Below are positions 1 to 64,000 of a stretch of 64,000 nucleotides of DNA, piece by piece. Every line of letters begins with the position of its first letter. Positions within the stretch are counted from its first letter, which is position 1. Below the pieces are notes generated by a model. It saw nothing but the letters and a program-made list of their open reading frames with translations, searched no databases and was not told where the DNA came from. Source of the stretch: Micromonospora sp. R77 (GTDB lineage: Bacteria; Actinomycetota; Actinomycetes; Mycobacteriales; Micromonosporaceae); NCBI RefSeq assembly GCF_022747945.1, contig NZ_JALDST010000001.1, positions 6,572,001-6,636,000 of the forward strand. Reading direction: 5' to 3'. Both the position numbers and the translations under genes were made by a program.

Positions 1-1083
1 GGCCGGCCGTTCCGCTACTGCCGGGACAACGACGGCGCCTGCCAGCGGGCGTCGCGGAACTCCCGGATGCGCCACCGCAACGCCCCCGGCCTGCCCGGCC
101 AGGTGGCGCGCACGTAGGAGGCGGTGGAGCACCTCGACCAGATCGTCGACACCCTCACCGAGGCGTTGCACGCCAGGCCGGCTCACCGCCGGGGTGGAAC
201 GGCAGTTGGCGCAGCTGCGCGGAGGCCGCCGCCCAGGTGGCCGCCGCGCACACCGAACGCGACGACGCCCGTCGGGACGCCGAGGACGCGGCGGCGACCG
301 TGGCGCAGGCCCGGCAGGAGACCCGAGGAGGCCACCGCCGACCGGGACGCCGCCCGCGACCGCGCGGACCGCGCCGACGCCGAGGCCACCTCGCCGGGCA
401 GCGCGCCGAACAGGCCGCCACGGCCCAGGACGAGGCCCGCCGAAGCCAGCGCCGCGCAGGCGCTGCGGGTGCAGGCGGAACAGGACCGCGACGCCGCCCG
501 GCACGAGCTGCGTACCCTCCGCGCGGAACTGGACGGCGAGCGCCGCCAGGCGGCGGACCTGACCGCGGAACAGGACGCCGCCCGCAGCCCGACGGAACGG
601 GCGCTGCGCGCGCGGCCGGCGAGGCCGGGCAGCGCGCCGAGAAGGCCCGCGACCAGGCCCGGCGGGCCGGTGCCGACGCCGCGCAGGCCCGCGACCAGGC
701 CCGGCAGGCGCAGGCGGACGCCCAGCAGGCCCGGGACGACGCCGCGGCGGCGCAGCTGCGGGCCGCCGAGGCCGAACGGACGCGCCGCGACGCGGGGCGG
801 CCCGCGACCACGCCGACACCACCGCCCGGCAGGCCGCCGAGGCGAGCCGAGGCGGCAGCTCACCGCGCTGACCGGCGAGCGGGACGCCCTGGCCGCCGAC
901 CTGACGGCCGCACGGCAGGCCGCCGCGTCCGCCGAGGCCCGGCTGGCCGAACTGACGGTACGACTGCACACCGCCGACACCGACCGCGACGTCGCCCAAC
1001 GCCGCGCCACCCAGCTGGCCGACCAGGTCAGCGACCTGGCCAGCGCCCTGGCGAGGCTCGGCGGCGCCCGCCCACCGGCCTGA
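1..1083 (+). pseudogene. Broken coiled-coil (chromosome-segregation-like) protein gene, 5' end outside window
   Basis: Frame 1 opens with an uninterrupted segment containing FRYCRDNDGACQRASRN and GLPGQVART. In my recollection this resembles the Cys-containing N-terminal region of actinomycete coiled-coil proteins annotated as segregation-ATPase-like. An in-frame TAG at 115-117 stands where TGG (Trp) would fit. The downstream coiled coil (rich in Ala, Arg, Asp, Gln and Glu, with heptad-like AQARDQARQAQADAQQ) can only be followed by changing frame repeatedly: all three forward frames are used between about 180 and 870. Frame 1 resumes at the end (LTALTGERDALAADL to GGARPPA, stop at 1081-1083). 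Either the gene is decayed or this kilobase carries many indels. Function unknown; DNA- or chromosome-associated is only a guess from family resemblance. Confidence 0.55.
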
Positions 1084-1139
1084 GCCGAAGGGTGGGAACG
1101 GGGCAGCGCGACGCACCCGCCGGCGGCGATGATGCCGCC

Positions 1140-1730
1140 ATGGGGAAGACGTATGAACGCATCGACGGCCGACTGCGGACCTTCATCGCCGAACAGCCGG
1201 TCTTCTTCACCGCGACCGCGCCGCTGTCCGGCGACGGCACCATCAACCTGTCCCCGAAGGGGCTGCGTGGTTCCTTCGTGGTGGTCGACGACCTGACCGT
1301 CGCCTACCTGGACTTCGCCGGCAGCAACGCCGAGACGATCGCCCACCTGCGGGAGAACGGCCGGATCACGCTGATGTGGTGCGCGTTCACCGGCCCGCCG
1401 AACATCGTTCGGGTGCACGGCCGCGGGGAGCCGGTGTTCCGCGACGACCCCCGCTGGCCGGAGCTGGTGGCGCTCTTCCCGGACATCGACATCTCCGTGC
1501 ACGGCCTGCGGGCGATCATCGTGGTGCGCGCCGAGCTGATCCGGGACACCTGCGGCTACGCGGTGCCGCTGATGACCTACGACGCCGACCGGGACCTGCA
1601 CGGTCGCCGGTTCGCCCGGGAGGACGACGCGTCGCTGAGCGCCTACTTCGCGGGCAAGGAACACGTGGCCACCAGCATCGACGGGCTGCCCGGCCTGCCG
1701 TTGCCGCTGCCGCCGAGCCCGGCGGGGTGA
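1140..1730 (+). CDS. Pyridoxamine 5'-phosphate oxidase family (FMN-binding split barrel) protein
   Basis: A 196-residue soluble protein. The start is the ATG at 1140 (MGKTYERIDGRL), because the open frame upstream only runs through the broken coiled-coil gene. The N-terminal half has the usual family pattern: an FFTATAPLSGDGTINLSPKG strand pair followed by a conserved YLDFAGSNAETIAHLRENGR segment, where family members contact the FMN phosphate. Such proteins bind FMN or F420 and carry out small-molecule redox chemistry or simply store flavin; the substrate cannot be told. It converges on the peptide transporter with only 7 bp between the stops and has no visible operon partner. Confidence 0.85.
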   Translation: MGKTYERIDGRLRTFIAEQPVFFTATAPLSGDGTINLSPKGLRGSFVVVDDLTVAYLDFAGSNAETIAHLRENGRITLMWCAFTGPPNIVRVHGRGEPVFRDDPRWPELVALFPDIDISVHGLRAIIVVRAELIRDTCGYAVPLMTYDADRDLHGRRFAREDDASLSAYFAGKEHVATSIDGLPGLPLPLPPSPAG

Positions 1731-1737
1731 GGCCGGG

Positions 1738-3219
1738 TCAGTGGATGCCGGCCATCAGCCGCCGGATGTGCCGGGCGAACATCACCGCGCCGAGGCCCAG
1801 CAGCACCGACGCGCACCCGAAGGTGAGAAAGTACGTCGGTTCGGGCCAGCTGGCGGCGAGCCGGGCCACCTGCCCACCGATGGCGTCGCCGACGGCGGTG
1901 GCGAGGAACCACAGGCCCAGCATCTGGCTGGCGTACTTCACCGGGGCGAGCTTGGTGGTGGCCGACAGGCCGACCGGGCTCAGTGACAGCTCACCGGCGA
2001 CCTGGATGGCGTACACGGCGACCAGCCACCACGGGGAGACCCGGTCACCGCCGACGGCGGCCTGTGCGGCGGCGGCCATCAGCACGAACGACAGGCCGTT
2101 GAGGACCAGGCCGACGGCGAACTTCATCGGCGTGGACACCCGGTGGCCCAGCCTGACCCAGAGCAGCGCGGCCAGCGGCGCGCCGATGATGATGAGGATC
2201 GGGTTGACCGACTGGAGCCACGACGCCGGGAAGGTGAAGCCGAACACGGTCCGGTCGGTGCGGTCGGCGGCGAAGATGTTCAGCACCGACCCGGCCTGGT
2301 CGTAGATCAGCCAGAACGCCGCCGCGAAGACGAACAGCCACAGGTACGCCTTTATCCGGAGACGTTCGGTGCCGCTGATCTCCCGGTCGGTGAGGATCCG
2401 GGCGAAGTAGCCGACGGTGACCAGCACGGTGACGGCGGTGAGCAGGTTGACCACGGTGTTGACGGTGAACAGCCCGGCCACGGCGAGCGCGGCCAGCACC
2501 AGCACCGCCACCAGCACGGTCACGCCGATGCGCCGCAACGCCCGACGCCGGTCGGCGCCGAGCAGCGGGTCGGCCGGCAGTGCCCCGGCGTCGCCGAGGT
2601 TGCGCCGGCCCAGGACGTACTGCAGCACGCCGAAGGTCATCCCGACCGCGGCGGCGCCGAACCCCAGATGCCAGTTGATCTTTTCGCCGAGGAAGCCGGT
2701 GACCAGCGGGGCGATGAACGCGCCCAGGTTGATGCCCATGTAGAAGATCGAGAAGCCGGCGTCCCGGCGCGGGGAGTCCCGGTCGTACAGGGCGCCGACC
2801 ATGGTGGAGATGTTGGGTTTGAGCAGGCCGGTGCCGAGCACGATGAGCGCCATGCCGGCGAACACGCTCCACCGGGCCGGCACCGCCATCACGTAGTGGC
2901 CGGCGGCGATGACCACACCACCCCACAGCACGCTGCGCCGGGCGCCGATGAGCCGGTCGGCGACCCACCCGCCGGGCAGCGCCATCAGGTACACCATCGC
3001 GTTGTACGTGCCGTAGACGGCGTTCGCGGAGGACTCGCCCACGGCCAGGCCGCCGTCGGCGACGGACGCGGTGAGGTACAGCACCAGGATCGCGCGCATG
3101 CCGTAGAAGCTGAACCGTTCCCACATCTCGGTGAGGAACAGGGTCGACAGGGCCCGCGGGTGACCGAAGAAGGTCTTCCCGCCGGGCGGTCGGGCATCGA
3201 CCGGCGCGTCACTGGTCAT
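1738..3219 (-). CDS. POT-family proton-coupled oligopeptide transporter (MFS)
   Basis: A 493-residue membrane protein. The ATG at 3219 is chosen because GGAGGTGACG lies directly upstream; an in-frame start at 3321 would lack a comparable site. Near the N-terminus it has FFGHPRALSTLFLTEMWERFSFYGMRAIL, which carries the POT signature ExxERFxYYG (here EMWERFSFYG). About 12-14 hydrophobic segments follow, including the second POT region FSIFYMGINLGAFIAPLVTG. The family imports di- and tripeptides with protons across the cytoplasmic membrane. It is a single gene, convergent with the FMN-binding protein, and its promoter region faces the rbpA promoter. Confidence 0.93.
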   Translation of the reverse strand: MTSDAPVDARPPGGKTFFGHPRALSTLFLTEMWERFSFYGMRAILVLYLTASVADGGLAVGESSANAVYGTYNAMVYLMALPGGWVADRLIGARRSVLWGGVVIAAGHYVMAVPARWSVFAGMALIVLGTGLLKPNISTMVGALYDRDSPRRDAGFSIFYMGINLGAFIAPLVTGFLGEKINWHLGFGAAAVGMTFGVLQYVLGRRNLGDAGALPADPLLGADRRRALRRIGVTVLVAVLVLAALAVAGLFTVNTVVNLLTAVTVLVTVGYFARILTDREISGTERLRIKAYLWLFVFAAAFWLIYDQAGSVLNIFAADRTDRTVFGFTFPASWLQSVNPILIIIGAPLAALLWVRLGHRVSTPMKFAVGLVLNGLSFVLMAAAAQAAVGGDRVSPWWLVAVYAIQVAGELSLSPVGLSATTKLAPVKYASQMLGLWFLATAVGDAIGGQVARLAASWPEPTYFLTFGCASVLLGLGAVMFARHIRRLMAGIH

Positions 3220-3421
3220 CGTCACCTCCGGCACACGTGCGGCGACTACCGTTACCCGAGGGTCGGCGGCCGACGTCGGCCGCCTTCCCCGGGCTAACAT
3301 CCCCCGTAACACGCGAAACACTCCACCGTTTCGACCCGGCCGGGGACGACCCCGCCGGGCGGCTGTCCTGGGCGGCTACCCTTGCAGGGATCCGCCCGTG
3401 CGCCGGCCCGCCGGCGTGCGC

Positions 3422-3449
3422 GGGAATGCCCCGGCGGGGACGGACCGTT
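3422..3449 (+). promoter_or_regulatory. SigR (SigH)-type promoter of rbpA
   Basis: GGGAAT at 3422-3427 and GTT at 3447-3449 are separated by 19 bp. This matches the thiol-stress sigma factor consensus GGGAAT-N18/19-GTT of actinomycetes and sits about 40 bp before the rbpA start. In Streptomyces rbpA belongs to the SigR regulon, which supports the call. Confidence 0.7.
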
Positions 3450-3489
3450 ACACGAGTAGACCAGCACCACGGACGAGGGGAAGTCGATC

Positions 3490-3831
3490 ATGGGCGAGCG
3501 TATGCTGCGCGGAAGCCGCCTGGGCGCGGTGAGCTACGAATCCGACCGCAACACCGAGCTCGCGCCGCGGCAGACCCGCGAGTACCTGTGCGCCAAGGGA
3601 CACCAGTTCGAGGTGCCGTTCGCCGTCGACGCCGAGGTCCCCACGACCTGGGAGTGCAAGTTCGACGGCAGCGTCGCCCGGCTGGTCGACGGCAGCGAGC
3701 CGGAGCAGAAGAAGGCCAAGCCGCCGCGTACCCACTGGGACATGCTGCTGGAGCGGCGCTCCATCGCCGAGCTGGAGGACATCCTGGCCGAGCGGCTGCA
3801 GGAGGTCCGCACCCGACGCGGTCGCGCCTGA
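3490..3831 (+). CDS. rbpA: RNA polymerase-binding protein RbpA
   Basis: A 113-residue protein, full length for the family, starting at the ATG at 3490 after a GAGGGGAAG ribosome site. It has the N-terminal tail with MLRGSRLGAVSYESDRN, the central RbpA core (YLCAKGHQFEVPFAVDAEVP ... WECK) and the C-terminal sigma-interaction helix HWDMLLERRSIAELEDILAER. RbpA is an actinobacterial transcription factor that binds group I/II sigma factors and RNA polymerase and stabilises the open complex. A SigR-like promoter precedes it, suggesting induction by thiol-oxidative stress, and a strong hairpin follows. Confidence 0.97.
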   Translation: MGERMLRGSRLGAVSYESDRNTELAPRQTREYLCAKGHQFEVPFAVDAEVPTTWECKFDGSVARLVDGSEPEQKKAKPPRTHWDMLLERRSIAELEDILAERLQEVRTRRGRA

Positions 3832-3845
3832 CCAGTGACACACGC

Positions 3846-3878
3846 AAGCGCCCCCGGGATCTCGTCCCGGGGGCGCTT
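3846..3878. terminator. Bidirectional terminator between rbpA and fxsA
   Basis: A perfect 14-bp stem (AAGCGCCCCCGGGA at 3846-3859 with its complement at 3865-3878) and a 5-nt loop lie between two convergent genes, so it can serve both strands. Confidence 0.85.
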
Positions 3879-3893
3879 CCGTGTGGTCGTGGG

Positions 3894-4412
3894 TCAGGGG
3901 CGGCCGGGCTCGACGATCTCCCCCTCGATGGCGCGGCCCGGGTCGGTGACCGGCGCGGCCGTCGGGGCGGTCGTCGGTTGCGGGTCACCGCGACGCACCC
4001 GCACCCGACGGGGCCCGAACAGGTCCCCGGCGGTCATCGACGACACCCGGCGCTCGGCGGCACGTTGCACGCCGGAGCGGGCCAGCCGGCGCACCGGCGG
4101 CACCAGCAGCAACAGCCCCACCAGCCCGCTGACCAGGCCCGGCAACGCCAGCAGCAGGGCACCCAGCAGGCCCACCAGGCCGTCGGTCACCTGCCGTCCC
4201 GGTGGTTGCCGCGATTCCAGCGCGGCCCGGAAGCCCCGCCACGCGCGCAACCCTTCCCGGCGCACCAGCACCAACCCCAGCAGCGACGCCGCGAACATCA
4301 ACAGCACCGCCGCGCCGTAGCCGATCCCCCGCCCCACCAGGACGAACACCGCCAGCTCCAGCACCGCGAGCAGCAGCAGGGCCGGCGGCACGAACCTCAG
4401 TACTCGGCGCAT
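3894..4412 (-). CDS. fxsA: FxsA family membrane protein
   Basis: A 172-residue protein with two hydrophobic segments near the N-terminus (PPALLLLAVLELAVFVLVG and AAVLLMFAASLLGLVLV). These are followed by the conserved RREGLRAWRGFRAAL loop and further helices GLVGLLGALLLALPGLVSG and LVGLLLLVPPVR, the typical FxsA layout. The C-terminal 50 residues are charged and low-complexity. FxsA in E. coli affects phage F exclusion and its biochemical role is unknown. It follows ppm on the same strand with 55 bp between them; FxsA genes often sit beside lnt and ppm in actinomycetes, which is context and not proof of function. Confidence 0.88.
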   Translation of the reverse strand: MRRVLRFVPPALLLLAVLELAVFVLVGRGIGYGAAVLLMFAASLLGLVLVRREGLRAWRGFRAALESRQPPGRQVTDGLVGLLGALLLALPGLVSGLVGLLLLVPPVRRLARSGVQRAAERRVSSMTAGDLFGPRRVRVRRGDPQPTTAPTAAPVTDPGRAIEGEIVEPGRP

Positions 4413-4467
4413 CTCACCTCATCTGCCGTGGGAGTCAACCCGCTCCTCCAGCATGACACGTCCCCGC

Positions 4468-5247
4468 TCAGGGCCACCGGCCCGACCGTCGGGGCCGCCG
4501 CACCGCCGCCCGCCTGTCCTGCACCGCCCACGTGGTGATCCGCCACAGCGCCTCCGCGACGATCAGCGGGCTCATCTTGCTGTCGCCGCGTTCCCGCTCG
4601 GCGAAGGTGATCGGCACCTCCACGATCCGCACCCCGGCGCGGTGCGCCAGCCGGGACAGCTCCACCTGGAACGAGTAGCCCTGCGACCGGACCGACGTCA
4701 GGTCGATCGCGTCCAGCACCGTCGACCGGTACACCCGGTAGCCGCCGGTGGCGTCGGAGACCGGCATGCCCAGCGCCAGCCGCGCGTACAGGTTCCCGCC
4801 GCGTGACAGCAGCAGCCGCCGCAGGGGCCAGTTCAGCACCCGCGCGCCGGCCGTCCACCGGGACCCGATGACCACGTCGGCGTCGCGGGCGGCGGCCAGC
4901 AGCGCCGGCAGGTCCTCCGGGGCGTGCGACCCGTCGGCGTCCATCTCCACCACCGCGTCGTAGCCGCGCTGCCGCGCCCACGCGAACCCGGCCAGGTAGG
5001 CCGCGCCGAGGCCTTCCTTGCCGGGCCGGTGCAGCACGTGCACCCGCTCGTCGGTGCGGGCGAGGGCGTCGGCGACCGCGCCGGTGCCGTCGGGGCTGTT
5101 GTCGTCGGCGATCAGGACGTCCACCGCCGGCGCGGCGGCGCGGACCCGCGCCACGATCCCGCTGACGTTGTCGGCCTCGTTGTAGGTGGGCACGACCACG
5201 ACGACGCGTCCCACCCCGCCGACGGTGTCGGCTGCCTGGCTCACCAC
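4468..5247 (-). CDS. Polyprenol monophosphomannose synthase (GT2 family)
   Basis: A 259-residue cytoplasmic-face glycosyltransferase. It has the GT2 entry motif VVVVPTYNEADNVSGIVARV, the nucleotide-binding LIADDNSPDGTG, the DADGSH metal/sugar motif (VVEMDADGSHAPEDLP) and the acceptor-loop region NLYARLALGMPVSDATGGYR. These match the dolichol/polyprenyl-phosphate mannosyltransferase family. It would make polyprenyl-phosphomannose from GDP-mannose for protein O-mannosylation and lipoglycans. It lies 27 bp downstream of lnt on the same strand; in Mycobacterium tuberculosis the two activities are fused in Ppm1, while here, as in Streptomyces, they are separate. Confidence 0.92.
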   Translation of the reverse strand: MVSQAADTVGGVGRVVVVVPTYNEADNVSGIVARVRAAAPAVDVLIADDNSPDGTGAVADALARTDERVHVLHRPGKEGLGAAYLAGFAWARQRGYDAVVEMDADGSHAPEDLPALLAAARDADVVIGSRWTAGARVLNWPLRRLLLSRGGNLYARLALGMPVSDATGGYRVYRSTVLDAIDLTSVRSQGYSFQVELSRLAHRAGVRIVEVPITFAERERGDSKMSPLIVAEALWRITTWAVQDRRAAVRRPRRSGRWP

Positions 5248-5274
5248 TGTCCCGCCTTCCGCCGGCGTCGCTGC

Positions 5275-6876
5275 TCAGCCGGGGGTGACCTCCCGGCGGC
5301 GGCGCAGCACCGCCGCGCCGGCCAGGGCCGCGACGGCCAACACCGTCAGCGCCACCTCCGGCCACACCCCGGCCCGGGTGGCGGGGGTACGCCCGTCCCC
5401 GAGCCGCATCTGCCGGACCACCACCTCGGCGGTGTTGAATCCGGTGGCACCGGATACCCGCCCGTCGGGGGCAACGAACCCGGACACCCCGACCGTGGAG
5501 GCCATCAACGCGGCGCGGCCGTGCTCCACGGCGCGCAGCCGCACCATGGCCAACTGCTGGCGGGCCTCGGCAACGTCGAAGGTCGCGTTGTTGGTCTGCA
5601 CCACCAGCAGCTGCGCCCCGCCGGTGACGGTGTCGCGGACGAGGCCGTCGTAGGCGACCTCGAAGCAGATGACGTCGCCGAGGGTGGCCGGCCCGGCGGC
5701 CAGCACGCCCGGGGTGGTGCCGGGCACGAAGTCGGAGCGCACCCGGTCCACCTCGGCGCTGACCTTGCGGGCGATGTCCCGCAGCGGCACGTACTCGGCG
5801 AACGGGACGGGATGCCGTTTGGTGTACAACTGCCCCAGGTCGGGGCCGCTGCCGGGCCGCCACAGCAGGCCGGCGTTGCGGACCTGCCCCTTGCCGGGGC
5901 CCAGCAGCACCGCGCCGACCAGGATGGGCGCGCCGATCGCGTCGGCGGCCTGGGAGATCCGGTAGCCGGCGCCCGGGTTGCGCAGCGGGTCGATGTCGCT
6001 GGAGTTCTCCGGCCACACCACCAGGTCGGGGCGGGCCTGCGCGCCGGCGGTGACCTGCGCCGCGAGTGCCAGGGTGGCGTCGACGTGGTTGTTGAGCACG
6101 GCCTGCCGCTGGGCGTTGAAGTCCAGCCCGAGACGGGGCACGTTGCCCTGCACGATCGCGACGGTGACGGTGTCGCCGCCGCCGCGGCTACCCGGCCGGC
6201 ACGGCCAGGCCGACGGCGAGGACGGCGACGAGCGCGGCGGCGGCCTGCTCGGCCGCCACGGCGAAGCCGGACGCCAGCGCCGCCAGCCGAGGGTGACCAG
6301 CAGTCCGCCGATCAGCGCCACCCCGCGAACGTGACCAGCGGCGCGCCGCCGAGCGCGGCGAGCCGCAGCAGCGGCGAGGAGTCCTGGCTGAACGCCAGCC
6401 GACCCCACGGGAACCCGCCGAACGGGGTGCGGTCCCGCAGCGCCTCCTGCCCGACCCACAGCACCCCGGTCACCGCCGGCCACGCCGCCCGGTACCGGTC
6501 GACCAGCGGCGACACCCAGGCGCCGGCCGCGCCCAGCAGCGCCAGGTAGCCGGCCTGCAGCAGCGACAGCAGCACCCACGGCAGGTAGCCGGTGTGCAGG
6601 TTGGTCCACTCCAGCAGCGGCGCGAACAGGGTCACCCCGGCCAGGAAGCCCGGCCAGCCGACGCCGCGGCGCACCGCCGGTGCACGGCGGCGGCGAGCTG
6701 CGCCACCCCGACCGGCGCGAGCGGCGCCACACCCCGTAAGGGGGGAACGCGGCCAGCAGCGCCAGCCCGGCCACCACGGCCAGCGGCACGGCCACCGTCA
6801 ACCTCAGGGGACGGGGCTTCCCGGCGTCTCGGGCCCCGTCCGTGGCCCGCGTCTCTTCCCGGTCGAGCGTCGTCAC
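5275..6876 (-). CDS. lnt: Apolipoprotein N-acyltransferase, frame broken as read
   Basis: Lnt transfers an acyl chain to the N-terminal Cys of lipoproteins in the cytoplasmic membrane. N-terminal residues (LTVAVPLAVVAGLALLAAFPPYGVW) and the whole nitrilase-type C-terminal domain are in one frame. That domain shows the Glu in PFAEYVPLRD and the catalytic Cys in GDVICFEVAYDG, plus VVWPENSSD. The middle membrane segment (RRGVGWPGFLAGVTLFAP to GGAPLVTFAGW, roughly 6312-6674) is in another frame, and the joins near 6725, 6675, 6315 and 6200 all need shifts. Total length is right for the family, so indels are more likely than true loss. The GTG at 6876 has GAGG 5 nt upstream; GTG at 6882 is also possible. 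It lies upstream of ppm, probably in one operon. Confidence 0.85.
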   Translation of the reverse strand: MTTLDREETRATDGARDAGKPRPLRLTVAVPLAVVAGLALLAAFPPYGVWRRSRRSGWRSSPPPCTGGAPRRRLAGLPGRGDPVRAAAGVDQPAHRLPAVGAAVAAAGRLPGAAGRGRRLGVAAGRPVPGGVAGGDRGAVGRAGGAAGPHPVRRVPVGSAGVQPGLLAAAAARRARRRAAGHVRGVALIGGLLVTLGWRRWRPASPWRPSRPPPRSSPSSPSAWPCRPGSRGGGDTVTVAIVQGNVPRLGLDFNAQRQAVLNNHVDATLALAAQVTAGAQARPDLVVWPENSSDIDPLRNPGAGYRISQAADAIGAPILVGAVLLGPGKGQVRNAGLLWRPGSGPDLGQLYTKRHPVPFAEYVPLRDIARKVSAEVDRVRSDFVPGTTPGVLAAGPATLGDVICFEVAYDGLVRDTVTGGAQLLVVQTNNATFDVAEARQQLAMVRLRAVEHGRAALMASTVGVSGFVAPDGRVSGATGFNTAEVVVRQMRLGDGRTPATRAGVWPEVALTVLAVAALAGAAVLRRRREVTPG

Positions 6877-6946
6877 CGGCACCTCACCACGATCACGCGC
6901 CGAAGGCTACCCGTCCCGGCCCGCCCGGCGTCGCTCCGGTGGCGGC

Positions 6947-7405
6947 CTAGTCGGGCAGGTGGATCACCGGCAGGTCCCCGTCGCCGTAGCGCGGTTCCCC
7001 GGTCAGGATCGGGGCGTCGTGCTCCAGGCAGGCCAGCACGGTGGTCGCCAGGTCCACCCGGCCGGTGAAGCCCCGCCAGTACGCCAACTCCTGCCACGAC
7101 GCCGCGGCCGTCGGGAGCACGGCGCACGCGTCCAGACCGAGCAGCCGGCCCAGCGCCGCCCGGTCCTTCGGGTCGTCCACGACGGCGAGGGTCTCCGCGG
7201 CGGTCACGGCGGTCACCCCGAACCGGACCCCGTCGGCGATCACCTCGTGCAGCGGCTCGCCCACGTGTACCGATCCGGCCAGGTACGCCAGCAGCGCGGA
7301 GCGGTCCAGCACCAGCCGTACCGGCGGCGCGTCGGGCGTCGTCCGCGGCCGGCGCCCGCGCGGCACCGGTGGCCTCGGTGTCGATCGCGGCCTGCACCCG
7401 CTCAC
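6947..7405 (-). CDS. PIN-domain-like protein, putative toxin (start uncertain)
   Basis: From about position 7318 downward the reading VRLVLDRSALLAYLAG, then VTAAETLAVV, then DLATTVLACLEHDAPILTGE has the spacing of a small PIN domain: an early Asp, a middle Glu and a late Asp. PIN toxins cleave RNA using such acidic residues. The region from 7405 to 7318 is Pro/Arg-rich and overlaps the antitoxin in another frame, so it is probably not coding here; a GTG at 7312 is too far inside. An indel near 7320 probably hides the true start. The pairing with an upstream antitoxin-like gene supports a type II toxin-antitoxin role. Lnt follows 70 bp downstream. Confidence 0.6.
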   Translation of the reverse strand: MSGCRPRSTPRPPVPRGRRPRTTPDAPPVRLVLDRSALLAYLAGSVHVGEPLHEVIADGVRFGVTAVTAAETLAVVDDPKDRAALGRLLGLDACAVLPTAAASWQELAYWRGFTGRVDLATTVLACLEHDAPILTGEPRYGDGDLPVIHLPD

Positions 7406-7649
7406 GGACCGCCTGGTAGCGCTCCGACGGCCAGGCGGCGTCCACGGCGGCGCGGGCCGCCCGCGCCCGCGTCACCCCCTCCTCGGTCACCGGGATGCCC
7501 TGGTGCGCCAGCTCGGCGCTCAGCGCCTCGCGGCGCATCAGCGCCCGCGCCGCCTCCACCAGGTAGGCACTGGCGTTGGGTTCGCGTTCCAGCCGCTCGG
7601 CGACGTCCGGCGGAACGGAGATCGACAGCTTCCGCACCGGTCTGGTCAT
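7315..7649 (-). CDS. Antitoxin-like protein (end uncertain)
   Basis: The ATG at 7649 begins MTRPVRKLSISVPPDVAERL, a ribbon-helix-helix-like N-terminus with a basic, beta-prone first strand followed by EREPNASAYLVEAARALMRRE. A helical region (LAHQGIPVTEEGVTRARAARAAVDAAW) comes next. Short proteins of this form are common antitoxins beside PIN genes in actinomycetes. The frame has no stop of its own and runs on through the PIN gene in the wrong frame, so the end given here is an estimate. This again points to an indel near 7320 or, less likely, a real fusion. Confidence 0.6.
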
Positions 7650-7806
7650 ACCGGGAAGCCTAGCCCGGTAGCACCGTCGGTGGTGGTCGCCGCGCCGATC
7701 AGCCGCGGCGGCGGGGTACCAGGACCGTGACGTCGTCGTGGTCCGCCGCCCCACCGGCCGCTGACCACCACCCGGACTGTCGTACCCGGCTGGCAGGGTG
7801 GCGGGC

Positions 7807-8493
7807 ATGGCGACGACCTACGTGCTGATCCCGGGGGCCGGCGGCGAAGCCGCGTTCTGGCAGCCCCTGACGACCGAACTGCGCCGCCGCGGCCACGACG
7901 TGGTGCCGGTGGACCTACCCGCCGCCGACGAGCGGGCCGCCCTGCCGGAATACGCCGCCGTCGTCCGCGCCGCCGTCGACGGCCACGACGACGTGGTGCT
8001 GGTCGCCCAGTCGCTCGGCGCGTTCACCGCGCCGCTGGTGGCCGACCACCCGGCGGTGCGGCTGCTGGTGCTGCTCAACCCGATGATCCCCGCCCCCGGG
8101 GAGACCCCCGGCGAGTGGGGGGACGCGACCGGCCACGGCCCGGCCCGCGCCGCGTACGCCGCCGCGCAGGGCCGCGACCCGGACGCCCCGGTGGACCTGG
8201 TGGTGGACTTCCTGCACGACGTGCCCGACGAGGTGGCCGCGTCGCTGCTGGCCGGTGACCGGGCGTCGGAGTCCGAATCGGTGTTCACCCGACCCAACCC
8301 GCTGCGCCGGTGGCCGGACGTGCCGACCCGGGTGGTCTCCGGCCGCGACGACCGGCTCTTCCCGCTGGAGTTCCAGCGCCGCCTGGCCCGCGAACGGTTG
8401 GGCATCGAGCCCGCCGTGCTGCCCGGCGGGCACCTGCTCGCCATGAGCCAGCCGGTGCTCCTGGCCGACCTGCTGGAGTCCTGGCACCCCTGA
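7807..8493 (+). CDS. Alpha/beta hydrolase
   Basis: A 228-residue protein starting at the ATG at 7807 (MATTYVLIPGAGGEAAFW); a GTG at 7798 is in frame but less favoured. It shows the oxyanion strand LIPGAGG, the nucleophile elbow VAQSLGAF with Ser, an acid in SGRDDRLFP and the His in PGGHLLAMSQP. This is the small esterase type often annotated as alpha/beta fold hydrolase, close in style to EstA/salicylate-esterase relatives. Substrate unknown. It is a single gene followed by a strong terminator hairpin. Confidence 0.9.
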   Translation: MATTYVLIPGAGGEAAFWQPLTTELRRRGHDVVPVDLPAADERAALPEYAAVVRAAVDGHDDVVLVAQSLGAFTAPLVADHPAVRLLVLLNPMIPAPGETPGEWGDATGHGPARAAYAAAQGRDPDAPVDLVVDFLHDVPDEVAASLLAGDRASESESVFTRPNPLRRWPDVPTRVVSGRDDRLFPLEFQRRLARERLGIEPAVLPGGHLLAMSQPVLLADLLESWHP

Positions 8494-8515
8494 CCCGGGC
8501 GTGGACGGCAACGAA

Positions 8516-8545
8516 ATCGGGGCGCGGCTCACGCCGCGCCCCGAT
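8516..8545 (+). terminator. Terminator of the hydrolase gene
   Basis: A 12-bp perfect stem (ATCGGGGCGCGG at 8516-8527 and its complement at 8534-8545) with a 6-nt loop lies 22 bp after the stop. Confidence 0.75.
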
Positions 8546-8915
8546 GCTCCCAGGCCCTTCCCGGCCGGTGGGGCGAGAGTGAACGGCGCCGACCTTCGGA
8601 CCGACCCGACGTGGACTGGCTGCCCCCGCCTGGCCGTTGTCTACTGGCCGTGCCTTTCACCCTGCCCGTACACCGGTAACCGCGGCCGGTTCGCGCCGCC
8701 CCGCCGACCCCCGCCCGCTGGACCTGGCCGCCGCGACTATGAAGGTCGCTCGGCCAGCGGACGAAGGGACGAAGCGAACAACAGCCGCTTCCCGTGGTAG
8801 GACTCAAAGACGGTACGTGCTGCCCCCCGCCCGTTGTCAACCCACCCCGGCCTGTCGTGTGTTGCGCCACGGCGTGTCGCGTCGGCGCGTCTCGATGGGC
8901 TGACCGTCGGTGCGC
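8546..8915. other. Intergenic stretch without recognised gene
   Basis: Lies between the convergent hydrolase and reactivase genes. Short open frames on both strands have no family features or ribosome sites. No RNA gene or clear terminator for the kam operon was seen. Confidence 0.5.
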
Positions 8916-10244
8916 TCACCGGTCCAGGTGCCGGCGCAGCAACGCCCGCGCCGCCCCCGGATGGTCGTCGGCGAGCAGCCCACCGGCGGCCAGCACGTAG
9001 TCCACGTCGACGACGGGCCGCGCCGCCCGCGGCAACGGCCAACCGCCGCATAGTCGGTCAGCACCGCACCAGCACCCCGGCCGCGTCCGCCTGCGCGTGC
9101 CGCAACACCCCGCGGAACCCACCAGCAGCCGCACGGTCCAGGTCGACCAGCCCGTTCCCGGCGATCGCCTTGCCCCGCGCGTGCCGCCGCAACGCCACCG
9201 TCGCGGCCAGCGCCGCGATCCGCGCGTCGACCGCCCGGTCGGTGTCGTCGCCGGGCAGGAAACCCGGATCCAGCGGCCCGCACCGCGCCGCCGCGGCCAG
9301 GTCGTCCTGTTCGCCGGCGACCAGCAGACGTTCCTCGGCGGCGGCGCCGTTGCCACGCCGGGCGCGCTCCACCGCATGCCCAGGTCGCCCTCGACGGTCC
9401 GGGCCCGCCACAGGGTGCCGGCGACCTCCCGGCCCGGGCCGGTGGCCCGCTCGTCGGGGGTGAGCACCGAGTACACGTCGGTGGTCGCGCCCCCCACGTC
9501 CACCACGGCCAGGTCCCCACCGACGGCGTCGGCGAGGACCTCCACCCCGGTCAGCACCGCGTCGGGGGTCGCGGCCCGCACCAGCCGCGCGAACCGGCCA
9601 CCCCGCGACAGCCGCTTCCCGCCGATGACGTGCCGCAGGAACACCTCCCGGATCGCCGCCCGCGCCGACGCCGGCGCCAGCACCCCGATCCGGGGCAACA
9701 CGTTGTCGGCCACCGTCACCGGCACCCCCGCCCCGGCCAACAGGTCACCCAGGTCGTCGCGGACGTCGACGTTGCCCGCCAGGACCACCGGCACCCGCCA
9801 GCGGGCCTTCGCCAGCCGCGTCGCGTTGTGCGTCAACGTCTCCGCGTCACCGCCGTCGGTGCCGCCGACCAGCAGCACCACATCGGGGCGGGCACCGCGC
9901 AGCGCCGTCAGGTCCGCCGCACCGAGCCGCCCGGCCGCCACGTGCACCACGTTCGCCCCGGCCGACAAGCCCACCCGCCGGCCGGCCTGCGCGGTGACGA
10001 GGGGCTCGTAGCCGATCACGGCCAGCCGCAGCCCCCCACCCGCCGACGAACACACGTACCACGGCACGTCGCGGACCCCGAGGCCCGCGGTCGCCGCGCC
10101 CACGGCCGCGTCCAAGCCGTGCAGCACGTCCGAGCCGACCGTGGTCGGCGCGGACGCCGCCGCGACCAGCGCGCCCGCGTCGAGGTCCACCACCGCCGCC
10201 TTCGTGTACGTGGAACCGACGTCGGCGCAGACCGCGACGTTCAC
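8916..10244 (-). CDS. GlmL/MutL-type ATPase, probable aminomutase reactivase (KamC-like), frame broken
   Basis: The start is the GTG at 10244, which overlaps the kal stop as GTGA. The N-terminal actin-like ATPase fold is clear: CADVGSTYTKAAVVDL (phosphate 1), VLLVGGTDGGDAETL and the second phosphate loop VVDVGGATTDVYSV. This is the MutL/GlmL family that reactivates adenosylcobalamin mutases; in lysine fermenters the relative KamC services KamDE. From about 9375 the reading moves to another frame (EERLLVAGEQDDLAAAARCG to RHAQADAAGVLV). It returns near 9060 (VVDVDYVLAAGGLLADDHPGA), so two compensating shifts are needed. It is the last gene of the kam operon. Confidence 0.8.
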   Translation of the reverse strand: MNVAVCADVGSTYTKAAVVDLDAGALVAAASAPTTVGSDVLHGLDAAVGAATAGLGVRDVPWYVCSSAGGGLRLAVIGYEPLVTAQAGRRVGLSAGANVVHVAAGRLGAADLTALRGARPDVVLLVGGTDGGDAETLTHNATRLAKARWRVPVVLAGNVDVRDDLGDLLAGAGVPVTVADNVLPRIGVLAPASARAAIREVFLRHVIGGKRLSRGGRFARLVRAATPDAVLTGVEVLADAVGGDLAVVDVGGATTDVYSVLTPDERATGPGREVAGTLWRARTVEGDLGMRWSAPGVATAPPPRNVCWSPANRTTWPRRRGAGRWIRVSCPATTPTGRSTRGSRRWPRRWRCGGTRGARRSPGTGWSTWTVRLLVGSAGCCGTRRRTRPGCWCGADRLCGGWPLPRAARPVVDVDYVLAAGGLLADDHPGAARALLRRHLDR

Positions 10245-10633
10245 GCCGCCGGTGGCACGACCACCGTGCCCGTCGCGGTCACCGCCACGATCGGCTCGGC
10301 CAACACCTCCGCCGCCGACTCGCCCTTGTCCGGGCGGCCCCGGCACACCACCCGCGCCGTGAAGTCGATGGTGCGGCTGCGGGTACCCACCCGCGTGACG
10401 GTCGCCGTCACCTCCAGCACGTCACCCGCCTTCATCGGCGCCCGGAACTGCACATCCGCGTACGACGCGAACAACCCCTCGTCACCGTCGGTACGGATGC
10501 ACACCTCCGTCGCCACGTCCCCGAACAACCCCAACGCGTACGCCCCGTCCACCAGGTTCCCCGCGTAGTGCGCGTGCGAATACGGCACATACCGGCGGTG
10601 GGTGACGGTCAACCCGACCCGGGGGTCGCTCAT
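10241..10633 (-). CDS. kal: Hotdog-fold protein, 3-aminobutyryl-CoA ammonia-lyase-like
   Basis: A 130-residue single hotdog domain (GLTVTHRRYVPYSHAHYAGN, then VDGAYALGLFGDVATEVCIR and MKAGDVLEVTATVTRVG). Size and context match Kal, the lysine-fermentation enzyme that removes ammonia from 3-aminobutyryl-CoA to give crotonyl-CoA. The start ATG overlaps the kamE stop by 4 bp and its own stop overlaps the reactivase start, so the genes are translationally coupled. Function is assigned mainly from context; hotdog domains are biochemically diverse. Confidence 0.8.
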   Translation of the reverse strand: MSDPRVGLTVTHRRYVPYSHAHYAGNLVDGAYALGLFGDVATEVCIRTDGDEGLFASYADVQFRAPMKAGDVLEVTATVTRVGTRSRTIDFTARVVCRGRPDKGESAAEVLAEPIVAVTATGTVVVPPAA

Positions 10634-11382
10634 CGCTTGGCCTTCCTGTCGGTGATCAACGCGTGGACCAGGTAACTGGCGACCTCACCGGGCGTGGTGC
10701 CCCGCCCGAAGATCCGGTCCACGCCCAACTCGTCGGTCATCGTCTCGTCGAACCGCGGCCCACCCACGATCAGCAGCGGCCGCTTCCCCGCCGGCATCGC
10801 CTCCCGGAACGCCGCCGACATCTCCCGCGTGTTGTGCAGATGCGCGTCCCGCTGCGTCACCACCTGCGACACCAGCACCGCGTCGGCCTTCGCCACCCGG
10901 GCCGCCTCCACCAACTCCGGGACGCTGACCTGCGCACCCAGGTTCGTCACCGTCAACTCCCGGTAGTACTCCAGGCCCTTCTCCCCCGCGATGCCCTTCA
11001 CGTTCAGGATCGCGTCGATGCCCACGGTGTGCGCGTCCGTGCCGATGCACGCCCCCACCACCGACAGCTTCCGCCGCAACTTCTGCTTCACCACCGCGTT
11101 GACCTCCTTGGCCGACAGCAGCGGAAAGTCCCGCTCCACCACCTGCACCTGGGAGAGGTCCACCAGATGGTTCACCCGCCCGTACACCACGAAGAAGGTG
11201 AACCCGTCACTCATCGGCTTCGCGTGCACCAACATCGCCGGGTCGATGCCCATCTTGTTCGCCAACTGCACCGCCGCGCCCTCGGCCCGCTTGTCGTGCG
11301 GCACCGGCAACGTGAACGACACCTGCACCATGCCGTCACCCGTGGTGTCCCCGTACGGCCGCACGATCGACTTGTCGCTCAC
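10630..11382 (-). CDS. kamE: Beta-lysine 5,6-aminomutase small (beta) subunit, cobalamin-binding
   Basis: A 250-residue protein with an N-terminal dimerisation domain (MSDKSIVRPYGDTTGDGMVQ ... MGIDPAMLVHAKPMSDGFTF). The C-terminal B12-binding Rossmann domain carries the base-off motif DxHxxG as GTDAHTVGIDAIL. Later loops include VLVSQVVTQRDAH and LLIVGGPRF. With KamD it moves the terminal amino group of beta-lysine from C6 to C5 using adenosylcobalamin and PLP. Start and stop overlap kamD and kal by 4 bp each. Confidence 0.95.
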   Translation of the reverse strand: MSDKSIVRPYGDTTGDGMVQVSFTLPVPHDKRAEGAAVQLANKMGIDPAMLVHAKPMSDGFTFFVVYGRVNHLVDLSQVQVVERDFPLLSAKEVNAVVKQKLRRKLSVVGACIGTDAHTVGIDAILNVKGIAGEKGLEYYRELTVTNLGAQVSVPELVEAARVAKADAVLVSQVVTQRDAHLHNTREMSAAFREAMPAGKRPLLIVGGPRFDETMTDELGVDRIFGRGTTPGEVASYLVHALITDRKAKR

Positions 11383-12938
11383 GCCGCCCGCTCCAGGATC
11401 TCCGTCGCCGGGTTGTAGTAGCCCGCCTCGTGCTTCGCGACCCCGTCCAGGCCCTTACCCCGGTCCGCCGGCCGCTTCATGATCCCGAACGTGCCCTCGG
11501 CGATCGCCGTCAACAACGACTGCTCCCCGATCCGCTCCAGCAGATCCAACGCCTCACCGAGGACCCGGTTCGCGCGCTGCTGGATGAACCCACCCGGCGC
11601 CGGCACGAAATCCTCGTGCAACCCACCCGCCGCGCTCAACACGTACCGCACGTTCTGCAGGGCGATGTCCCGGTCCGACAACCACGGCGTCACCACCGCC
11701 TCCGTCATCATCCCCACCAGCAGGATGCCCTGCCCCGTCATCGTGCCCACCAAATTGAAGAACCCGTCCAGCAGGTTCCCCCGGAACACGTCACCCGTCA
11801 TGTGCTTCGTCGGCGGCATCCACTTCAACGGCGCGTCCGGGAACAACTCCCGCGCCAACAACGCGTGCGCCAACTCCAACCGGAACGACTCCGGCACATC
11901 CGGGTTGATCTCGAACGCGTGCCCCAACCCCAACTGCCAGTCCGCCAACCCCGCCTCGTGCGCGAAATATTCGTTCAGCAGCTGCGACACCGTCACCGTG
12001 TGCGCCTCGTCCACCGCGTCCGCAGTGGTCAGATAGTTGTCCTCACCGGTGTTGATGATGATCCCCGCCCGCGCGTGCACCTGCCGCGAGAACCGCTGGT
12101 CCACGAACGTCCGGATCGGGTTGATGTCCCGGAACAGGATCCCGTACATCGAATCGTTCAACATCATGTCCAGCCGCTCCAGGCCGGCCAGGGTCGCCAT
12201 CTCCGGCATGCACAAACCCGACGCGTAGTTCGTCAGCCGCACGTACCGACCCAACTCCCGCGACGAGGAGTCCAACGCCGCCCGCATCAGCCGGAAGTTC
12301 TCCTGCGTCGCGTACGTGCCGGCGAACCCCTCCCGCGTCGCGCCCTCCGGCACGTAGTCCAACAGCGACTGACCCGTCGACCGGATCACCGCGATCACGT
12401 CCGCACCCGCCCGCGCCGCCGCCTGCGCCTGCGGAATGTCCTCGTAGATGTCACCCGTCGCCACGATCAGATAGATCCACGGCCGCTGCTTCGGATCCCC
12501 GTACCGCTTCACCAGGCGGTCCCGCTCGACCCGCCGCCGGTCCACCTGCCGGACCCCGGCGCCCACCGCCTTGCGGGCCGCCCGCCGCGCCGCCGTGGCC
12601 GCCTTACCGGTGGGCTGGCTGAACCGCACCGACCCGGCCGCGGCCTTCTGCGCCAGCAACGTCACATCCGAGATGTCCTCCCGGAGCAGGGCGTCGAACA
12701 CCGGCGCCGCCACCCCGTACCCCAGGCCCACATCCGCGACCACCGCGTCCACCAGGCGGTTCACCCACGGAATGCCATCCGGATCCGCGCCCGTCACCCC
12801 CGCCAACCGCAGCACCGCCCGCTCCACCGACACCGTCGTGTGGCTGCGCGCCAGATCCACCACCGGCTGCCCCGCCCGCCGCGCCAACTCCCGCGCCCGC
12901 GCCACCAGCACCGGATCCAGGTCAAGCTTCCCTGTCAC
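11379..12938 (-). CDS. kamD: Beta-lysine 5,6-aminomutase large (alpha) subunit
   Basis: A 519-residue protein, close to the roughly 516 residues I recall for clostridial KamD. Conserved family stretches are readable: SVRFSQPTGKAATAARRA, IYEDIPQAQAAARAGADVIA, IRSTGQSLLDYVPEGATREG, LTNYASGLCMPEMA and NDSMYGILFRDIN. These belong to the TIM-barrel PLP/B12 mutase core. It acts in the cytoplasm with KamE and needs the downstream ATPase for reactivation. The ATG at 12938 overlaps the amidohydrolase stop (ATGA). Confidence 0.95.
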   Translation of the reverse strand: MTGKLDLDPVLVARARELARRAGQPVVDLARSHTTVSVERAVLRLAGVTGADPDGIPWVNRLVDAVVADVGLGYGVAAPVFDALLREDISDVTLLAQKAAAGSVRFSQPTGKAATAARRAARKAVGAGVRQVDRRRVERDRLVKRYGDPKQRPWIYLIVATGDIYEDIPQAQAAARAGADVIAVIRSTGQSLLDYVPEGATREGFAGTYATQENFRLMRAALDSSSRELGRYVRLTNYASGLCMPEMATLAGLERLDMMLNDSMYGILFRDINPIRTFVDQRFSRQVHARAGIIINTGEDNYLTTADAVDEAHTVTVSQLLNEYFAHEAGLADWQLGLGHAFEINPDVPESFRLELAHALLARELFPDAPLKWMPPTKHMTGDVFRGNLLDGFFNLVGTMTGQGILLVGMMTEAVVTPWLSDRDIALQNVRYVLSAAGGLHEDFVPAPGGFIQQRANRVLGEALDLLERIGEQSLLTAIAEGTFGIMKRPADRGKGLDGVAKHEAGYYNPATEILERAA

Positions 12939-14500
12939 GAAACGCCTTCCTCATAGATGACCTCACCGCGCAGCACCGTGCGCCGACACACCGGCAACGG
13001 CGTCGGATCGTCCGCACCCCGCACCTCCGGATCAGCCGCCTGCACCACCGGCAAACCCCGATCCACCCCCGCCGGCGTCGACCACACCGCGAACGTCGCC
13101 GGCGCCCCCAACGCCAACACACCCTCGTTGTCCAGGTGCACCGCCCGCCACCCGCCCCGGGTGTGCGCCGCGAACGCCGCCCGCACACTCATCCGCTGCG
13201 ACGGATTGTGATGCGCCGCCGCCGCCCGCACCGAACCCCACGGATCCAACGGCGTCACCGGCGAATCCGACCCGAACGCCAACGCCACCCCGACCCCGTG
13301 CATCGCCCCCATCGGGTTCGACTCCAACGACCGGGACAACCCCAACCGCGACTCGTACATCCGGCCCGCGCCACCCCACAACCGGTCGAACGCCGGCTGC
13401 ATGCTCGCCACGATCCCGAACTCCACGAACCCCGCGATCATCCGCTTGTTCATGATCTCCGCGTGCTCCACCCGATGCCGGGCCGCCCGCAGCCGATCCA
13501 CCCCCACCTTCTCCGCCGCCCCCGCGAAACCCTCGAGCACCGTCGAGATCGCCGCGTCACCGATCGCGTGGAAACCACCCTGCATACCGTGCGCCGCACA
13601 GTCCAACAGATGATCACGCACCTGCTCCGCCGACAGGTAACCGTGCCCACAGGAATCCCCGTCCAGGTACGCCGCCGACACGTGCGCCGTCCGCGACCCC
13701 AACGCCCCGTCCGCGAACAGATCCCCACCCGCGCCCACCGCACCCAACTCCCGGGCCCGCGCCGCACCCGACAACTCACCCCAGTAGCCGTACACCTCCG
13801 GCACACCCGCCCCGGACATGCCCAGCAACCCCGTGAAGTCCTCCTCGTCGGAGATCTCCGGCCCACCGCACTCGTGCACCGCCGCGATCCCCAACGACGC
13901 CGCGTGCGCCAACGCCGCCCGCTGCGCCGCCACCCGCTGCGCCCGGGTCACCGACCCCTGCGCCGCCGCCCGCACCACATGGTGCGCGTCGCGCCGCAAC
14001 CAGCCCGACTCGTCGTACCCCGGCGTCGCCGCCGCCTCCGGACACGCCGCCAGCAACGCCCGCGACACCAACGCCGAATGGATCGACGCCTGCGACAGGT
14101 ACACCCGCCGACCCCCGGCCGCCCGGTCCAGCTCCGCCGCGTCCGGCAACCGGCCGTCCACCCAGCTCGACTCGTCCCAGCCGTGCCCCAGCACCACCGC
14201 GTCACCCGGCAGCCCCGCCGCGAACGCCGACACCGCGTCCAACAACTCCACCGCCGAACGCACCCGGGACAGATCCAGCCCCGACAGCACCAGCCCCGTG
14301 TCGGTGGCGTGCACGTGCGCGTCCACGAACGCCGGCGTCACCAACGCACCACCCAGGTCCACCACCCGGTCCGCGGCCGGCGCCTCCGCGTCCGCACCCA
14401 ACCAGGAGATCCGGCCACCGGAAACCAGCAGCGCCGTCGCGGTGGGGTCGGCCGGACAGTGCAGCACGCCGCCGCGGTACAACGTCGAGGGGTTCGTCAT
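12935..14500 (-). CDS. Amidohydrolase family protein (YtcJ-like) inside the kam operon
   Basis: A 521-residue metal-dependent hydrolase starting at the ATG at 14500, 4 bp after the kdd stop. It has the N-terminal beta-sandwich strands (LVSGGRISWLGAD), the metal motif FVDAHVHATDTG and later His residues (AVHECGGPE, GFHAIGDAAI, HRVEHAEIM). The end of the barrel is ALAFGSDSPVTPLDPWG with a metal/catalytic Asp. YtcJ-type proteins hydrolyse amides or cyclic ureas of unknown nature. Lying between kdd and kamD with tight spacing it is part of the pathway operon, although classical clostridial lysine-fermentation clusters have no such gene. It might remove a blocking group or open a lactam formed from an amino-acid intermediate; that is speculation. 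Confidence 0.88.
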   Translation of the reverse strand: MTNPSTLYRGGVLHCPADPTATALLVSGGRISWLGADAEAPAADRVVDLGGALVTPAFVDAHVHATDTGLVLSGLDLSRVRSAVELLDAVSAFAAGLPGDAVVLGHGWDESSWVDGRLPDAAELDRAAGGRRVYLSQASIHSALVSRALLAACPEAAATPGYDESGWLRRDAHHVVRAAAQGSVTRAQRVAAQRAALAHAASLGIAAVHECGGPEISDEEDFTGLLGMSGAGVPEVYGYWGELSGAARARELGAVGAGGDLFADGALGSRTAHVSAAYLDGDSCGHGYLSAEQVRDHLLDCAAHGMQGGFHAIGDAAISTVLEGFAGAAEKVGVDRLRAARHRVEHAEIMNKRMIAGFVEFGIVASMQPAFDRLWGGAGRMYESRLGLSRSLESNPMGAMHGVGVALAFGSDSPVTPLDPWGSVRAAAAHHNPSQRMSVRAAFAAHTRGGWRAVHLDNEGVLALGAPATFAVWSTPAGVDRGLPVVQAADPEVRGADDPTPLPVCRRTVLRGEVIYEEGVS

Positions 14501-14504
14501 GACC

Positions 14505-15566
14505 TCAGTCTGCCGCCAACCGGGACTCGAAGAGACCACGCACCCCCGGCTCGGACCGCAACAACTCCAACGCCAACTCCGCGTGCCCCGGCACGTACCC
14601 GTTGCCCACCAGCATCGTCACGTCCGCCGCCAGGCCCTCCGCACCCAACGCCGCCGCCGCGAAACTCGTCGCCATCGAGAAGAAGATCACCGTGCCGCCG
14701 TCCGCCGTGGCAAGCACCGCCCCGTGCTCACAACCCGGCACGTCCACGCACACCACCGTCACGTCCGCCGGCGTCCCCAGCGCCGTCGTCACCGCCGTGG
14801 AGAGCGCCACCGGATCCCGGGCGTCCGCCAACGCGACGCCCGTGGCCAGACCGGCCCGCTCCAGCGCGTCCCGCTCCGCCGCCACCGGCACCACCCCGAC
14901 CGTACGACCCGCGCCCGCCCGCCGCGCCGCCGCGAGGGACAACGACCCGCTCTTGCCGGCCCCACCGATCACCGCCACCGACACCGGCCGCGGATCATCC
15001 TCCCGCTGCCGCCGCGCCACGTGCTCGGCCACCACCCGCGCCGTCAACGCCGGCGCACCGCACACGTCCAGCACGGCGAGGGACAACTCCGGGTGCAGGT
15101 CCGCCGGCAGCACCGCGGCGATCGACCGCGCGAACAGGATCGCGTACCCGTCGCACGGCACCTGCTCGCTGCGCCCGTCCCAGCGGGCCAACCCGTCGAG
15201 GATCGTCAGCGGCGTCAGCGTCAGCGACACCAGCGTCGCCACCCGGTCGCCGACCCGCAGCCCCAACGGGGACCGCCGGCCCGCCTCCTCCACCGTGCCG
15301 ATCAGCATGCCGCCCGACCCGGTCACCGGGTTCTGCATCTTGCCCCGGGTGGAGACGATGTCCAGCACCTCGGCGCGGACCTTCTCACCGTCCCCGCCGT
15401 GCTTCTCCGACAGCTGCCGGAAACTCGCCGCGTCCAGGTTCAGCCGCTCCACCCGGATCCGCACCTCGTTCGCGGCGATCTCCGGGCGCGCGTCCAGCCG
15501 CCAGGCCGCCTGCGGCAGCACCCCCGCCGGTTCCACGACGCGGTGCAGACCCACCGGTGACGTCAC
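14505..15566 (-). CDS. kdd: L-erythro-3,5-diaminohexanoate dehydrogenase
   Basis: A 353-residue protein starting at a GTG after GGAGGTCGGC. It has the family-specific segment RGKMQNPVTGSGGMLIGTV and LVSLTLTPL, the Rossmann motif VAVIGGAGKSGSLSLAAAR, and a C-terminal IFFSMATSFAAAALGAEG. The enzyme oxidises 3,5-diaminohexanoate with NAD+ to 5-amino-3-oxohexanoate, releasing ammonia. It is the first gene of the minus-strand kam operon and is transcribed divergently from kamA across a 141-bp region with a strong inverted repeat. Confidence 0.93.
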   Translation of the reverse strand: MTSPVGLHRVVEPAGVLPQAAWRLDARPEIAANEVRIRVERLNLDAASFRQLSEKHGGDGEKVRAEVLDIVSTRGKMQNPVTGSGGMLIGTVEEAGRRSPLGLRVGDRVATLVSLTLTPLTILDGLARWDGRSEQVPCDGYAILFARSIAAVLPADLHPELSLAVLDVCGAPALTARVVAEHVARRQREDDPRPVSVAVIGGAGKSGSLSLAAARRAGAGRTVGVVPVAAERDALERAGLATGVALADARDPVALSTAVTTALGTPADVTVVCVDVPGCEHGAVLATADGGTVIFFSMATSFAAAALGAEGLAADVTMLVGNGYVPGHAELALELLRSEPGVRGLFESRLAAD

Positions 15567-15618
15567 GCCGACCTCCCCTGTCCAGCCGCTCGAAGCCCCG
15601 GCCTGGGCTCGCGTAACG

Positions 15619-15660
15619 GGAAAACTTCCGGCAGACTAATTTCTTCGCCGGATATTTTCC
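15619..15660. promoter_or_regulatory. Inverted repeat (candidate operator) between kdd and kamA
   Basis: Arms GGAAAACTTCCGGC (15619-15632) and GCCGGATATTTTCC (15647-15660) match as inverted repeats at 12 of 14 positions around an AT-rich 14-bp spacer. It is placed 53 bp from the kdd start and 48 bp from the kamA start, where a dimeric regulator could control both directions. A structured 5' leader is the alternative. Confidence 0.55.
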
Positions 15661-15707
15661 AGTAGCCTTCGGGGCCGCTGATCAACCGCACCACCCGAGG
15701 AGGGGCC

Positions 15708-17114
15708 GTGACCCAGACCCAACCCGTGGAGACCATCCCCGCGCCCCGCTCCACGCCGGTCGCAGTCCCCACCGCCGGACAGCCCTACGAATACCGCCGC
15801 AGCCCCCTGGTCGAACCCGACTGGACCCGCTTCCCCGGCTGGCGACACGTCACCCGCGAACAGTGGGAGAACGCCCAGTGGCAGCGCGTCAACTGCGTCA
15901 AGAACATCAAGCAGCTGCGCACCGTCCTCGGCGACCTCGTCGACGAGACCTTCTACGCCGACCTCGAGGCCGACCAGAAGGCCCTGGCCACCATGTCGAT
16001 GCTGGTGCCGCCGCAGATGGTCAACACGATGGTGCCGCATCAGCCGATGACCACCGAGGCGTTCCTCGCCGACCCGATCCGGCGCTACATGATCCCCGTC
16101 GCCTCCGACCGGCGCACCGACTGGCCCTCCCACCCCTACGCCAGCCGTGACTCGCTCCACGAGCACGACATGTGGGTCGCCGAAGGCCTCACCCACCGCT
16201 ACCCCACCAAGGTCCTCGCCGAGCTGCTCTCCACCTGCCCGCAGTACTGCGGCCACTGCACCCGGATGGACCTCGTCGGCAACTCCACCCCCGCCGTCGA
16301 CAAGCTCAAGCTCACCCTCAAGCCCGTCGACCGCTACGACGCCCACATCGCCTACCTCAAGGCCCACCCCGGCGTTCGCGACGTGGTCGTCTCCGGCGGT
16401 GACGTGGCCAACGTGCCGTGGAAGAACCTCGAGTCGTACCTGATGCGGCTGCTCGAACTGGAGACCGTCCGCGACATCCGGCTCGCCACCAAGGCCCTCA
16501 TGGGCCTGCCCCAGCACTGGCTCCAGCACGACGTGGTCGAGGGCCTGGAGCGGGTCGCCCGCACCGCCGCCCGACGCGGCGTCAACCTGGCCATCCACAC
16601 CCACGTCAACCACGCCCAGTCGATCACCCCACTGGTCGCCAAGGCCGCCCAGACCGCCCTCGACGTCGGCGTACGCGACGTCCGCAACCAGGGCGTCCTC
16701 ATGCGCGGCGTCAACGCCACCGCACCCGACCTGCTCGACCTGTGCTTCGCCCTCCAGGGCGAGGCGGGCATCCTGCCGTACTACTTCTACATGTGCGACA
16801 TGATCCCCAACGCCGAGCACTGGCGGGTCCCCGTCTGGCACGCCCAGCAGCTCCAGCACGACATCATGGGCTACCTGCCCGGCTACGCCACCCCGCGGAT
16901 CGTCTGCGACGTACCCTTCGTCGGCAAGCGCTGGGTGCACATGCTCACCGAGTACGACCGCGAGCGCGGCATCTCGTACTGGACCAAGAACTACCGCACC
17001 TCCATCGAGTCGGCCGACCTCGAAGCACTCAACAAGCGCTACGCCTACTACGACCCGATCGACACCCTGCCCGAGACCGGCCAGCAGTGGTGGACCACGC
17101 ACCGCGACGACTGA
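15708..17114 (+). CDS. kamA: KamA family radical SAM aminomutase (lysine 2,3-aminomutase-like)
   Basis: A 468-residue protein starting at the GTG at 15708 after GAGGAGG. The radical SAM cluster motif CxxxCxxC is LLSTCPQYCGHCTRMD, followed by VVSGGDVANVPW and HTHVNHAQSIT. Family members use PLP and SAM to move the alpha-amino group of lysine to C3. The C-terminal PLP-lysine region reads CDVPFVGKRW where clostridial enzymes have DAPGGGGK. The segment equivalent to LRGVND reads MRGVNA, so one of the two Asp residues that hold the substrate epsilon-amino group is replaced. The family is certain; exact substrate is therefore less so. It is the sole gene of the plus-strand unit and ends at a strong hairpin. 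Confidence 0.88.
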   Translation: MTQTQPVETIPAPRSTPVAVPTAGQPYEYRRSPLVEPDWTRFPGWRHVTREQWENAQWQRVNCVKNIKQLRTVLGDLVDETFYADLEADQKALATMSMLVPPQMVNTMVPHQPMTTEAFLADPIRRYMIPVASDRRTDWPSHPYASRDSLHEHDMWVAEGLTHRYPTKVLAELLSTCPQYCGHCTRMDLVGNSTPAVDKLKLTLKPVDRYDAHIAYLKAHPGVRDVVVSGGDVANVPWKNLESYLMRLLELETVRDIRLATKALMGLPQHWLQHDVVEGLERVARTAARRGVNLAIHTHVNHAQSITPLVAKAAQTALDVGVRDVRNQGVLMRGVNATAPDLLDLCFALQGEAGILPYYFYMCDMIPNAEHWRVPVWHAQQLQHDIMGYLPGYATPRIVCDVPFVGKRWVHMLTEYDRERGISYWTKNYRTSIESADLEALNKRYAYYDPIDTLPETGQQWWTTHRDD

Positions 17115-17161
17115 CCATCGAGCGCTGAGGCCCACCACCAGGGCCCCTTCGCTGCCAGCCC

Positions 17162-17200
17162 CAGCGGCCCTCCGCCCCGACCAGGGACGGAGGGCCGCTG
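17162..17200 (+). terminator. Terminator of kamA
   Basis: A perfect 13-bp stem (CAGCGGCCCTCCG at 17162-17174 with its complement at 17188-17200) around a 13-nt loop, 48 bp after the stop. Confidence 0.8.
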
Positions 17201-17668
17201 CTGCACTCGAAGCACGACCGTCACGCTGCGCCCGGTGCTCCCGACGCGGACCGGCGACATCCTTCTTCGTCCTGTCTCCACCTTCCTGTCCTGGAACTGG
17301 TGACTGCCGTGCTGCCCGGCTTCCTCTCGGCGTGCTCGCCGGCGCGCTGGTCCTGACATACGTCCACAGCGCCACGGGCCGGGGTCTCGTCGCCGCAGCC
17401 TGCCGGATCCGATGTCTTCAGGCATCGACCGGGCCGCCGCTCTGATCGGTGCTGTGTCGGCCCGTAGGGCCGAGGCGTCTTTCTTGCTCCTGTACCCCGG
17501 TGACCCGGTGCACTACCGCTAATGCGTCCTAGGACACTAGGTGCGGTGGTGCAGCGGGCATGGTGCCGGCCGTCCCACCTCTCGCCCCACCAGCGCCTGC
17601 CGCTGTGGCCGCAGCACGGGTGCGGACCGGTCACGTCCTTGCCCGCCCGGCGGCAGGCGGCACTGGCA
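17201..17668. other. Intergenic stretch between kamA and hydrolase
   Basis: No coding signal with a family match. It holds a 7-bp hairpin at 17457-17473 followed by a T-rich run on the plus strand, which may be a second terminator. It also holds one copy of a 20-bp repeat (17515-17534) shared with 19011-19030. Confidence 0.5.
17515..17534 (+). repeat. 20-bp direct repeat, copy 1
   Basis: ACCGCTAATGCGTCCTAGGA matches the copy at 19011-19030 at 18 of 20 positions. Its core GTCCTAGGAC is a perfect 10-bp palindrome. Confidence 0.6.
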
Positions 17669-18577
17669 TCAGGTCGTGTGGCGGATGATCGAGCCGGCGA
17701 TCCGCTCGGTGAGCCCGGGTGAGAAGAACGGGTGGTGACCCATTCCCGGCACGATCTCCAGGTGCGCCCCCGGGATCTGCGCCGCGAGGGCCTCCCCGTG
17801 GGCCGGAGGAAACAGCGGGTCAGCGCTGCCGTGCAGGACCAGGGTCGACGCCGTGACAGCGGAGAGGGAGGCTCGCCGGTCGTCGTCCCAGCGCTGACCC
17901 GCGAGGTTGTGGTTCGCCGCGGCGGCGATGTCGGTGGCCCGGGCGTAGCAGCGCTCGACGAACCGCCGCGCGGCGGCCTCGTCGAAGGGCAGGACCTCAC
18001 CGTTGAGCACCCGCCAGGTCTGCACGTCGGCCTCCATCCGCTCGGCCACCGTGGTGCGGGGCGCGTGCGCCGAGGCGACCAGATGGTGGAGGAACCGGGC
18101 CGTCGGGGGCGGCAGCTCGTCCACCGCGGCCGGTTGCCCGGCCATCGCCCGCGCCCATGCCGGGCCGGGGTTGTTCCCCATCGGAGAGGACGCCATGGCC
18201 GTCAGGGTGCGGACCCGGGCCGGCCGATGCACGGCGAGCCACTGCCCGATCGCCGCGCCCAGCGACGACCCGACGAGGTGCGCGGCCGCGACGCCGTGGC
18301 CGTCCAGCACCGCGGTCGCGTCGGCTGCCAGGTCGGCGAGCGCGTACGGATGCGTCGTGAAGTCGACGCAGTCGGACCGGCCGGTGTCCCGGTGGTCGAA
18401 CCGGATCACCTGCCGACCGCTGTCCACCAGAGCTTCCACCAGCTCGTCGGGCCAGCCGATGCCCGGTGTCGAGGTACCCATGATCAGCAGCACGCTCGGG
18501 TCACCAGGATGACCGAACCGCTCGGTCCACAACCGAACCTGTCCGGAACGAACGAACTTCTTCTCGCCAGTCAGCAT
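17669..18577 (-). CDS. Alpha/beta hydrolase
   Basis: A protein of about 302 residues starting at the ATG coding MLTGEKKFVRSGQV; a TTG 13 codons upstream is possible but unlikely. It has LLIMGTSTPGIGWPDEL, the nucleophile elbow VGSSLGAAIGQW, the acid in LHGSADPLFPPAHGEAL and the His in PGMGHHPFF. It resembles the TAP-like/DhaA-style hydrolases annotated only as alpha/beta hydrolase. Substrate unknown. It is a monocistronic gene; the intervals on both sides contain copies of a 20-bp repeat. Confidence 0.9.
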   Translation of the reverse strand: MLTGEKKFVRSGQVRLWTERFGHPGDPSVLLIMGTSTPGIGWPDELVEALVDSGRQVIRFDHRDTGRSDCVDFTTHPYALADLAADATAVLDGHGVAAAHLVGSSLGAAIGQWLAVHRPARVRTLTAMASSPMGNNPGPAWARAMAGQPAAVDELPPPTARFLHHLVASAHAPRTTVAERMEADVQTWRVLNGEVLPFDEAAARRFVERCYARATDIAAAANHNLAGQRWDDDRRASLSAVTASTLVLHGSADPLFPPAHGEALAAQIPGAHLEIVPGMGHHPFFSPGLTERIAGSIIRHTT

Positions 18578-18677
18578 GCCGGGCACCGTAGCGCTCACCG
18601 GACGAGCGGGAAGCAACTACCCGTCGTAGTCGAAAGTGACGGTCATGAGATAATTGGGTGGGAGCGGGGGCCTTGTG

Positions 18678-18724
18678 CGTACGCCGGCGGACCCCCGGGC
18701 ACTTCCGGGGTCCGCCGGCGTACG
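18678..18724. terminator. Strong hairpin terminator after the CsbD gene
   Basis: Arms of at least 17 bp (CGTACGCCGGCGGACCCC from 18678 and its complement ending at 18724) lie directly after the CsbD stop at 18727 on the minus strand. Confidence 0.8.
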
Positions 18725-18726
18725 GG

Positions 18727-18921
18727 TCACTTCTCGAAGGCGTCCTTGACGTCCCGGCCGGCCTCCTTGACGTGCTCCCCCGCCTGCCGGGCCCGCGCGG
18801 TGCTCCGCTCGCTGGCCCCCTCGCCCCGCATCCGCTCGTTGTCGGTCATGTCGCCGATGCGTTCCTTGGCGGCGCCGGTCAGCTCCTGGGCCTTGTTCTT
18901 TGCCTTGTCGGTGAAGCTCAT
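18727..18921 (-). CDS. CsbD family general-stress protein
   Basis: A 64-residue, highly charged, helical protein (MSFTDKAKNKAQELTGAAKE followed by RIGDMTDNERMRGEG) typical of CsbD. CsbD proteins are small stress-induced proteins of unknown mechanism, commonly under SigB-type control. The start is the ATG at 18921 after GAGGCGAG. It is a single gene with its own terminator, divergent from the phosphatase gene. Confidence 0.9.
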   Translation of the reverse strand: MSFTDKAKNKAQELTGAAKERIGDMTDNERMRGEGASERSTARARQAGEHVKEAGRDVKDAFEK

Positions 18922-19010
18922 CTCGCCTCCTCGCCCGCTTCGGGTCGGCGCGGGCCTCGGGGCCGCTTGCCCCCTGCCGATCCGGGCAAACGTGGGTGCG
19001 GACGGCCACC

Positions 19011-19030
19011 ACCGCTAGAGCGTCCTAGGA
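19011..19030 (+). repeat. 20-bp direct repeat, copy 2
   Basis: ACCGCTAGAGCGTCCTAGGA is the second copy of the 17515-17534 sequence, in the same orientation, in the interval between CsbD and the phosphatase gene. Confidence 0.6.
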
Positions 19031-19094
19031 AGACAGGATTGAGCAGGGTGCCACTCGTCCGGCAGCGCGCCGACCCAGGTGGTTGACTGGGCGG

Positions 19095-19697
19095 GTGAGC
19101 GAGATCCTGCTGATCCGGCACGGCGAGACCACCTGGAGCGCCAGCCACCGGCACACGTCGTACACCGATCTGGAGCTCACCGCGGACGGCGAGCGGCAGG
19201 CGCGCGCGCTCGCCGCGGTGCTCGGTGGCCGCCGGTTCGTCGGCGTGCTGGCCAGCCCTCGCAAGCGGGCGCTGCGCACCGCCCACCTCGCCGGCCTCGA
19301 CGTCACCGCCGTGGAACCCGACCTCGCCGAGTGGAACTACGGCGAGTACGAGGGCCGCACCGGCGCGGAGATCCAGGAGGAACGCCCGAACTGGAACATC
19401 TGGACGGACGGTGGCCTCGGCGGGGAGTCACCGGCCCAGGTCGGCGCGCGGCTCGACCGGGTCCTCGATCGGGTCGCTCCCCTGCTGGAGCGGGGCAGCG
19501 TCGCGCTGGTCGGTCACGGGCACAGCCTGCGGGTGCTCGGCGCCCGCTGGATCGGCCTGCCGCCGTCGGCCGGCGCGCTGCTGCGGCTCGACACCGCCAC
19601 CGTCAGCGCGCTCGGTCACGAGCACGGGCGGCGGGTCATCCTGCGGTGGAACCAGCCGGCCCCGCCCGGTGACCCCGACGGGACAGCCCGGCAGTGA
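19095..19697 (+). CDS. Histidine phosphatase (phosphoglycerate mutase-like)
   Basis: A 200-residue protein. The GTG at 19095 (MSEILLIRHGETTWS) is favoured because the catalytic RHG lies 8 residues in, as usual; a TTG at 19083 is also in frame. The first catalytic His is in LIRHGE and the second in VALVGHGHSLRVLG; the acid is in DLAEWNYGEYEG. Phosphatases of this size act on sugar phosphates or nucleotides. Substrate cannot be decided. A tandem repeat of 43-bp units lies just after its stop. Confidence 0.92.
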   Translation: MSEILLIRHGETTWSASHRHTSYTDLELTADGERQARALAAVLGGRRFVGVLASPRKRALRTAHLAGLDVTAVEPDLAEWNYGEYEGRTGAEIQEERPNWNIWTDGGLGGESPAQVGARLDRVLDRVAPLLERGSVALVGHGHSLRVLGARWIGLPPSAGALLRLDTATVSALGHEHGRRVILRWNQPAPPGDPDGTARQ

Positions 19698-19730
19698 TCC
19701 CCCGGCGGTCGCGCGGCGACGGCGCCGGCG

Positions 19731-19825
19731 GACCCGACCGACCTGGTCGGCTCCGGTGGGCGATGCCCGACCGGACCCGACCGACCTGGCCGGCTCCGGT
19801 GGGCGATGCCCGACCGGAGCCGACC
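19731..19825. repeat. Tandem repeat, 43-bp unit, 2.2 copies
   Basis: Units 19731-19773 and 19774-19816 differ at a single position (T/C), and a third partial unit continues to about 19825. The unit contains inverted GGTCGG-type parts, so it may also fold. It lies between the convergent phosphatase and polymerase genes. Confidence 0.8.
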
Positions 19826-19846
19826 GTGGGCGGCGAGGCCGCGCCG

Positions 19847-21559
19847 TCAGAGGTAGCGCGACGCCTCGTCGAGGAAGCGCTGCGCGTACCGGTCCGAGGG
19901 AATGTCCCCGAGGTAGTACTTCTTGAGGTCGCGGCGGGTGGCGGCGAGCGGGTCAGCACCGAGCAGGTCGTCCAGGGCGGTGTCGAGCCCCGGCAACCGG
20001 CCGCCGTGCGCGTCGATCACATAGGCGGCCCGCGCCAGCGGGAACTCCTCCGGGAACCGGGCCGCCGGCACCGAGACGGCGACCATCGCGAAGGGCTTCT
20101 CCGAGAACAGGTAGTCCGCCACCACGCTCGACACGTCCGACACCATCGCGTCCGAGGCGTTGAAGCAGTCCGCGACCGTCATCGCCACCTCGGCCTCGGC
20201 CCCGAAGACGTGCGGCCGGCCGTTCGCGCGGCGGTCGTCGGCCAGCAGCGTCCGGATCCGCGCGCACTCGCGGGTCAGCTCCGCCGACCGCTGGCTGTAC
20301 GGGTGCGGCCGGAAGACGACGCTGCACCCGCGCGCCACCAGCGCCTTGACGATGTCGTAGCCCACCAGCAGCGACGAGTAGTTGGAGTCGGCATAGAAGC
20401 CGGCCCAGGTCGGGGCGTACAGGACCCGGGGGTTGGCGATCGAGGCGATCGGTGCGGCGGCGATCGCCACGTTCTCCACCTGGGGACGCCCGACGATGGT
20501 GAACATCTCCGCGGGCATCCGCACCCCGTTGGCCGCGAACCGGTCGATCGCGGCCTGGCCGGCGACGAAGTTCTTGTCGTACAGCCGGAAGACCGGGTTG
20601 TGACTCGGCACCTTGTCGCTGTCGCCGTGGTTGAGCTGGATGTGCGTCAGGTTGGTGTACCGGACGACGTGGTTGTTCACCGTCGCGGTGTTGACGTAGA
20701 AGGCGGCCCGCAGCGACGGAGCGATGACGTCGTCGAGCTGGTTCAGGCCCATCCGCATCACCACCGGGGCCGTGGTGAGGCCCGCCACCTCGGTGAAGTT
20801 GGTCTGGTTACGCACCAGCACGAAGAACTTCCGGCCGAGGCGTTCCAGGTAGGGCAACCACATCGCGAGCTGGTAGGCGGTGCCGGCCGGCGCGTTCCAG
20901 TGCACGAGGAAGACCGGCTCGTAGGCGGTCAGCGTGGCGAGCAGCTTCGCCTCGCTGCGGCGCCGCGCGCGGAACTCCCGCAGCCCCTGCCACCCGGTGA
21001 CGAGCGTCAACCCGAGCGCCGCGACCGCCACCACCAGCGCGACCACGCCGGAGACGCCGGTGAACGCGCAGACCAGGGCCACCAGCACGGCGACGGCGTT
21101 GGCCAGCGCCACCCGGCTCAGGTCGGGGCCACGGCGTCGCGGCGAACCGAGTCCGGGCAGGTTCGCCGCGACCGGGTAGACCGCCTCGAACACGGACGTC
21201 AGCAGCGGCTCGGCGAGCACCGCCACGCCCGCGACGGCGACACCGACCGCCAGGGCGGGAGCGAGGCCGCCGTGCACCACGCCGAGCAGGTAGGCGCAGG
21301 CGAGCAGGAGGACACGGGCCACGACCGAGGTTCCGGCCGCCGCCCGACGACCACCCCGCCACGTCCAGGCGAGCAGCCCGAGCGCGAGCAGGGCCGCCGG
21401 GAGCGCCCAGAGACGGGAACCGCCCACCGCCGCCAGCAACAGGGCGGCGAGGGCCGCCACGTCGACCGCCGCGGCGGGCAGACGCGAGCCGACGGCGGAG
21501 GTCCGCGCCTCCGTCAGCCGTCCGCGCAACCGGGACCGACCCGGCGTCGACGCCGTCAT
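19847..21559 (-). CDS. CDP-glycerol glycerophosphotransferase family protein (TagB/TagF-like)
   Basis: A 570-residue protein starting at the ATG at 21559. The N-terminal 200 residues contain several hydrophobic segments (AALAALLLAAVGGSRLWALP, ALAVGVAVAGVAVLAEPLL, ALVALVVAVAALGLTL region). The C-terminal transferase has the family motifs: IQLNHGDSDK (catalytic His), VLYAPTWAGFY, VVFRPHPYSQ and SDVSSVVADYLFSEKP. Such enzymes polymerise glycerol- or other polyol-phosphates at the membrane to make teichoic acids or capsule-like polymers. No other teichoic genes are nearby. Confidence 0.88.
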   Translation of the reverse strand: MTASTPGRSRLRGRLTEARTSAVGSRLPAAAVDVAALAALLLAAVGGSRLWALPAALLALGLLAWTWRGGRRAAAGTSVVARVLLLACAYLLGVVHGGLAPALAVGVAVAGVAVLAEPLLTSVFEAVYPVAANLPGLGSPRRRGPDLSRVALANAVAVLVALVCAFTGVSGVVALVVAVAALGLTLVTGWQGLREFRARRRSEAKLLATLTAYEPVFLVHWNAPAGTAYQLAMWLPYLERLGRKFFVLVRNQTNFTEVAGLTTAPVVMRMGLNQLDDVIAPSLRAAFYVNTATVNNHVVRYTNLTHIQLNHGDSDKVPSHNPVFRLYDKNFVAGQAAIDRFAANGVRMPAEMFTIVGRPQVENVAIAAAPIASIANPRVLYAPTWAGFYADSNYSSLLVGYDIVKALVARGCSVVFRPHPYSQRSAELTRECARIRTLLADDRRANGRPHVFGAEAEVAMTVADCFNASDAMVSDVSSVVADYLFSEKPFAMVAVSVPAARFPEEFPLARAAYVIDAHGGRLPGLDTALDDLLGADPLAATRRDLKKYYLGDIPSDRYAQRFLDEASRYL

Positions 21560-21785
21560 CGTGCGATCCCGACCGACGACGGGCCGCCCCACGGCAGCCG
21601 CCCCGCCCGACTCCGGCAGATGGCCCGGAAGTTCTGTTGCAACGCCAACTCCTTTTCCCACTGGCTACCTGTTCCCGCAGCCGTGACGGCTCGGGGAACG
21701 GTGGTTCATCGTGCGGGCGCGGACCGCCCACGGCTCGCGGTCGCCGCCCGCGTACGCGCCGCGCCGCGGGCCGCCGCCCGACGGC

Positions 21786-22325
21786 CTACCGGCGGTGGTC
21801 CGTGCCGGGCGGCGTCACCCTCGCCTGCGACCCCGCTGACTCGGCCGGGCCGCCCCGCAGCCGGTGCGGGTGCACCGGTTCCGGGCCGACCTTCGGGGCG
21901 CGGTGCTCGTACGGGGTGGAGAGCACCACCGTCGTGCGGGTGGTGACGTTCGCGGCCGTGCGGATCTCCTGCAGCACCCGCTCCAGGTCCGCCGGGCTGG
22001 CCACCCGCACCAGCAGCAGGTAGAAGTCCTCCCCGGCCACCGAGTAGCACGAGTCGATCTCCGGCAGGCCGGCCAGCCGCTCGGGGGCGTCGTCCGGCTG
22101 CGAGGGGTCGAACGGTCGGATCGCCACGAACGCGGTCAGCGGCAGGTCCAGCGCCTCGAACGAGACCCGGGCCGCGTAACCCTTGATGACGCCGCGCTGC
22201 TCCAGCCGGCGGACCCGCTGGTGCACGGCGGACACCGACAGGCCCACCCGCTCGGCCAGGTCCGTGTACGACAGCCGACCGTCTCCGGTCAGTGCGGCGA
22301 CGATGGCGCGGTCGATCTCCTCCAC
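21786..22325 (-). CDS. Lrp/AsnC family transcriptional regulator
   Basis: A 179-residue protein. GTG at 22325 starts VEEIDRAIVAALTGDGRLSY, the standard Lrp opening; a TTG 3 codons upstream is possible. The helix-turn-helix is DLAERVGLSVSAVHQRVRRLEQRGVIKGYAA, followed by the RAM ligand domain (ALDLPLTAFVAIRP, GEDFYLLLVRVAS). It has a Pro/Arg-rich tail of about 25 residues. Lrp-type regulators sense amino acids. Lying at the end of a strand containing lysine-derived siderophore genes, a peptidase and an acyl-CoA dehydrogenase, it may regulate amino-acid use; this is inference. Confidence 0.92.
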   Translation of the reverse strand: MEEIDRAIVAALTGDGRLSYTDLAERVGLSVSAVHQRVRRLEQRGVIKGYAARVSFEALDLPLTAFVAIRPFDPSQPDDAPERLAGLPEIDSCYSVAGEDFYLLLVRVASPADLERVLQEIRTAANVTTRTTVVLSTPYEHRAPKVGPEPVHPHRLRGGPAESAGSQARVTPPGTDHRR

Positions 22326-22384
22326 GCGCTGCAACCTACCTGGAATCGACCGCACCGTCGCACCCGGTCCGGCGGGTGCGACGG

Positions 22385-22600
22385 TCAGCGCGCCGTCCGG
22401 TCCCGGACCGCGTCGGCCGCGTAGTTCAACACCTCCGCCATGTCCTCCTCGTCGAGGAAGGGCAGATCGGTGAGGATGTCGGTGACCGACATGCCCTCGG
22501 CGAGCATCGCCAGCAGGGTGGCGACGGGGATCCGCGACTGCCGGACGCAGGGCGCACCCCCCATGACCTCGGGGTCGACGGTGATGCGGGGGAACGTCAC
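22385..22600 (-). CDS. DUF433 domain protein
   Basis: A 71-residue protein starting at GTG 22600: RITVDPEVMGGAPCVRQSRI, then PVATLLAMLAEGMSVTDILTD. This is the DUF433 (PF04255) winged-helix-like fold, usually an antitoxin partner of a DUF5615-type PIN toxin. No toxin partner lies next to it; the neighbours are acyl-CoA dehydrogenase (9 bp upstream) and Lrp. It may be an orphan antitoxin or a regulator. Confidence 0.85.
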   Translation of the reverse strand: MTFPRITVDPEVMGGAPCVRQSRIPVATLLAMLAEGMSVTDILTDLPFLDEEDMAEVLNYAADAVRDRTAR

Positions 22601-22609
22601 GGCGACAGG

Positions 22610-23752
22610 TTAGCCCTTGGCCAGCGCGCGCGAGATGACCAGCCGCTGGATCTGGTTGGTGCCCTCCACGATCTGGAGCACCTTCGCCTCCCGCATGTAC
22701 CGCTCGACCGGGTGGTCGGCGACGTAGCCGGCGCCGCCGAGCACCTGCACCGCGTCGGTGGTCACCCGCATCGCCACGTCGGTGGCGAAGAGCTTCGCCT
22801 TCGCCGCCTCGATGGAGTACGGCCGGCCCGCGTCGCGCAGCCGCGCGGCGGACAGCATCAGCGCCCGGGCCGCGGAGATCTGGGTGGCCGCGTCGGCGAG
22901 CAGGAAGCCCAGCCCCTGGAAGTCGATGATGGACCGGCCGAACTGCTGCCGCTCCCTGGCATAGCCGACGGCGTAGTCCAGCGCGGCCTGGGCGAGGCCC
23001 ACCGCGCAGGCGGCGATACCGAGCCGGCCGGAGTCCAGGGCGGACATGGCGATGGTGAAGCCCATCCCCTCGCCGCCGATCAGCCGGTCGGCCGGCACCC
23101 GGGCGTCCTCGAAGACGATCTGCGCCACCGGAGAGGCGTGCAGGCCCATCGTGCGCTCGGCGGCCTGCGGCTGGATGCCCGGGGTGCCGCGGTCGGCCAG
23201 CAGGCAGGACACGCCCTTCGGGCCGGGGCCGCCGGTGCGGCAGAAGATGTTGTAGAAGTCGGCGACCCGGGCGTGGGTGATCCACGCCTTGGTGCCGGAG
23301 ACCACGTACGCGTCGCCGTCGCGGACGGCCTTCGTGGTCAGCGCCGCCGCGTCGGAGCCGCCCTGCGGCTCGGAGAGGCAGTACGCCCCCAGCAGTTCCC
23401 CGCCGATCAGGTCGGGCAGCAGCTTGCGCTGCTCGTCGCTGCCGAACTGGGCGACCGGGTAGCAGGACAGGGTGTGCACGCTGACCGCCTCGGCGACCGC
23501 GAGCCAGCGGCTGGCCAGGATCTCCAGCACCTGGAGATAGACCTCGTACGGCTGGGCCGCGCCGCCGTGCTCCTCGGCGTACGGCAGGCCGAGCAGGCCG
23601 GCCCGGCCCAGGGTGCGCAGCACCTCGCGGGGGAACTCGGCGCGCTGCTCGAAGCCGGCGGCCTTCGGGGCGAGCTCGCGGTCGGCGAGTTCGGTGGCGA
23701 GGTCCAGCAGGTCGTGGGCCTCGTCGGTGGGGAGGATCCGGTCGACAGTCAT
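22610..23752 (-). CDS. Acyl-CoA dehydrogenase
   Basis: A 380-residue flavoenzyme. It has the N-terminal helical domain, the FAD signature CLSEPQGGSDAAALTTKA, the middle strand domain GTKAWITHARVADFYNIFCR, and the C-terminal RYMREAKVLQIVEGTNQIQR. The Glu of IVEGTNQIQ is the usual catalytic base. It oxidises an acyl-CoA to the enoyl-CoA and passes electrons to ETF. It overlaps the M24 peptidase stop by 4 bp, so the two are co-translated. Chain specificity cannot be told; short- or branched-chain acyl-CoA is typical for this subtype. Confidence 0.95.
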   Translation of the reverse strand: MTVDRILPTDEAHDLLDLATELADRELAPKAAGFEQRAEFPREVLRTLGRAGLLGLPYAEEHGGAAQPYEVYLQVLEILASRWLAVAEAVSVHTLSCYPVAQFGSDEQRKLLPDLIGGELLGAYCLSEPQGGSDAAALTTKAVRDGDAYVVSGTKAWITHARVADFYNIFCRTGGPGPKGVSCLLADRGTPGIQPQAAERTMGLHASPVAQIVFEDARVPADRLIGGEGMGFTIAMSALDSGRLGIAACAVGLAQAALDYAVGYARERQQFGRSIIDFQGLGFLLADAATQISAARALMLSAARLRDAGRPYSIEAAKAKLFATDVAMRVTTDAVQVLGGAGYVADHPVERYMREAKVLQIVEGTNQIQRLVISRALAKG

Positions 23753-24864
23753 AGCGCGATGAGCTCCGTGGGGGTGGTGTTGAGCCGTCGTACGCCGTCA
23801 GTGGTGCAGACGACGATGTCCTCGATCCGGGCGCCGTGCCGCCCGGCCAGGTAGATGCCGGGCTCGACGGAGAAGGCCATGCCGTCCTCCAGGGGCCGGG
23901 AGTTGCCGGCGACGACGTACGGCTCCTCGTGGGTCTCCAGGCCGATGCCGTGTCCGGTGCGGTGCAGGAAGGCGTCGCCGTGGCCGGCGGCGGTGATGAG
24001 GTCCCGGGCCACCGCGTCGACCGCCTCGGCGGTGACCCCGGGGCGGACCGCGTCGACCGCGGCGCGCTGTGCCGCGTGCAGCACCGCGTAGTAGTCGGTG
24101 AACTCGGCCGGGGCGGGGCCGCCGGCGGTGTAGGTGCGGGTGCAGTCGGAGCGGTAGCCGGACGGCATGGTGCCGCCGATGTCCACCACGACCGGCTCGC
24201 CGGCGCCGATCGGCCGGTCCGAGGTGCCGTGGTGCGGGCTGGCGCCGTGCGGGCCGGCGGCGACGATGACGAAGTCGACACTGACGTGGCCGGCGGCGCG
24301 GATGGCCGCGGCGATGTCGGCGCCGACCTCGTTCTCGGTCCGGCCGGGGCGCAGCCACTCCCCCATCCGCCGGTGCACCGCGTCGATCGCCGCGCCGGCC
24401 TCCGCGAGGGCCGCCACCTCGGCCGGGGACTTGCGGATCCGCAGCTCGCGCAGCACCTCGCCGGCCAGCCGCTGGGTGGCATCGGGCAGCGTGGCACGCA
24501 GCGCGAGGACCTGCTCGGCCCACATCCGGTCGGCCAGTCCGACGGCCCGCACCGGCCCGGGCAGCGCCGCCCGCAGCAGCGGGTACGGGTCGGTGCCGTC
24601 GGCGTGGTCGACGATCCGCAGCCCGGTGGCCGGGGCGGGGGACGCCTCCGCGCCGGGCCGCTCCAGGACCGGCACGATCAGCGTCGGCTCGCCCTCGGCG
24701 GGCAGCACCAGGCAGGTGAGCCGCTCCCCCTCGTGGGCGTCGTAGCCGGTCAGGTAGCGCAGGTCGGCGCCGGGGGTGAGCAGCAGCGCGTCGAGGCCGG
24801 CGGCGGCGGTGGCGCGCTGCGCGGCGGCCAGCCGGGCGGCCGGGTACAGCTCGTCGGTTCCCAC
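23749..24864 (-). CDS. M24 family metallopeptidase (Xaa-Pro aminopeptidase-like)
   Basis: A 371-residue protein with a creatinase-type N-terminal domain (RYLTGYDAHEGERLTCLVL) and a pita-bread catalytic domain. Metal ligands are recognisable in VVDIGGTMPSGYRSDCTRTY (Asp, Asp), HRTGHGIGLETHE (His), FSVEPGIYL (Glu) and ARIEDIVV (Glu). The start is GTG 24864, 9 bp after the desD stop, so it may be read through from the siderophore operon. It probably trims Xaa-Pro peptides in the cytoplasm; a role in siderophore turnover is possible but unsupported. Confidence 0.92.
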   Translation of the reverse strand: MGTDELYPAARLAAAQRATAAAGLDALLLTPGADLRYLTGYDAHEGERLTCLVLPAEGEPTLIVPVLERPGAEASPAPATGLRIVDHADGTDPYPLLRAALPGPVRAVGLADRMWAEQVLALRATLPDATQRLAGEVLRELRIRKSPAEVAALAEAGAAIDAVHRRMGEWLRPGRTENEVGADIAAAIRAAGHVSVDFVIVAAGPHGASPHHGTSDRPIGAGEPVVVDIGGTMPSGYRSDCTRTYTAGGPAPAEFTDYYAVLHAAQRAAVDAVRPGVTAEAVDAVARDLITAAGHGDAFLHRTGHGIGLETHEEPYVVAGNSRPLEDGMAFSVEPGIYLAGRHGARIEDIVVCTTDGVRRLNTTPTELIAL

Positions 24865-24873
24865 CCACTCAGC

Positions 24874-26703
24874 TTAACGGTCGTTTGGGCATTCGCGGGA
24901 CCCGGTCGGGCCGGTGGACGGGTGGGCGGCCGGGGCGTACCGGGCGATCGGGTTGGTCAGCTCGCCGACCAGTTGCAGGGCGCCGGCCGGGTCCGCCAGG
25001 TCGACCATCTGCTGGTTGTCGCGCAGCTGGAGGCGGTTGAGGCAGGAGCGGGCGAAACGCGGCGCGAACAGGTCGTACCGGCGGAACCGGTCCGCCAGGT
25101 GCGGCACGGCCGCCCGGTAGTCGGCGGCGCACCCGGCCACCGTCCGCCAGAAGGTCTCCTCGTCGAGGACGCCGGCACCGGCGAGCAGCGCCGCGAGGTG
25201 CCGCAGGAAACCGTCGAAGACGTCGGTGAAGATCGACAGCAGTCGCAGTTCGGTCGGCACGTCGACGCGGATCCGTTCGACCGCCGGCGGCAACGGCACG
25301 TCCGGGTCGAGCACCGCGATCTCCTCGGCGATGTCCTTGAGCACGACCCGCTCCACCGCGCCGTCGCGGAGCACCAGCAGGACGTTCTCGCCGTGCGGCA
25401 GGAAGACCAGGCCGTGGGCGTAGAAGGCATGCAGCAGCGGCACCAGGTAGGCGTCGAGGTAGCCGCGCAGCCACACCGCGGGCGCCCGACCCGAGCGGGC
25501 GAAGAGCGCCGCGGCGAGCGGCCGGCCGGTGGCGTCGATGTGCAGCAGGCACGCCATGGTGGCGAGCCGCCGGCCCGGCTCCAGCGCCCCCACCGGGCTC
25601 TCCCGCCAGAGTGCGGCCAGCATCTTCCGGTACGGCGAGTGCCGGTCGGTGGCCGCCTCGTACTGCCGGTGCCGGTAGCCCACGGCGGCCCGTTCCCGCA
25701 GGATCGACACCCCGGTCCGGGCGAACACCTCGTCGCCCGCGATCAGGCCGGCGACCCAGTCGTTGATCGCCGGGGTGGCCGCCATGTACGCCGCCGACAG
25801 CCCGCGCATGAACCCCATGTTCAGCACGGACAGCGCCGTCTTGACGTAGTGCCGGTGCGGCGCGCTGACGTTGAAGAAGGTCCGCACCGACTGCTGGGCC
25901 CGGTACGCGTCCGGGCCCTCGCCGAGGCAGACCAGCCGGCGGGCGGCGAGTTCACCGGCGAAGGTGACCGACAGCTTGTTCCACCACTGCCACGGGTGCA
26001 CCGGGATCAGGTGGTGGTCGGCGAGGTCGAGGCCGAGCGCGGCCAGGGTGGCGGCGAACCGGGCCCGGGTGGCCTCGTCCAGCTCGGCGTTCAGCAGGGT
26101 GTCCCGGTCCAGGTCGGCGGCGGCGCTGAACGTCGTGTGGTCGCGGTGCGCGGCAAGCCAGACCAGCCGGACCTCGGCGGCGGCCTCCGGGGCGTACCGG
26201 TGGTGGTCGTCGACGCCGAAGCCGAGCCGGCCGCCGTTGGCCACGAAGCACGGGTGCCCCTCGGTCATCGCGGCCTCGACGGTCTGGAAGTCGGCGTCGA
26301 CCAGGTCGTCGGCCGACGACCGCGATCGGCGCAGCCGGTCGGCGAGGCCGGCCAGGGTCGCGGTGACCTCCTCCAGATAGACCGCCAGGATCCGGTCGTC
26401 GAGGCCGAGCGACCGCCGCAGCTCCAGGCAGAGGTCGACGGCGTCGAGCGGGACGACCCGTCCGTTCCGGGTACGGCGGATGCTGTCCGGGTCGACCTGC
26501 CAATGGTCGAGTTCCCGGCGGCAGGCGGTGAAGTGGTAGGTGACGGTGTCGTCGTCGCCGTGCACGACGTATTCGCCGCCGGCCGGGGCAGGGGTGATCA
26601 GGCGTTCGTGGGCGAACTCGGCGAGCGCCTTGCGGACGAGCAGCCGGTTGGCCCGCGCCCAGAGTTCCGGGGTGAGGTGGGTGACGGCGGCACGGGGGTT
26701 CAT
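24874..26703 (-). CDS. desD: IucA/IucC-type NIS siderophore synthetase (DesD-like)
   Basis: A 609-residue protein starting at ATG 26703, overlapping the acyltransferase stop (ATGA). Family motifs include EGHPCFVANGGRLGFG, LIPVHPWQWWNKL, SVRTFFNVS and HRHYVKTALSVLNMGFMRGL, plus HGLVFLPHGENVLLVL and VLKDIAEEI. NIS synthetases adenylate a carboxylate and condense it with an amine. In the des pathway DesD trimerises and cyclises N-hydroxy-N-succinylcadaverine to desferrioxamine. Final gene of the biosynthetic set. Confidence 0.95.
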   Translation of the reverse strand: MNPRAAVTHLTPELWARANRLLVRKALAEFAHERLITPAPAGGEYVVHGDDDTVTYHFTACRRELDHWQVDPDSIRRTRNGRVVPLDAVDLCLELRRSLGLDDRILAVYLEEVTATLAGLADRLRRSRSSADDLVDADFQTVEAAMTEGHPCFVANGGRLGFGVDDHHRYAPEAAAEVRLVWLAAHRDHTTFSAAADLDRDTLLNAELDEATRARFAATLAALGLDLADHHLIPVHPWQWWNKLSVTFAGELAARRLVCLGEGPDAYRAQQSVRTFFNVSAPHRHYVKTALSVLNMGFMRGLSAAYMAATPAINDWVAGLIAGDEVFARTGVSILRERAAVGYRHRQYEAATDRHSPYRKMLAALWRESPVGALEPGRRLATMACLLHIDATGRPLAAALFARSGRAPAVWLRGYLDAYLVPLLHAFYAHGLVFLPHGENVLLVLRDGAVERVVLKDIAEEIAVLDPDVPLPPAVERIRVDVPTELRLLSIFTDVFDGFLRHLAALLAGAGVLDEETFWRTVAGCAADYRAAVPHLADRFRRYDLFAPRFARSCLNRLQLRDNQQMVDLADPAGALQLVGELTNPIARYAPAAHPSTGPTGSRECPNDR

Positions 26704-27272
26704 CTGAGGGCTCCTTCGGTGGCGGCGCGGAACCGCTCCCGGGTGCAGGTGCTGAGCAGGGCGGTCTTGGTGGGCAGGGCGACCGGTCCGAGGACGGTGA
26801 AGCCGACGGCGGCGTTGAGCGCGTGCACGGCGGTGTTGCGCACGTCCGGTTCCACCACCACCCGGCGCACCGAGGGGTCGGCGAAGAGCCAGTCGAGCAC
26901 GGTGGTGAGCACGGCCCGGCTGAAGCCGTGGACCGGGTTGTCGGTGGGGGCGCACAGGAAGTGCATGCCGACGTCGCCGGGGCGGTGGCCGTACGCGCCG
27001 ACCAGTTCGACGTGGGCCGGGTCGTAGCGTTCGGCGAGGAAGGCGGGCACCCCGCGCCACAGCCCCAGGCAGGCGTCGTGGTGCGGGTGGGCGGCGATCC
27101 GCCGGTACTCGGCGACGACCGCGGCCACGTCGGCGTCGCCCATCAGCCAGAACGCCGCTGCGGGGTGGGTCACCCAGCGGTGCAGCAGCGCGGCGTCGCC
27201 GTCCGGGTCGACGGCGCGCAGCGCGAACCGCCCGAGCCGGCGGTCGTCGCGGGCGTGGACGGTCCCGGTCAC
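26700..27272 (-). CDS. desC: GNAT acyltransferase of siderophore biosynthesis (DesC-like)
   Basis: A 190-residue protein from GTG 27272 (GTGA overlap with the monooxygenase stop). It matches the siderophore acetyl/succinyltransferase type: [59 protein letters not shown] and [20 protein letters not shown]. It would acylate N-hydroxycadaverine with succinyl- or acetyl-CoA. Both ends overlap its neighbours. Confidence 0.9.
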
Positions 27273-28549
27273 GACGCCGGCACCCCGAACTCCTGGAAGG
27301 CGATCCGCCGCTCGATCGGGTAGTGCTCGCGGCCCAGCAGCTCCCGGATGATGCACGAGTTCCGGTACGCCCCCATGCCCAGGTCCGGGGAGGTGATGCT
27401 GTGCGCGTGGGTGGCGCCGTTCTGCAGGAAGATGCCCCGCCCGGTGTGGTCGATGCTGTAGTTGCGGGCGACCGCGAAGCGGCCCCGGCCGTCCCGGCGG
27501 ATCCGGTCGCGCACCGGCGCGAGGAAGTCCGGCGGGCGGTACCGGTAGCCGGTGGCGAGCACCAGCCCCTCGGTGTGCAGGGTCAGGTCCCGCCCCTGTT
27601 CGAGGTGGCGCAGGGTGAGCAGGTGGCCGCCGGTCGCGGGATCGGGTCGGACGCCGGTCAGCTCGGTGTTGGTCAGCAGCCGGGTACGGACACTGCCGGT
27701 GACGCTGTGGGCGTAGAGCTGGTCGAAGATCGTGTCGATCAGGTCGGCGTCGATGCCCTTGAACAGCCCGCGCTGGGCAGCCTCCAGCTCGTAGCGGGTG
27801 TCCTCGGGCAGCGCGTGGAAGTAGTCCACGTAGTCCGGTGAGGTCAGCTCCAGCGTGAGCTTGGTGTATTCGAGGGGGAGGAACCGCGGCGAGCGGGTGA
27901 CCCAGGTGAGCTGGTAGCCGTGCTCGTCCAGGTCGCCGAGCAGGTCGTGGTAGACCTCGGCCGCGCTCTGTCCGCTGCCCACCACGGTGATGCTGCGGCG
28001 GGTGCGCAGCGCCGCCCGGTGCGCCAGGTAACGCGAGGTGTGCACCGCCCCGGGCAGCCCGGCGCAGGCGTCCGGGACGTACGGCGGGGTGCCGGTGCCG
28101 AGCACCAGGTGCCGGGCCCGGTGGGTGACGACCCCGCCGGCCGTGGCGGCGTGCACCACGTAGTGCTCGTCGGCCGGGTCGTACCGCACGGCGGTCACCT
28201 CGTGGCCGAAGCGCACGCTGTCGAGCCTGCTCGCCGCCCAGCGGCAGTAGGCGTCGTACTCGACACGCAGCGGGAAGAAGCTCTCCCGGATGTAGAACGG
28301 GTAGAGCCGGCCGGTCTCCTTGAGGAAGGCCAGGAAGGAGTACGGCGAGGTCGGGTCGGCCAGGGTGACCAGGTCGGCCAGGAACGGGGTCTGCAACCGG
28401 GCGGACGGCAGCAGCATGCCCGGGTGCCAGGCGACGTCGGGCCGGGCCTCCAGGAAGAGGCCGTCGAGGTCGTCGATCGGCGCGGTCAGGCAGGCGAGCC
28501 CGAGGTTGTACGGGCCCAGCCCGATCGCGATGAAGTCGTGGGTGGACAA
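27269..28549 (-). CDS. desB: Cadaverine/lysine N-hydroxylase (DesB-like FAD monooxygenase)
   Basis: A 426-residue flavoprotein. FAD site: [17 protein letters not shown] near the N-terminus. The family segment [20 protein letters not shown] and the NADPH site [18 protein letters not shown] are present. The C-terminal [12 protein letters not shown] motif is typical of the lysine/ornithine N-hydroxylase class. In the des order it hydroxylates cadaverine using NADPH and O2. It starts 36 bp after the decarboxylase stop. Confidence 0.94.
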
Positions 28550-28585
28550 TCCGGCCTCCGGTCGGCGGGTGCGGGGACGCTCCGG

Positions 28586-30063
28586 TCAGCGGGCGACCAC
28601 GGCGGGCCGGTGGTCGTCCGCGTACCGGCCGGCGTGGGCGGCGATCAGGTCCAGGACGTGCCTGACGTCGGCACGACTGGTCGCCGGGTTGAGCAGGGTG
28701 AACTTGAGGAACTGGCGGCCGTCCACGACGGTGGCGGCGACCATGGCCGCCCCGGCGGTGACCGCCCGGCGGTGCCGGTTCGCGGCGTCGGCCAGCTCCG
28801 GCGGCCCGCCCGCCGGCCGGTAGCGGAAGACCACGGTGCTCAGCGGTGAGCGGGCCAGCACCTCGAAGCGCGGGTCCGCGTCGACCAGCGCCCACGCGTC
28901 GGCCGCCCGGTCCAGTACCTCGTCGAAGAGCGCGCCGACGGCGTCCGGGCCGAGGATCCGCAGGGTCAGCCACAGCTTGAGGGCGTCGAAGCGGCGGGTG
29001 GTCTGCAGGCTCTTGTCGACCTGGTTGGGCAGGGTGTCGCCGGCCGGGTTGAGGTAGTCCGCGTGGTGGGTGACGTGCCGCAGCGTGCGGCCGTCGCGGA
29101 CCAGCAGGGCGCTCGCGGAGACCGGCTGGAAGAACGACTTGTGGAAGTCCACGGTCACCGAGTCGGCCCGCTCGACGCCGGCGAGCAGGCGCCGCCGGGT
29201 CGGCGAGACCAGCAGCCCGCAGCCGTACGCGGCGTCGACGTGCAGCCACACCCCGGCGGTGGCGCAGCATTCCGCCAGCTCCGGCAGCGGGTCGATGCTG
29301 CCGAAGTCGGTGGTGCCGGCGGTGGCGACGACGGCCATCACCACCAGCCCGGCGGCCCGGCACCGGGCCAGCTCCCGGCGTACCCGGTCGGGCCGCAGCC
29401 GCCGGTCCGGCCCGGTCGGCAGGGCCAGCACCGCGTCGGCGGCCAGGCCGAGCAGGTCGGCGGAGGTCTGCACACTGAAGTGCCCGGCGGTGGAGGTGAT
29501 GATCCGCAGCCGGGGCAGCAGGTCCCGGCCGAGGCCGTGCCGGGCGCACGCCTCCTCCCGGGCCAGCAGCAACGCCTGCAGGTTGGACTGGCTGCCGCCG
29601 CTGGTGAAGACGCCGTCGGCGGCCGGGCCCAGCCCGAGCCGACCGGCGGTCCAGGCCACCAGCCGCCGCTCGATCAGGGTGGCCCCGGCGCTCTGGTCCC
29701 AGGTGTCCAGGGACGAGTTGACGGCGCTGAGCACCGCCTCGCCGAGCAGCGCGGGCAGCACCACCGGGCAGTTGAGGTGGGCCAGGTAGCGCGGGTGGTG
29801 GAACCAGACGGCGTCGCGCAGGTAGACGTCCTCCAGTTCGTCGAGGGCGGCGTCGGTGTCGCCGAGCGGCCGGTCCAGGTCGACCGCGTCGATGCGGGGC
29901 GCCAGCCCGGCCGGGCTTATCCCGGTGCACGGCCTGGTCGACGCCGGCCACCCGCCGGGCCACCCGGTCGACGCCGGCGGCGACGATCCGGCGGTAGCGC
30001 CCCACCGAGCCGGCGTGCAGCAGGTGGGACCGGGCGGCGGCGGGCTCCTGCCGGCGTACTCAT
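28586..30063 (-). CDS. desA: PLP-dependent lysine decarboxylase (DesA-like), N-terminus frame broken
   Basis: A group II decarboxylase. The main body is in one frame from about 29920 down: YLAHLNCPVVLPALLGEAVL, TSGGSQSNLQALLLA, WLHVDAAYGCGLL and the PLP-lysine site VTVDFHKSFFQPVSA. It would decarboxylate lysine to cadaverine. The start ATG at 30063 overlaps the upstream stop. The first 50 residues can be followed only by changing frame: SVGRYRRIVAAGVDRVARRV is in another frame than both the ATG and the body, with shifts near 30020 and 29920. Span length is not a multiple of three, so the sequence as given cannot encode the full protein. Confidence 0.87.
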
Positions 30064-30883
30064 CTCGGGTCCTCCCGACCGGTGCGGAGGGTGTCCTCGC
30101 AGATGCCACGGCGCCAGTAGCCGGCGAAGGCGACGCCGGCGGTCCAGGCCGCGCACGTCGACCAGGTGCCGGCGGACTGGCGCGCGGACCGCCGCCGATC
30201 TTCGCCGGCGACCCAGGCGGGCTGGGCGGCGGTGCGCCGCGCGCGCAAGCCGCCGCGACCAGCAGCTCACCGGGGGCGGCACCGCCCCGGACCAGCCAGC
30301 GCACCTCGACGCGGGCGGCGGTGGGCAGCGGCTGGATGTCGGCGGAGTGCGGCACCGACCAGCACGTGCGTGCGCCGGCCGGCAGCCAGGCCAGGATGCC
30401 GGCGACGGCGGGCAGCGCGGTCTCGTCGGCGACCAGCAGCACCTCGTCGGTGCCGGCGGGCGGCCGAAGCAGACGCTGCGGTTGTCGGGCACGGCGGGCC
30501 GAGCAGCGCCACCCGGTCGCCCGGTCGGGCCCGGCCGGCTTCCAGCGGGTCGCCGGGCCGGTGTCGCCGTGCTGGACCAGGTCGATGTCCACCTCGGCCC
30601 GCTGCGGCCGTTGCTCCCGGATCGTGTACGAGCGCATCACCGCGCGCACCTGCGGGTCCATCGCCCGCCAGGCGGCGTACCAGTCGTCGCCGGTGGGCAG
30701 CACCGGCGCCGGCTGGCCGGGGCGCGGCAGGAAGAGCGAGACGCTCTGGTCCCGGCCGCCGCCGGCGAAGTCGGCCAGCTCCGGACCGCCGAGGGTGATC
30801 CGGACGAGCGAGGCGCCGACCGGTCGGGTGGCGACGACCCGGGCGGCGTAGAAGCGGTAGCGCAGGGCGACGGCGGTGCTCAC
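30060..30883 (-). CDS. Siderophore-interacting FAD protein (ferric-siderophore reductase), frame broken
   Basis: Starts at GTG 30883 (GTGA overlap with the binding-protein stop). The N-terminal FAD domain is clear: YRFYAARVVATRPVGASLVR, then VRAVMRSYTIREQRPQRAEV with the FAD-binding RxYT and VDIDLVQHGDTGPATRW. The C-terminal NADPH domain is seen as EVLLVADETALPAVAGILAW. The end (FAGYWRRGICEDTLRTGRED) is in another frame, with joins near 30530, 30480 and 30200. The family releases iron from imported siderophores by reduction. The 824-bp span would suit the usual 270-odd residues once indels are corrected. Confidence 0.85.
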
Positions 30884-31905
30884 GGGGCGACCCGCTTCGC
30901 GGCGCGGATGGCGGTGGCCAGGTTCTCCAGCAGCGGCGCGGCACCCGCGTACGAGAAGCGGGGCACCGCGTCCCAGCCGGTGACCTGGCCGGCGCGGACC
31001 GCCGGGAGCCCGGCCCAGGTGGGCTTCCCGGCGAGGTCCTTCGGCTGCAGGGCGGTGCCGCGGTTGTCCAGCAGGATCAGGTCGGCGGGGAAGCGGTCGG
31101 CGTTCTCCCAGCTCAACGCCTCGAAATAGTCGCCCTGCGCCAGCTTCGTCGGCACCACGAGGTCGACGCCCAACTCGGCGAAGTACATCAGGTCGGTGCT
31201 GACCTTCGGGTTGGAGACGTAGCACAGGTCGGGGCTGCCGGAGGCGGCCAGCACCCGGATGCCGGGGTTGGCCCGGACGGCCTGCCGGACGGCCCCGGCG
31301 GCGGCGGCGAACCGGGTCCGGGCCTCGGTGACCTTCCGCGCCGCCGGGTCGGCGCCGAGCGCGGCGGCGAGTCGGGCGTACTGCTCGATGGGGCGGGTCA
31401 TCGGCACCCGGGCGGTGGTCACCGCGACCGTCGGCGCGAGCGGGAGGATCTTCGCCCGGCTCTCGTCCGGGACGTACCAGAGCGCGCCCGGGTCGTACCT
31501 GTGGGTGACCAGGAGATCGGGGCGGAGCGCGGCGTACTTCTCCAGGTCGAACTGGCCCCAGGCGTTGCCGAGCAGCTCGACCGCCTCGACGTCGAGGTCG
31601 CCGGCCTGCGGTTCGGCGCTGCCGTCGGCGCGCCGGGTCTCCCCGAACACGCCGACGATCTGCGCGTCCAGTCCGAAATCGATCAGTGCGGCGGCGACCC
31701 CGGTGAAGGCGACGATCCGGTTCGGCCGGCGCGCGGCGGTCACCTTCTCGCCGCGGTCGTCCACGAACTCCCACGACCCTGCCGCCGCTCTTTCGGTGGG
31801 CCCACGTCGGGAACAGCCGGCGAGCAGCGCGGCGACGGTGCTGGCCCCGCCGGCCGCGAGCAGGCCGCGGCGGGAGAGACGGCGGGCGGGAACGGGTACG
31901 GGCAT
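30880..31905 (-). CDS. Siderophore ABC transporter substrate-binding lipoprotein
   Basis: A 341-residue protein with a signal peptide carrying twin arginines (RRLSRRGLLAAGG) and a lipobox LLAGC, so it is probably Tat-exported and lipid-anchored. The mature part is a FepB/FhuD-like class III binding protein (NRIVAFTGVAAALIDFGLDA, ALRPDLLVTHRYDPG, DLILLDNRG). It would bind the ferric hydroxamate outside the membrane for the divergent permease/ATPase set. First gene of the minus-strand operon, about 46 bp from the iron box. Confidence 0.93.
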   Translation of the reverse strand: MPVPVPARRLSRRGLLAAGGASTVAALLAGCSRRGPTERAAAGSWEFVDDRGEKVTAARRPNRIVAFTGVAAALIDFGLDAQIVGVFGETRRADGSAEPQAGDLDVEAVELLGNAWGQFDLEKYAALRPDLLVTHRYDPGALWYVPDESRAKILPLAPTVAVTTARVPMTRPIEQYARLAAALGADPAARKVTEARTRFAAAAGAVRQAVRANPGIRVLAASGSPDLCYVSNPKVSTDLMYFAELGVDLVVPTKLAQGDYFEALSWENADRFPADLILLDNRGTALQPKDLAGKPTWAGLPAVRAGQVTGWDAVPRFSYAGAAPLLENLATAIRAAKRVAP

Positions 31906-31950
31906 GGGCGTCGACTTTCGATCAGGGGCCGGAAATGACCATGGACGGCG

Positions 31951-31972
31951 AGGTTAGGTTAACCTAACCTAA
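31951..31972. promoter_or_regulatory. Iron box (DmdR1/IdeR operator) in the divergent siderophore promoter
   Basis: TTAGGTTAACCTAACCTAA at 31954-31972 matches the actinobacterial consensus TTAGGTTAGGCTAACCTAA at 17 of 19 positions. It overlaps a perfect 20-bp palindrome at 31951-31970. It sits between the binding-protein operon and the permease genes and would repress both when iron is replete. Confidence 0.92.
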
Positions 31973-32014
31973 CTTGCTGTCAAGCCCGCGCGTCCCACCA
32001 CATCGGAGCCCACC

Positions 32015-33019
32015 CTGAAACCCCGTACCGTCCCGGCACCCGTACCGCGACACCGCGCCGCCGTCCGCGTCGGTGGCTTCGCCGCGTCCCTGCTGCTGCT
32101 CGCCACCGTCGCGGCGCTCAGCATCGCGGTCGGCGCCCGGCAGCTCACCCTCACCGAGGTCTGGCAACGCCGTGTTCACCCCCGCGTACCCGATCAGCAC
32201 CGGTGATGCGGCTGCTCCGACGTTGCTCGGCCTGGTCATGCCGGCTCGCCCTCGGCGGTGCTGCCGGCGCGGCCATGCAGGCGCTCACCCGCAATCCGCT
32301 CGCCACCTGGCCTGCTCGGCATCAACGCCGGCTATCGCCGCGGTGGCCACCGCTACTCGCCTTGCTCGGCGTCACCGATGTCGCCGACCACCTGTGGTTC
32401 GCGCCGCTGGGCGCCGCCGTGGTCACCGTCGTCGGCTACCTGGTCGGCGGCGGACCGGCAGCCACCCCGACCCGGCTCGCCCTGGCCGGCGCGGCCCTGA
32501 ACGCCACCCTCTTCTCGTACGTCAACGCGGTGCTCCTGCTCGACGCCGCCACGCTGGAGCGGCTGCGGTTCTGGACGGTCGGCTCGCTGGCCGACGCGCG
32601 CACCGGCACCGTGGCCCGGATCCTCCCGTTCGTCGGTGCGGGCCTGCTGCTCGCCCTGCTGGTCGTCCGCCCGCTCGGGGCCCTCACCCTCGGCGACGAC
32701 GCCGCGCGCGGGCTGGGCGCCCGACCGGCGACCATCCGGGCGGTCGTGATCGTCGCGGTCACGCTGCTCTGCGGCGCGGCCACCGCCGCCTGCGGCCCGA
32801 TCGTCTTCGTGGGGCTCCTCGTGCCGCACCTGGTCCGGGCGCTCACCGGACCGGATCCGCGCTGGCTGCTGCCCGGCTGCGCGTTGCTCGCGCCGGGCGC
32901 GAGGTGCTGTTGCTCGGCGGTGACGTGCTCGGCTGGCTGCTGGCCGGCCCGGTGAACTCCAGGTGGGCCTGGTCACCGCGGTGCTCGGCGGTCCGCCTCG
33001 CACCTGGCGTCGGCCACGG
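32015..33019 (+). pseudogene. FecCD-family siderophore permease 1, frame broken
   Basis: Transmembrane subunit of an iron-siderophore importer. Readable parts lie in different frames. The N-terminal helix (FAASLLLLATVAALSIAVGAR, from about 32080) comes first, then the signature GAAMQALTRNPLA. A long clean stretch follows, 32380-32890 (GAALNATLFSYVNAVLLLDA, RFWTVGSLADARTG, GPIVFVGLLVPHLVRALTGP), and finally GELQVGLVTAVLGG. At least four shifts are needed and no start codon is clear (a CTG lies at 32015). Likely functional in the organism if the shifts are sequencing errors. Confidence 0.75.
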
Positions 33020-34041
33020 GTGGCCGGCCGCGATCGTGCTGCGCCTGCGTGGGCTGTCGGCACGGCCGCGTCCCCGCGCGCTCGCCGTCGGCGTCGCCGG
33101 CACGCTGTTCGCCCCGCGCTTGGCGTGCTCGCCGTCGGTGCCGGGGAACACCCGATCGGCCCCGCTGCCGTGCTGCGCGCGTTGGCCGGCGGCGGCCCCG
33201 CGGCCGACCGGTTCATCGTCACCGAGCGCGGCTGCCCTGGCTCGCCACCGCGCTCGCGGTCGGGGCGGCCCTCGGGCCTGCCGGGGCGGTGTTCCAGGCC
33301 CTGACCCGCAACCCGCTCGGCAGTCCCGACGTCCTCGGCGTCCGCCCAGGGCGCGGCGACCGGCGCGGGTCGTGGTGGTGGCCGGCGGCGGCAGCGGCGC
33401 CGGCGCGGCGTAGGCGTCACCGGCTCGCCGCCGGGGTGCGGGGTGCACCTGTTCGGCGGGCGGCATGGCACGCACGGCGACCGGCTGGCGCTGGTCGGCA
33501 TCGGCTTTCGGCGCGATCCTCACGGGCATCAACTGGTCACCTGCTGACCCGGGCGCCGCCGACCGACGCCGCCTGCGCCGCGCTCTGGTCACCGGGGCAG
33601 CCTTCGACGGGCGTGGCCACGGCGGCGCCGCCGCTGCTGGCCACGCTGGTGCTGCTCACCCCGACGGTGTTCGCCGGTGCCGCACCCGCGCTGCGGCTGC
33701 TGGGGCTGGGCGACGACCCGGCGGCCACGCTGGGCGTCCCGGCGCCGGCGATCCGGCTGCTGCTCGGCGCGGCCGTGCTGCTGACCTCCTCGGCGGCGGC
33801 CGCCGCCGGGCCGGTCTCCTCGTCGCGCTGACCGCGCCACCTGGCCCGTCGACTCACCCGCGCGGCCGGGGCGAACCTGCTGCCGTCCGCCGCGCTGGGT
33901 GCCGCGCTCCTGGTCGCCGCCGACCAGCTCGCGCAGCGCGCCGCCGCAGGCCAGCAACTGCCGGTGGGTGTGGTGACCGGCGTACTGGGCGGCGGCTACC
34001 TGGTGTGGCTGCTCGCCACCCGACGGGGGGCCGGCCGATGA
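33020..34041 (+). pseudogene. FecCD-family siderophore permease 2, frame broken
   Basis: Second permease. The GTG at 33020 is the probable start. Segments in different frames are VLAVGAGEHPIGPAAVLRAL, the family motif AVFQALTRNPLGSPDVLGV, LLTRAPPTDAACAALW, and a hydrophobic run 33600-33810 (PLLATLVLLTPTVFAGAAP, LGLGDDPAATLGVPA). The last is LLPSAALGAALLVAADQLAQ with VGVVTGVLGGGYLVWLLATR, ending at TGA 34039-34041. Five or more shifts are required. It pairs with permease 1 and the ATPase downstream. Confidence 0.72.
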
Positions 34042-34064
34042 CCGGCCCGGAATCGAGGAGAACC

Positions 34065-34889
34065 ATGCCGCGACTGGTCGCCGAGGCGCTGACCCTGGGC
34101 TACGAGGGGCGCACCGTCGCCGAGAACCTCACGCTGGCCGTCCCCGACCACTCCTTCACGGTGATCGTCGGCCCCAACGCCTGCGGCAAGTCCACCCTGC
34201 TGCGGGCGCTGGCCCGACTGCGGCGGCCCACCGCCGGGGCGGTGCTCCTCGACGGCGCCGACATCCACCGCCGCTCCGCCCGGGACGTCGCCCGTACGCT
34301 CGGCATGCTGCCCCAGTCGTCGGTCGCGCCGGACGGCATCCGGGTCGCGGAGCTGGTGTCGTACGGCCGCCACCCGCACCAGGGGTTGCTGCGGCAGTGG
34401 TCCCGACAGGACGAGCGGGTGGTGGCCGAGGCGATGGCCGCGACGGGGGTGACGGGGCTCGCCGACCGGCCGGTCGACGAGCTCTCCGGCGGCCAGCGCC
34501 AACGGGTCTGGATCGCCATGGCGCTGGCCCAGCAGACCCCGTTGCTGCTGCTCGACGAGCCGACGACCTGGCTCGACATCGCCCACCAGGTCGAGGTGCT
34601 GGACCTCTGCGCCCGGCTGCACGAGGAGCAGGGCCGGACCCTGGTGGCCGTGCTGCACGACCTCAACCAGGCGGCCCGCTACGCCACCCACCTGGTGGCG
34701 CTGCGCGACGGCCGGGTGGTCGCCGCCGGCGAGCCGCGCCGGGTGGTCACCGCCGAGCTGGTCGGGGAGGTGTTCGGCCTGCGGTGCCGGGTGATCGACG
34801 ACCCGGAGACCGGCACCCCGCTGGTCGTCCCCGCCGCCCGGGTACGGCGGGTGGCACCGACCGGGCGGACCTCGCCGGCCGGGCGCTGA
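34065..34889 (+). CDS. Siderophore ABC transporter ATP-binding protein (FecE/FepC-like)
   Basis: A 274-residue ATPase. The ATG at 34065 is chosen over ATG 34038 because GAGGAGAACC lies just upstream. Walker A is GPNACGKST, the signature [17 protein letters not shown], Walker B LLLLDEPTTWLD and the H-loop VLHDLNQAARYA. It energises the FecCD permeases for ferric-siderophore import. It follows permease 2 by 23 bp in the unit controlled by the iron box. Confidence 0.94.
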   Translation: MPRLVAEALTLGYEGRTVAENLTLAVPDHSFTVIVGPNACGKSTLLRALARLRRPTAGAVLLDGADIHRRSARDVARTLGMLPQSSVAPDGIRVAELVSYGRHPHQGLLRQWSRQDERVVAEAMAATGVTGLADRPVDELSGGQRQRVWIAMALAQQTPLLLLDEPTTWLDIAHQVEVLDLCARLHEEQGRTLVAVLHDLNQAARYATHLVALRDGRVVAAGEPRRVVTAELVGEVFGLRCRVIDDPETGTPLVVPAARVRRVAPTGRTSPAGR

Positions 34890-34897
34890 CCGGCTGG

Positions 34898-36472
34898 TCA
34901 GTCCTCGGTGGCGGGACCGAGCAGCCGGAGTTCCTCGATGTCCAGGGCGGCCTGCACCTCCCGCAGCACCGCGTCGTCGATCTCGTTGCGGTTCCGCAGC
35001 CGGGTCACCTCGCGGCGCTTGTGGTCCAGCACCGCCAGCCGCAGCCGCCGGTCCTCGTCACGCGCCCGGACGGTCGCCGGATCGTCAGTCGCGCGGACGT
35101 CGTCGAGGTGCTGCTGGTAGTCCGCCCGGAGCCGGTCGACCACGTCCGGGGAGACAGCCAGTTCGGCCGCCACCCGGGGCAGGGCTGCGAGCCCGGCCTC
35201 CGTGGCACGCAGGCGGGCCAGGTCGAGTTCGTCCGCCCGGGCCCGTTCGCCCGTCAGGCCGGCCCAGCCGACCACGGCGGGCATGGTGGTGCCCTGGATC
35301 AGCATGGTCAGCACGATGACGGTCACCGTGACGAAGATGATCAGGTCCCGGTCCGGCACCGGGGTGCCGGCGGAGGTGGTCAGCGGCACCGCCAGGGCGG
35401 CGGCGAGGGAGACCGCGCCCCGGAAGCCCGCCCAGCCGGCGGCGGTGCGTACCCGGAAGTCGAACCGGCGCTCGCGGCGCGACGCGCGCCGGTCGACCGC
35501 CTGGACCGCGGACGTGGAGAGCTGCACCCACAGCATCCGGGTGACCATCACGACGGCGGTGACCACGACGGCGACGAGCATCGCCCGCATCGCCGAGGTG
35601 CTGGACACCCCACGCAGTGCGCGGGGCACCTGCAGGCCGAGCAGGACGAAGAGCCCGCCGTTGATCATGAAGGTGGACAGGTCCCAGAAGGCGTACGCGG
35701 TGACCCGGGAGCGGGCCCGGATGACGCGCGGCCCGGCGAAGGAGAGCAGCAGGCCCGCCACCACCACCGCGAGCACCCCGCTGGCGTGCACGCTCTCGGC
35801 CAGCAGGAACGCCACGAAGGGGGTGAGGATGCTCAGCCCACCCTCGCGCAGCGGGTCGTCGAGGCGTCGGCGGACCAGGATCACCACGGTCCCGGTGAGC
35901 AGCCCGGCGGCCAGCCCACCGGCGACCGAGACGGCGAAGCGTTGGAGCAACCCGAGCGGGTGCGGTCCCGCGCCACCGACGATGACCGCCACGGCGACCG
36001 AGAAGAGCACCAACGCCGTGCCGTCGTTGATCAGGCTCTCCGCGCGCAGCGTGGTCAGCAGGGCGCGCGGCATCCGCTTGGCCAGCCCGGCGACCGCCGC
36101 CGCGTCGGTCGGTGCGAGCACGGCGCCGAGCACCCAGGCGGCGGCCGGCCGGACGCCGAGCGCCTGCGCGGCGGCGGAGACCGCGACCATGGTCAACCCG
36201 ACCAGGACCACCGCCAGCAGGGTGATGACCAGCAGGTTGGCCCGGATCTCCCGGATGCTGACCACCAGGCTCTCCCGGTAGAGGATCGCCGGCAGGAAGA
36301 GCAGCAGCACCACCTCGGGCGGGAGCGTGACGTCGGCCAGCGGCGGGGCCAGGCCCAGCAGGGCACCCATCGCGATGAGCAGCACCGGGGGCGCCACGCT
36401 GTAGCGACCGCCGAGCGTGGTCCCGACCAGCACCGTCACGCCGAGGACCGCGATCAGCTCGAGGCCCTCCAC
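34898..36472 (-). CDS. Na+/H+ antiporter, CPA1 (NhaP-like) family
   Basis: A 524-residue protein starting at GTG 36472 after GGGGAG. About 11-12 membrane helices are present, including PPEVVLLLFLPAILYRESLV, the conserved APTDAAAVAGLAKRMP and the ion-site segment ESLINDGTALVLFSVAVAV, whose Asp is the usual transport residue. The helix with FRGAVSLAAALAVPL is the CPA1 G-Arg-G-A motif. The C-terminal 100 residues are soluble and helical. It exchanges Na+ (or K+) for H+ across the membrane. It converges closely on the siderophore ATPase gene (8 bp). Confidence 0.93.
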   Translation of the reverse strand: MEGLELIAVLGVTVLVGTTLGGRYSVAPPVLLIAMGALLGLAPPLADVTLPPEVVLLLFLPAILYRESLVVSIREIRANLLVITLLAVVLVGLTMVAVSAAAQALGVRPAAAWVLGAVLAPTDAAAVAGLAKRMPRALLTTLRAESLINDGTALVLFSVAVAVIVGGAGPHPLGLLQRFAVSVAGGLAAGLLTGTVVILVRRRLDDPLREGGLSILTPFVAFLLAESVHASGVLAVVVAGLLLSFAGPRVIRARSRVTAYAFWDLSTFMINGGLFVLLGLQVPRALRGVSSTSAMRAMLVAVVVTAVVMVTRMLWVQLSTSAVQAVDRRASRRERRFDFRVRTAAGWAGFRGAVSLAAALAVPLTTSAGTPVPDRDLIIFVTVTVIVLTMLIQGTTMPAVVGWAGLTGERARADELDLARLRATEAGLAALPRVAAELAVSPDVVDRLRADYQQHLDDVRATDDPATVRARDEDRRLRLAVLDHKRREVTRLRNRNEIDDAVLREVQAALDIEELRLLGPATED

Positions 36473-36516
36473 GCGGCGCTCCCCTCGTCCGGTCGTCGGC
36501 GGCCGGCACCGACGGG

Positions 36517-36550
36517 ACCGGCCCCCCACATCGTGGTACGAGGGGCCGGT
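36517..36550. terminator. Hairpin between the threonylcarbamoyl-AMP synthase and antiporter genes
   Basis: Arms ACCGGCCCC (36517-36525) and GGGGCCGGT (36542-36550) lie after the synthase stop at 36606 and before the antiporter start, on the minus strand. The loop itself can form a short second stem. Confidence 0.6.
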
Positions 36551-36605
36551 GGCGCAGGGTCGAACGACCGAACCGGTACGCGGCCCCGGCTGCGGGGTGC
36601 CGTCG

Positions 36606-37226
36606 TTACTCGAACCGGGACGGATCGCCGGCGCCGCGCCGCAGGATCTCCGGCTCGCCGTCCGACAGGTCGACGACGGTGGTCGGCTCGGTGCCGCACT
36701 CGCCCGCGTCGAGCACCGCGTCGAGGGCGTGGTCGAGGAGTTCCTTGATCTCCCAGCCCTGGGTCATCGGCTCGTCCTGGCCGGGCAGCAGCAGGGTGCT
36801 GGAGACCAGCGGCTCGCCGAGCTCGGCCAGCAGCGCCTGGGTGACGGTGTGCGCGGGGACCCGGACCCCGACCGTGCGCTTGCGCGGGTGCAGCATCCGG
36901 CGCGGCACCTCCCGGGTCGCCGGCAGGATGAAGGTGTAGCTGCCCGGGGTGCAGGCCTTGACCAGCCGGAAGACCGAGTTGCTGATCTGGACGAACTGGC
37001 CGAGCTGCGCGAAGTCGCGGCAGACCAGGGTGAAGTGGTGCCGGTCGTCGAGCCGGCGGATCTCCCGGATCCGGTCGAGCCCGGTCCGGTCGCCCAGCCG
37101 GCAGCCGAGGGCATAGCAGGAGTCGGTCGGATAGGCGATGAGCCCACCGTCCCGGATCAGGCCGGCGACCTGGCCGAGGATCCGGGGCTGCGGGTTGTCG
37201 GGGTGGATGTCGTAGTACCGCGCCAC
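36606..37226 (-). CDS. L-threonylcarbamoyladenylate synthase family (YrdC/Sua5/TsaC)
   Basis: A 206-residue protein; GTG 37226 begins ARYYDIHPDNPQPR. It shows the YrdC domain motifs GLIAYPTDSCYALGCR, IREIRRLDDRHHFTLVCRD, SYTFILPATREVPRRM and TVGVRVPAHTVTQALL. The enzyme makes threonylcarbamoyl-AMP from threonine, bicarbonate and ATP for the t6A modification of ANN-decoding tRNAs. This subfamily (IRRLDDRHHFTL) is the short YciO-like branch, so a different role is possible. It stands alone, divergent from the small Cys protein. Confidence 0.85.
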   Translation of the reverse strand: MARYYDIHPDNPQPRILGQVAGLIRDGGLIAYPTDSCYALGCRLGDRTGLDRIREIRRLDDRHHFTLVCRDFAQLGQFVQISNSVFRLVKACTPGSYTFILPATREVPRRMLHPRKRTVGVRVPAHTVTQALLAELGEPLVSSTLLLPGQDEPMTQGWEIKELLDHALDAVLDAGECGTEPTTVVDLSDGEPEILRRGAGDPSRFE

Positions 37227-37329
37227 GGTGCCGAGCCTACGTCGCTGCTCGGTACCGGTTTTCGCCGCCAGGTTTGAACGGCGGGCCGGCTGGAAAATGG
37301 GAGGGCCCTTTCCCGAGGAGGAGACACGC

Positions 37330-37638
37330 ATGCCCGAGTCCGAGCGGTTCGACGCGTCCGACGAGCGTCCCGACGAGGCGACCGACCCGCTGCTGTGGAA
37401 GCTCGCCCTGGCCGTGGCGGACGCCCACGGGCCCGACGGCGAGGGGTGCACGAACCTCGCCTGCGCCGGCCAGGGCTGGCCCTGTGCCGCCTGGAACAGC
37501 GCGCAGCACGCCCTGCGGGTCGCCCGGTCGATCCCCGCCGAGACCTCGCCGACCGCGGACACGACCGGGTCCGGGCGTCCGGCCGAGCCGATCGTGGGCT
37601 GGTCCACCGCGCTCGTGCCGACCGCCACCGCCGCCTGA
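37330..37638 (+). CDS. Hypothetical small Cys-containing protein
   Basis: A 102-residue protein starting at ATG 37330 after GAGGAGGAGAC. An acidic N-terminus is followed by LLWKLALAVADAHGPDGEG, then CTNLACAGQGWPCAAWNSAQ with three Cys residues and a conserved-looking WPC.AW pattern, and a low-complexity tail. I know of no function for it. The Cys cluster could bind a metal. No operon partner; the next gene starts 85 bp downstream. Confidence 0.75.
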   Translation: MPESERFDASDERPDEATDPLLWKLALAVADAHGPDGEGCTNLACAGQGWPCAAWNSAQHALRVARSIPAETSPTADTTGSGRPAEPIVGWSTALVPTATAA

Positions 37639-37723
37639 CCCGCGGGCTCGTCCCCGCGCTGGTTGTCGGTGGGTCGGTCTACGGTGCCGATGACACCGCA
37701 GACCAGCGTGACCAGGGGAGACC

Positions 37724-38284
37724 ATGACCACACTCGAGAACCGGCCGCACACCGCGCTGCTCGTCATCGACGTGCAGAACGACGTCGTCGCGGGCGCCCA
37801 CGACCGCGACACCGTCGTCGCCAACATCGACGGCCTGGTCGCCCGGGCCCGGCGGGAGAGTGTCCCGGTCGTCTGGGTGCAGCACTCCGACGAGCAGCTC
37901 GCGAAGGACAGCGACGGCTGGCGGATCGTCCCCGAGCTGAGCCGGGACGACGCCGAGCCGCTGGTGCAGAAGAACTACGGCGACTCCTTCGAGGCCACCG
38001 ACCTCGAGGCGGTGCTGGCGGGACTGGGCGTCGGGCGGCTGGTGGTCGTCGGGGCCCAGACCGACGCGTGCATCCGCTCGACGCTGCACGGCGCCCTCGT
38101 GCGGGGTTACGACACGACGCTGGTCAGCGACGCGCACACGACCGAGGACCTGTCGGCCTGGGGTGCTCCCCCGCCGGCCCAGGTCATCGCGCACACCAAC
38201 CTGTACTGGTCGCACCAGGCCGCGCCGGGCCGGACGGCCGGCACGGTGGAGACGAAGGACGTCGACTTCGGCACCGCCTCCTGA
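37724..38284 (+). CDS. Isochorismatase-family cysteine hydrolase
   Basis: A 186-residue protein with the catalytic triad of the family: Asp in LLVIDVQNDVV, Lys in PLVQKNYGDSFEATDL, and Cys in VVGAQTDACIRSTLHGAL. The cis-peptide loop and C-terminal DAHTTEDLSAWG agree. Members hydrolyse amides such as nicotinamide, ureidoacrylate or N-carbamoyl compounds; the substrate is not evident here. Start ATG 37724 after AGGGGAGACC; followed by a short hairpin at 38285-38303. Confidence 0.92.
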   Translation: MTTLENRPHTALLVIDVQNDVVAGAHDRDTVVANIDGLVARARRESVPVVWVQHSDEQLAKDSDGWRIVPELSRDDAEPLVQKNYGDSFEATDLEAVLAGLGVGRLVVVGAQTDACIRSTLHGALVRGYDTTLVSDAHTTEDLSAWGAPPPAQVIAHTNLYWSHQAAPGRTAGTVETKDVDFGTAS

Positions 38285-38593
38285 CCGCCGGTCGTCCCGG
38301 CGGCCACGCACGTCCCGCCCCTGACGCGTCGGATTCGGACCGACGGGTCGGGGGCATCGTCGTGCCCGGCCCGTTTCCGCTCCCACGAGGCATCGACGCT
38401 GGTCAGCACGGCTAACCCCACACCGGTGAAGGGCGGGACCGATCGGCCGCTTCTTTCATAGCTTGAAATTAGGGATGGTTCGTTACCTGGCCGTTATTGA
38501 CGCGGCCGTGAGCACTCGGATTGACTGCGACGGAACCGCTTCCGCAACCGGTTCCACCCCATCGATCCGAACCCGCCGACCGGGGAGCGCCAC
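38285..38593. other. Intergenic region upstream of the LacI gene
   Basis: A 309-bp non-coding stretch. It contains a 7-bp hairpin (38285-38303), an AT-rich segment around 38450-38490 that may carry promoters, and a double palindromic operator at 38532-38555 just before the regulator start. Confidence 0.6.
38532..38555. promoter_or_regulatory. Double palindrome, candidate LacI-family operator
   Basis: GGAACCGCTTCC (38532-38543) directly abuts GCAACCGGTTCC (38544-38555); the second contains the perfect AACCGGTT core. It lies 38 bp before the LacI-family start, where autoregulation and control of the transporter genes would be expected. Confidence 0.6.
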
Positions 38594-39595
38594 GTGCCGA
38601 TCACCATCGCCGACGTCGCCGTCCGGGCCGGCGTGAGCAAGACGACGGTCTCCCGGGTGCTCAACGGCAAGGACGAGGTCGACCGGCGTACCGCCGACCG
38701 GGTGCGCGCCGTCATCGACGACCTCGGGTACGTGCCCAGCGCCCGGGCCGTCGGTCTGGCCCGGGGGCGTGCCCGGGTGGTCGGCGTGCTGGTGCCGGCG
38801 CTCACCTGGCCGTGGATGGGCGAGGTCCTCCAGGGCGCCGTCGACGTCGTCGAGGCCGAGGGGTACGGCCTGCTCCTGTTCACCTGCAACCAGGGCGACG
38901 AGTCGATGCGGCGGTTCGCCTCCCAGGTGTCGGCCCGGTCCTTCGACGGGCTGCTGGTGGTCGAGCCGGAGGGCACCCTGGACTACATCACCGAGCTGCA
39001 CCGGCGCGGCCTGCCGGTGATCCTCGTCGACGACCGGGGCCACCAGCCGGGCTTCCCCTCGGTGCGGACCACCAACGCCGACGGCGCCCGGGCCGCCGCC
39101 GCGCACCTGCTGGCCCTCGGCCGACGGCGTCCCCTGGTCGTCACCGGCCTGCGCCGCTTCGGCTGCACCCGGGAACGGCTGGCCGGCTTCGCCCGGGGCT
39201 ACGCCGACGCCGGCGTGCCGATCGACCCGGCGCTGACCGTGGAGGGCGACTTCACCTTCGAGTGCGGACGCGAGGCGGTCCGTCGGCTGCTCGCCGCCGG
39301 GGTGGCCTTCGACGCCGTCTTCGCCCACAACGACCTCTCCGCCGCGGGGGCGCTGCAGGCGCTGCGCGACGCCGGCCACCGGGTGCCGCAGGACGTGGCC
39401 GTGGTCGGTTTCGACGACCTGCCCCTGGCCGGCCACACCCATCCGCCGCTGACCTCCGTACGCCAGCCGCTGCGGCAGATGGGGGCGGTGGCGGCCCGCA
39501 CCCTGATCTCCCACTTCGGCGGGGCACCGCTGCCCGACCGACCGACCGTCATCCCGACCACCTTCACCGTGCGCGCCTCGACCACCGGCACCTGA
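38594..39595 (+). CDS. LacI family transcriptional regulator
   Basis: A 333-residue repressor. GTG 38594 begins with the DNA-binding helix-turn-helix [20 protein letters not shown] and hinge [17 protein letters not shown]. The periplasmic-binding-like sugar domain follows ([34 protein letters not shown]). It probably senses a sugar liberated by the neighbouring glycosidases and controls the ABC importer and GH1 gene downstream on the same strand. Confidence 0.94.
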
Positions 39596-39709
39596 CCCAC
39601 CTCCGCACCCCCCACCGCCGTTCGGGCCCGCCCGAGCGGTGGCGGTCCCGCACACCCTCCACCCACCACCGAACCGCTCCCGAGCCGGGAGCACCCGAGG
39701 GAGACCACC

Positions 39710-41383
<1,674 letters not shown>

Positions 41384-41451
41384 CCGGACGGGTCCGGGCG
41401 GCGGCACCCCCGCCGCCCGGACCACCGACCACGACAAGACAGGAATCGCCC

Positions 41452-42507
41452 ATGGCATCGCCCACCACCGACGCCCCGGCCGCCGGCGAGGACGTGCTGG
41501 AGGCGGTCGGCCTCACCAAGCACTTCCCCGTCCGCCGCCGGCTGCGCGGCCTGCTCTCCCGCACCCGGCTGACCGTGCACGCGGTCGACGACGTCCACCT
41601 CACCCTGCGCCGCGGCCGGGTCACCGCCCTGGTCGGCGAGTCCGGCTCCGGCAAGTCGACCGTCGCCCGGCTGCTCGCGCAGCTCCAGCCGCTGACCGCC
41701 GGCACCGTCCGGCTGCACGGCACGCCGGTCACCGTCCGCGGCGGTCGGCCCTTCCGGGCGTACGTCCGGCGGGTGCAACTGATCTTCCAGGACCCGTTCG
41801 CGTCGCTGAACCCGGTGCACACGGTCCGCTACCACCTGACCCGGGCGCTGCGCATCCACGGCAACGCCGGACGGACCCCGGCCGAGCTGGAGGCGGCCCT
41901 GGCCGGGCTGCTCGACCGGGTGTCGCTCACCCCGGCCGGGCGCTACCTGGACGCGTTCCCGCACGAGCTCTCCGGCGGGCAGCGGCAGCGGGTGGCCATC
42001 GCCCGGGCGCTCGGCGCCGACCCCGAGGTGCTGCTCGCCGACGAGCCGGTCTCGATGCTCGACGTCTCCATCCGCCTCGGCGTGCTCAACCTGCTGCGCG
42101 ACCTGACGGAACGGCTGCGGCTGGCCGTCCTCTACATCACCCACGACATCGCCTCGGCCCGCTACTTCGCCGACGAGACCCTGGTGATGTACGCGGGCCG
42201 GCTCGTCGAGGGGGGCGACAGCGAGACGGTCACCCAGCATCCGGCCCACCCGTACACCCGGCTGTTGATCGAGTCGGCGCCGGACCCGGACCGGCTCACC
42301 GGGGCGGCCCGGGCCGGTGACGGCGAGCGGGGCGGCGGCGAGCCGCCCAGCCTGATCCGGCCGCCGGCCGGTTGCCGGTTCCACCCCCGCTGCCCGGCGG
42401 CGATGCCGCGCTGCGGCACCGACCTGCCACCGCGGCTGGCCGTCGGCGACCGGCCCGGCCACTGGGCGGCCTGCTGGCTCTACGACCCGGCGGAGGCGAC
42501 GTCGTGA
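41452..42507 (+). CDS. Opp/Dpp-type ABC transporter ATP-binding protein (OppF-like)
   Basis: A 351-residue ATPase from ATG 41452. Walker [11 protein letters not shown]-loop [12 protein letters not shown], signature [16 protein letters not shown], Walker [13 protein letters not shown]. The C-terminal oligopeptide-transporter domain has the Cys-rich [15 protein letters not shown] motif, often binding an FeS cluster. It is read with the permease that follows (stop overlaps the next GTG). Confidence 0.94.
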
Positions 42508-43484
42508 CCTACCTGCTGCGCCGGATCGGCTTCTATCTCTTCACCGCCTGGGCGGCGCTGACCATCAACTTCTTCATCCCCCGGATGATCCCCGGCGACC
42601 CGGTGAAGTCGCTGATCGCCCGCTACCAGGGCCAGCTCAGCACCGACGCGATCAACTCGCTGTACGTGCTGTTCGGCATCGACACCCACGACAGCCTCTG
42701 GGACCAGTACGTCGACTACTGGCGGCAACTGCTGCACGGCGACCTGGGCCTGTCGTTCACCGCGTTCCCCGCGCCGGTGTCCGAGGTGATCGCCGACGCG
42801 CTGCCCTGGACCCTCGCCCTGGTCGGCGTCACCACCCTGGTCAGCTTCGCCCTCGGTACCGGGTTGGGCGTGCTGGCCGGCTGGCGGCGCGGCTCCTGGG
42901 TGGACGGGTTGCTGCCGGCCACCACCTTCCTCTCCTCGGTGCCGTACTTCTGGCTCGGCCTGGTCGCGATCGCGCTGCTCGCCGGCCCGGGCAGCTTCTT
43001 CCCCTCCTCCGGCGGCTACGACCCCGGCCTGGTGCCGGCCCCGGACGGCATCTTCCTGGGCAGCGCGGTACGGCACAGCGTGCTGCCCGCCGCGACCATC
43101 CTGATCTCCTCGATGAGCGGCTGGATCCTCAGCATGCGCAACATGATGGTGACCGTGGCCGCCGAGGACTACATCACCGTGGCGCACGCCAAGGGCCTGC
43201 CGGAACGCCGGGTGGCGCTGAGCTACGCGGCGCGCAACGCGCTGCTGCCGAACATCGCCGGGTTCGCCCTGTCGCTGGGCTTCATCGTCGGCGGCACCCT
43301 GCTGGTGGAGATCGTCTTCTCCTATCCGGGGCTGGGTTTCCTGCTCTTCCGCGCGGTCAGCGCCAAGGACTACCCGCTCATGCAGGGCATCTTCCTGGTC
43401 ATCACGCTGTCGGTGCTGGTGGCGAACCTGGTCGCCGACCTGGCGTACCTGGCGCTGGACCCCCGTACCCGCAAGGAGGGCTGA
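42504..43484 (+). CDS. Opp/Dpp-type ABC permease (DppB-like)
   Basis: A 326-residue membrane protein. GTG 42504 overlaps the ATPase stop (GTGA) and begins [20 protein letters not shown], the usual DppB start. Six helices; the EAA loop that contacts the ATPase is [20 protein letters not shown]. Also [12 protein letters not shown] near the N-terminus. First permease of the importer. Confidence 0.94.
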
Positions 43485-43487
43485 GGC

Positions 43488-44521
<1,034 letters not shown>

Positions 44522-44525
<4 letters not shown>

Positions 44526-45529
44526 ACGAGCCCGTGCTGGAGATCAGGAAGCTCCGCGTCGACTACGGGCTCGGCGCCGAGGCGGTGCACGCCGTCCGCG
44601 AGGTGGACCTCACCCTGCACCGCGGTGAGGTGCTGGGGCTGGCCGGGGAGAGCGGCAGCGGCAAGTCCACCCTGGCGTACGGGCTGACCCGGCTGCTGCC
44701 CCCGCCCGGGGTGATCAGCGGCGGCGAGGTGATCTACCACCCGGCCGACGGCCCCCCGGTCGACGTGCTGTCGCTGGACCCGGCCGGACTGCGGGCGTTC
44801 CGCTGGGCGGAGACGTCCATCGTGTTCCAGGGGGCGATGAACTCGCTCAACCCGGTGCACAAAGTCTCCACCCAGCTGCTGGACGTGATCCGGGCGCACG
44901 AGCCGCGCAGCACGGCCGCCGGGCGGCGGGCCCGGGCCCGGGAGCTGCTGCGGCTGGTCGGCATCGCCGCGGACCGGTTGGACAGCTATCCGCACCAGCT
45001 CTCCGGCGGGATGCGGCAACGCGTCATGATCGCCATGGCGCTGGCGCTGGAGCCGCAGGTCGTCATCATGGACGAGCCGACCACCGCACTGGACGTGGTG
45101 ATGCAGCGGCAGATCCTCGGCCAGCTCGCCGAGCTGCGCGACCGGCTCGGCTTCGCGGTCCTGTTCATCACCCACGACCTGTCGCTGCTGGTGGAGTTCT
45201 CCGACCGGATCGCCATCATGTACGGCGGCCGGATCGTCGAGGAGGCACCGGCCGCCGAGCTGTACCGGCGAGCGCTGCACCCGTACACCGAGGGGTTGCT
45301 GCACTCCTTCCCGGCGCTGCGTGGTCCGCGCCGCGAGCTGGCCGGCATCCCGGGCTCCCCGCCCGACCTGCGGGCCATGCCGGCCGGCTGCGCCTTCCAC
45401 CCGCGCTGCCCCAGGGCGTTCGAGCCGTGCGACGTCGACCCGCCGCCGCTCGGTCCCCCCGGCGACGACCGTCCCGGGCGCACGGTGGCCTGCTGGCTGC
45501 ACCCGATCGCCGAGCCGGTACCCCACTGA
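44522..45529 (+). CDS. Opp/Dpp-type ABC transporter ATP-binding protein (OppD-like)
   Basis: A 335-residue ATPase from ATG 44522. Walker [11 protein letters not shown]-loop IVFQGAMNSLNPVHKV, signature QLSGGMRQRVMIAMAL, Walker B VVIMDEPTTALD, H-loop FITHDLSLL, and the terminal CAFHPRCPRAFEPC motif. With the 41452-42507 protein it forms the ATPase heterodimer. The two ATPase genes flank the permeases rather than lying side by side. Confidence 0.94.
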
Positions 45530-45572
45530 CCCCGCCCCGTCCGACCGACCACCCGCGACCGCGAGGAGAACC

Positions 45573-46995
<1,423 letters not shown>

Positions 46996-47009
<14 letters not shown>

Positions 47010-47051
47010 TCCTGCCCGCGGCGGCCGTCCGGAGGGCTCCCCGGGCGGCCG
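46996..47051 (+). terminator. Two tandem hairpins at the GH1 gene end
   Basis: The first stem GCGGGCAGG (46996-47004) with 47011-47019 has the GH1 stop codon in its loop. The second stem (47022-47032 with 47041-47051) has one G-T pair. Together they likely terminate the transporter operon. Confidence 0.6.
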
Positions 47052-47169
47052 TCCCGCCGTGCTCGCGCCCGCGCACGGGCACTTTTTTCATGTCTTGACT
47101 TAAGCCCGCGACGCGTGTTCTCTCAGTCATGCACATCGATGTATTGGCTGACCCCGGAAGGGAGCACCC

Positions 47170-49065
47170 GTGCACCCCACACCCCCCACCACCCGCCGCA
47201 CGGCGACCCGCGCCGCCCTCACGCTCTGCTTCGCCGTCGGCACCGTCGCCCTCTGGTCACCCCCGGCCGCCCACGCCGCCGGGGAGAGCGTGAACGTCTG
47301 GCTCACCACCACCTCGGACGCCGCCGGCCGGACCGTCACCCGCGGGCTGCAGCAGCAGACACCCGTCGGCTTCGCCGCCACCAGCGCCGGTGCGGCACAG
47401 ACCATCACCGTCGACGAGAACACCCGCTACCAGCAGTTCGAGGGGGCCGGGGCGTCCATCACCGATACCACCGCCTACCTGCTGCGCGGCGGGCCGGTCA
47501 GCGCCGCCACCCGGGACGAGGTGATGCGCAAGCTGTTCAGCGCAGCCGACGGCATCGGGCTCTCCTTCGTCCGCAACCCGGTCGGCGCCTCCGACCTGTC
47601 CCGGCCCGGCAACGTCTCGCTCGACGACACCTGCTGCGACCTGACCGACTTCGGGGCCAACGGCTACGACACGAACGTCGAACTGCTCACCGCGCAGGCC
47701 CGGCAGCTCAACCCGGCGCTGCGGGTGATGGTGGTGCCGTGGAGCGCGCCCGGCTGGATGAAGGACAACGGCCGGATGGACCAGATGGGCTGGCTGAAGT
47801 ACGAGTACTACGCCACCTACGCGCAGTACTTCGTGAAGACCATCCAGGCGTACGCGGCCCGCGGCGTGCAGGTCGACTACGTCTCGTTGCAGAACGAGCC
47901 GAACTGCTGCCAGGCGGGCAACCCCACCGCGATGGACTACCCCGGCATGAACTGGAACTCCTCCGGGCTGGTGGAGCTGACCAAGAACTTCGTCTACCCC
48001 GCGTTCCGGGCCGCCGGCATCACCACCAAGGTGCTGGTGCACGACTGGAACTACGGCGACTACGGCACCATCGGCTCCGGGCTGCTGGCCGACGGCGCGG
48101 TCCGTACCGACCCGCTCTTCGGCGGCATCGCGTGGCACGGCTACTGGGGTGACCCCGCCGTCGGCAGCCAGGTCCACGACCAGTACGCCACGGTGCCGCA
48201 GTTCAGCACCGAGCACTCCGGCGGCACCTGGATCGGCAACCAGCACAACGAGGACCTGGCCGACATCGTCACCTACGCCCGCAACTGGAGCCGCAGCGTG
48301 GTGAAGTGGAGCCTCGCGGTCAACCAGAACATGGGCCCGCACAACGGCGGCTGCGGCACCTGCACCGGCCTGATCACCGTCCACGAGGGGGACGCCCGTG
48401 CCGGCCAGGTGGACTACACCGTCGAGTACTACACCACCGGGCACCTGACGAAGTTCGTCCGGCCCGGGGCGTACCGGATCGCGTCGACCGCGAGCGGCGC
48501 GGTGCCGAACGTCGCCTGGCGCAACCCCGACGGCTCCAAGGCGCTGATCGCGCACAACGGCGGCACCTCCCCGCAGTCGGTGAAGGTGGTCTGGGGCGGC
48601 CAGTCGTTCACCTACACCCTGCCGGCCCGCACCACGGCGACCTTCACCTGGTCCGGCACCCCCTCCGGGCCGCCGAGCGGGTCGACCGGCACGATCACCG
48701 GGCTCGGCGGCAAGTGCCTGGACGTGACCGACAACAACTCCGCCGACGGCACCCCGGTGCAGATCTGGAGCTGCTTCGGCGGCCCCAACCAGACGTGGAC
48801 CCGGGCCGCCGACGGCACCCTCCGCGCGCTGGGCAAGTGCCTCGACGTGGCCGGCGGCGGCACCGCCGACGGCACGAAGGTGCAGCTGTGGACCTGCAAC
48901 GGCACCCCCGCCCAGCAGTGGACCTGGACCGCCGGGCGGGACCTTAAGAACCCGCAGGCGAACAAGTGCCTCGACGTCACCGGCAACACCGCCACCGACG
49001 GGACGAAGACCCAGATCTGGTCGTGCACCGGGGGCGCGAACCAGAAGTGGACGCTGCCCGCCTGA
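47170..49065 (+). CDS. Secreted GH30 glycosidase with C-terminal CBM13 (ricin-type) domain
   Basis: A 631-residue protein. GTG 47170 follows GGAAGGGAG. A signal peptide (residues 1 to about 37, ending AAHAAG) is followed by the GH30 (beta/alpha)8 and side beta-domain: QQFEGAGASITDTTAYLL, VVPWSAPGWMKDNG, acid/base Glu in YVSLQNEPNCC and nucleophile Glu in QFSTEHSGG. A short SGPPSGSTG linker leads to a beta-trefoil with QxW-type repeats (NQTW, QQW, NQKW). Bacterial GH30 subfamily 3 members of this type act on beta-1,6-glucan; specificity here is inferred. It is released outside the cell, upstream in function of the importer and GH1. Confidence 0.9.
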   Translation: MHPTPPTTRRTATRAALTLCFAVGTVALWSPPAAHAAGESVNVWLTTTSDAAGRTVTRGLQQQTPVGFAATSAGAAQTITVDENTRYQQFEGAGASITDTTAYLLRGGPVSAATRDEVMRKLFSAADGIGLSFVRNPVGASDLSRPGNVSLDDTCCDLTDFGANGYDTNVELLTAQARQLNPALRVMVVPWSAPGWMKDNGRMDQMGWLKYEYYATYAQYFVKTIQAYAARGVQVDYVSLQNEPNCCQAGNPTAMDYPGMNWNSSGLVELTKNFVYPAFRAAGITTKVLVHDWNYGDYGTIGSGLLADGAVRTDPLFGGIAWHGYWGDPAVGSQVHDQYATVPQFSTEHSGGTWIGNQHNEDLADIVTYARNWSRSVVKWSLAVNQNMGPHNGGCGTCTGLITVHEGDARAGQVDYTVEYYTTGHLTKFVRPGAYRIASTASGAVPNVAWRNPDGSKALIAHNGGTSPQSVKVVWGGQSFTYTLPARTTATFTWSGTPSGPPSGSTGTITGLGGKCLDVTDNNSADGTPVQIWSCFGGPNQTWTRAADGTLRALGKCLDVAGGGTADGTKVQLWTCNGTPAQQWTWTAGRDLKNPQANKCLDVTGNTATDGTKTQIWSCTGGANQKWTLPA

Positions 49066-49070
49066 GCGAC

Positions 49071-49097
49071 GCCGGGCCGGCCGTCGGCCGGCCCGGC
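49071..49097. terminator. Bidirectional terminator between GH30 and ROK genes
   Basis: A perfect 12-bp stem GCCGGGCCGGCC (49071-49082) with its complement (49086-49097) and a 3-nt loop lies between two convergent stops. Confidence 0.8.
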
Positions 49098-49100
49098 GGC

Positions 49101-50360
49101 TCAGCGGGTGCGGGAGCGCGGGCGACGCGCCGGCCGCGACGGCGCCGGCCGGGGCGCGGCCGGGTCGCGGGGCACGCCGCCGTCGCGCAGCAGCCGGGCC
49201 ATCGGCAGGGTGGCCGCGCCCATCGCGACCGCGTCGGGCCCGAGCTGGCACAGCTCGATCGAGGTCTGGGCGTACGGCTGGCGCAGCGCGTGCCGCGCGG
49301 TGGCCTCCCGGATCTGCGGCAGGTAGCGCTCCCCCAGGGCCAGACCGGCCCAACCGCCGAGCACCACCCGTTCCGGGTTGAAGAGGTTGACCAGCGTGGC
49401 CACGCCGGCACCGAGATAGCCGACCGTCTCGTCGAGCACCGTCGCCGCCGTCCGGCTGGACGCGCGCAGCAGCTCACCGAAGGCGCTCTCCTCGTCGCCG
49501 CCGGCCGCCGGGCGGCCCCGGTTGGCCTGGCGGAACCGGTCCAGCACGCCTTCCGCGCCGACGTACGCCTCCAGGCAGCCGAGGTTGCCGCAGCGGCAGC
49601 GGCGGCCGCCGTACACGATGGTGGTGTGGCCCCACTCGCCGGCGCTGCTGTGCGCGCCGCGGTAGCCGACGCCGTCGGCGACCACGCTGGCCCCGACGCC
49701 GGAGCCGACCAGGGCGATGACCGCGTGCCGGGCGCCCCGACCGGCACCGAACCACATCTCGGCCTGGCCGAGGGTCTTCGCGCCGTTGTCGACGTGCACG
49801 GGGATGTCGGTGCCGGCGCGCAGCATGGCGCCGAGCGGCACGCCCTCCCAGCCGAGGGTCTGGGCGTGCACCACGGCGTCGGCGGTGCGCTCGACCGTGC
49901 CGGAGACGGCCACGCCGAGGCCGAGCACGGCGGCCGGGTCGACGCCGGCCTGCTCGATCACCGCGCCCAGACCGTGCAGCAGGTGGGCGGCCACGTCGTG
50001 CGGGTCGGGTTCGGCGGCGGCGATCGGGTATTCCGCCTTCGCGAGGGCGGTCATCGCCAGGTCGAAGAGTTCGACCTGGACCCGGGTCTCGCCGACGTCG
50101 GCGCCGACCAGATAGCCGTAGCCGGGGGCGACGCGCAGCAGCACGCGCGGCCGGCCGCCGTCGGACTCGACCGAGCCGGCCTCCTCGACGATCCCCTCGG
50201 CGATCATCTCGCCGACCAGGTTGCTGACGCTGGCCAGGCTCAGCGCGGTGGTCTGCCCGAGCTCGTGCCGGCTGAGCGGGCCGTCCAGCCAGATCCGGGT
50301 GAGCAGCACCGAGCGGTTGGCGCGCCGCATGTCGCGCACGGTGGTGCGTCGGGCGTCCAT
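49101..50360 (-). CDS. ROK family transcriptional regulator
   Basis: A 419-residue protein starting at ATG 50360. The N-terminal winged helix (RRANRSVLLTRIWLDGPLSR, TTALSLASVSNLVGEMIAEG) is followed by the ROK sugar-kinase-like domain. That domain has VGADVGETRVQVELFDL, VHVDNGAKTLGQAE and the zinc motif HTTIVYGGRRCRCGNLGCLE. NagC/XylR-type members sense sugars such as N-acetylglucosamine. Divergent from a chitinase gene, so chitooligosaccharide-responsive control is plausible. The C-terminal tail is Pro/Arg-rich. Confidence 0.92.
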   Translation of the reverse strand: MDARRTTVRDMRRANRSVLLTRIWLDGPLSRHELGQTTALSLASVSNLVGEMIAEGIVEEAGSVESDGGRPRVLLRVAPGYGYLVGADVGETRVQVELFDLAMTALAKAEYPIAAAEPDPHDVAAHLLHGLGAVIEQAGVDPAAVLGLGVAVSGTVERTADAVVHAQTLGWEGVPLGAMLRAGTDIPVHVDNGAKTLGQAEMWFGAGRGARHAVIALVGSGVGASVVADGVGYRGAHSSAGEWGHTTIVYGGRRCRCGNLGCLEAYVGAEGVLDRFRQANRGRPAAGGDEESAFGELLRASSRTAATVLDETVGYLGAGVATLVNLFNPERVVLGGWAGLALGERYLPQIREATARHALRQPYAQTSIELCQLGPDAVAMGAATLPMARLLRDGGVPRDPAAPRPAPSRPARRPRSRTR

Positions 50361-50465
50361 CTGCGCCGCCGTCCTTCCCCTGGGCGCCACCGGGCGGCGG
50401 CTTCCTCAGGATGCCCCAGCGCCGCGGTTCACGCCATGAACCAAGCACTGACACAGTAGCGCCCA

Positions 50466-50493
50466 TTTACACTTAACAAACTTAACTGATAAC
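50466..50493 (+). promoter_or_regulatory. Chitinase promoter with CTTAAC direct repeats
   Basis: A -35-like TTTACA (50466-50471) and a -10-like GATAAC (50488-50493) are spaced by 16 bp. The spacer holds CTTAAC twice (50472-50477 and 50481-50486) at a 9-bp pitch. A repressor bound here would block polymerase; the divergent ROK protein is the obvious candidate. Confidence 0.5.
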
Positions 50494-50521
50494 CTCCGGC
50501 GCATCGACGAGGAGGTATGTC

Positions 50522-51883
50522 ATGCGACTTCGATCAGGGGCGATCGCCCTGCTCAGCGCGGTGGCCGTGGTCACCGCCGGCGCGGCCCTGCCGACCACCG
50601 CCGGGCTGGCCGCCGCGCGCGCCGACACCAGCGCGCTCGTGATCTGCGACGCGCCGACCTGGACGGAGGGCACCACCTACCCGGCCGGCAGCCGGGTCAC
50701 CTATGCCGGCCGGCTCTACCAGGCCCTGGTCACGCACACCCCACCGCCGGGCGCCGGCTGGAACCCGGCCGCCACGCCGTCGCTCTGGACCGACCTCGGC
50801 GCCTGCTCCGCCGGCACGCCGTCGCCCACCCCCACCACCTCGTCGCCCTCCCCCACACCCACCACGTCACCCACCCCGACCGCGTCACCCACCCCGACCA
50901 CGACCGCCACCCCGCCGCCGGGCACGGAGACCTGCGCGGTGCGGTCGAGGCCGGCCGGCAAGGTGCTCCAGGGCTACTGGGAGAACTGGGACGGCGCGGC
51001 CAACGGGGTCCACCCGCCGCTGGGCTGGATCCCGATCACCGACCCACGGATCCCCGGGCACGGCTACAACGTGGTCAACGCCGCCTTCCCGGTGATCCGC
51101 TCCGACGGCACGGTGCTCTGGGAGGACGGCATGGACGCCGGCGTCAAGGTGGCCACCCCCGCGCAGATGTGCCAGGCCAAGGCCGCCGGCCTGACCATCC
51201 TGATGTCGATCGGCGGGGCGACCGCCGGCATCGACCTCAGCTCCGCCACGGTCGCCGACCGGTTCGTCGCCACCGTGGTGCCGATCCTCAAGCGGTACAA
51301 CTTCGACGGCATCGACATCGACATCGAGACCGGGCTCAGCGGCAGCGGCGACATCACCCGCCTCTCCACCTCACAGGCGAACCTGATCCGGATCATCGAC
51401 GGGGTGCTCGCCCAGATGCCGGCGAACTTCGGCCTCACCATGGCCCCGGAGACCGCGTACGTCACCGGAGGCAGCGTCACCTACGGCTCGATCTGGGGCG
51501 CGTACCTGCCGATCATCAAGCGGTACGCGGACAACGGCCGGCTCTGGTGGCTGAACATGCAGTACTACAACGGCAGCATGTACGGCTGCGCCGGCGACTC
51601 CTACTCCGCCGGCACGGTCCAGGGCTTCACCGCGCAGACCGACTGCCTCAACGCCGGCCTGGTCGTCCAGGGCACCACCATCCGGGTCCCGTACGACAAC
51701 CAGGTCCCCGGCCTGCCGGCCCAGCCCGGCGCGGGCGGCGGCTACCTCGCGCCGACCTCGGTCGGCCAGGCGTGGAACACCTACCGGGGCGGGCTGAAGG
51801 GCCTGATGACCTGGTCGATCAACTGGGACGGGTCGAAGGGCTGGACGTTCGGCGACAACGTCCGGGCCCTGCAGTCCCGCTGA
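50522..51883 (+). CDS. Secreted GH18 chitinase with N-terminal chitin-binding module
   Basis: A 453-residue protein, ATG 50522 after GAGGAGGTATGTC. Signal peptide of about 35 residues; a CBM5/12-like module (WTEGTTYPAGSRVTYAGRLY ... WTDLG) follows. A Thr/Pro/Ser linker precedes the GH18 barrel, which begins VLQGYWENWDGAANG. The catalytic signature DxxDxDxE is FDGIDIDIETG, preceded by the SxGG strand LMSIGGATAG. It ends with GLMTWSINWDGSKG. It degrades chitin outside the cell. An operator-like promoter precedes it and a hairpin follows. Confidence 0.95.
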   Translation: MRLRSGAIALLSAVAVVTAGAALPTTAGLAAARADTSALVICDAPTWTEGTTYPAGSRVTYAGRLYQALVTHTPPPGAGWNPAATPSLWTDLGACSAGTPSPTPTTSSPSPTPTTSPTPTASPTPTTTATPPPGTETCAVRSRPAGKVLQGYWENWDGAANGVHPPLGWIPITDPRIPGHGYNVVNAAFPVIRSDGTVLWEDGMDAGVKVATPAQMCQAKAAGLTILMSIGGATAGIDLSSATVADRFVATVVPILKRYNFDGIDIDIETGLSGSGDITRLSTSQANLIRIIDGVLAQMPANFGLTMAPETAYVTGGSVTYGSIWGAYLPIIKRYADNGRLWWLNMQYYNGSMYGCAGDSYSAGTVQGFTAQTDCLNAGLVVQGTTIRVPYDNQVPGLPAQPGAGGGYLAPTSVGQAWNTYRGGLKGLMTWSINWDGSKGWTFGDNVRALQSR

Positions 51884-51893
51884 CGCGCCGCCA

Positions 51894-51928
51894 CACTGCC
51901 GGGGTCCCGGGTCGGGGCCCCGGCAGTG
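51894..51928 (+). terminator. Terminator of the chitinase gene
   Basis: An 11-bp stem CACTGCCGGGG (51894-51904) with its complement (51918-51928), 11 bp after the stop. Confidence 0.7.
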
Positions 51929-52001
51929 CCGCGCGCCGCCCCGCCGGGACAGGGAAGTATCGACATGTTGCGTGGAGCGGGAGGGTCGCTCTACGCTGCC
52001 G

Positions 52002-52015
52002 TGGGAGCGCTCCCG
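52002..52015. promoter_or_regulatory. CebR-like operator upstream of the cellulase
   Basis: TGGGAGCGCTCCCG matches the Streptomyces CebR box TGGGAGCGCTCCCA at 13 of 14 positions. It lies 86 bp before the cellulase start. CebR is the cellobiose-sensing LacI-type repressor of cellulose-use genes. Confidence 0.8.
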
Positions 52016-52100
52016 AGCACGCTGCGTCGGCTCACCGGGCGAGTCAGCGACAGCACCCGCCGCACGTCACCACCACCGACCCAGATGGGGACGATCCCGA

Positions 52101-53552
52101 ATGACGACAATCCCGCGCCCGTCCCGGCGCCACCTCCTGCTCGCCGGCACCGTCGGCGCACTGACCCTGGCCAGCACCGCCGTCCTGCCCGCGGTGAACG
52201 CCTCGGCCGCCAGCGGCTGCGCCGTCACCTACACCACCAGCAGTTGGCAGGGCGGCTTCAGCGCCAACATCACGATCAAGAACCTCGGTGACGCCGTCAA
52301 CGGCTGGACCCTCGGCTTCGGCTTCCCCGACGCCGGGCAGCGGGTCGGGCAGGGCTGGTCGGCCACCTGGCAGCAGAGCGGCAACGCCGTGACCGCCCGC
52401 AACGTGGACTGGAACGGCAGCCTGCCCAGCGGGGGCACCACCAGCATCGGGTTCAACGGCACCTGGACCACCGCCAACCCGGCGCCCACCGCGTTCACCC
52501 TCAACGGCGTGGCCTGCACCGGTGGCACCACGCCCACCACCCCGTCCCCCACCTCCACCACCCCCGGCCCGCCGCCCACCACGCCGCCGCCCACCACCCC
52601 GCCGCCCACCGGGACCACGCCGGTGGCGATCAACGGCCAGCTGCACGTCTGCGGCACGAAGCTCTGCAACCGGTACGACCGGGCGATCCAGCTGCGCGGC
52701 ATGAGCACCCACGGGCTCCAGTGGTTCGGCGCGTGCTACAACGACGCCTCGCTGGACGCGCTGGCGAACGACTGGCAGGCCGACCTGCTGCGGATCTCCA
52801 TGTACGTCCAGGAGCAGGGCTACGAGACCAACCCGACCGCCTTCACCAACCAGGTCAACGCGCTGGTCGACAAGGCCGAGGCCCGCGGCATGTACGCCCT
52901 GGTCGACTTTCACACCCTGACGCCCGGTGACCCGATGTACAACCTGGAGCGGGCCAAGACCTTCTTCGCCGCCGTCTCCGCCCGCAACGCCAGCAAGACC
53001 AACGTGATCTACGAGATCACCAACGAGCCCAACGGTGTCGGCTGGTCCACCATCAAGAACTACGCCGAGCAGGTCATCCCGGTCATCCGCGCCAACGACC
53101 CGGACGCGGTGGTCATCGTCGGCACCCGTGGCTGGTCCTCGCTGGGCGTCTCCGAGGGCGGCAACTCGGACGAGATCGTCAACAACCCGGTCAACGCCAG
53201 CAACATCATGTACACGTTCCACTTCTATGCCGCGTCCCACAAGGACAACTACCGGGCCGAGTTGGAGCGGGCCGCCGGGCGGCTGCCCGTCTTCGTCACC
53301 GAGTTCGGCACGGTGTCGTACACCGGGGACGGTGCGGTCGACTCGGCCAGCAGCACCGCCTGGCTCGACCTGCTGGACCGCCTGAAGATCAGCTACGCCA
53401 ACTGGACCTACTCCGACGCCGCCGAGGGCAGTGCCGCGTTCCGGCCCGGCACCTGCGCCGGCGGCACGTACGCCGGCACCTCCGTGCTGACCGCCTCGGG
53501 CACCTTCATGCGCAACCGGATCCGTACCCCGGACACCTTCCCCACCAGCTGA
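52101..53552 (+). CDS. Secreted cellulase: CBM2 plus GH5 endoglucanase
   Basis: A 483-residue protein from ATG 52101. A twin-arginine-like signal (SRRHLLLAGTVGALTLAS) ends near residue 38. The CBM2 domain (CAVTYTTSSWQGGFSANITI, then WNGSLPSGGTTSIGFNGTW) is followed by a Pro/Thr linker with repeated TPPPT. The GH5 barrel has LQLRGMSTHGLQWF-type opening (IQLRGMSTHGLQWF), the acid/base Glu in VIYEITNEPNG and the nucleophile Glu in VFVTEFGTV. It is an endo-beta-1,4-glucanase of GH5 subfamily 2 style. The CebR-like box suggests induction by cellobiose. Confidence 0.95.
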   Translation: MTTIPRPSRRHLLLAGTVGALTLASTAVLPAVNASAASGCAVTYTTSSWQGGFSANITIKNLGDAVNGWTLGFGFPDAGQRVGQGWSATWQQSGNAVTARNVDWNGSLPSGGTTSIGFNGTWTTANPAPTAFTLNGVACTGGTTPTTPSPTSTTPGPPPTTPPPTTPPPTGTTPVAINGQLHVCGTKLCNRYDRAIQLRGMSTHGLQWFGACYNDASLDALANDWQADLLRISMYVQEQGYETNPTAFTNQVNALVDKAEARGMYALVDFHTLTPGDPMYNLERAKTFFAAVSARNASKTNVIYEITNEPNGVGWSTIKNYAEQVIPVIRANDPDAVVIVGTRGWSSLGVSEGGNSDEIVNNPVNASNIMYTFHFYAASHKDNYRAELERAAGRLPVFVTEFGTVSYTGDGAVDSASSTAWLDLLDRLKISYANWTYSDAAEGSAAFRPGTCAGGTYAGTSVLTASGTFMRNRIRTPDTFPTS

Positions 53553-53568
53553 CCGGGCGTGCCCTGAG

Positions 53569-53602
53569 CCGGCGGCGACCCCTGCGCAGGGGTCGCCGCC
53601 GG
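53569..53602. terminator. Bidirectional terminator between cellulase and kinase genes
   Basis: A perfect 34-bp inverted repeat with 17-bp arms (CCGGCGGCGACCCCTGC from 53569) is placed between convergent stops at 53552 and 53610. Confidence 0.85.
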
Positions 53603-53609
53603 TCGTCGC

Positions 53610-56600
53610 TCAGCTGGTGAGCCAGCGGTGGATGCAGTGCAGCAGGTCGTCGGCGTCGACCGGCTTGGTGACGTAGTCGCTGGCACCGGAGGAGATGCTC
53701 TTCTCCCGGTCCCCGTGCATCGCCTTGGCGGTCACCGCGATGATCGGCAGGTCCGCGTAGCGCGGCATGGCCCGGATCGCGGCGGTCGCGGCGTAGCCGT
53801 CCATCTCCGGCATCATCACGTCCATCAGGACCAGGTCGATGTCGTCGTGCCGCATCAGCGTCTCGACGCCCTTGCGGCCGTTCTCGGCGTACACCACGTC
53901 GAGGCCGTGCAGCTCCAGGATGTTGGTCAGCGCGAAGACGTTGCGGGCGTCGTCGTCGACCACCAGCACCTTCCGCCCGGCCAACGCCGAGGCCAGCGGA
54001 TCGGCGACCGTCGTCCGGTCGTGGCTCGGCAGCGGGAAGGGCACGACCCGTTCCGGGGACTCCGCCGTCAGGTGCAGCGCGATCCGCTCGCGCAGGTCGT
54101 CCAGGCTGCGCAGGATCTCCAGCGGCCGGTCGTTCGCCAGGGTCTGGAGCAGGGCCTCCTGCCCGGGCGCCAGCGGCTGGCCGTGGTAGGCGAGCACCGG
54201 GACACCGCGCAGGCCGGCGTCGTCGTGCACCGCCTTCAGCTGCGCGGTGCCGCCGTCCTCGGCGCTGTCCAGGTGCAGCACCAGCAGGTGATGGCGGTGC
54301 GCCGCCAGGGCCTCGACCGCCGATGACACGTCGACCGCGGTGAAGACGTCCACGCTCGCGCCGGTCTCCGCCGCCACCGCCCGGGTCAGCAGGCTCAGCA
54401 GCCCCTTGTCGTGCGGTTCGAGCACCAGCAGCCGTCGCTGCTGCAGCTCCACCCACCGGTGCGCGTCCGGCTCCACCTCGTGGCCGGCGACGGGGAGCGC
54501 CGAGTTGTCGACCACGTGCGCGTCGGTGACGGTGGCCGGCAGGTAGAGGGTGAAGGTGCTGCCCTGACCGAGTACGCTGCGGGCGGTGATCTGCCCGCCG
54601 AGCAGCTGGGCGATCTCCCGGCTGATGGACAACCCGAGCCCGGTGCCGCCGTACCGGCGGCTGGTGGTGCCGTCTGCCTGTTGGAAGGCGTCGAAGATGG
54701 CGGTCAGGTGCTGCTCGGCGATGCCGATGCCGGTGTCGATCACCCGGAACGCGATGATGTCGCCGTCGGTCGGGAAGCCGCCGGGCAACTCGTCGGGCCG
54801 GGCCCGCTCGATACGCAGCTGCACCCGGCCCTTCTCGGTGAACTTGACCGCGTTGGAGACCAGGTTGCGCAGCACCTGCCGCAGCCGCTGCTCGTCGGTG
54901 TGCAGCCGGGTGGGGACGTCCGGACCGGTGGTGATGTCCAGTTCCAGCCCGCGCGGCGTGGTCAGCGGACGGAAGGTGGCGTCGACGTAGTCGCGCAGGA
55001 CGGAGAGGTCGAACGTCTCCGGGTTGATGTCCATCTTGCCCGCCTCGACCTTGGACAGGTCGAGGATGTCGTTGATCAGCTGGAGCAGGTCGGTGCCGGC
55101 CGAGTGGATGACCGTGGCGTACTCGACCTGCTTGCCGGTCAGGTTCCGGCTCGGGTTCTGGGCCAGCAACTGGGCGAGGATGAGCAACGAGTTCAACGGC
55201 GTACGCAGCTCGTGGCTCATGTTCGCGAGGAACTCGGACTTGTACTTCGAGGCGAGGGCGAGCTGCTGGGCCCGGGCCTCCAGCTCCTGCCGGGCCTGCT
55301 CGATCTCCGAGTTCTTGGTCTCGATGTCGTGGTTCTGCCGGACCAGCAGCGCCGCCTTGTCCTCCAGCTCGGCGTTGGAGCGCTGCAGCTCCTCCGAGCG
55401 GGCCTGCAGCTCCTCCGAGCGGGCCCGCAGCTCGGCGGCGAGGCGCTGCGACTCGGTGAGCAGCACGTCGGTGCGGGCGTTGGCGACGATGGTGTTGACG
55501 TTGACACCGATGGTCTCGGTGAGCTGATCGAGGAAGTCGCGCTGGATCTCGGTGAACCGGCTCATGCTGGCCAGCTCGATCACGCCCAACACCTGGTCCT
55601 CGAAGAGGATGGGCAGCACCACCAGGTGCAGCGGGGCGGCGGCACCGAGGCTGGAGGAGACGGTGACGTAGTCGGCCGGCACGGCGTCGACGACGATGGC
55701 CCGCTTGCTCAGCGCGGCCTGGCCCACCAGCGACTCGCCGAGGGCGTAGCGGCGGCGGGTCGCGTCGTGGCCGTAGCCGCCCACCACCCGCAGGGCCGTC
55801 CCCGCCGGGCCGTCGTCGACCAGCAGGAACGTGCCGAGCTGCGCGGCGACCAGCGGGGCGAGCTCGTTCATCACCAGCCCGGCGACGACGTCCAGGTCGC
55901 GGTGGCCCTGCATCAGGCCGGAGATGCGGGCCAGGTTGGTCTTGAGCCAGTCCTGTTCCTCGTTGGTGCGGGTGGTCTCGCGCAGCGACTCCACCATGAA
56001 GTTGATGTTGTCCTTGAGCTCCGCGACCTCGCCGGAGGCGTCCACGGTGATGGAGCGGGTCAGGTCGCCGGTGGCCACCGCGCTGGTCACCTCGGCGATC
56101 GCGCGCACCTGCCGGGTGAGGTTCCCGGCCAGCTCGTTGACGTTCTCGGTGAGGCGCTTCCACGTACCGGAGACGCCCTCGACCTCGGCCTGGCCGCCCA
56201 GCCGGCCCTCGCTGCCCACCTCCCGGGCGACCCGGGTGACCTCCGCAGCGAAGCTGGAGAGCTGGTCGACCATGGTGTTGATGGTGGTCTTCAGCTCCAG
56301 GATCTCGCCGCGCGCGTCGACGTCGATCTTCCTGGTCAGGTCGCCCTGCGCCACCGCCGTGGTGACCTGGGCGATGTTGCGGACCTGGCCGGTCAGGTTG
56401 TTGGCCATCGAGTTGACGTTGTCGGTGAGGTCCTTCCAGGTGCCGGCCACGTTCGGCACCCGCGCCTGACCGCCCAGCCGGCCCTCGGTGCCCACCTCGC
56501 GGGCCACCCGGGTCACCTCGTCGGCGAACGCGCCGAGGGTGCCGACCATGGTGTTGATGGTCTGGGCGAGCACGGCCACCTCGCCCTTGGCCTCCACGGT

Positions 56601-58133
56601 GATCTGCCGACTCAGGTCGCCCTGCGCGACGGCGGTGGCGACCAGCGCGATCGAGCGCACCTGGTTGGTGAGGTTGTTCGCCATCTCGTTGACGTTGTCG
56701 GTGAGGTCCTTCCAGGTGCCACCGACGTTGGAGACCCGCGCCTGACCGCCCAGCCGGCCCTCCGTGCCCACCTCGCGGGCCACCCGGGTCACCTCGTCGG
56801 CGAACGCGGAGAGCTGGTCGACCATCGTGTTGATGGTCTCCTTGAGCGCCAGGATCTCGCCCCGCGCGTCGACCCGGATCTTCTGGGTCAGGTCGCCCTT
56901 CGCCACCGCCGTAGTGACCTCGGCGATGCTGCGGACCTGGGCGGTGAGGTTGTCCGCCATGACGTTGACGGACTCGGTGAGGTCCTTCCAGGTGCCGGAG
57001 ACGCCCTTGACGTCGGCCTGGCCGCCGAGCCGACCCTCGGTGCCGACCTCACGGGCCACCCGGGTCACCTCGTCGGCGAACGACGACAGCTGGTCCACCA
57101 TCGTGTTGATGGTGTTCTTCAGCTCCAGGATCTCCCCGTGCGCGGTGACGGTGATCTTCTGTGACAGGTCACCCCGGGCGACGGCCGTCGCGACCTGCGC
57201 GATGCTGCGCACCTGGTCGGTGAGGTTGACGGCCATCGAGTTGACCGAGTCGGTGAGGTCGCGCCAGGTGCCGGCGACGCCGCTGACCTGGGCCTGACCG
57301 CCCAGCCGGCCGTCGGTGCCGACCTCCCGGGCCACCCGGGTCACCTCGTCGGCGAACGACGAGAGCTGGTCCACCATCGTGTTGATGGTGCTCTTGAGCT
57401 CCAGGATCTCGCCGCGGGCGTCGACGGTGATCTTCTGCGACAGATCGCCCCGGGCCACCGCGGTGGTCACCTGGGCGATGTTGCGGACCTGGCTGGTCAG
57501 GTTGCCGGCCATGAAGTTGACCGAGTCGGTGAGGTCGCGCCAGGTGCCGGCCACGCCGGGCACCTCGGCCTGGCCGCCGAGGCGGCCCTCGCTGCCCACC
57601 TCCCGGGCCACCCGGGTCACCTCGTCGGCGAACGACGACAACTGGTCCACCATCGTGTTGATCGTGATCTTCAACTCGAGGATCTCGCCCCGCACGTCGA
57701 CGGTGATCTTCTGCGACAGGTCACCCCGGGCCACCGCGGTGGCCACCTCGGCGATGTCGCGGACCTGGTCGGTCAGGTTGCCGGCCATCGCGTTGACCGA
57801 GTCGGTGAGGTCCTTCCAGGTGCCGGAGACGCCCGGCACCTCGGCCTGACCACCGAGCTGCCCCTCGGTGCCCACCTCCCGGGCGACCCGGGTCACCTCG
57901 GAGGTGAACAGCGACAGCTGGTCGACCATGCCGTTGAAGACGGTGGCGATCTCGCCGAGCAGGCCGTCGGCGTCCTCCGGGAGGCGGGTGCCGAAGTCGC
58001 CGTCGCGTACCGCGGTCAGACCCGCCAGCAACTGCCGCAGCCCGGGGTCGGCCACCGGCCCGCCGGCACCGGTGCCCTGGTCACGTCGCCGTGGAACCGT
58101 CTGTTCGACCACCGCTACCGCCCTCTGCCGCAC
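53610..58133 (-). CDS. Hybrid histidine kinase with seven tandem HAMP units, GAF and receiver domains
   Basis: A 1507-residue protein without membrane helices. After a short N-terminus, residues 81-724 are seven 92-residue units, each with [32 protein letters not shown] and [20 protein letters not shown] helices, i.e. a chain of HAMP domains. Then come a GAF domain (about 760-920), a coiled coil ([20 protein letters not shown]), HisKA with the phosphoacceptor in [13 protein letters not shown] (about 973) and HATPase ([33 protein letters not shown]). A degenerate receiver-like region follows, then a true receiver (LVVDDDARN, phosphoacceptor Asp in [13 protein letters not shown]). It probably senses a soluble or partner-borne signal and relays phosphate; no cognate regulator is adjacent. 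The start is GTG 58133; GTG 8 codons later is also possible. Confidence 0.93.
55962..57893 (-). repeat. Seven tandem 276-bp units coding the HAMP array
   Basis: The units encode 92-residue blocks of the hybrid kinase. Spacing is exact, with conserved points recurring every 276 bp (for example at 56488, 56764 and, two units apart, 57316 and 57868). High nucleotide similarity between units makes unit number prone to recombination and to assembly collapse. Confidence 0.9.
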
Positions 58134-58300
58134 GCCGGACGCCCCCCGGCCCCATCATCAACCGCGCAAGTATGCACAAGGACAACTAACCGCCGCAGCT
58201 GCGCCCGGCCGAGTGCGGGCGTCAACTCCGGCAGGACCGGTCGGCGACCGCACCGGCACGGTGGGCGGGACGCCGCGCCGGTGCGGCGTCGACGCGACAA

Positions 58301-58339
58301 AGCCGCCGCCCGACGGGTACGACCCGTCGGGCGGCGGCT
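58301..58339 (-). terminator. Terminator of the sigma factor gene
   Basis: An 18-bp perfect stem AGCCGCCGCCCGACGGGT (58301-58318) with its complement (58322-58339) and a 3-nt loop, 29 bp after the minus-strand stop at 58368. Confidence 0.85.
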
Positions 58340-58367
58340 GGTGGCGGCGCGGAGACCGCCGGAGCGG

Positions 58368-59180
58368 TCAGCAGTCGGCGAGCTGGCCGCGCAGCTTGGT
58401 CAGCGCGCGGGCGAGCAACCGGGAGACGTGCATCTGGGAGACCCCGACCTGGGCGGCGATCTCGCTCTGCGTCAGGTTGCCGTAGAAGCGGAGGGTGAGG
58501 ATCTTCTGCTCGCGCTCGTCCAGGGTGGCCAGCGCCGGGCCGAGGGCGACCCGCAGCTCGGCCAGCTCGTACTCGTTGTCGTCGCTGCCGAGGGTGTCGC
58601 CGAGCTCGGTGGCGCTCTCGCCGTCGCCGATCGGGGTGTTCAGCGAGACCGCGTTGTAGGCGCGGGCACCTTCCAGGCCCTCCAGCACCTCTTCCTCGGT
58701 CACGTCGAGGTGGGTGGCGATGTCGGCGACGGTGGGCGCCCGGTTCAACGTCTGGGTGAGGGTGCTGTTGGCCTCGGAGATCTTCAGGCGCAGCTCCTGC
58801 AGGCGGCGCGGCACCCGGATGTTCCAGGTCCGGTCGCGGAAGTGCCGCTTGATCTCACCGAGGATCGTCGGGATGGCGAAGCCGGCGAAGTCCACGCCAC
58901 GGGAGGCGTCGAACCGGTCCACCGCCTTGATCAGGCCGAGCGCCGCGGTCTGGGCCAGGTCGCCGTTGGGCTCACCCCGCCCGCTGTAGCGGAAGGCGAG
59001 GTGGTTGGCCAGCGGCAGCCACGCCTCGATCACCTCGTTGCGCAGGGCCGGCCGGTCCGGGTGCCCGGCGGGCAGCGCGGACAGCGCCGTGATCAGCTCG
59101 GTGGCCCGGGACTCGTGGGCCGAGACCCGGGTGCTGCTGACGTCGGTGGTGCCGGTCTGCGCAACGGTCGTGGTGATCAT
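58368..59180 (-). CDS. SigB/SigF-type RNA polymerase sigma factor
   Basis: A 270-residue sigma factor. ATG 59180 has GGAAGGGCAGC upstream. Region 2 (LANHLAFRYSGRGEPNGDLA, GLIKAVDRFDASRGVDFAGF, IKRHFRDRTW), region 3 (APTVADIATHLDVTEEEVLE) and region 4 (LTLRFYGNLTQSEIAAQVGV, SQMHVSRLLARALTKLR) are complete. This subfamily controls general stress or sporulation in actinomycetes and is normally held by an anti-sigma factor; none is adjacent. The neighbouring GAF/HAMP kinase resembles those associated with such sigma factors. Confidence 0.95.
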   Translation of the reverse strand: MITTTVAQTGTTDVSSTRVSAHESRATELITALSALPAGHPDRPALRNEVIEAWLPLANHLAFRYSGRGEPNGDLAQTAALGLIKAVDRFDASRGVDFAGFAIPTILGEIKRHFRDRTWNIRVPRRLQELRLKISEANSTLTQTLNRAPTVADIATHLDVTEEEVLEGLEGARAYNAVSLNTPIGDGESATELGDTLGSDDNEYELAELRVALGPALATLDEREQKILTLRFYGNLTQSEIAAQVGVSQMHVSRLLARALTKLRGQLADC

Positions 59181-59313
59181 GCTGCCCTTCCTCTTCTGCG
59201 GCGACAGCGGCTTCACAGCAGCGCCGTCCGTGGGAGCAACCCTAGACCGAATGTCACTGCCATATCAACCGAACGGCTGACGAAATTTTTTTCGTGAATC
59301 GACCTGCCGTCGT

Positions 59314-59341
59314 TTGCCGGGTGCGCCGCCCCCGCTACGCT
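59314..59341 (+). promoter_or_regulatory. Promoter of the crotonase-like gene (leaderless)
   Basis: TTGCCG (59314-59319) and TACGCT (59336-59341) are separated by 16 bp. The expected transcription start coincides with the GTG start codon at 59348, and there is no ribosome site, so the transcript is probably leaderless. Confidence 0.6.
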
Positions 59342-59347
59342 GCACCG

Positions 59348-60136
59348 GTGACCGAACCGCCCGCCCTGGCCCGCCTGGAGGTCGAGCCCTCGGGCCTGGC
59401 CGTGCTCACCATCGACGCCGGGCCGCTCAACCTCTACACCCTCGAACTGCACGAGCGGATCGACGCCGCCCTCGACCGGCTGCCCGACGACATCCGGGCC
59501 CTGCTGATCCGTTTCGAGGGCCGGGTGGTGAGCGCCGGCGTGGACGTCCACCTGTTCGCGGCCCAGCAGACGCCGGAGCAGGCGAAGCTGCTCTTCGACC
59601 GGATGCTGGCACTGCCCGAACGAATCGCCGCGTACCGGTTCCCGACCGTCTTCGCCGCCCACGCGCTCTGCCTCACCTGGGCGTTCGAGGTGGCCGTGGC
59701 CTGTGACCTGATCCTGGCCGCCCAGCGGGCGAGCTTCGGCCTGGTGGAGAAGGTGGTCGGGCTGACGCCCACCATGGGCGGCACCCAACGGCTCGCCGCA
59801 CGCGCCGGGGTGGGCCGCGCCAAGGAGTTCGTGATGACCGGGGAACGCTATCCGGCGGCAGTGCTGGAACGGTGGAACGTGGTGAACCGGATCCTGCCCG
59901 ACGACGGGTTCGACGCCGCCGCGCGGGCCTTCGCCGCGCAGCTCGCCGCCGGACCGACCCGGGCGCACGCCGCCACCAAGACGGTGCTCGACCACTTCGC
60001 CGACGGTGGCGTGGCCGAGGCCGACCGGCACGTGACGACGATCGCCGCGCAGCTGTACCGCACCGAGGACCTGCGCAACGCGGTGCGGTCGTTCCTCGTC
60101 GACGGTCCGGGCCGGGCCACCTTCACCGGGCGCTGA
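59348..60136 (+). CDS. Enoyl-CoA hydratase/isomerase family protein with unusual oxyanion segment
   Basis: A 262-residue crotonase-fold protein; GTG 59348 begins TEPPALARLEVEPSGLAVLT. The first oxyanion loop is VVSAGVDVHLF. The second segment is ALCLTWAFEVAVACD where active hydratases have a GGG run; the Glu that follows and the second Glu in SFGLVEKVVG are kept. The usual MGGTQRLAARAGVGRAKEFV follows. It may be a hydratase/isomerase with altered chemistry or a different CoA enzyme. Monocistronic; it converges on the SLOG gene. Confidence 0.88.
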   Translation: MTEPPALARLEVEPSGLAVLTIDAGPLNLYTLELHERIDAALDRLPDDIRALLIRFEGRVVSAGVDVHLFAAQQTPEQAKLLFDRMLALPERIAAYRFPTVFAAHALCLTWAFEVAVACDLILAAQRASFGLVEKVVGLTPTMGGTQRLAARAGVGRAKEFVMTGERYPAAVLERWNVVNRILPDDGFDAAARAFAAQLAAGPTRAHAATKTVLDHFADGGVAEADRHVTTIAAQLYRTEDLRNAVRSFLVDGPGRATFTGR

Positions 60137-60141
60137 GGTCC

Positions 60142-60654
60142 CTAGTCCCCCAGTACCAGCCGGCGGGCACCGGCGGGCCAGAGGATCGTGGTCGGGATGC
60201 CGCGCTGCCGCGCCCGGTCGACGGTCCGGTCCGTCGACGCCGCGTGGCAGCCCGGTTCGCCGTCCCAGACCGCCACGAGTCGCTGCACCCGTCGGACCAG
60301 CTCCTGGTTGGCAGCCACGAAGGCGGCGGTGCCGGAGCGGGCGTACCCGGTGTGGACGACGGTCGCCGCCCGGTTCAGCAGCTCGTCGAAGGCCGCTCGG
60401 TTCTCCGGGGCGATCACCGCGGTCCGGTAGTCGGGCGCCGGCAGGACCACCTCGTACGTGCCCCCCAGCTCGAGAACCGTCCGCGCGAAGACCTGGTCCG
60501 CACCCGCCGCCAGACAGGTCACGCCGTGCACCGGGCGGTCGCTGATCCGGCGCAACTCGGCGCGGAGCGCGTCGGCGACGAGCAGCTCGGTGTCGTAAGT
60601 CAGGTTGATGTGCCCGGTCACGCCGACGCGTACCGGTGCGGGGTCAGCCGGCAT
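60142..60654 (-). CDS. SLOG-like nucleotide-binding protein
   Basis: A 170-residue single-domain Rossmann-like protein from ATG 60654. The strand-loop VRVGVTGHINLTYDTELLVA is followed by GVTCLAAGADQVFARTVLEL and YEVVLPAPDYRTAV. Later come DELLNRAATVVHTGYARSGT and the terminal LVAVWDGEPG. This fits the SLOG superfamily (relatives of LOG and DprA), members of which are predicted to bind or process nucleotide-derived ligands in signalling and conflict systems. Its start lies 11 bp inside the RyR gene, indicating coupled translation. Enzyme or sensor cannot be decided. Confidence 0.75.
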   Translation of the reverse strand: MPADPAPVRVGVTGHINLTYDTELLVADALRAELRRISDRPVHGVTCLAAGADQVFARTVLELGGTYEVVLPAPDYRTAVIAPENRAAFDELLNRAATVVHTGYARSGTAAFVAANQELVRRVQRLVAVWDGEPGCHAASTDRTVDRARQRGIPTTILWPAGARRLVLGD

Positions 60655-62461
60655 CCCCCGGTCCTCTCCGCTGCCCGGGCACCGCGGGCGCCAGCCGGAT
60701 GAGCTCGAACCCGCTGTCGGAGAGCACGTCGGGCAGCGCCCGGATCTCCTCGCGGTTGCGCTCCTGCAGGTCCGGGGGCAACTCGTCCCAGGGGCGCAGG
60801 GCGGGATGCCGCCGCTGGCCGTCGTCACGGCGCTCGCCGTACGCCCAGCCCTCGCCGCGTCGTTCCCGGCACCACCGTTCGTGCTCCAGGCGGGCGAGTT
60901 CCTCGATCCGGTCGTCGATGGCCTGCGCGGCGGCGGACGCGTCGCCGGTGCCGCCGTGCCGGGGCGCCACGACGCAGCCGAGATTCAGCAGCTTGGCGGC
61001 GATGTCCTGGACATGGGCCCGGTTGGCCCGCCGCAGCGACTCGGGCAGCCGCGACCAGTCCACCATCGCCGGGGCGTCGCCGGGGCGCACCCCGGCCCGC
61101 TGCTGGGCCTCCAGGTATCGCTCGTGGATGAGCCGGGCCAGCCGCTCGGTGAGGTCGTCGGCGATCAGCCGGGCGTCGCAGGCATGGGTCAGCACCGGAT
61201 AGAGGCGGACCTTTCCGTGCACCTCGTCGAGCAGGTCGTGGCGGTGGTCGCCGTGGAAGGCGGCGGCGAGGGCGGCCTGGCGGTAGACCGGCACGAAGAC
61301 GGCGGTCTCGGTGCGCTGCCAGAGGGCCGGCGAGTCCAGCACGAACCGCACGCCCCGGCGCTCGTCCGGCACGCAGATGTAGATGCGGTCGTAGCGGTCG
61401 GCGCCGAGCCGGCCCGGTCCGACGACGCCGTCGAGGTCCAGGTCGTGCGCGGTGAGCTGGCAGACGGTGGTCATGAACGGGTAGCGCGTCGCCGCGGCGG
61501 CGAGCTCGGCGGCGGCGTCGGGGGCCACCAGGTCCACCCGCAGCGGCGGTACGGCGTGCCCCTCGGCCAGCTCGGCGCGGCGGGCCCGCCAGTGCCGGGC
61601 GGTCTCCAGCAGGAGAGCCCGGCGGAAGGCGCCGGTGCCGGCGATGAGCACCCGGGTGGGTCGGCCGGCCGCGCGGGGCAGCGGGTGGTGCCGGTGCAGC
61701 GCGCGGGCGGCCACGTCGTCGACGTGGAAGTAGTCCAACCGCAGCCGACTGGCCCCGGCCGCGCCGAGCCGTCGCGCCTGCAGTGACAGGCACACCTCGG
61801 ATTCGTGGACCAGCACGTAGACGCGCGGTGGCGGCCGCCCGTCCCGGATCAGCCGGCTGGCGGTGTTGGCGATGGCGTAGTTGCTGTCGTCGTCGTCGCT
61901 GCAGGCGTAGATGGTGTGGGCCCGGGGCAGTCCGGCGCCGCGCAGCACCTGCGGGCTGGTCGGATCGCCGATGACGCCGAGATACCGGCGGGCGCGGAAC
62001 TCCAGCGGACCGAAGGCCTTCGCGCGCACCACGACCACGCGTTCCCCGTCGGCGAAGAGCCGGTCCGCGAGCATGTGGGCGAACTGGGAGTCGCCGCAGA
62101 CCAGCACGTGGTCCCGGGCCCGCCGGGCGCGCAGGCGGCGGCTCTCGGCGGCCAGCAGCAGCCGGCCGGCCTCGGCCACGGCCAGCAGGGTGAACAGCGG
62201 GGCGGCGAACCGGGCGACCTGCAGCTGCCACGGGTAGGGGCCCGGGTTCTGGAAGGGCTCGGCACCGAAGACGAACAGTTGCAGGTCGTAGTAGAGCACG
62301 TCGTAGGTGTCGTGGACGAGATCCGGCCGGATCCGCAGCAGGCGCGCGAACCCGACGTAGCCGAGAACGAGAGCGGCCAGCCCGATGACCCCGAAGAGGA
62401 TCCTCAGCCACCAGCCGGCCGCGCGGGACGAGCCGGCGACCGGGTCTGTCATGGGGCTCAT
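60644..62461 (-). CDS. Membrane protein with TrkA-N-type Rossmann domains and a C-terminal RyR domain
   Basis: A 605-residue protein. Two N-terminal membrane helices (WWLRILFGVIGLAALVLGYV and FAAPLFTLLAVAEAGRLLLA) lack a K+-channel TVGYG filter. The first TrkA-N domain is HVLVCGDSQFAHMLADRLFA to IYACSDDDDSNYAIANTA. A second Rossmann-like unit starts RVLIAGTGAFRRALLLETA. The C-terminus (about 520-590) is a RyR domain: LARLEHERWCRERRGEGWAY, HPALRPWDELPPDLQERNRE. RyR domains in bacteria are associated with predicted nucleotide-sensing systems. It may gate or report on membrane state in response to a nucleotide. ATG 62461 is used; ATG 62452 is possible. Coupled to the SLOG gene. Confidence 0.82.
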   Translation of the reverse strand: MSPMTDPVAGSSRAAGWWLRILFGVIGLAALVLGYVGFARLLRIRPDLVHDTYDVLYYDLQLFVFGAEPFQNPGPYPWQLQVARFAAPLFTLLAVAEAGRLLLAAESRRLRARRARDHVLVCGDSQFAHMLADRLFADGERVVVVRAKAFGPLEFRARRYLGVIGDPTSPQVLRGAGLPRAHTIYACSDDDDSNYAIANTASRLIRDGRPPPRVYVLVHESEVCLSLQARRLGAAGASRLRLDYFHVDDVAARALHRHHPLPRAAGRPTRVLIAGTGAFRRALLLETARHWRARRAELAEGHAVPPLRVDLVAPDAAAELAAAATRYPFMTTVCQLTAHDLDLDGVVGPGRLGADRYDRIYICVPDERRGVRFVLDSPALWQRTETAVFVPVYRQAALAAAFHGDHRHDLLDEVHGKVRLYPVLTHACDARLIADDLTERLARLIHERYLEAQQRAGVRPGDAPAMVDWSRLPESLRRANRAHVQDIAAKLLNLGCVVAPRHGGTGDASAAAQAIDDRIEELARLEHERWCRERRGEGWAYGERRDDGQRRHPALRPWDELPPDLQERNREEIRALPDVLSDSGFELIRLAPAVPGQRRGPGDAG

Positions 62462-62531
62462 GGTATTTGACGAGGTCGATCGGGACCGCGCTCGACGCGC
62501 ACCCCGCTCGACACCGGCGACCCGGGCGGCG

Positions 62532-64000
62532 TCACGGGAAGTCGTCGGGCCCGGTGTCGGGGAGCGTGGCCAGCAGCTGCCCGGCCAACCGCCGTACGGT
62601 GTCGTCGTCCTCCTGGTGGGCGAGCCGCACCAGGACCTGCCGGGTCCGGATGTCCCGGTAGTGGTGGCGGGTCAAGGCGAGCAGCGCCGTCCGGCGGATC
62701 TCCCAGTCGGTGTCGTCGGCCAGCCGCAGCAGCAGCTCCGGCACCCCCGCCCGGCCGGCCAGGGTGGCGCCCAACTGTTCCACCGCCCGGCGCCGGACCT
62801 CGAGGTCCGGGTCGTCGCGGACCAGCCCCACCAGCAGCACCTGGACCTCCGGGTCGGCGCCGAAGTGCTCGCCGAGCGCGGCGGCGATGCGGGCGCGGAT
62901 CGCCGGGTCCTGGTCCGCCAGGCGGCGCATGAGCCGCAGGGTCACCGCCATGGACGCCGAGCCCTGCTCGGTCAGGCAGCACACCGCCGCGTCGAAGACG
63001 GCCGGATCGGTGTCCGACTCGACGCACTCCAGCAGCACGTCGGTCGCGACGTCGGGTTTGCCGTACCGGCAGAGGGTCCGCACGGCGGCCAGCCGGATGC
63101 CGACGTAGCTGTCCCGGCGGGCCCGCCGGCACAGCGTCTCCAGCAGGCCCGCGGCCTCGCCGTGGCCGGCGAGCGCCTGGGCGGCGGCGCGCAGCACGTT
63201 CGGGTCGGGATCCCGGCTGACCTGTTCGGCCAGGCACTCCCGCACCGCGGCGTCGGGCGGTTCGGCGAGGCGGGTCAGACTGCGGGTGACCCGCAGCCGG
63301 ACGATCGGGTCCCGCTCCTGGAAGGCCCGGCTGATGAGCAGGTCACGGGTGGCGTGGCCGAACGGTGACCGGCCGGTGAGCAGGTCGATCGCGGCGAGCC
63401 GGACGCTCGCGGTGGGGTCTCGCCGGGCGCTGTCCAGCAGCAGTTCCCCGGTGCGGTGGTCGGGGTAGGCCTCGGCCAGCCCGCGCACCGCGGCGAGGCG
63501 GACCGTGGCGTCCTCGTCGACGCGCGCCGCGTGCGCCACCACCGTCCAGCCGGTGTCGTCGACGCGGTCCTGGTCGATCAGCGCGGTGACCGCGGCGGCC
63601 CGCACCGAGGCGTCCTCGTCCTGCTCGATCCGATCGACCAACCGGGCCCGGCAGCGCCCGTCCGGGTCCGGTACGAGCGCCAGCCGCTGCACCGCGACGG
63701 CGCGCAGCCGCGCGGAGCTGTCCGAACCGGCCAGCTTCAGCAGCAGTTCGGTGCTCTCCGGGCCGGGCGGGCCGGGCAGCAGTCTGGTCACCACGCAGCG
63801 CCGCACCTCGTCCGGTGCGTCCCCGGCCACCCGCTGCAACGCCCGGGCGCGGGCGGTCTCGGCGTGTGCGGTCAGGGCCAGCAGGCCCTCCAGCGCACCC
63901 TGCACCACGCCGGGGTCGCTGTCGGTGGCCAGCAGCCGGTGCAGGGTCCCCGGCGCGTCCGGCAGGTCGGCGCACCGCGCGGTGAGCACCCCGACGGCGG
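62532..64000 (-). CDS. HEAT-repeat protein, 5' end beyond the window
   Basis: At least 489 residues of a partial protein; the frame stays open to the window edge. It consists of about 14 helical HEAT/PBS-lyase-like repeats of roughly 31-34 residues (patterns such as DEDASVRAAAVTALIDQDRV, DPTASVRLAAIDLLTGRSPF, DPDLEVRRRAVEQLGATLAG). HEAT arrays bind proteins or nucleic acids and are frequent in NACHT-type and other conflict proteins; an effector or NTPase domain, if any, would lie outside. Same strand as the RyR gene with 70 bp between them, probably one operon. Confidence 0.88.
   Translation of the reverse strand, partial: AVGVLTARCADLPDAPGTLHRLLATDSDPGVVQGALEGLLALTAHAETARARALQRVAGDAPDEVRRCVVTRLLPGPPGPESTELLLKLAGSDSSARLRAVAVQRLALVPDPDGRCRARLVDRIEQDEDASVRAAAVTALIDQDRVDDTGWTVVAHAARVDEDATVRLAAVRGLAEAYPDHRTGELLLDSARRDPTASVRLAAIDLLTGRSPFGHATRDLLISRAFQERDPIVRLRVTRSLTRLAEPPDAAVRECLAEQVSRDPDPNVLRAAAQALAGHGEAAGLLETLCRRARRDSYVGIRLAAVRTLCRYGKPDVATDVLLECVESDTDPAVFDAAVCCLTEQGSASMAVTLRLMRRLADQDPAIRARIAAALGEHFGADPEVQVLLVGLVRDDPDLEVRRRAVEQLGATLAGRAGVPELLLRLADDTDWEIRRTALLALTRHHYRDIRTRQVLVRLAHQEDDDTVRRLAGQLLATLPDTGPDDFP

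Follow-up and report, generated by a model that had tools for sequence, protein, structure and literature searches.

The genes for a DUF4062-NACHT-HEAT protein, a RyR membrane protein and a SLOG protein adjoin one another in the soil actinobacterium Micromonospora sp. R77 and may constitute a STAND-gated NAD+-signalling cassette, in which the signal of a DUF4062 NADase would be read by RyR and SLOG at the membrane, a reading to which we give about an even chance. The proposal draws, from this analysis, on domains, intact motifs, model folds, the RyR-SLOG pairing and repeated DUF4062/TIR/STAND neighbours, and, from the literature on relatives, on DUF4062 NADases, phage R12 domains binding 2'/3'cADPR and YpsA-like SLOG cADPR sensors. 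The window, i.e., the whole 64,000-nt stretch analysed, covers positions 6,572,001–6,636,000 of the forward strand of contig NZ_JALDST010000001.1 (GCF_022747945.1; GTDB lineage Bacteria; Actinomycetota; Actinomycetes; Mycobacteriales; Micromonosporaceae), and the region of interest is 60142..64000, with the following features:

60142..60654, minus strand: SLOG protein, YpsA-like by fold, 170 aa, with its start inside the RyR gene (11-base overlap)
60644..62461, minus strand: membrane protein of 605 aa with 2TM, tandem RCK/TrkA-N and tandem RyR (R12) parts (model with pLDDT 85.7 and pTM 0.82)
60692..61153, minus strand: tandem RyR/R12 repeats of the RyR protein, residues 437–590
61154..62116, minus strand: two Rossmann (RCK-type) units of the RyR protein, residues 116–436
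62120..62428, minus strand: membrane part of the RyR protein, with TM1 (12–44), a pore-helix-like helix (52–64) and TM2 (78–114), and no TVGYG-type filter
62532..64000, minus strand: C-terminal HEAT part of the DUF4062-NACHT-HEAT gene, the remainder lying beyond the window edge
62532–66782 on the window scale (L002:533-4783), minus strand: whole DUF4062-NACHT-HEAT gene, 1416 aa, including the DNA upstream of the part in the window

The same-strand arrangement of the three genes and the 11-bp overlap of the last two, noted in a preliminary description of this DNA, are real. The DUF4062-NACHT-HEAT stop codon lies 70 bases ahead of the RyR start codon, and a scan for promoters and terminators returned nothing useful.

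The DUF4062-NACHT-HEAT protein

The HEAT gene had been described as a scaffold; that it is a scaffold only was ruled out by reading the upstream DNA: its start was located beyond the window, and the HEAT part is the C-terminal portion of a 1416-aa protein with the Pfam domain order DUF4062-NACHT-HEAT and a TIR-like DUF4062 at its N-terminus. The DUF4062 profile (PF13271) was matched with an E-value of 6.6e-20 and the NACHT profile with 44.6 bits against a cut-off of 26.7, and the intact Walker A (GDPGSGKS) and Walker B (LFLFDGLD) motifs place the protein among the NACHT/STAND NTPases. The conserved TIR-like Glu is E92 of P0001, equated with KpSwz E97 by motif rather than by alignment to KpSwz; together with the profile, this catalytic residue marks the domain as a putative DUF4062 TIR-like NADase. 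The Glu is kept in 33 of 34 aligned rows, the odd one being a fusion protein whose DUF4062 falls outside the aligned piece. PADLOC gave two weak matches alone for the HEAT part (E 0.0014 and 0.0035).

According to the available part of a 2026 preprint, DUF4062 is a TIR-like NADase that converts NAD+ to ADPR and nicotinamide, and adjoins NACHT in human TEP1, NWD1, NWD2 and NPHP3 (PMC13174449). The N-terminal DUF4062 is the likely signal maker, not SLOG.

The RyR membrane protein and its SLOG partner

The model of the RyR protein contains two TM helices, tandem RCK units and tandem RyR (R12) repeats; it is a single chain, and the tetramer and RCK ring discussed below would follow by likeness to relatives. 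Two TM helices and tandem RCK units in one chain are the architecture of an RCK-gated channel, with matches to GsuK and a predicted RCK ring like those of GsuK, TrkA and DMI1, and the R12 part matches the R12 of human RyR3. The profile search for RyR was positive, PF02026 scoring over its curated cut-off in agreement with the R12 fold, and TrkA_N was also matched. The earlier picture of a two-helix membrane protein with tandem Rossmann units and no channel filter is borne out by the model and the 88-row alignment, none of whose RyR-protein rows has a TVGYG-type K+ selectivity filter, so that conduction is doubtful. The parts named in "membrane TrkA-N to RyR" hold, and the model suggests recasting the whole as the chain of an RCK-gated channel.

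The predicted ligand residues H527, W530 and H552 are kept in the R77 protein and in 75, 87 and 68 of the 88 rows, respectively; in other genera the pocket varies, with Q or S at 527 and S, T, N and others at 552. The RyDEP-type cADPR glycosidase dyad (H75, D117) is incomplete: H527 is present, and the column of the catalytic D117 is occupied by N569; every one of the 33 Micromonospora-like rows has N there, and just 11 of the 88 have D. In the available text of PMC13232231, RyDEP, a phage protein, has an R12 domain that binds 2'/3'cADPR and also cleaves it, and among eight further phage homologues binding was seen for six and cleavage for none. Retention of H, W and H with Asp replaced by Asn favours a receptor over a glycosidase for the RyR domain, as judged from these residues.

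The SLOG assignment holds by fold, which is of the YpsA type, and fails by Pfam profile, which gave no match for the 170-aa protein. The motif PGGxGTxxE is characteristic of the LOG nucleosidase clade, and it is missing in all 75 SLOG rows, so that the suggestion that SLOG makes the nucleotide signal is not favoured and the TIR-like DUF4062 is the likelier maker. Published work on relatives places cADPR sensors in the YpsA-like SLOG clade. PADLOC returned no match for the SLOG or the RyR protein.

In the proposed cassette, the NACHT-HEAT part would sense a cue and oligomerise, upon which the TIR-like DUF4062 would cleave NAD+ to ADP-ribose or a cyclic isomer. This ligand, or a shifted NAD+/ADP-ribose ratio, would be bound by the tandem RyR (R12) domain, the RCK ring and the SLOG partner, and the membrane protein would change conformation, altering ion flux or membrane integrity and leading to growth arrest or death. 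A more specific form, in which ADPR or its cyclic isomer from the NLR-like DUF4062 NADase opens or closes the 2TM-RCK-RyR protein with SLOG as a subunit, i.e., a bacterial ADP-ribose-gated channel system, is put forward tentatively and is clearly the less probable of the two. The reported outcome of Swarozyc, depletion of NAD+, works without any receptor and counts against a receptor-based cassette. Both the domain make-up and the gene neighbourhood back the earlier idea of nucleotide-based signalling at the membrane; a part in conflict, also raised there, is a conjecture.

Gene neighbourhoods, distribution and rival readings

In a first set of 33 loci, 30 have the RyR and SLOG genes side by side; divergent relatives have lost the pair, and approximately 13 of 39 RyR loci in another set have no adjoining SLOG. 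On the RyR tree, the loci with an adjoining DUF4062 gene fall into four separate clades (five changes over 74 rows), with two gene orders including SCO2521-2524; TIR-WD40 genes adjoin RyR in a distant clade, and other RyR genes adjoin FxSxx RiPP systems. A DUF4062, TIR-WD40 or FxsT neighbour was found in 27 of 43 RyR loci, leaving 16 with none of the three. After removal of six loci picked for linkage, such neighbours occur in 21/37 loci versus 0/40 control regions approximately 500 kb away (p 3e-9), and a DUF4062/TIR neighbour alone in 7/37 versus 0/40 (p 0.004). The FxsT neighbours are weaker evidence because FxsT is present in 241 of 300 genomes and its TIR part falls below the Pfam cut-off (E 1.5e-4 and 0.084). 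At locus L100, DUF4062 (23.1 bits, cut-off 24.7) and NACHT (26.6, cut-off 26.7) both score just under, and no NACHT was found at L114. A cluster of FxSxx neighbours (C19) considered as a TIR protein is an aKG-HExxH hydroxylase. Farther afield, a 4.7-kb Anaerolineales contig gave no SLOG match, and at a planctomycete locus a flagellar FHIPEP gene separates the RyR gene from a SLOG-like ORF, the three neighbours scanned giving no TIR/DUF4062 match.

RyR is present in 87 of 300 Micromonosporaceae genomes and SLOG matches in 144, many of them without RyR. In a search with the 460-aa N-terminal part as query, 50 of the 55 genomes with DUF4062-NACHT also have RyR (87/300 overall), and 37 of the 87 RyR genomes lack DUF4062-NACHT. 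In the DUF4062-to-RyR test on 80 genomes, linked ones included, with a tree of the rpoB region, 9 independent pairs gave 7.1 same and 0 opposite (p 0.016); with the nine physically linked genomes left out, only 3 (or 6) pairs remain. The conserved co-occurrence expected earlier is therefore seen in adjacency, genome counts and tree; it comes together with physical linkage and is not proven apart from it.

Three other readings were weighed against the cassette. RyR and SLOG might act as an off-switch that sequesters or degrades the ADPR-type product and spares the cell the effects of its NADase, much as the RyR proteins of phages counter Thoeris; these work as a glycosidase or a sponge in the available text of PMC13232231, and that of PMC9503650 predicts two roles for SLOG domains, sensing and processing of ADPr derivatives. 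The Asn in place of D117 disfavours a glycosidase, though not a sponge, the missing LOG motif also counts against this reading, and a 2TM-RCK ring would be superfluous for a sponge, so that we regard this reading as rather unlikely. We hold equally low a role in the developmental or peptide-signalling biology of SCO2521-2525 and FxSxx (RiPP), with RyR-SLOG as a shared membrane output unrelated to phage. It would fit the SCO2521-2524-type genes found with DUF4062-NACHT in 19 of 20 loci centred on that gene or its RyR neighbour, the occurrence of SCO2523 (over cut-off) and the DUF4062-NACHT-HEAT protein in the same seven own-genus genomes, FxsT near RyR-SLOG in 13 of the 30 RyR-SLOG loci of the first set, and the resemblance of both neighbour types to the KGGVGR variant ATPase, which passes the cut-off only for FxsT of L077. 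It sits poorly with the patchy presence of the block (11 of 37 own-genus genomes) and with four loci (L092, L094, L100 and L114) where RyR lies beside TIR-WD40 or other DUF4062 genes and no SCO252x was called in the region.

An ordinary ion-transport regulator, i.e., a TrkA/GsuK-like RCK protein reading NAD(H) or ATP among chance neighbours, is the least probable of all. The RCK fold, the TrkA_N match and a sub-cut-off NCBIfam similarity to Kch and TrkA agree with it, but the filter is missing throughout the alignment, RyR is confined to 87 family genomes, its neighbours are absent from every control region, and parsimony requires at least 13 gains or losses in 80 genomes.

Comparison with known systems

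Comparative-genomics work of 2015 reportedly dealt with nucleotide-centred conflict systems, and, to our knowledge, bacteria have few recognised types of receptor for TIR signals derived from NAD+. Among the titles and abstract openings listed in searches of the open literature, none describes the DUF4062-NACHT-HEAT, RyR and SLOG trio. The word RyR is missing from the main texts of PMC7159879 and PMC8195603 as far as available, the latter having "ryanodine receptor" in its references only, and a search on the SCO2521-2524 genes listed one paper, which mentions SCO2521 once. A host-encoded RyR on a channel-shaped protein, repeatedly beside TIR-like genes, is a new candidate receptor class and, if confirmed, a host rather than phage RyR receptor that reads bacterial TIR-type signals. 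It makes testable a question left by the available text of PMC13232231, namely whether cellular RyR R12 domains, beyond those of phages, read ADPR-type ligands, and sets DUF4062-NACHT proteins of bacteria, which share the layout of TEP1/NWD1/NPHP3, and the SCO2521-2524 genes in a first testable context.

The bacterial DUF4062 NADase Swarozyc and human TEP1 have in common the DUF4062 TIR-like domain with the conserved Glu, going by the available part of PMC13174449, and TEP1, NWD1, NWD2 and NPHP3 pair DUF4062 with NACHT as the R77 protein does. In the same source, Swarozyc senses the phage portal through an HTH/winged auxiliary domain, with NAD+ depletion reported, whereas this domain is absent from the R77 protein, whose C-terminal part is NACHT and HEAT by Pfam and whose gene adjoins the RyR/SLOG pair. 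Thoeris, in which the TIR protein ThsB signals to the SLOG effector ThsA, differs in that the R77 TIR-like part is a DUF4062 within a STAND protein, the SLOG stands alone and the membrane protein bears RCK and RyR domains; the PADLOC Thoeris models matched none of the SLOG protein, the RyR protein and the HEAT part in the window. The RyDEP phage RyR proteins likewise have R12 with H, W and H ligand residues, as far as PMC13232231 is available, but are phage-encoded and anti-defence, whereas the R77 R12 is tandem, fused to 2TM-RCK, carries Asn for Asp and is host-encoded beside a DUF4062 gene. The RCK channels GsuK, MthK and CASTOR-DMI1 resemble the modelled protein in having 2TM and tandem RCK units per chain, from which it differs by the absent selectivity filter and the added tandem RyR domain. 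TRPM2 (SLOG fold) and ryanodine receptors (R12), as likened here, attach these domains to channels under adenine-nucleotide control, whereas the R77 parts are separate polypeptides with another pore type, so the resemblance is one of possible working and not of membership; if the ADPR-gated form of the cassette is true, prokaryotes would have a counterpart to the circuit that in animals runs from NADase to TRPM2/ryanodine receptor.

The window locus and its RyR-SLOG pair

The three minus-strand open reading frames of the preliminary description are present where it placed them. Its HEAT gene stood as to the HEAT part, but this is only the 3' part of a longer gene encoding 1416 amino acids with DUF4062, NACHT, and HEAT_2 domains. 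The start of this gene and the genes upstream were located in DNA beyond the window edge, and all five SCO-named families there exceed their own NCBIfam cut-offs. The features of the locus are as follows:

NZ_JALDST010000001.1, 6572001-6636000: the window, in a genome of 7.1 Mb
Upstream of the DUF4062-NACHT-HEAT gene (NCBIfam names): SCO2521 (opposite strand), SCO2522, SCO2523 (variant P-loop), SCO2524, and SCO2525 (methyltransferase)
Window 53610-58133: hybrid histidine kinase of 1507 amino acids (HAMP, about seven matches; GAF; HisKA; HATPase; receiver)
Window 58368-59216: sigma-70-family factor (regions 2, 3, and 4)
Window 59294-60136: enoyl-CoA hydratase gene, in convergent orientation to SLOG

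The RyR and SLOG genes are adjacent in 30 of 33 loci (the window and L015-L046), the others being the distant L044, L045, and L046. In a second set of 40 neighborhoods, sampled non-randomly, for the most part with one to a few from each genus, and with several from species already in the first set, the RyR gene is found in 39 (L105 included), and SLOG was called directly 3' of it in 24 of these. SLOG also adjoins RyR in L101 (tblastn), is present in L102 as a fragment on the opposite strand where the contig ends, and lies within the region of L090 away from RyR; no SLOG was found beside RyR in the divergent loci L091-L097, L100, L103, L105, L106, and L116. Among 106 genomes of the window's own genus, SLOG is present in 28 of 29 with a RyR match versus one of 77 without. 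Family-wide, it is commoner than RyR (144 versus 87 of 300 Micromonosporaceae genomes); therefore, SLOG relatives occur without RyR too.

Several variant genes were also recorded. The SLOG gene at L036:11875-12368 was matched in two parts that overlap, as would fit a frameshift. In genome G057, from another family, L105:9406-12231 encodes a 941-amino-acid protein running from TrkA_N to RyR, with about 600 residues between the domains lacking a Pfam match, and the planctomycete L045:6273-9635 encodes an AAA protein of 1120 amino acids, divergent to the adjoining RyR gene, whose C-terminus matches the RyR part (tblastn). Protein P0085, a 431-amino-acid open reading frame with HEAT domains, aligns over 23% of the RyR query with 91% identity; either the two genes are fused here or a frame error spans the HEAT-RyR junction.

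Neighbors of the RyR loci

The window-type order, SCO2524-2523-2522-[2521]-DUF4062/NACHT/HEAT-RyR-SLOG, occurs in nine of the 30 adjacent-pair loci, preceded in eight by an SCO2525-type gene, and also in L108 and L111. In another genus (g51; L099, L117-L122), the order is RyR-SLOG-[2521]-ORF-DUF4062/NACHT/HEAT-[2522-2523-2524], except that L117 has no SLOG call and the last gene of L099 is cut off; the ORF (237-324 amino acids) is an FAD-dependent oxidoreductase (DAO) at L118:10473-11438, by a domain scan of L118 only. L114 carries, directly 5' of RyR-SLOG, a different DUF4062 protein (1471 amino acids; DUF4062 E 1.2e-16, wHTH) with sub-cut-off TPR and HEAT matches, in which NACHT was not found. 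In L100, whose RyR protein has only 34% identity, a gene with DUF4062 and NACHT, each marginally below cut-off, directly precedes RyR, and two TIR-WD40 genes lie beyond. TIR-WD40 genes also adjoin RyR in L092 and L094 (TIR_2 E 9e-7 to 6e-11).

The FxSxx RiPP system (FxsT, FxsB, and HExxH hydroxylase) neighbors 13 of the 30 adjacent-pair loci, one of them in Dactylosporangium, and occurs in several further genera. Since the TIR part of FxsT is weakly supported, these loci count as STAND-type neighbors, only possibly NADases. At L023:945-9621 and similar loci, the block beside RyR-SLOG comprises FxsB radical SAM, the FxSxx-COOH precursor, FxsT, a family-less protein of 330 amino acids, and an AAA ATPase of 702 amino acids. 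On the RyR tree (FastTree, 74 rows, several long branches, including six g51 rows, L117-L122, fetched for being linked), DUF4062 linkage requires five changes, distributed among four clades.

The neighbors were compared by home-made HMMs for DUF4062, TIR-WD40, and FxsT. At least one was found in 27 of 43 RyR regions (21 of 37 once the six chosen because of their linkage are left out) versus none of 40 control regions, taken from 40 RyR-bearing genomes on the same contig as RyR but roughly 500 kb away; the genomes partly differ from the RyR-region set, and both the seeds, drawn from RyR loci, and the shared descent of these loci tilt the comparison toward contrast. As 241 of 300 genomes carry FxsT, only its nearness to RyR counts; with DUF4062 and TIR only, the contrast is 7/37 versus 0/40 (p 0.004).

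Co-occurrence across genomes

The whole DUF4062-NACHT-HEAT protein was found in seven of 61 relatives, all seven with RyR, and SCO2523 exceeds its cut-off in the same seven and three from other families. Among the 300 Micromonosporaceae genomes, 87 have RyR, 55 have DUF4062-NACHT (both domains covered; two genomes matched in two pieces), and 50 have both, with the genes at most 15 kb apart on one contig in 16 and farther apart or on different draft-assembly contigs in 34. In the window's own genus, DUF4062-NACHT is present in 21/29 genomes with RyR versus 1/77 without; among the g51 genomes listed, in 8/23 versus 4/44.

On an rpoB-region tree of 80 own-genus genomes (29 with RyR and 51 without, the odd G311 and G331 added deliberately), RyR requires 13 changes. 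Independent pairs gave, for RyR-SLOG, 10.9 same and 0 opposite of 12 (p ~0.001); for DUF4062->RyR, 7.1 and 0 of 9 (p 0.016); and for RyR->DUF4062, 7.6 and 0.5 of 12 (median p 0.016, range 0.008-0.07). Removing the nine physically linked genomes leaves 3 or 6 pairs, too few for any inference; therefore, the evidence from physical linkage is strong, and that from co-presence apart from linkage is only suggestive.

Predicted activities and a candidate circuit

According to a 2026 preprint, DUF4062 domains are TIR-like NADases that take part in bacterial phage defense, show activity in human TEP1, and adjoin NACHT in NWD1, NWD2, TEP1, and NPHP3 (PMC13174449). An S-x-T-x-x-E motif is conserved in the DUF4062-NACHT family, with Glu in 33 of 34 rows; in the other, L134, the DUF4062 falls outside the aligned piece. 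Walker A and Walker B of the window protein are intact. L134:6104-11911 (G311, own genus, no RyR match) encodes a 1935-amino-acid caspase-HATPase-DUF4062-NACHT-HEAT fusion, and in G212 and G302, both with RyR, the DUF4062-NACHT gene was matched in two pieces, as if broken.

Residues H75, W78, H100, and D117 are named for the phage RyR-domain protein RyDEP in a preprint (PMC13232231), which also describes eight further phage RyR homologues, six binding and none of the eight cleaving 2'/3'cADPR. These residues correspond to H527, W530, H552, and N569 of the window RyR protein (spacing 3, 25, 42 and PDB alignment). Of the 88 rows of the RyR alignment, 75 keep H527, 87 keep W530, and 68 keep H552, and the Asp column holds N in 33/33 Micromonospora-like rows and D in 11/88 overall. 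With the H/W/H pocket conserved and N in the Asp column, the plainer expectation is that the window RyR would be a binder without glycosidase activity; in other genera the pocket is variable, so the ligand there may differ.

A STAND-controlled TIR-like NADase would yield an ADPR-type ligand, to be read by the RyR-bearing, channel-shaped membrane protein and its SLOG partner. The cassette parts are compatible with such a circuit, the step from neighbors to mechanism being one that we infer. Rival readings remain: that RyR-SLOG is an off-switch, that the cassette serves development alongside the SCO252x/FxSxx systems, or that the membrane protein has an ordinary function in ion transport. Judged by the kinship of the parts and their patchy presence, a role of the proposed NADase circuit in phage defense is plausible.

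No description of the DUF4062-NACHT-HEAT/RyR/SLOG combination was found in the titles and abstract openings retrieved by searches of open-access papers. Its parts are individually of known kinds, and it would belong, as a variant, with the systems in which a TIR-type NADase has a dedicated nucleotide receptor.
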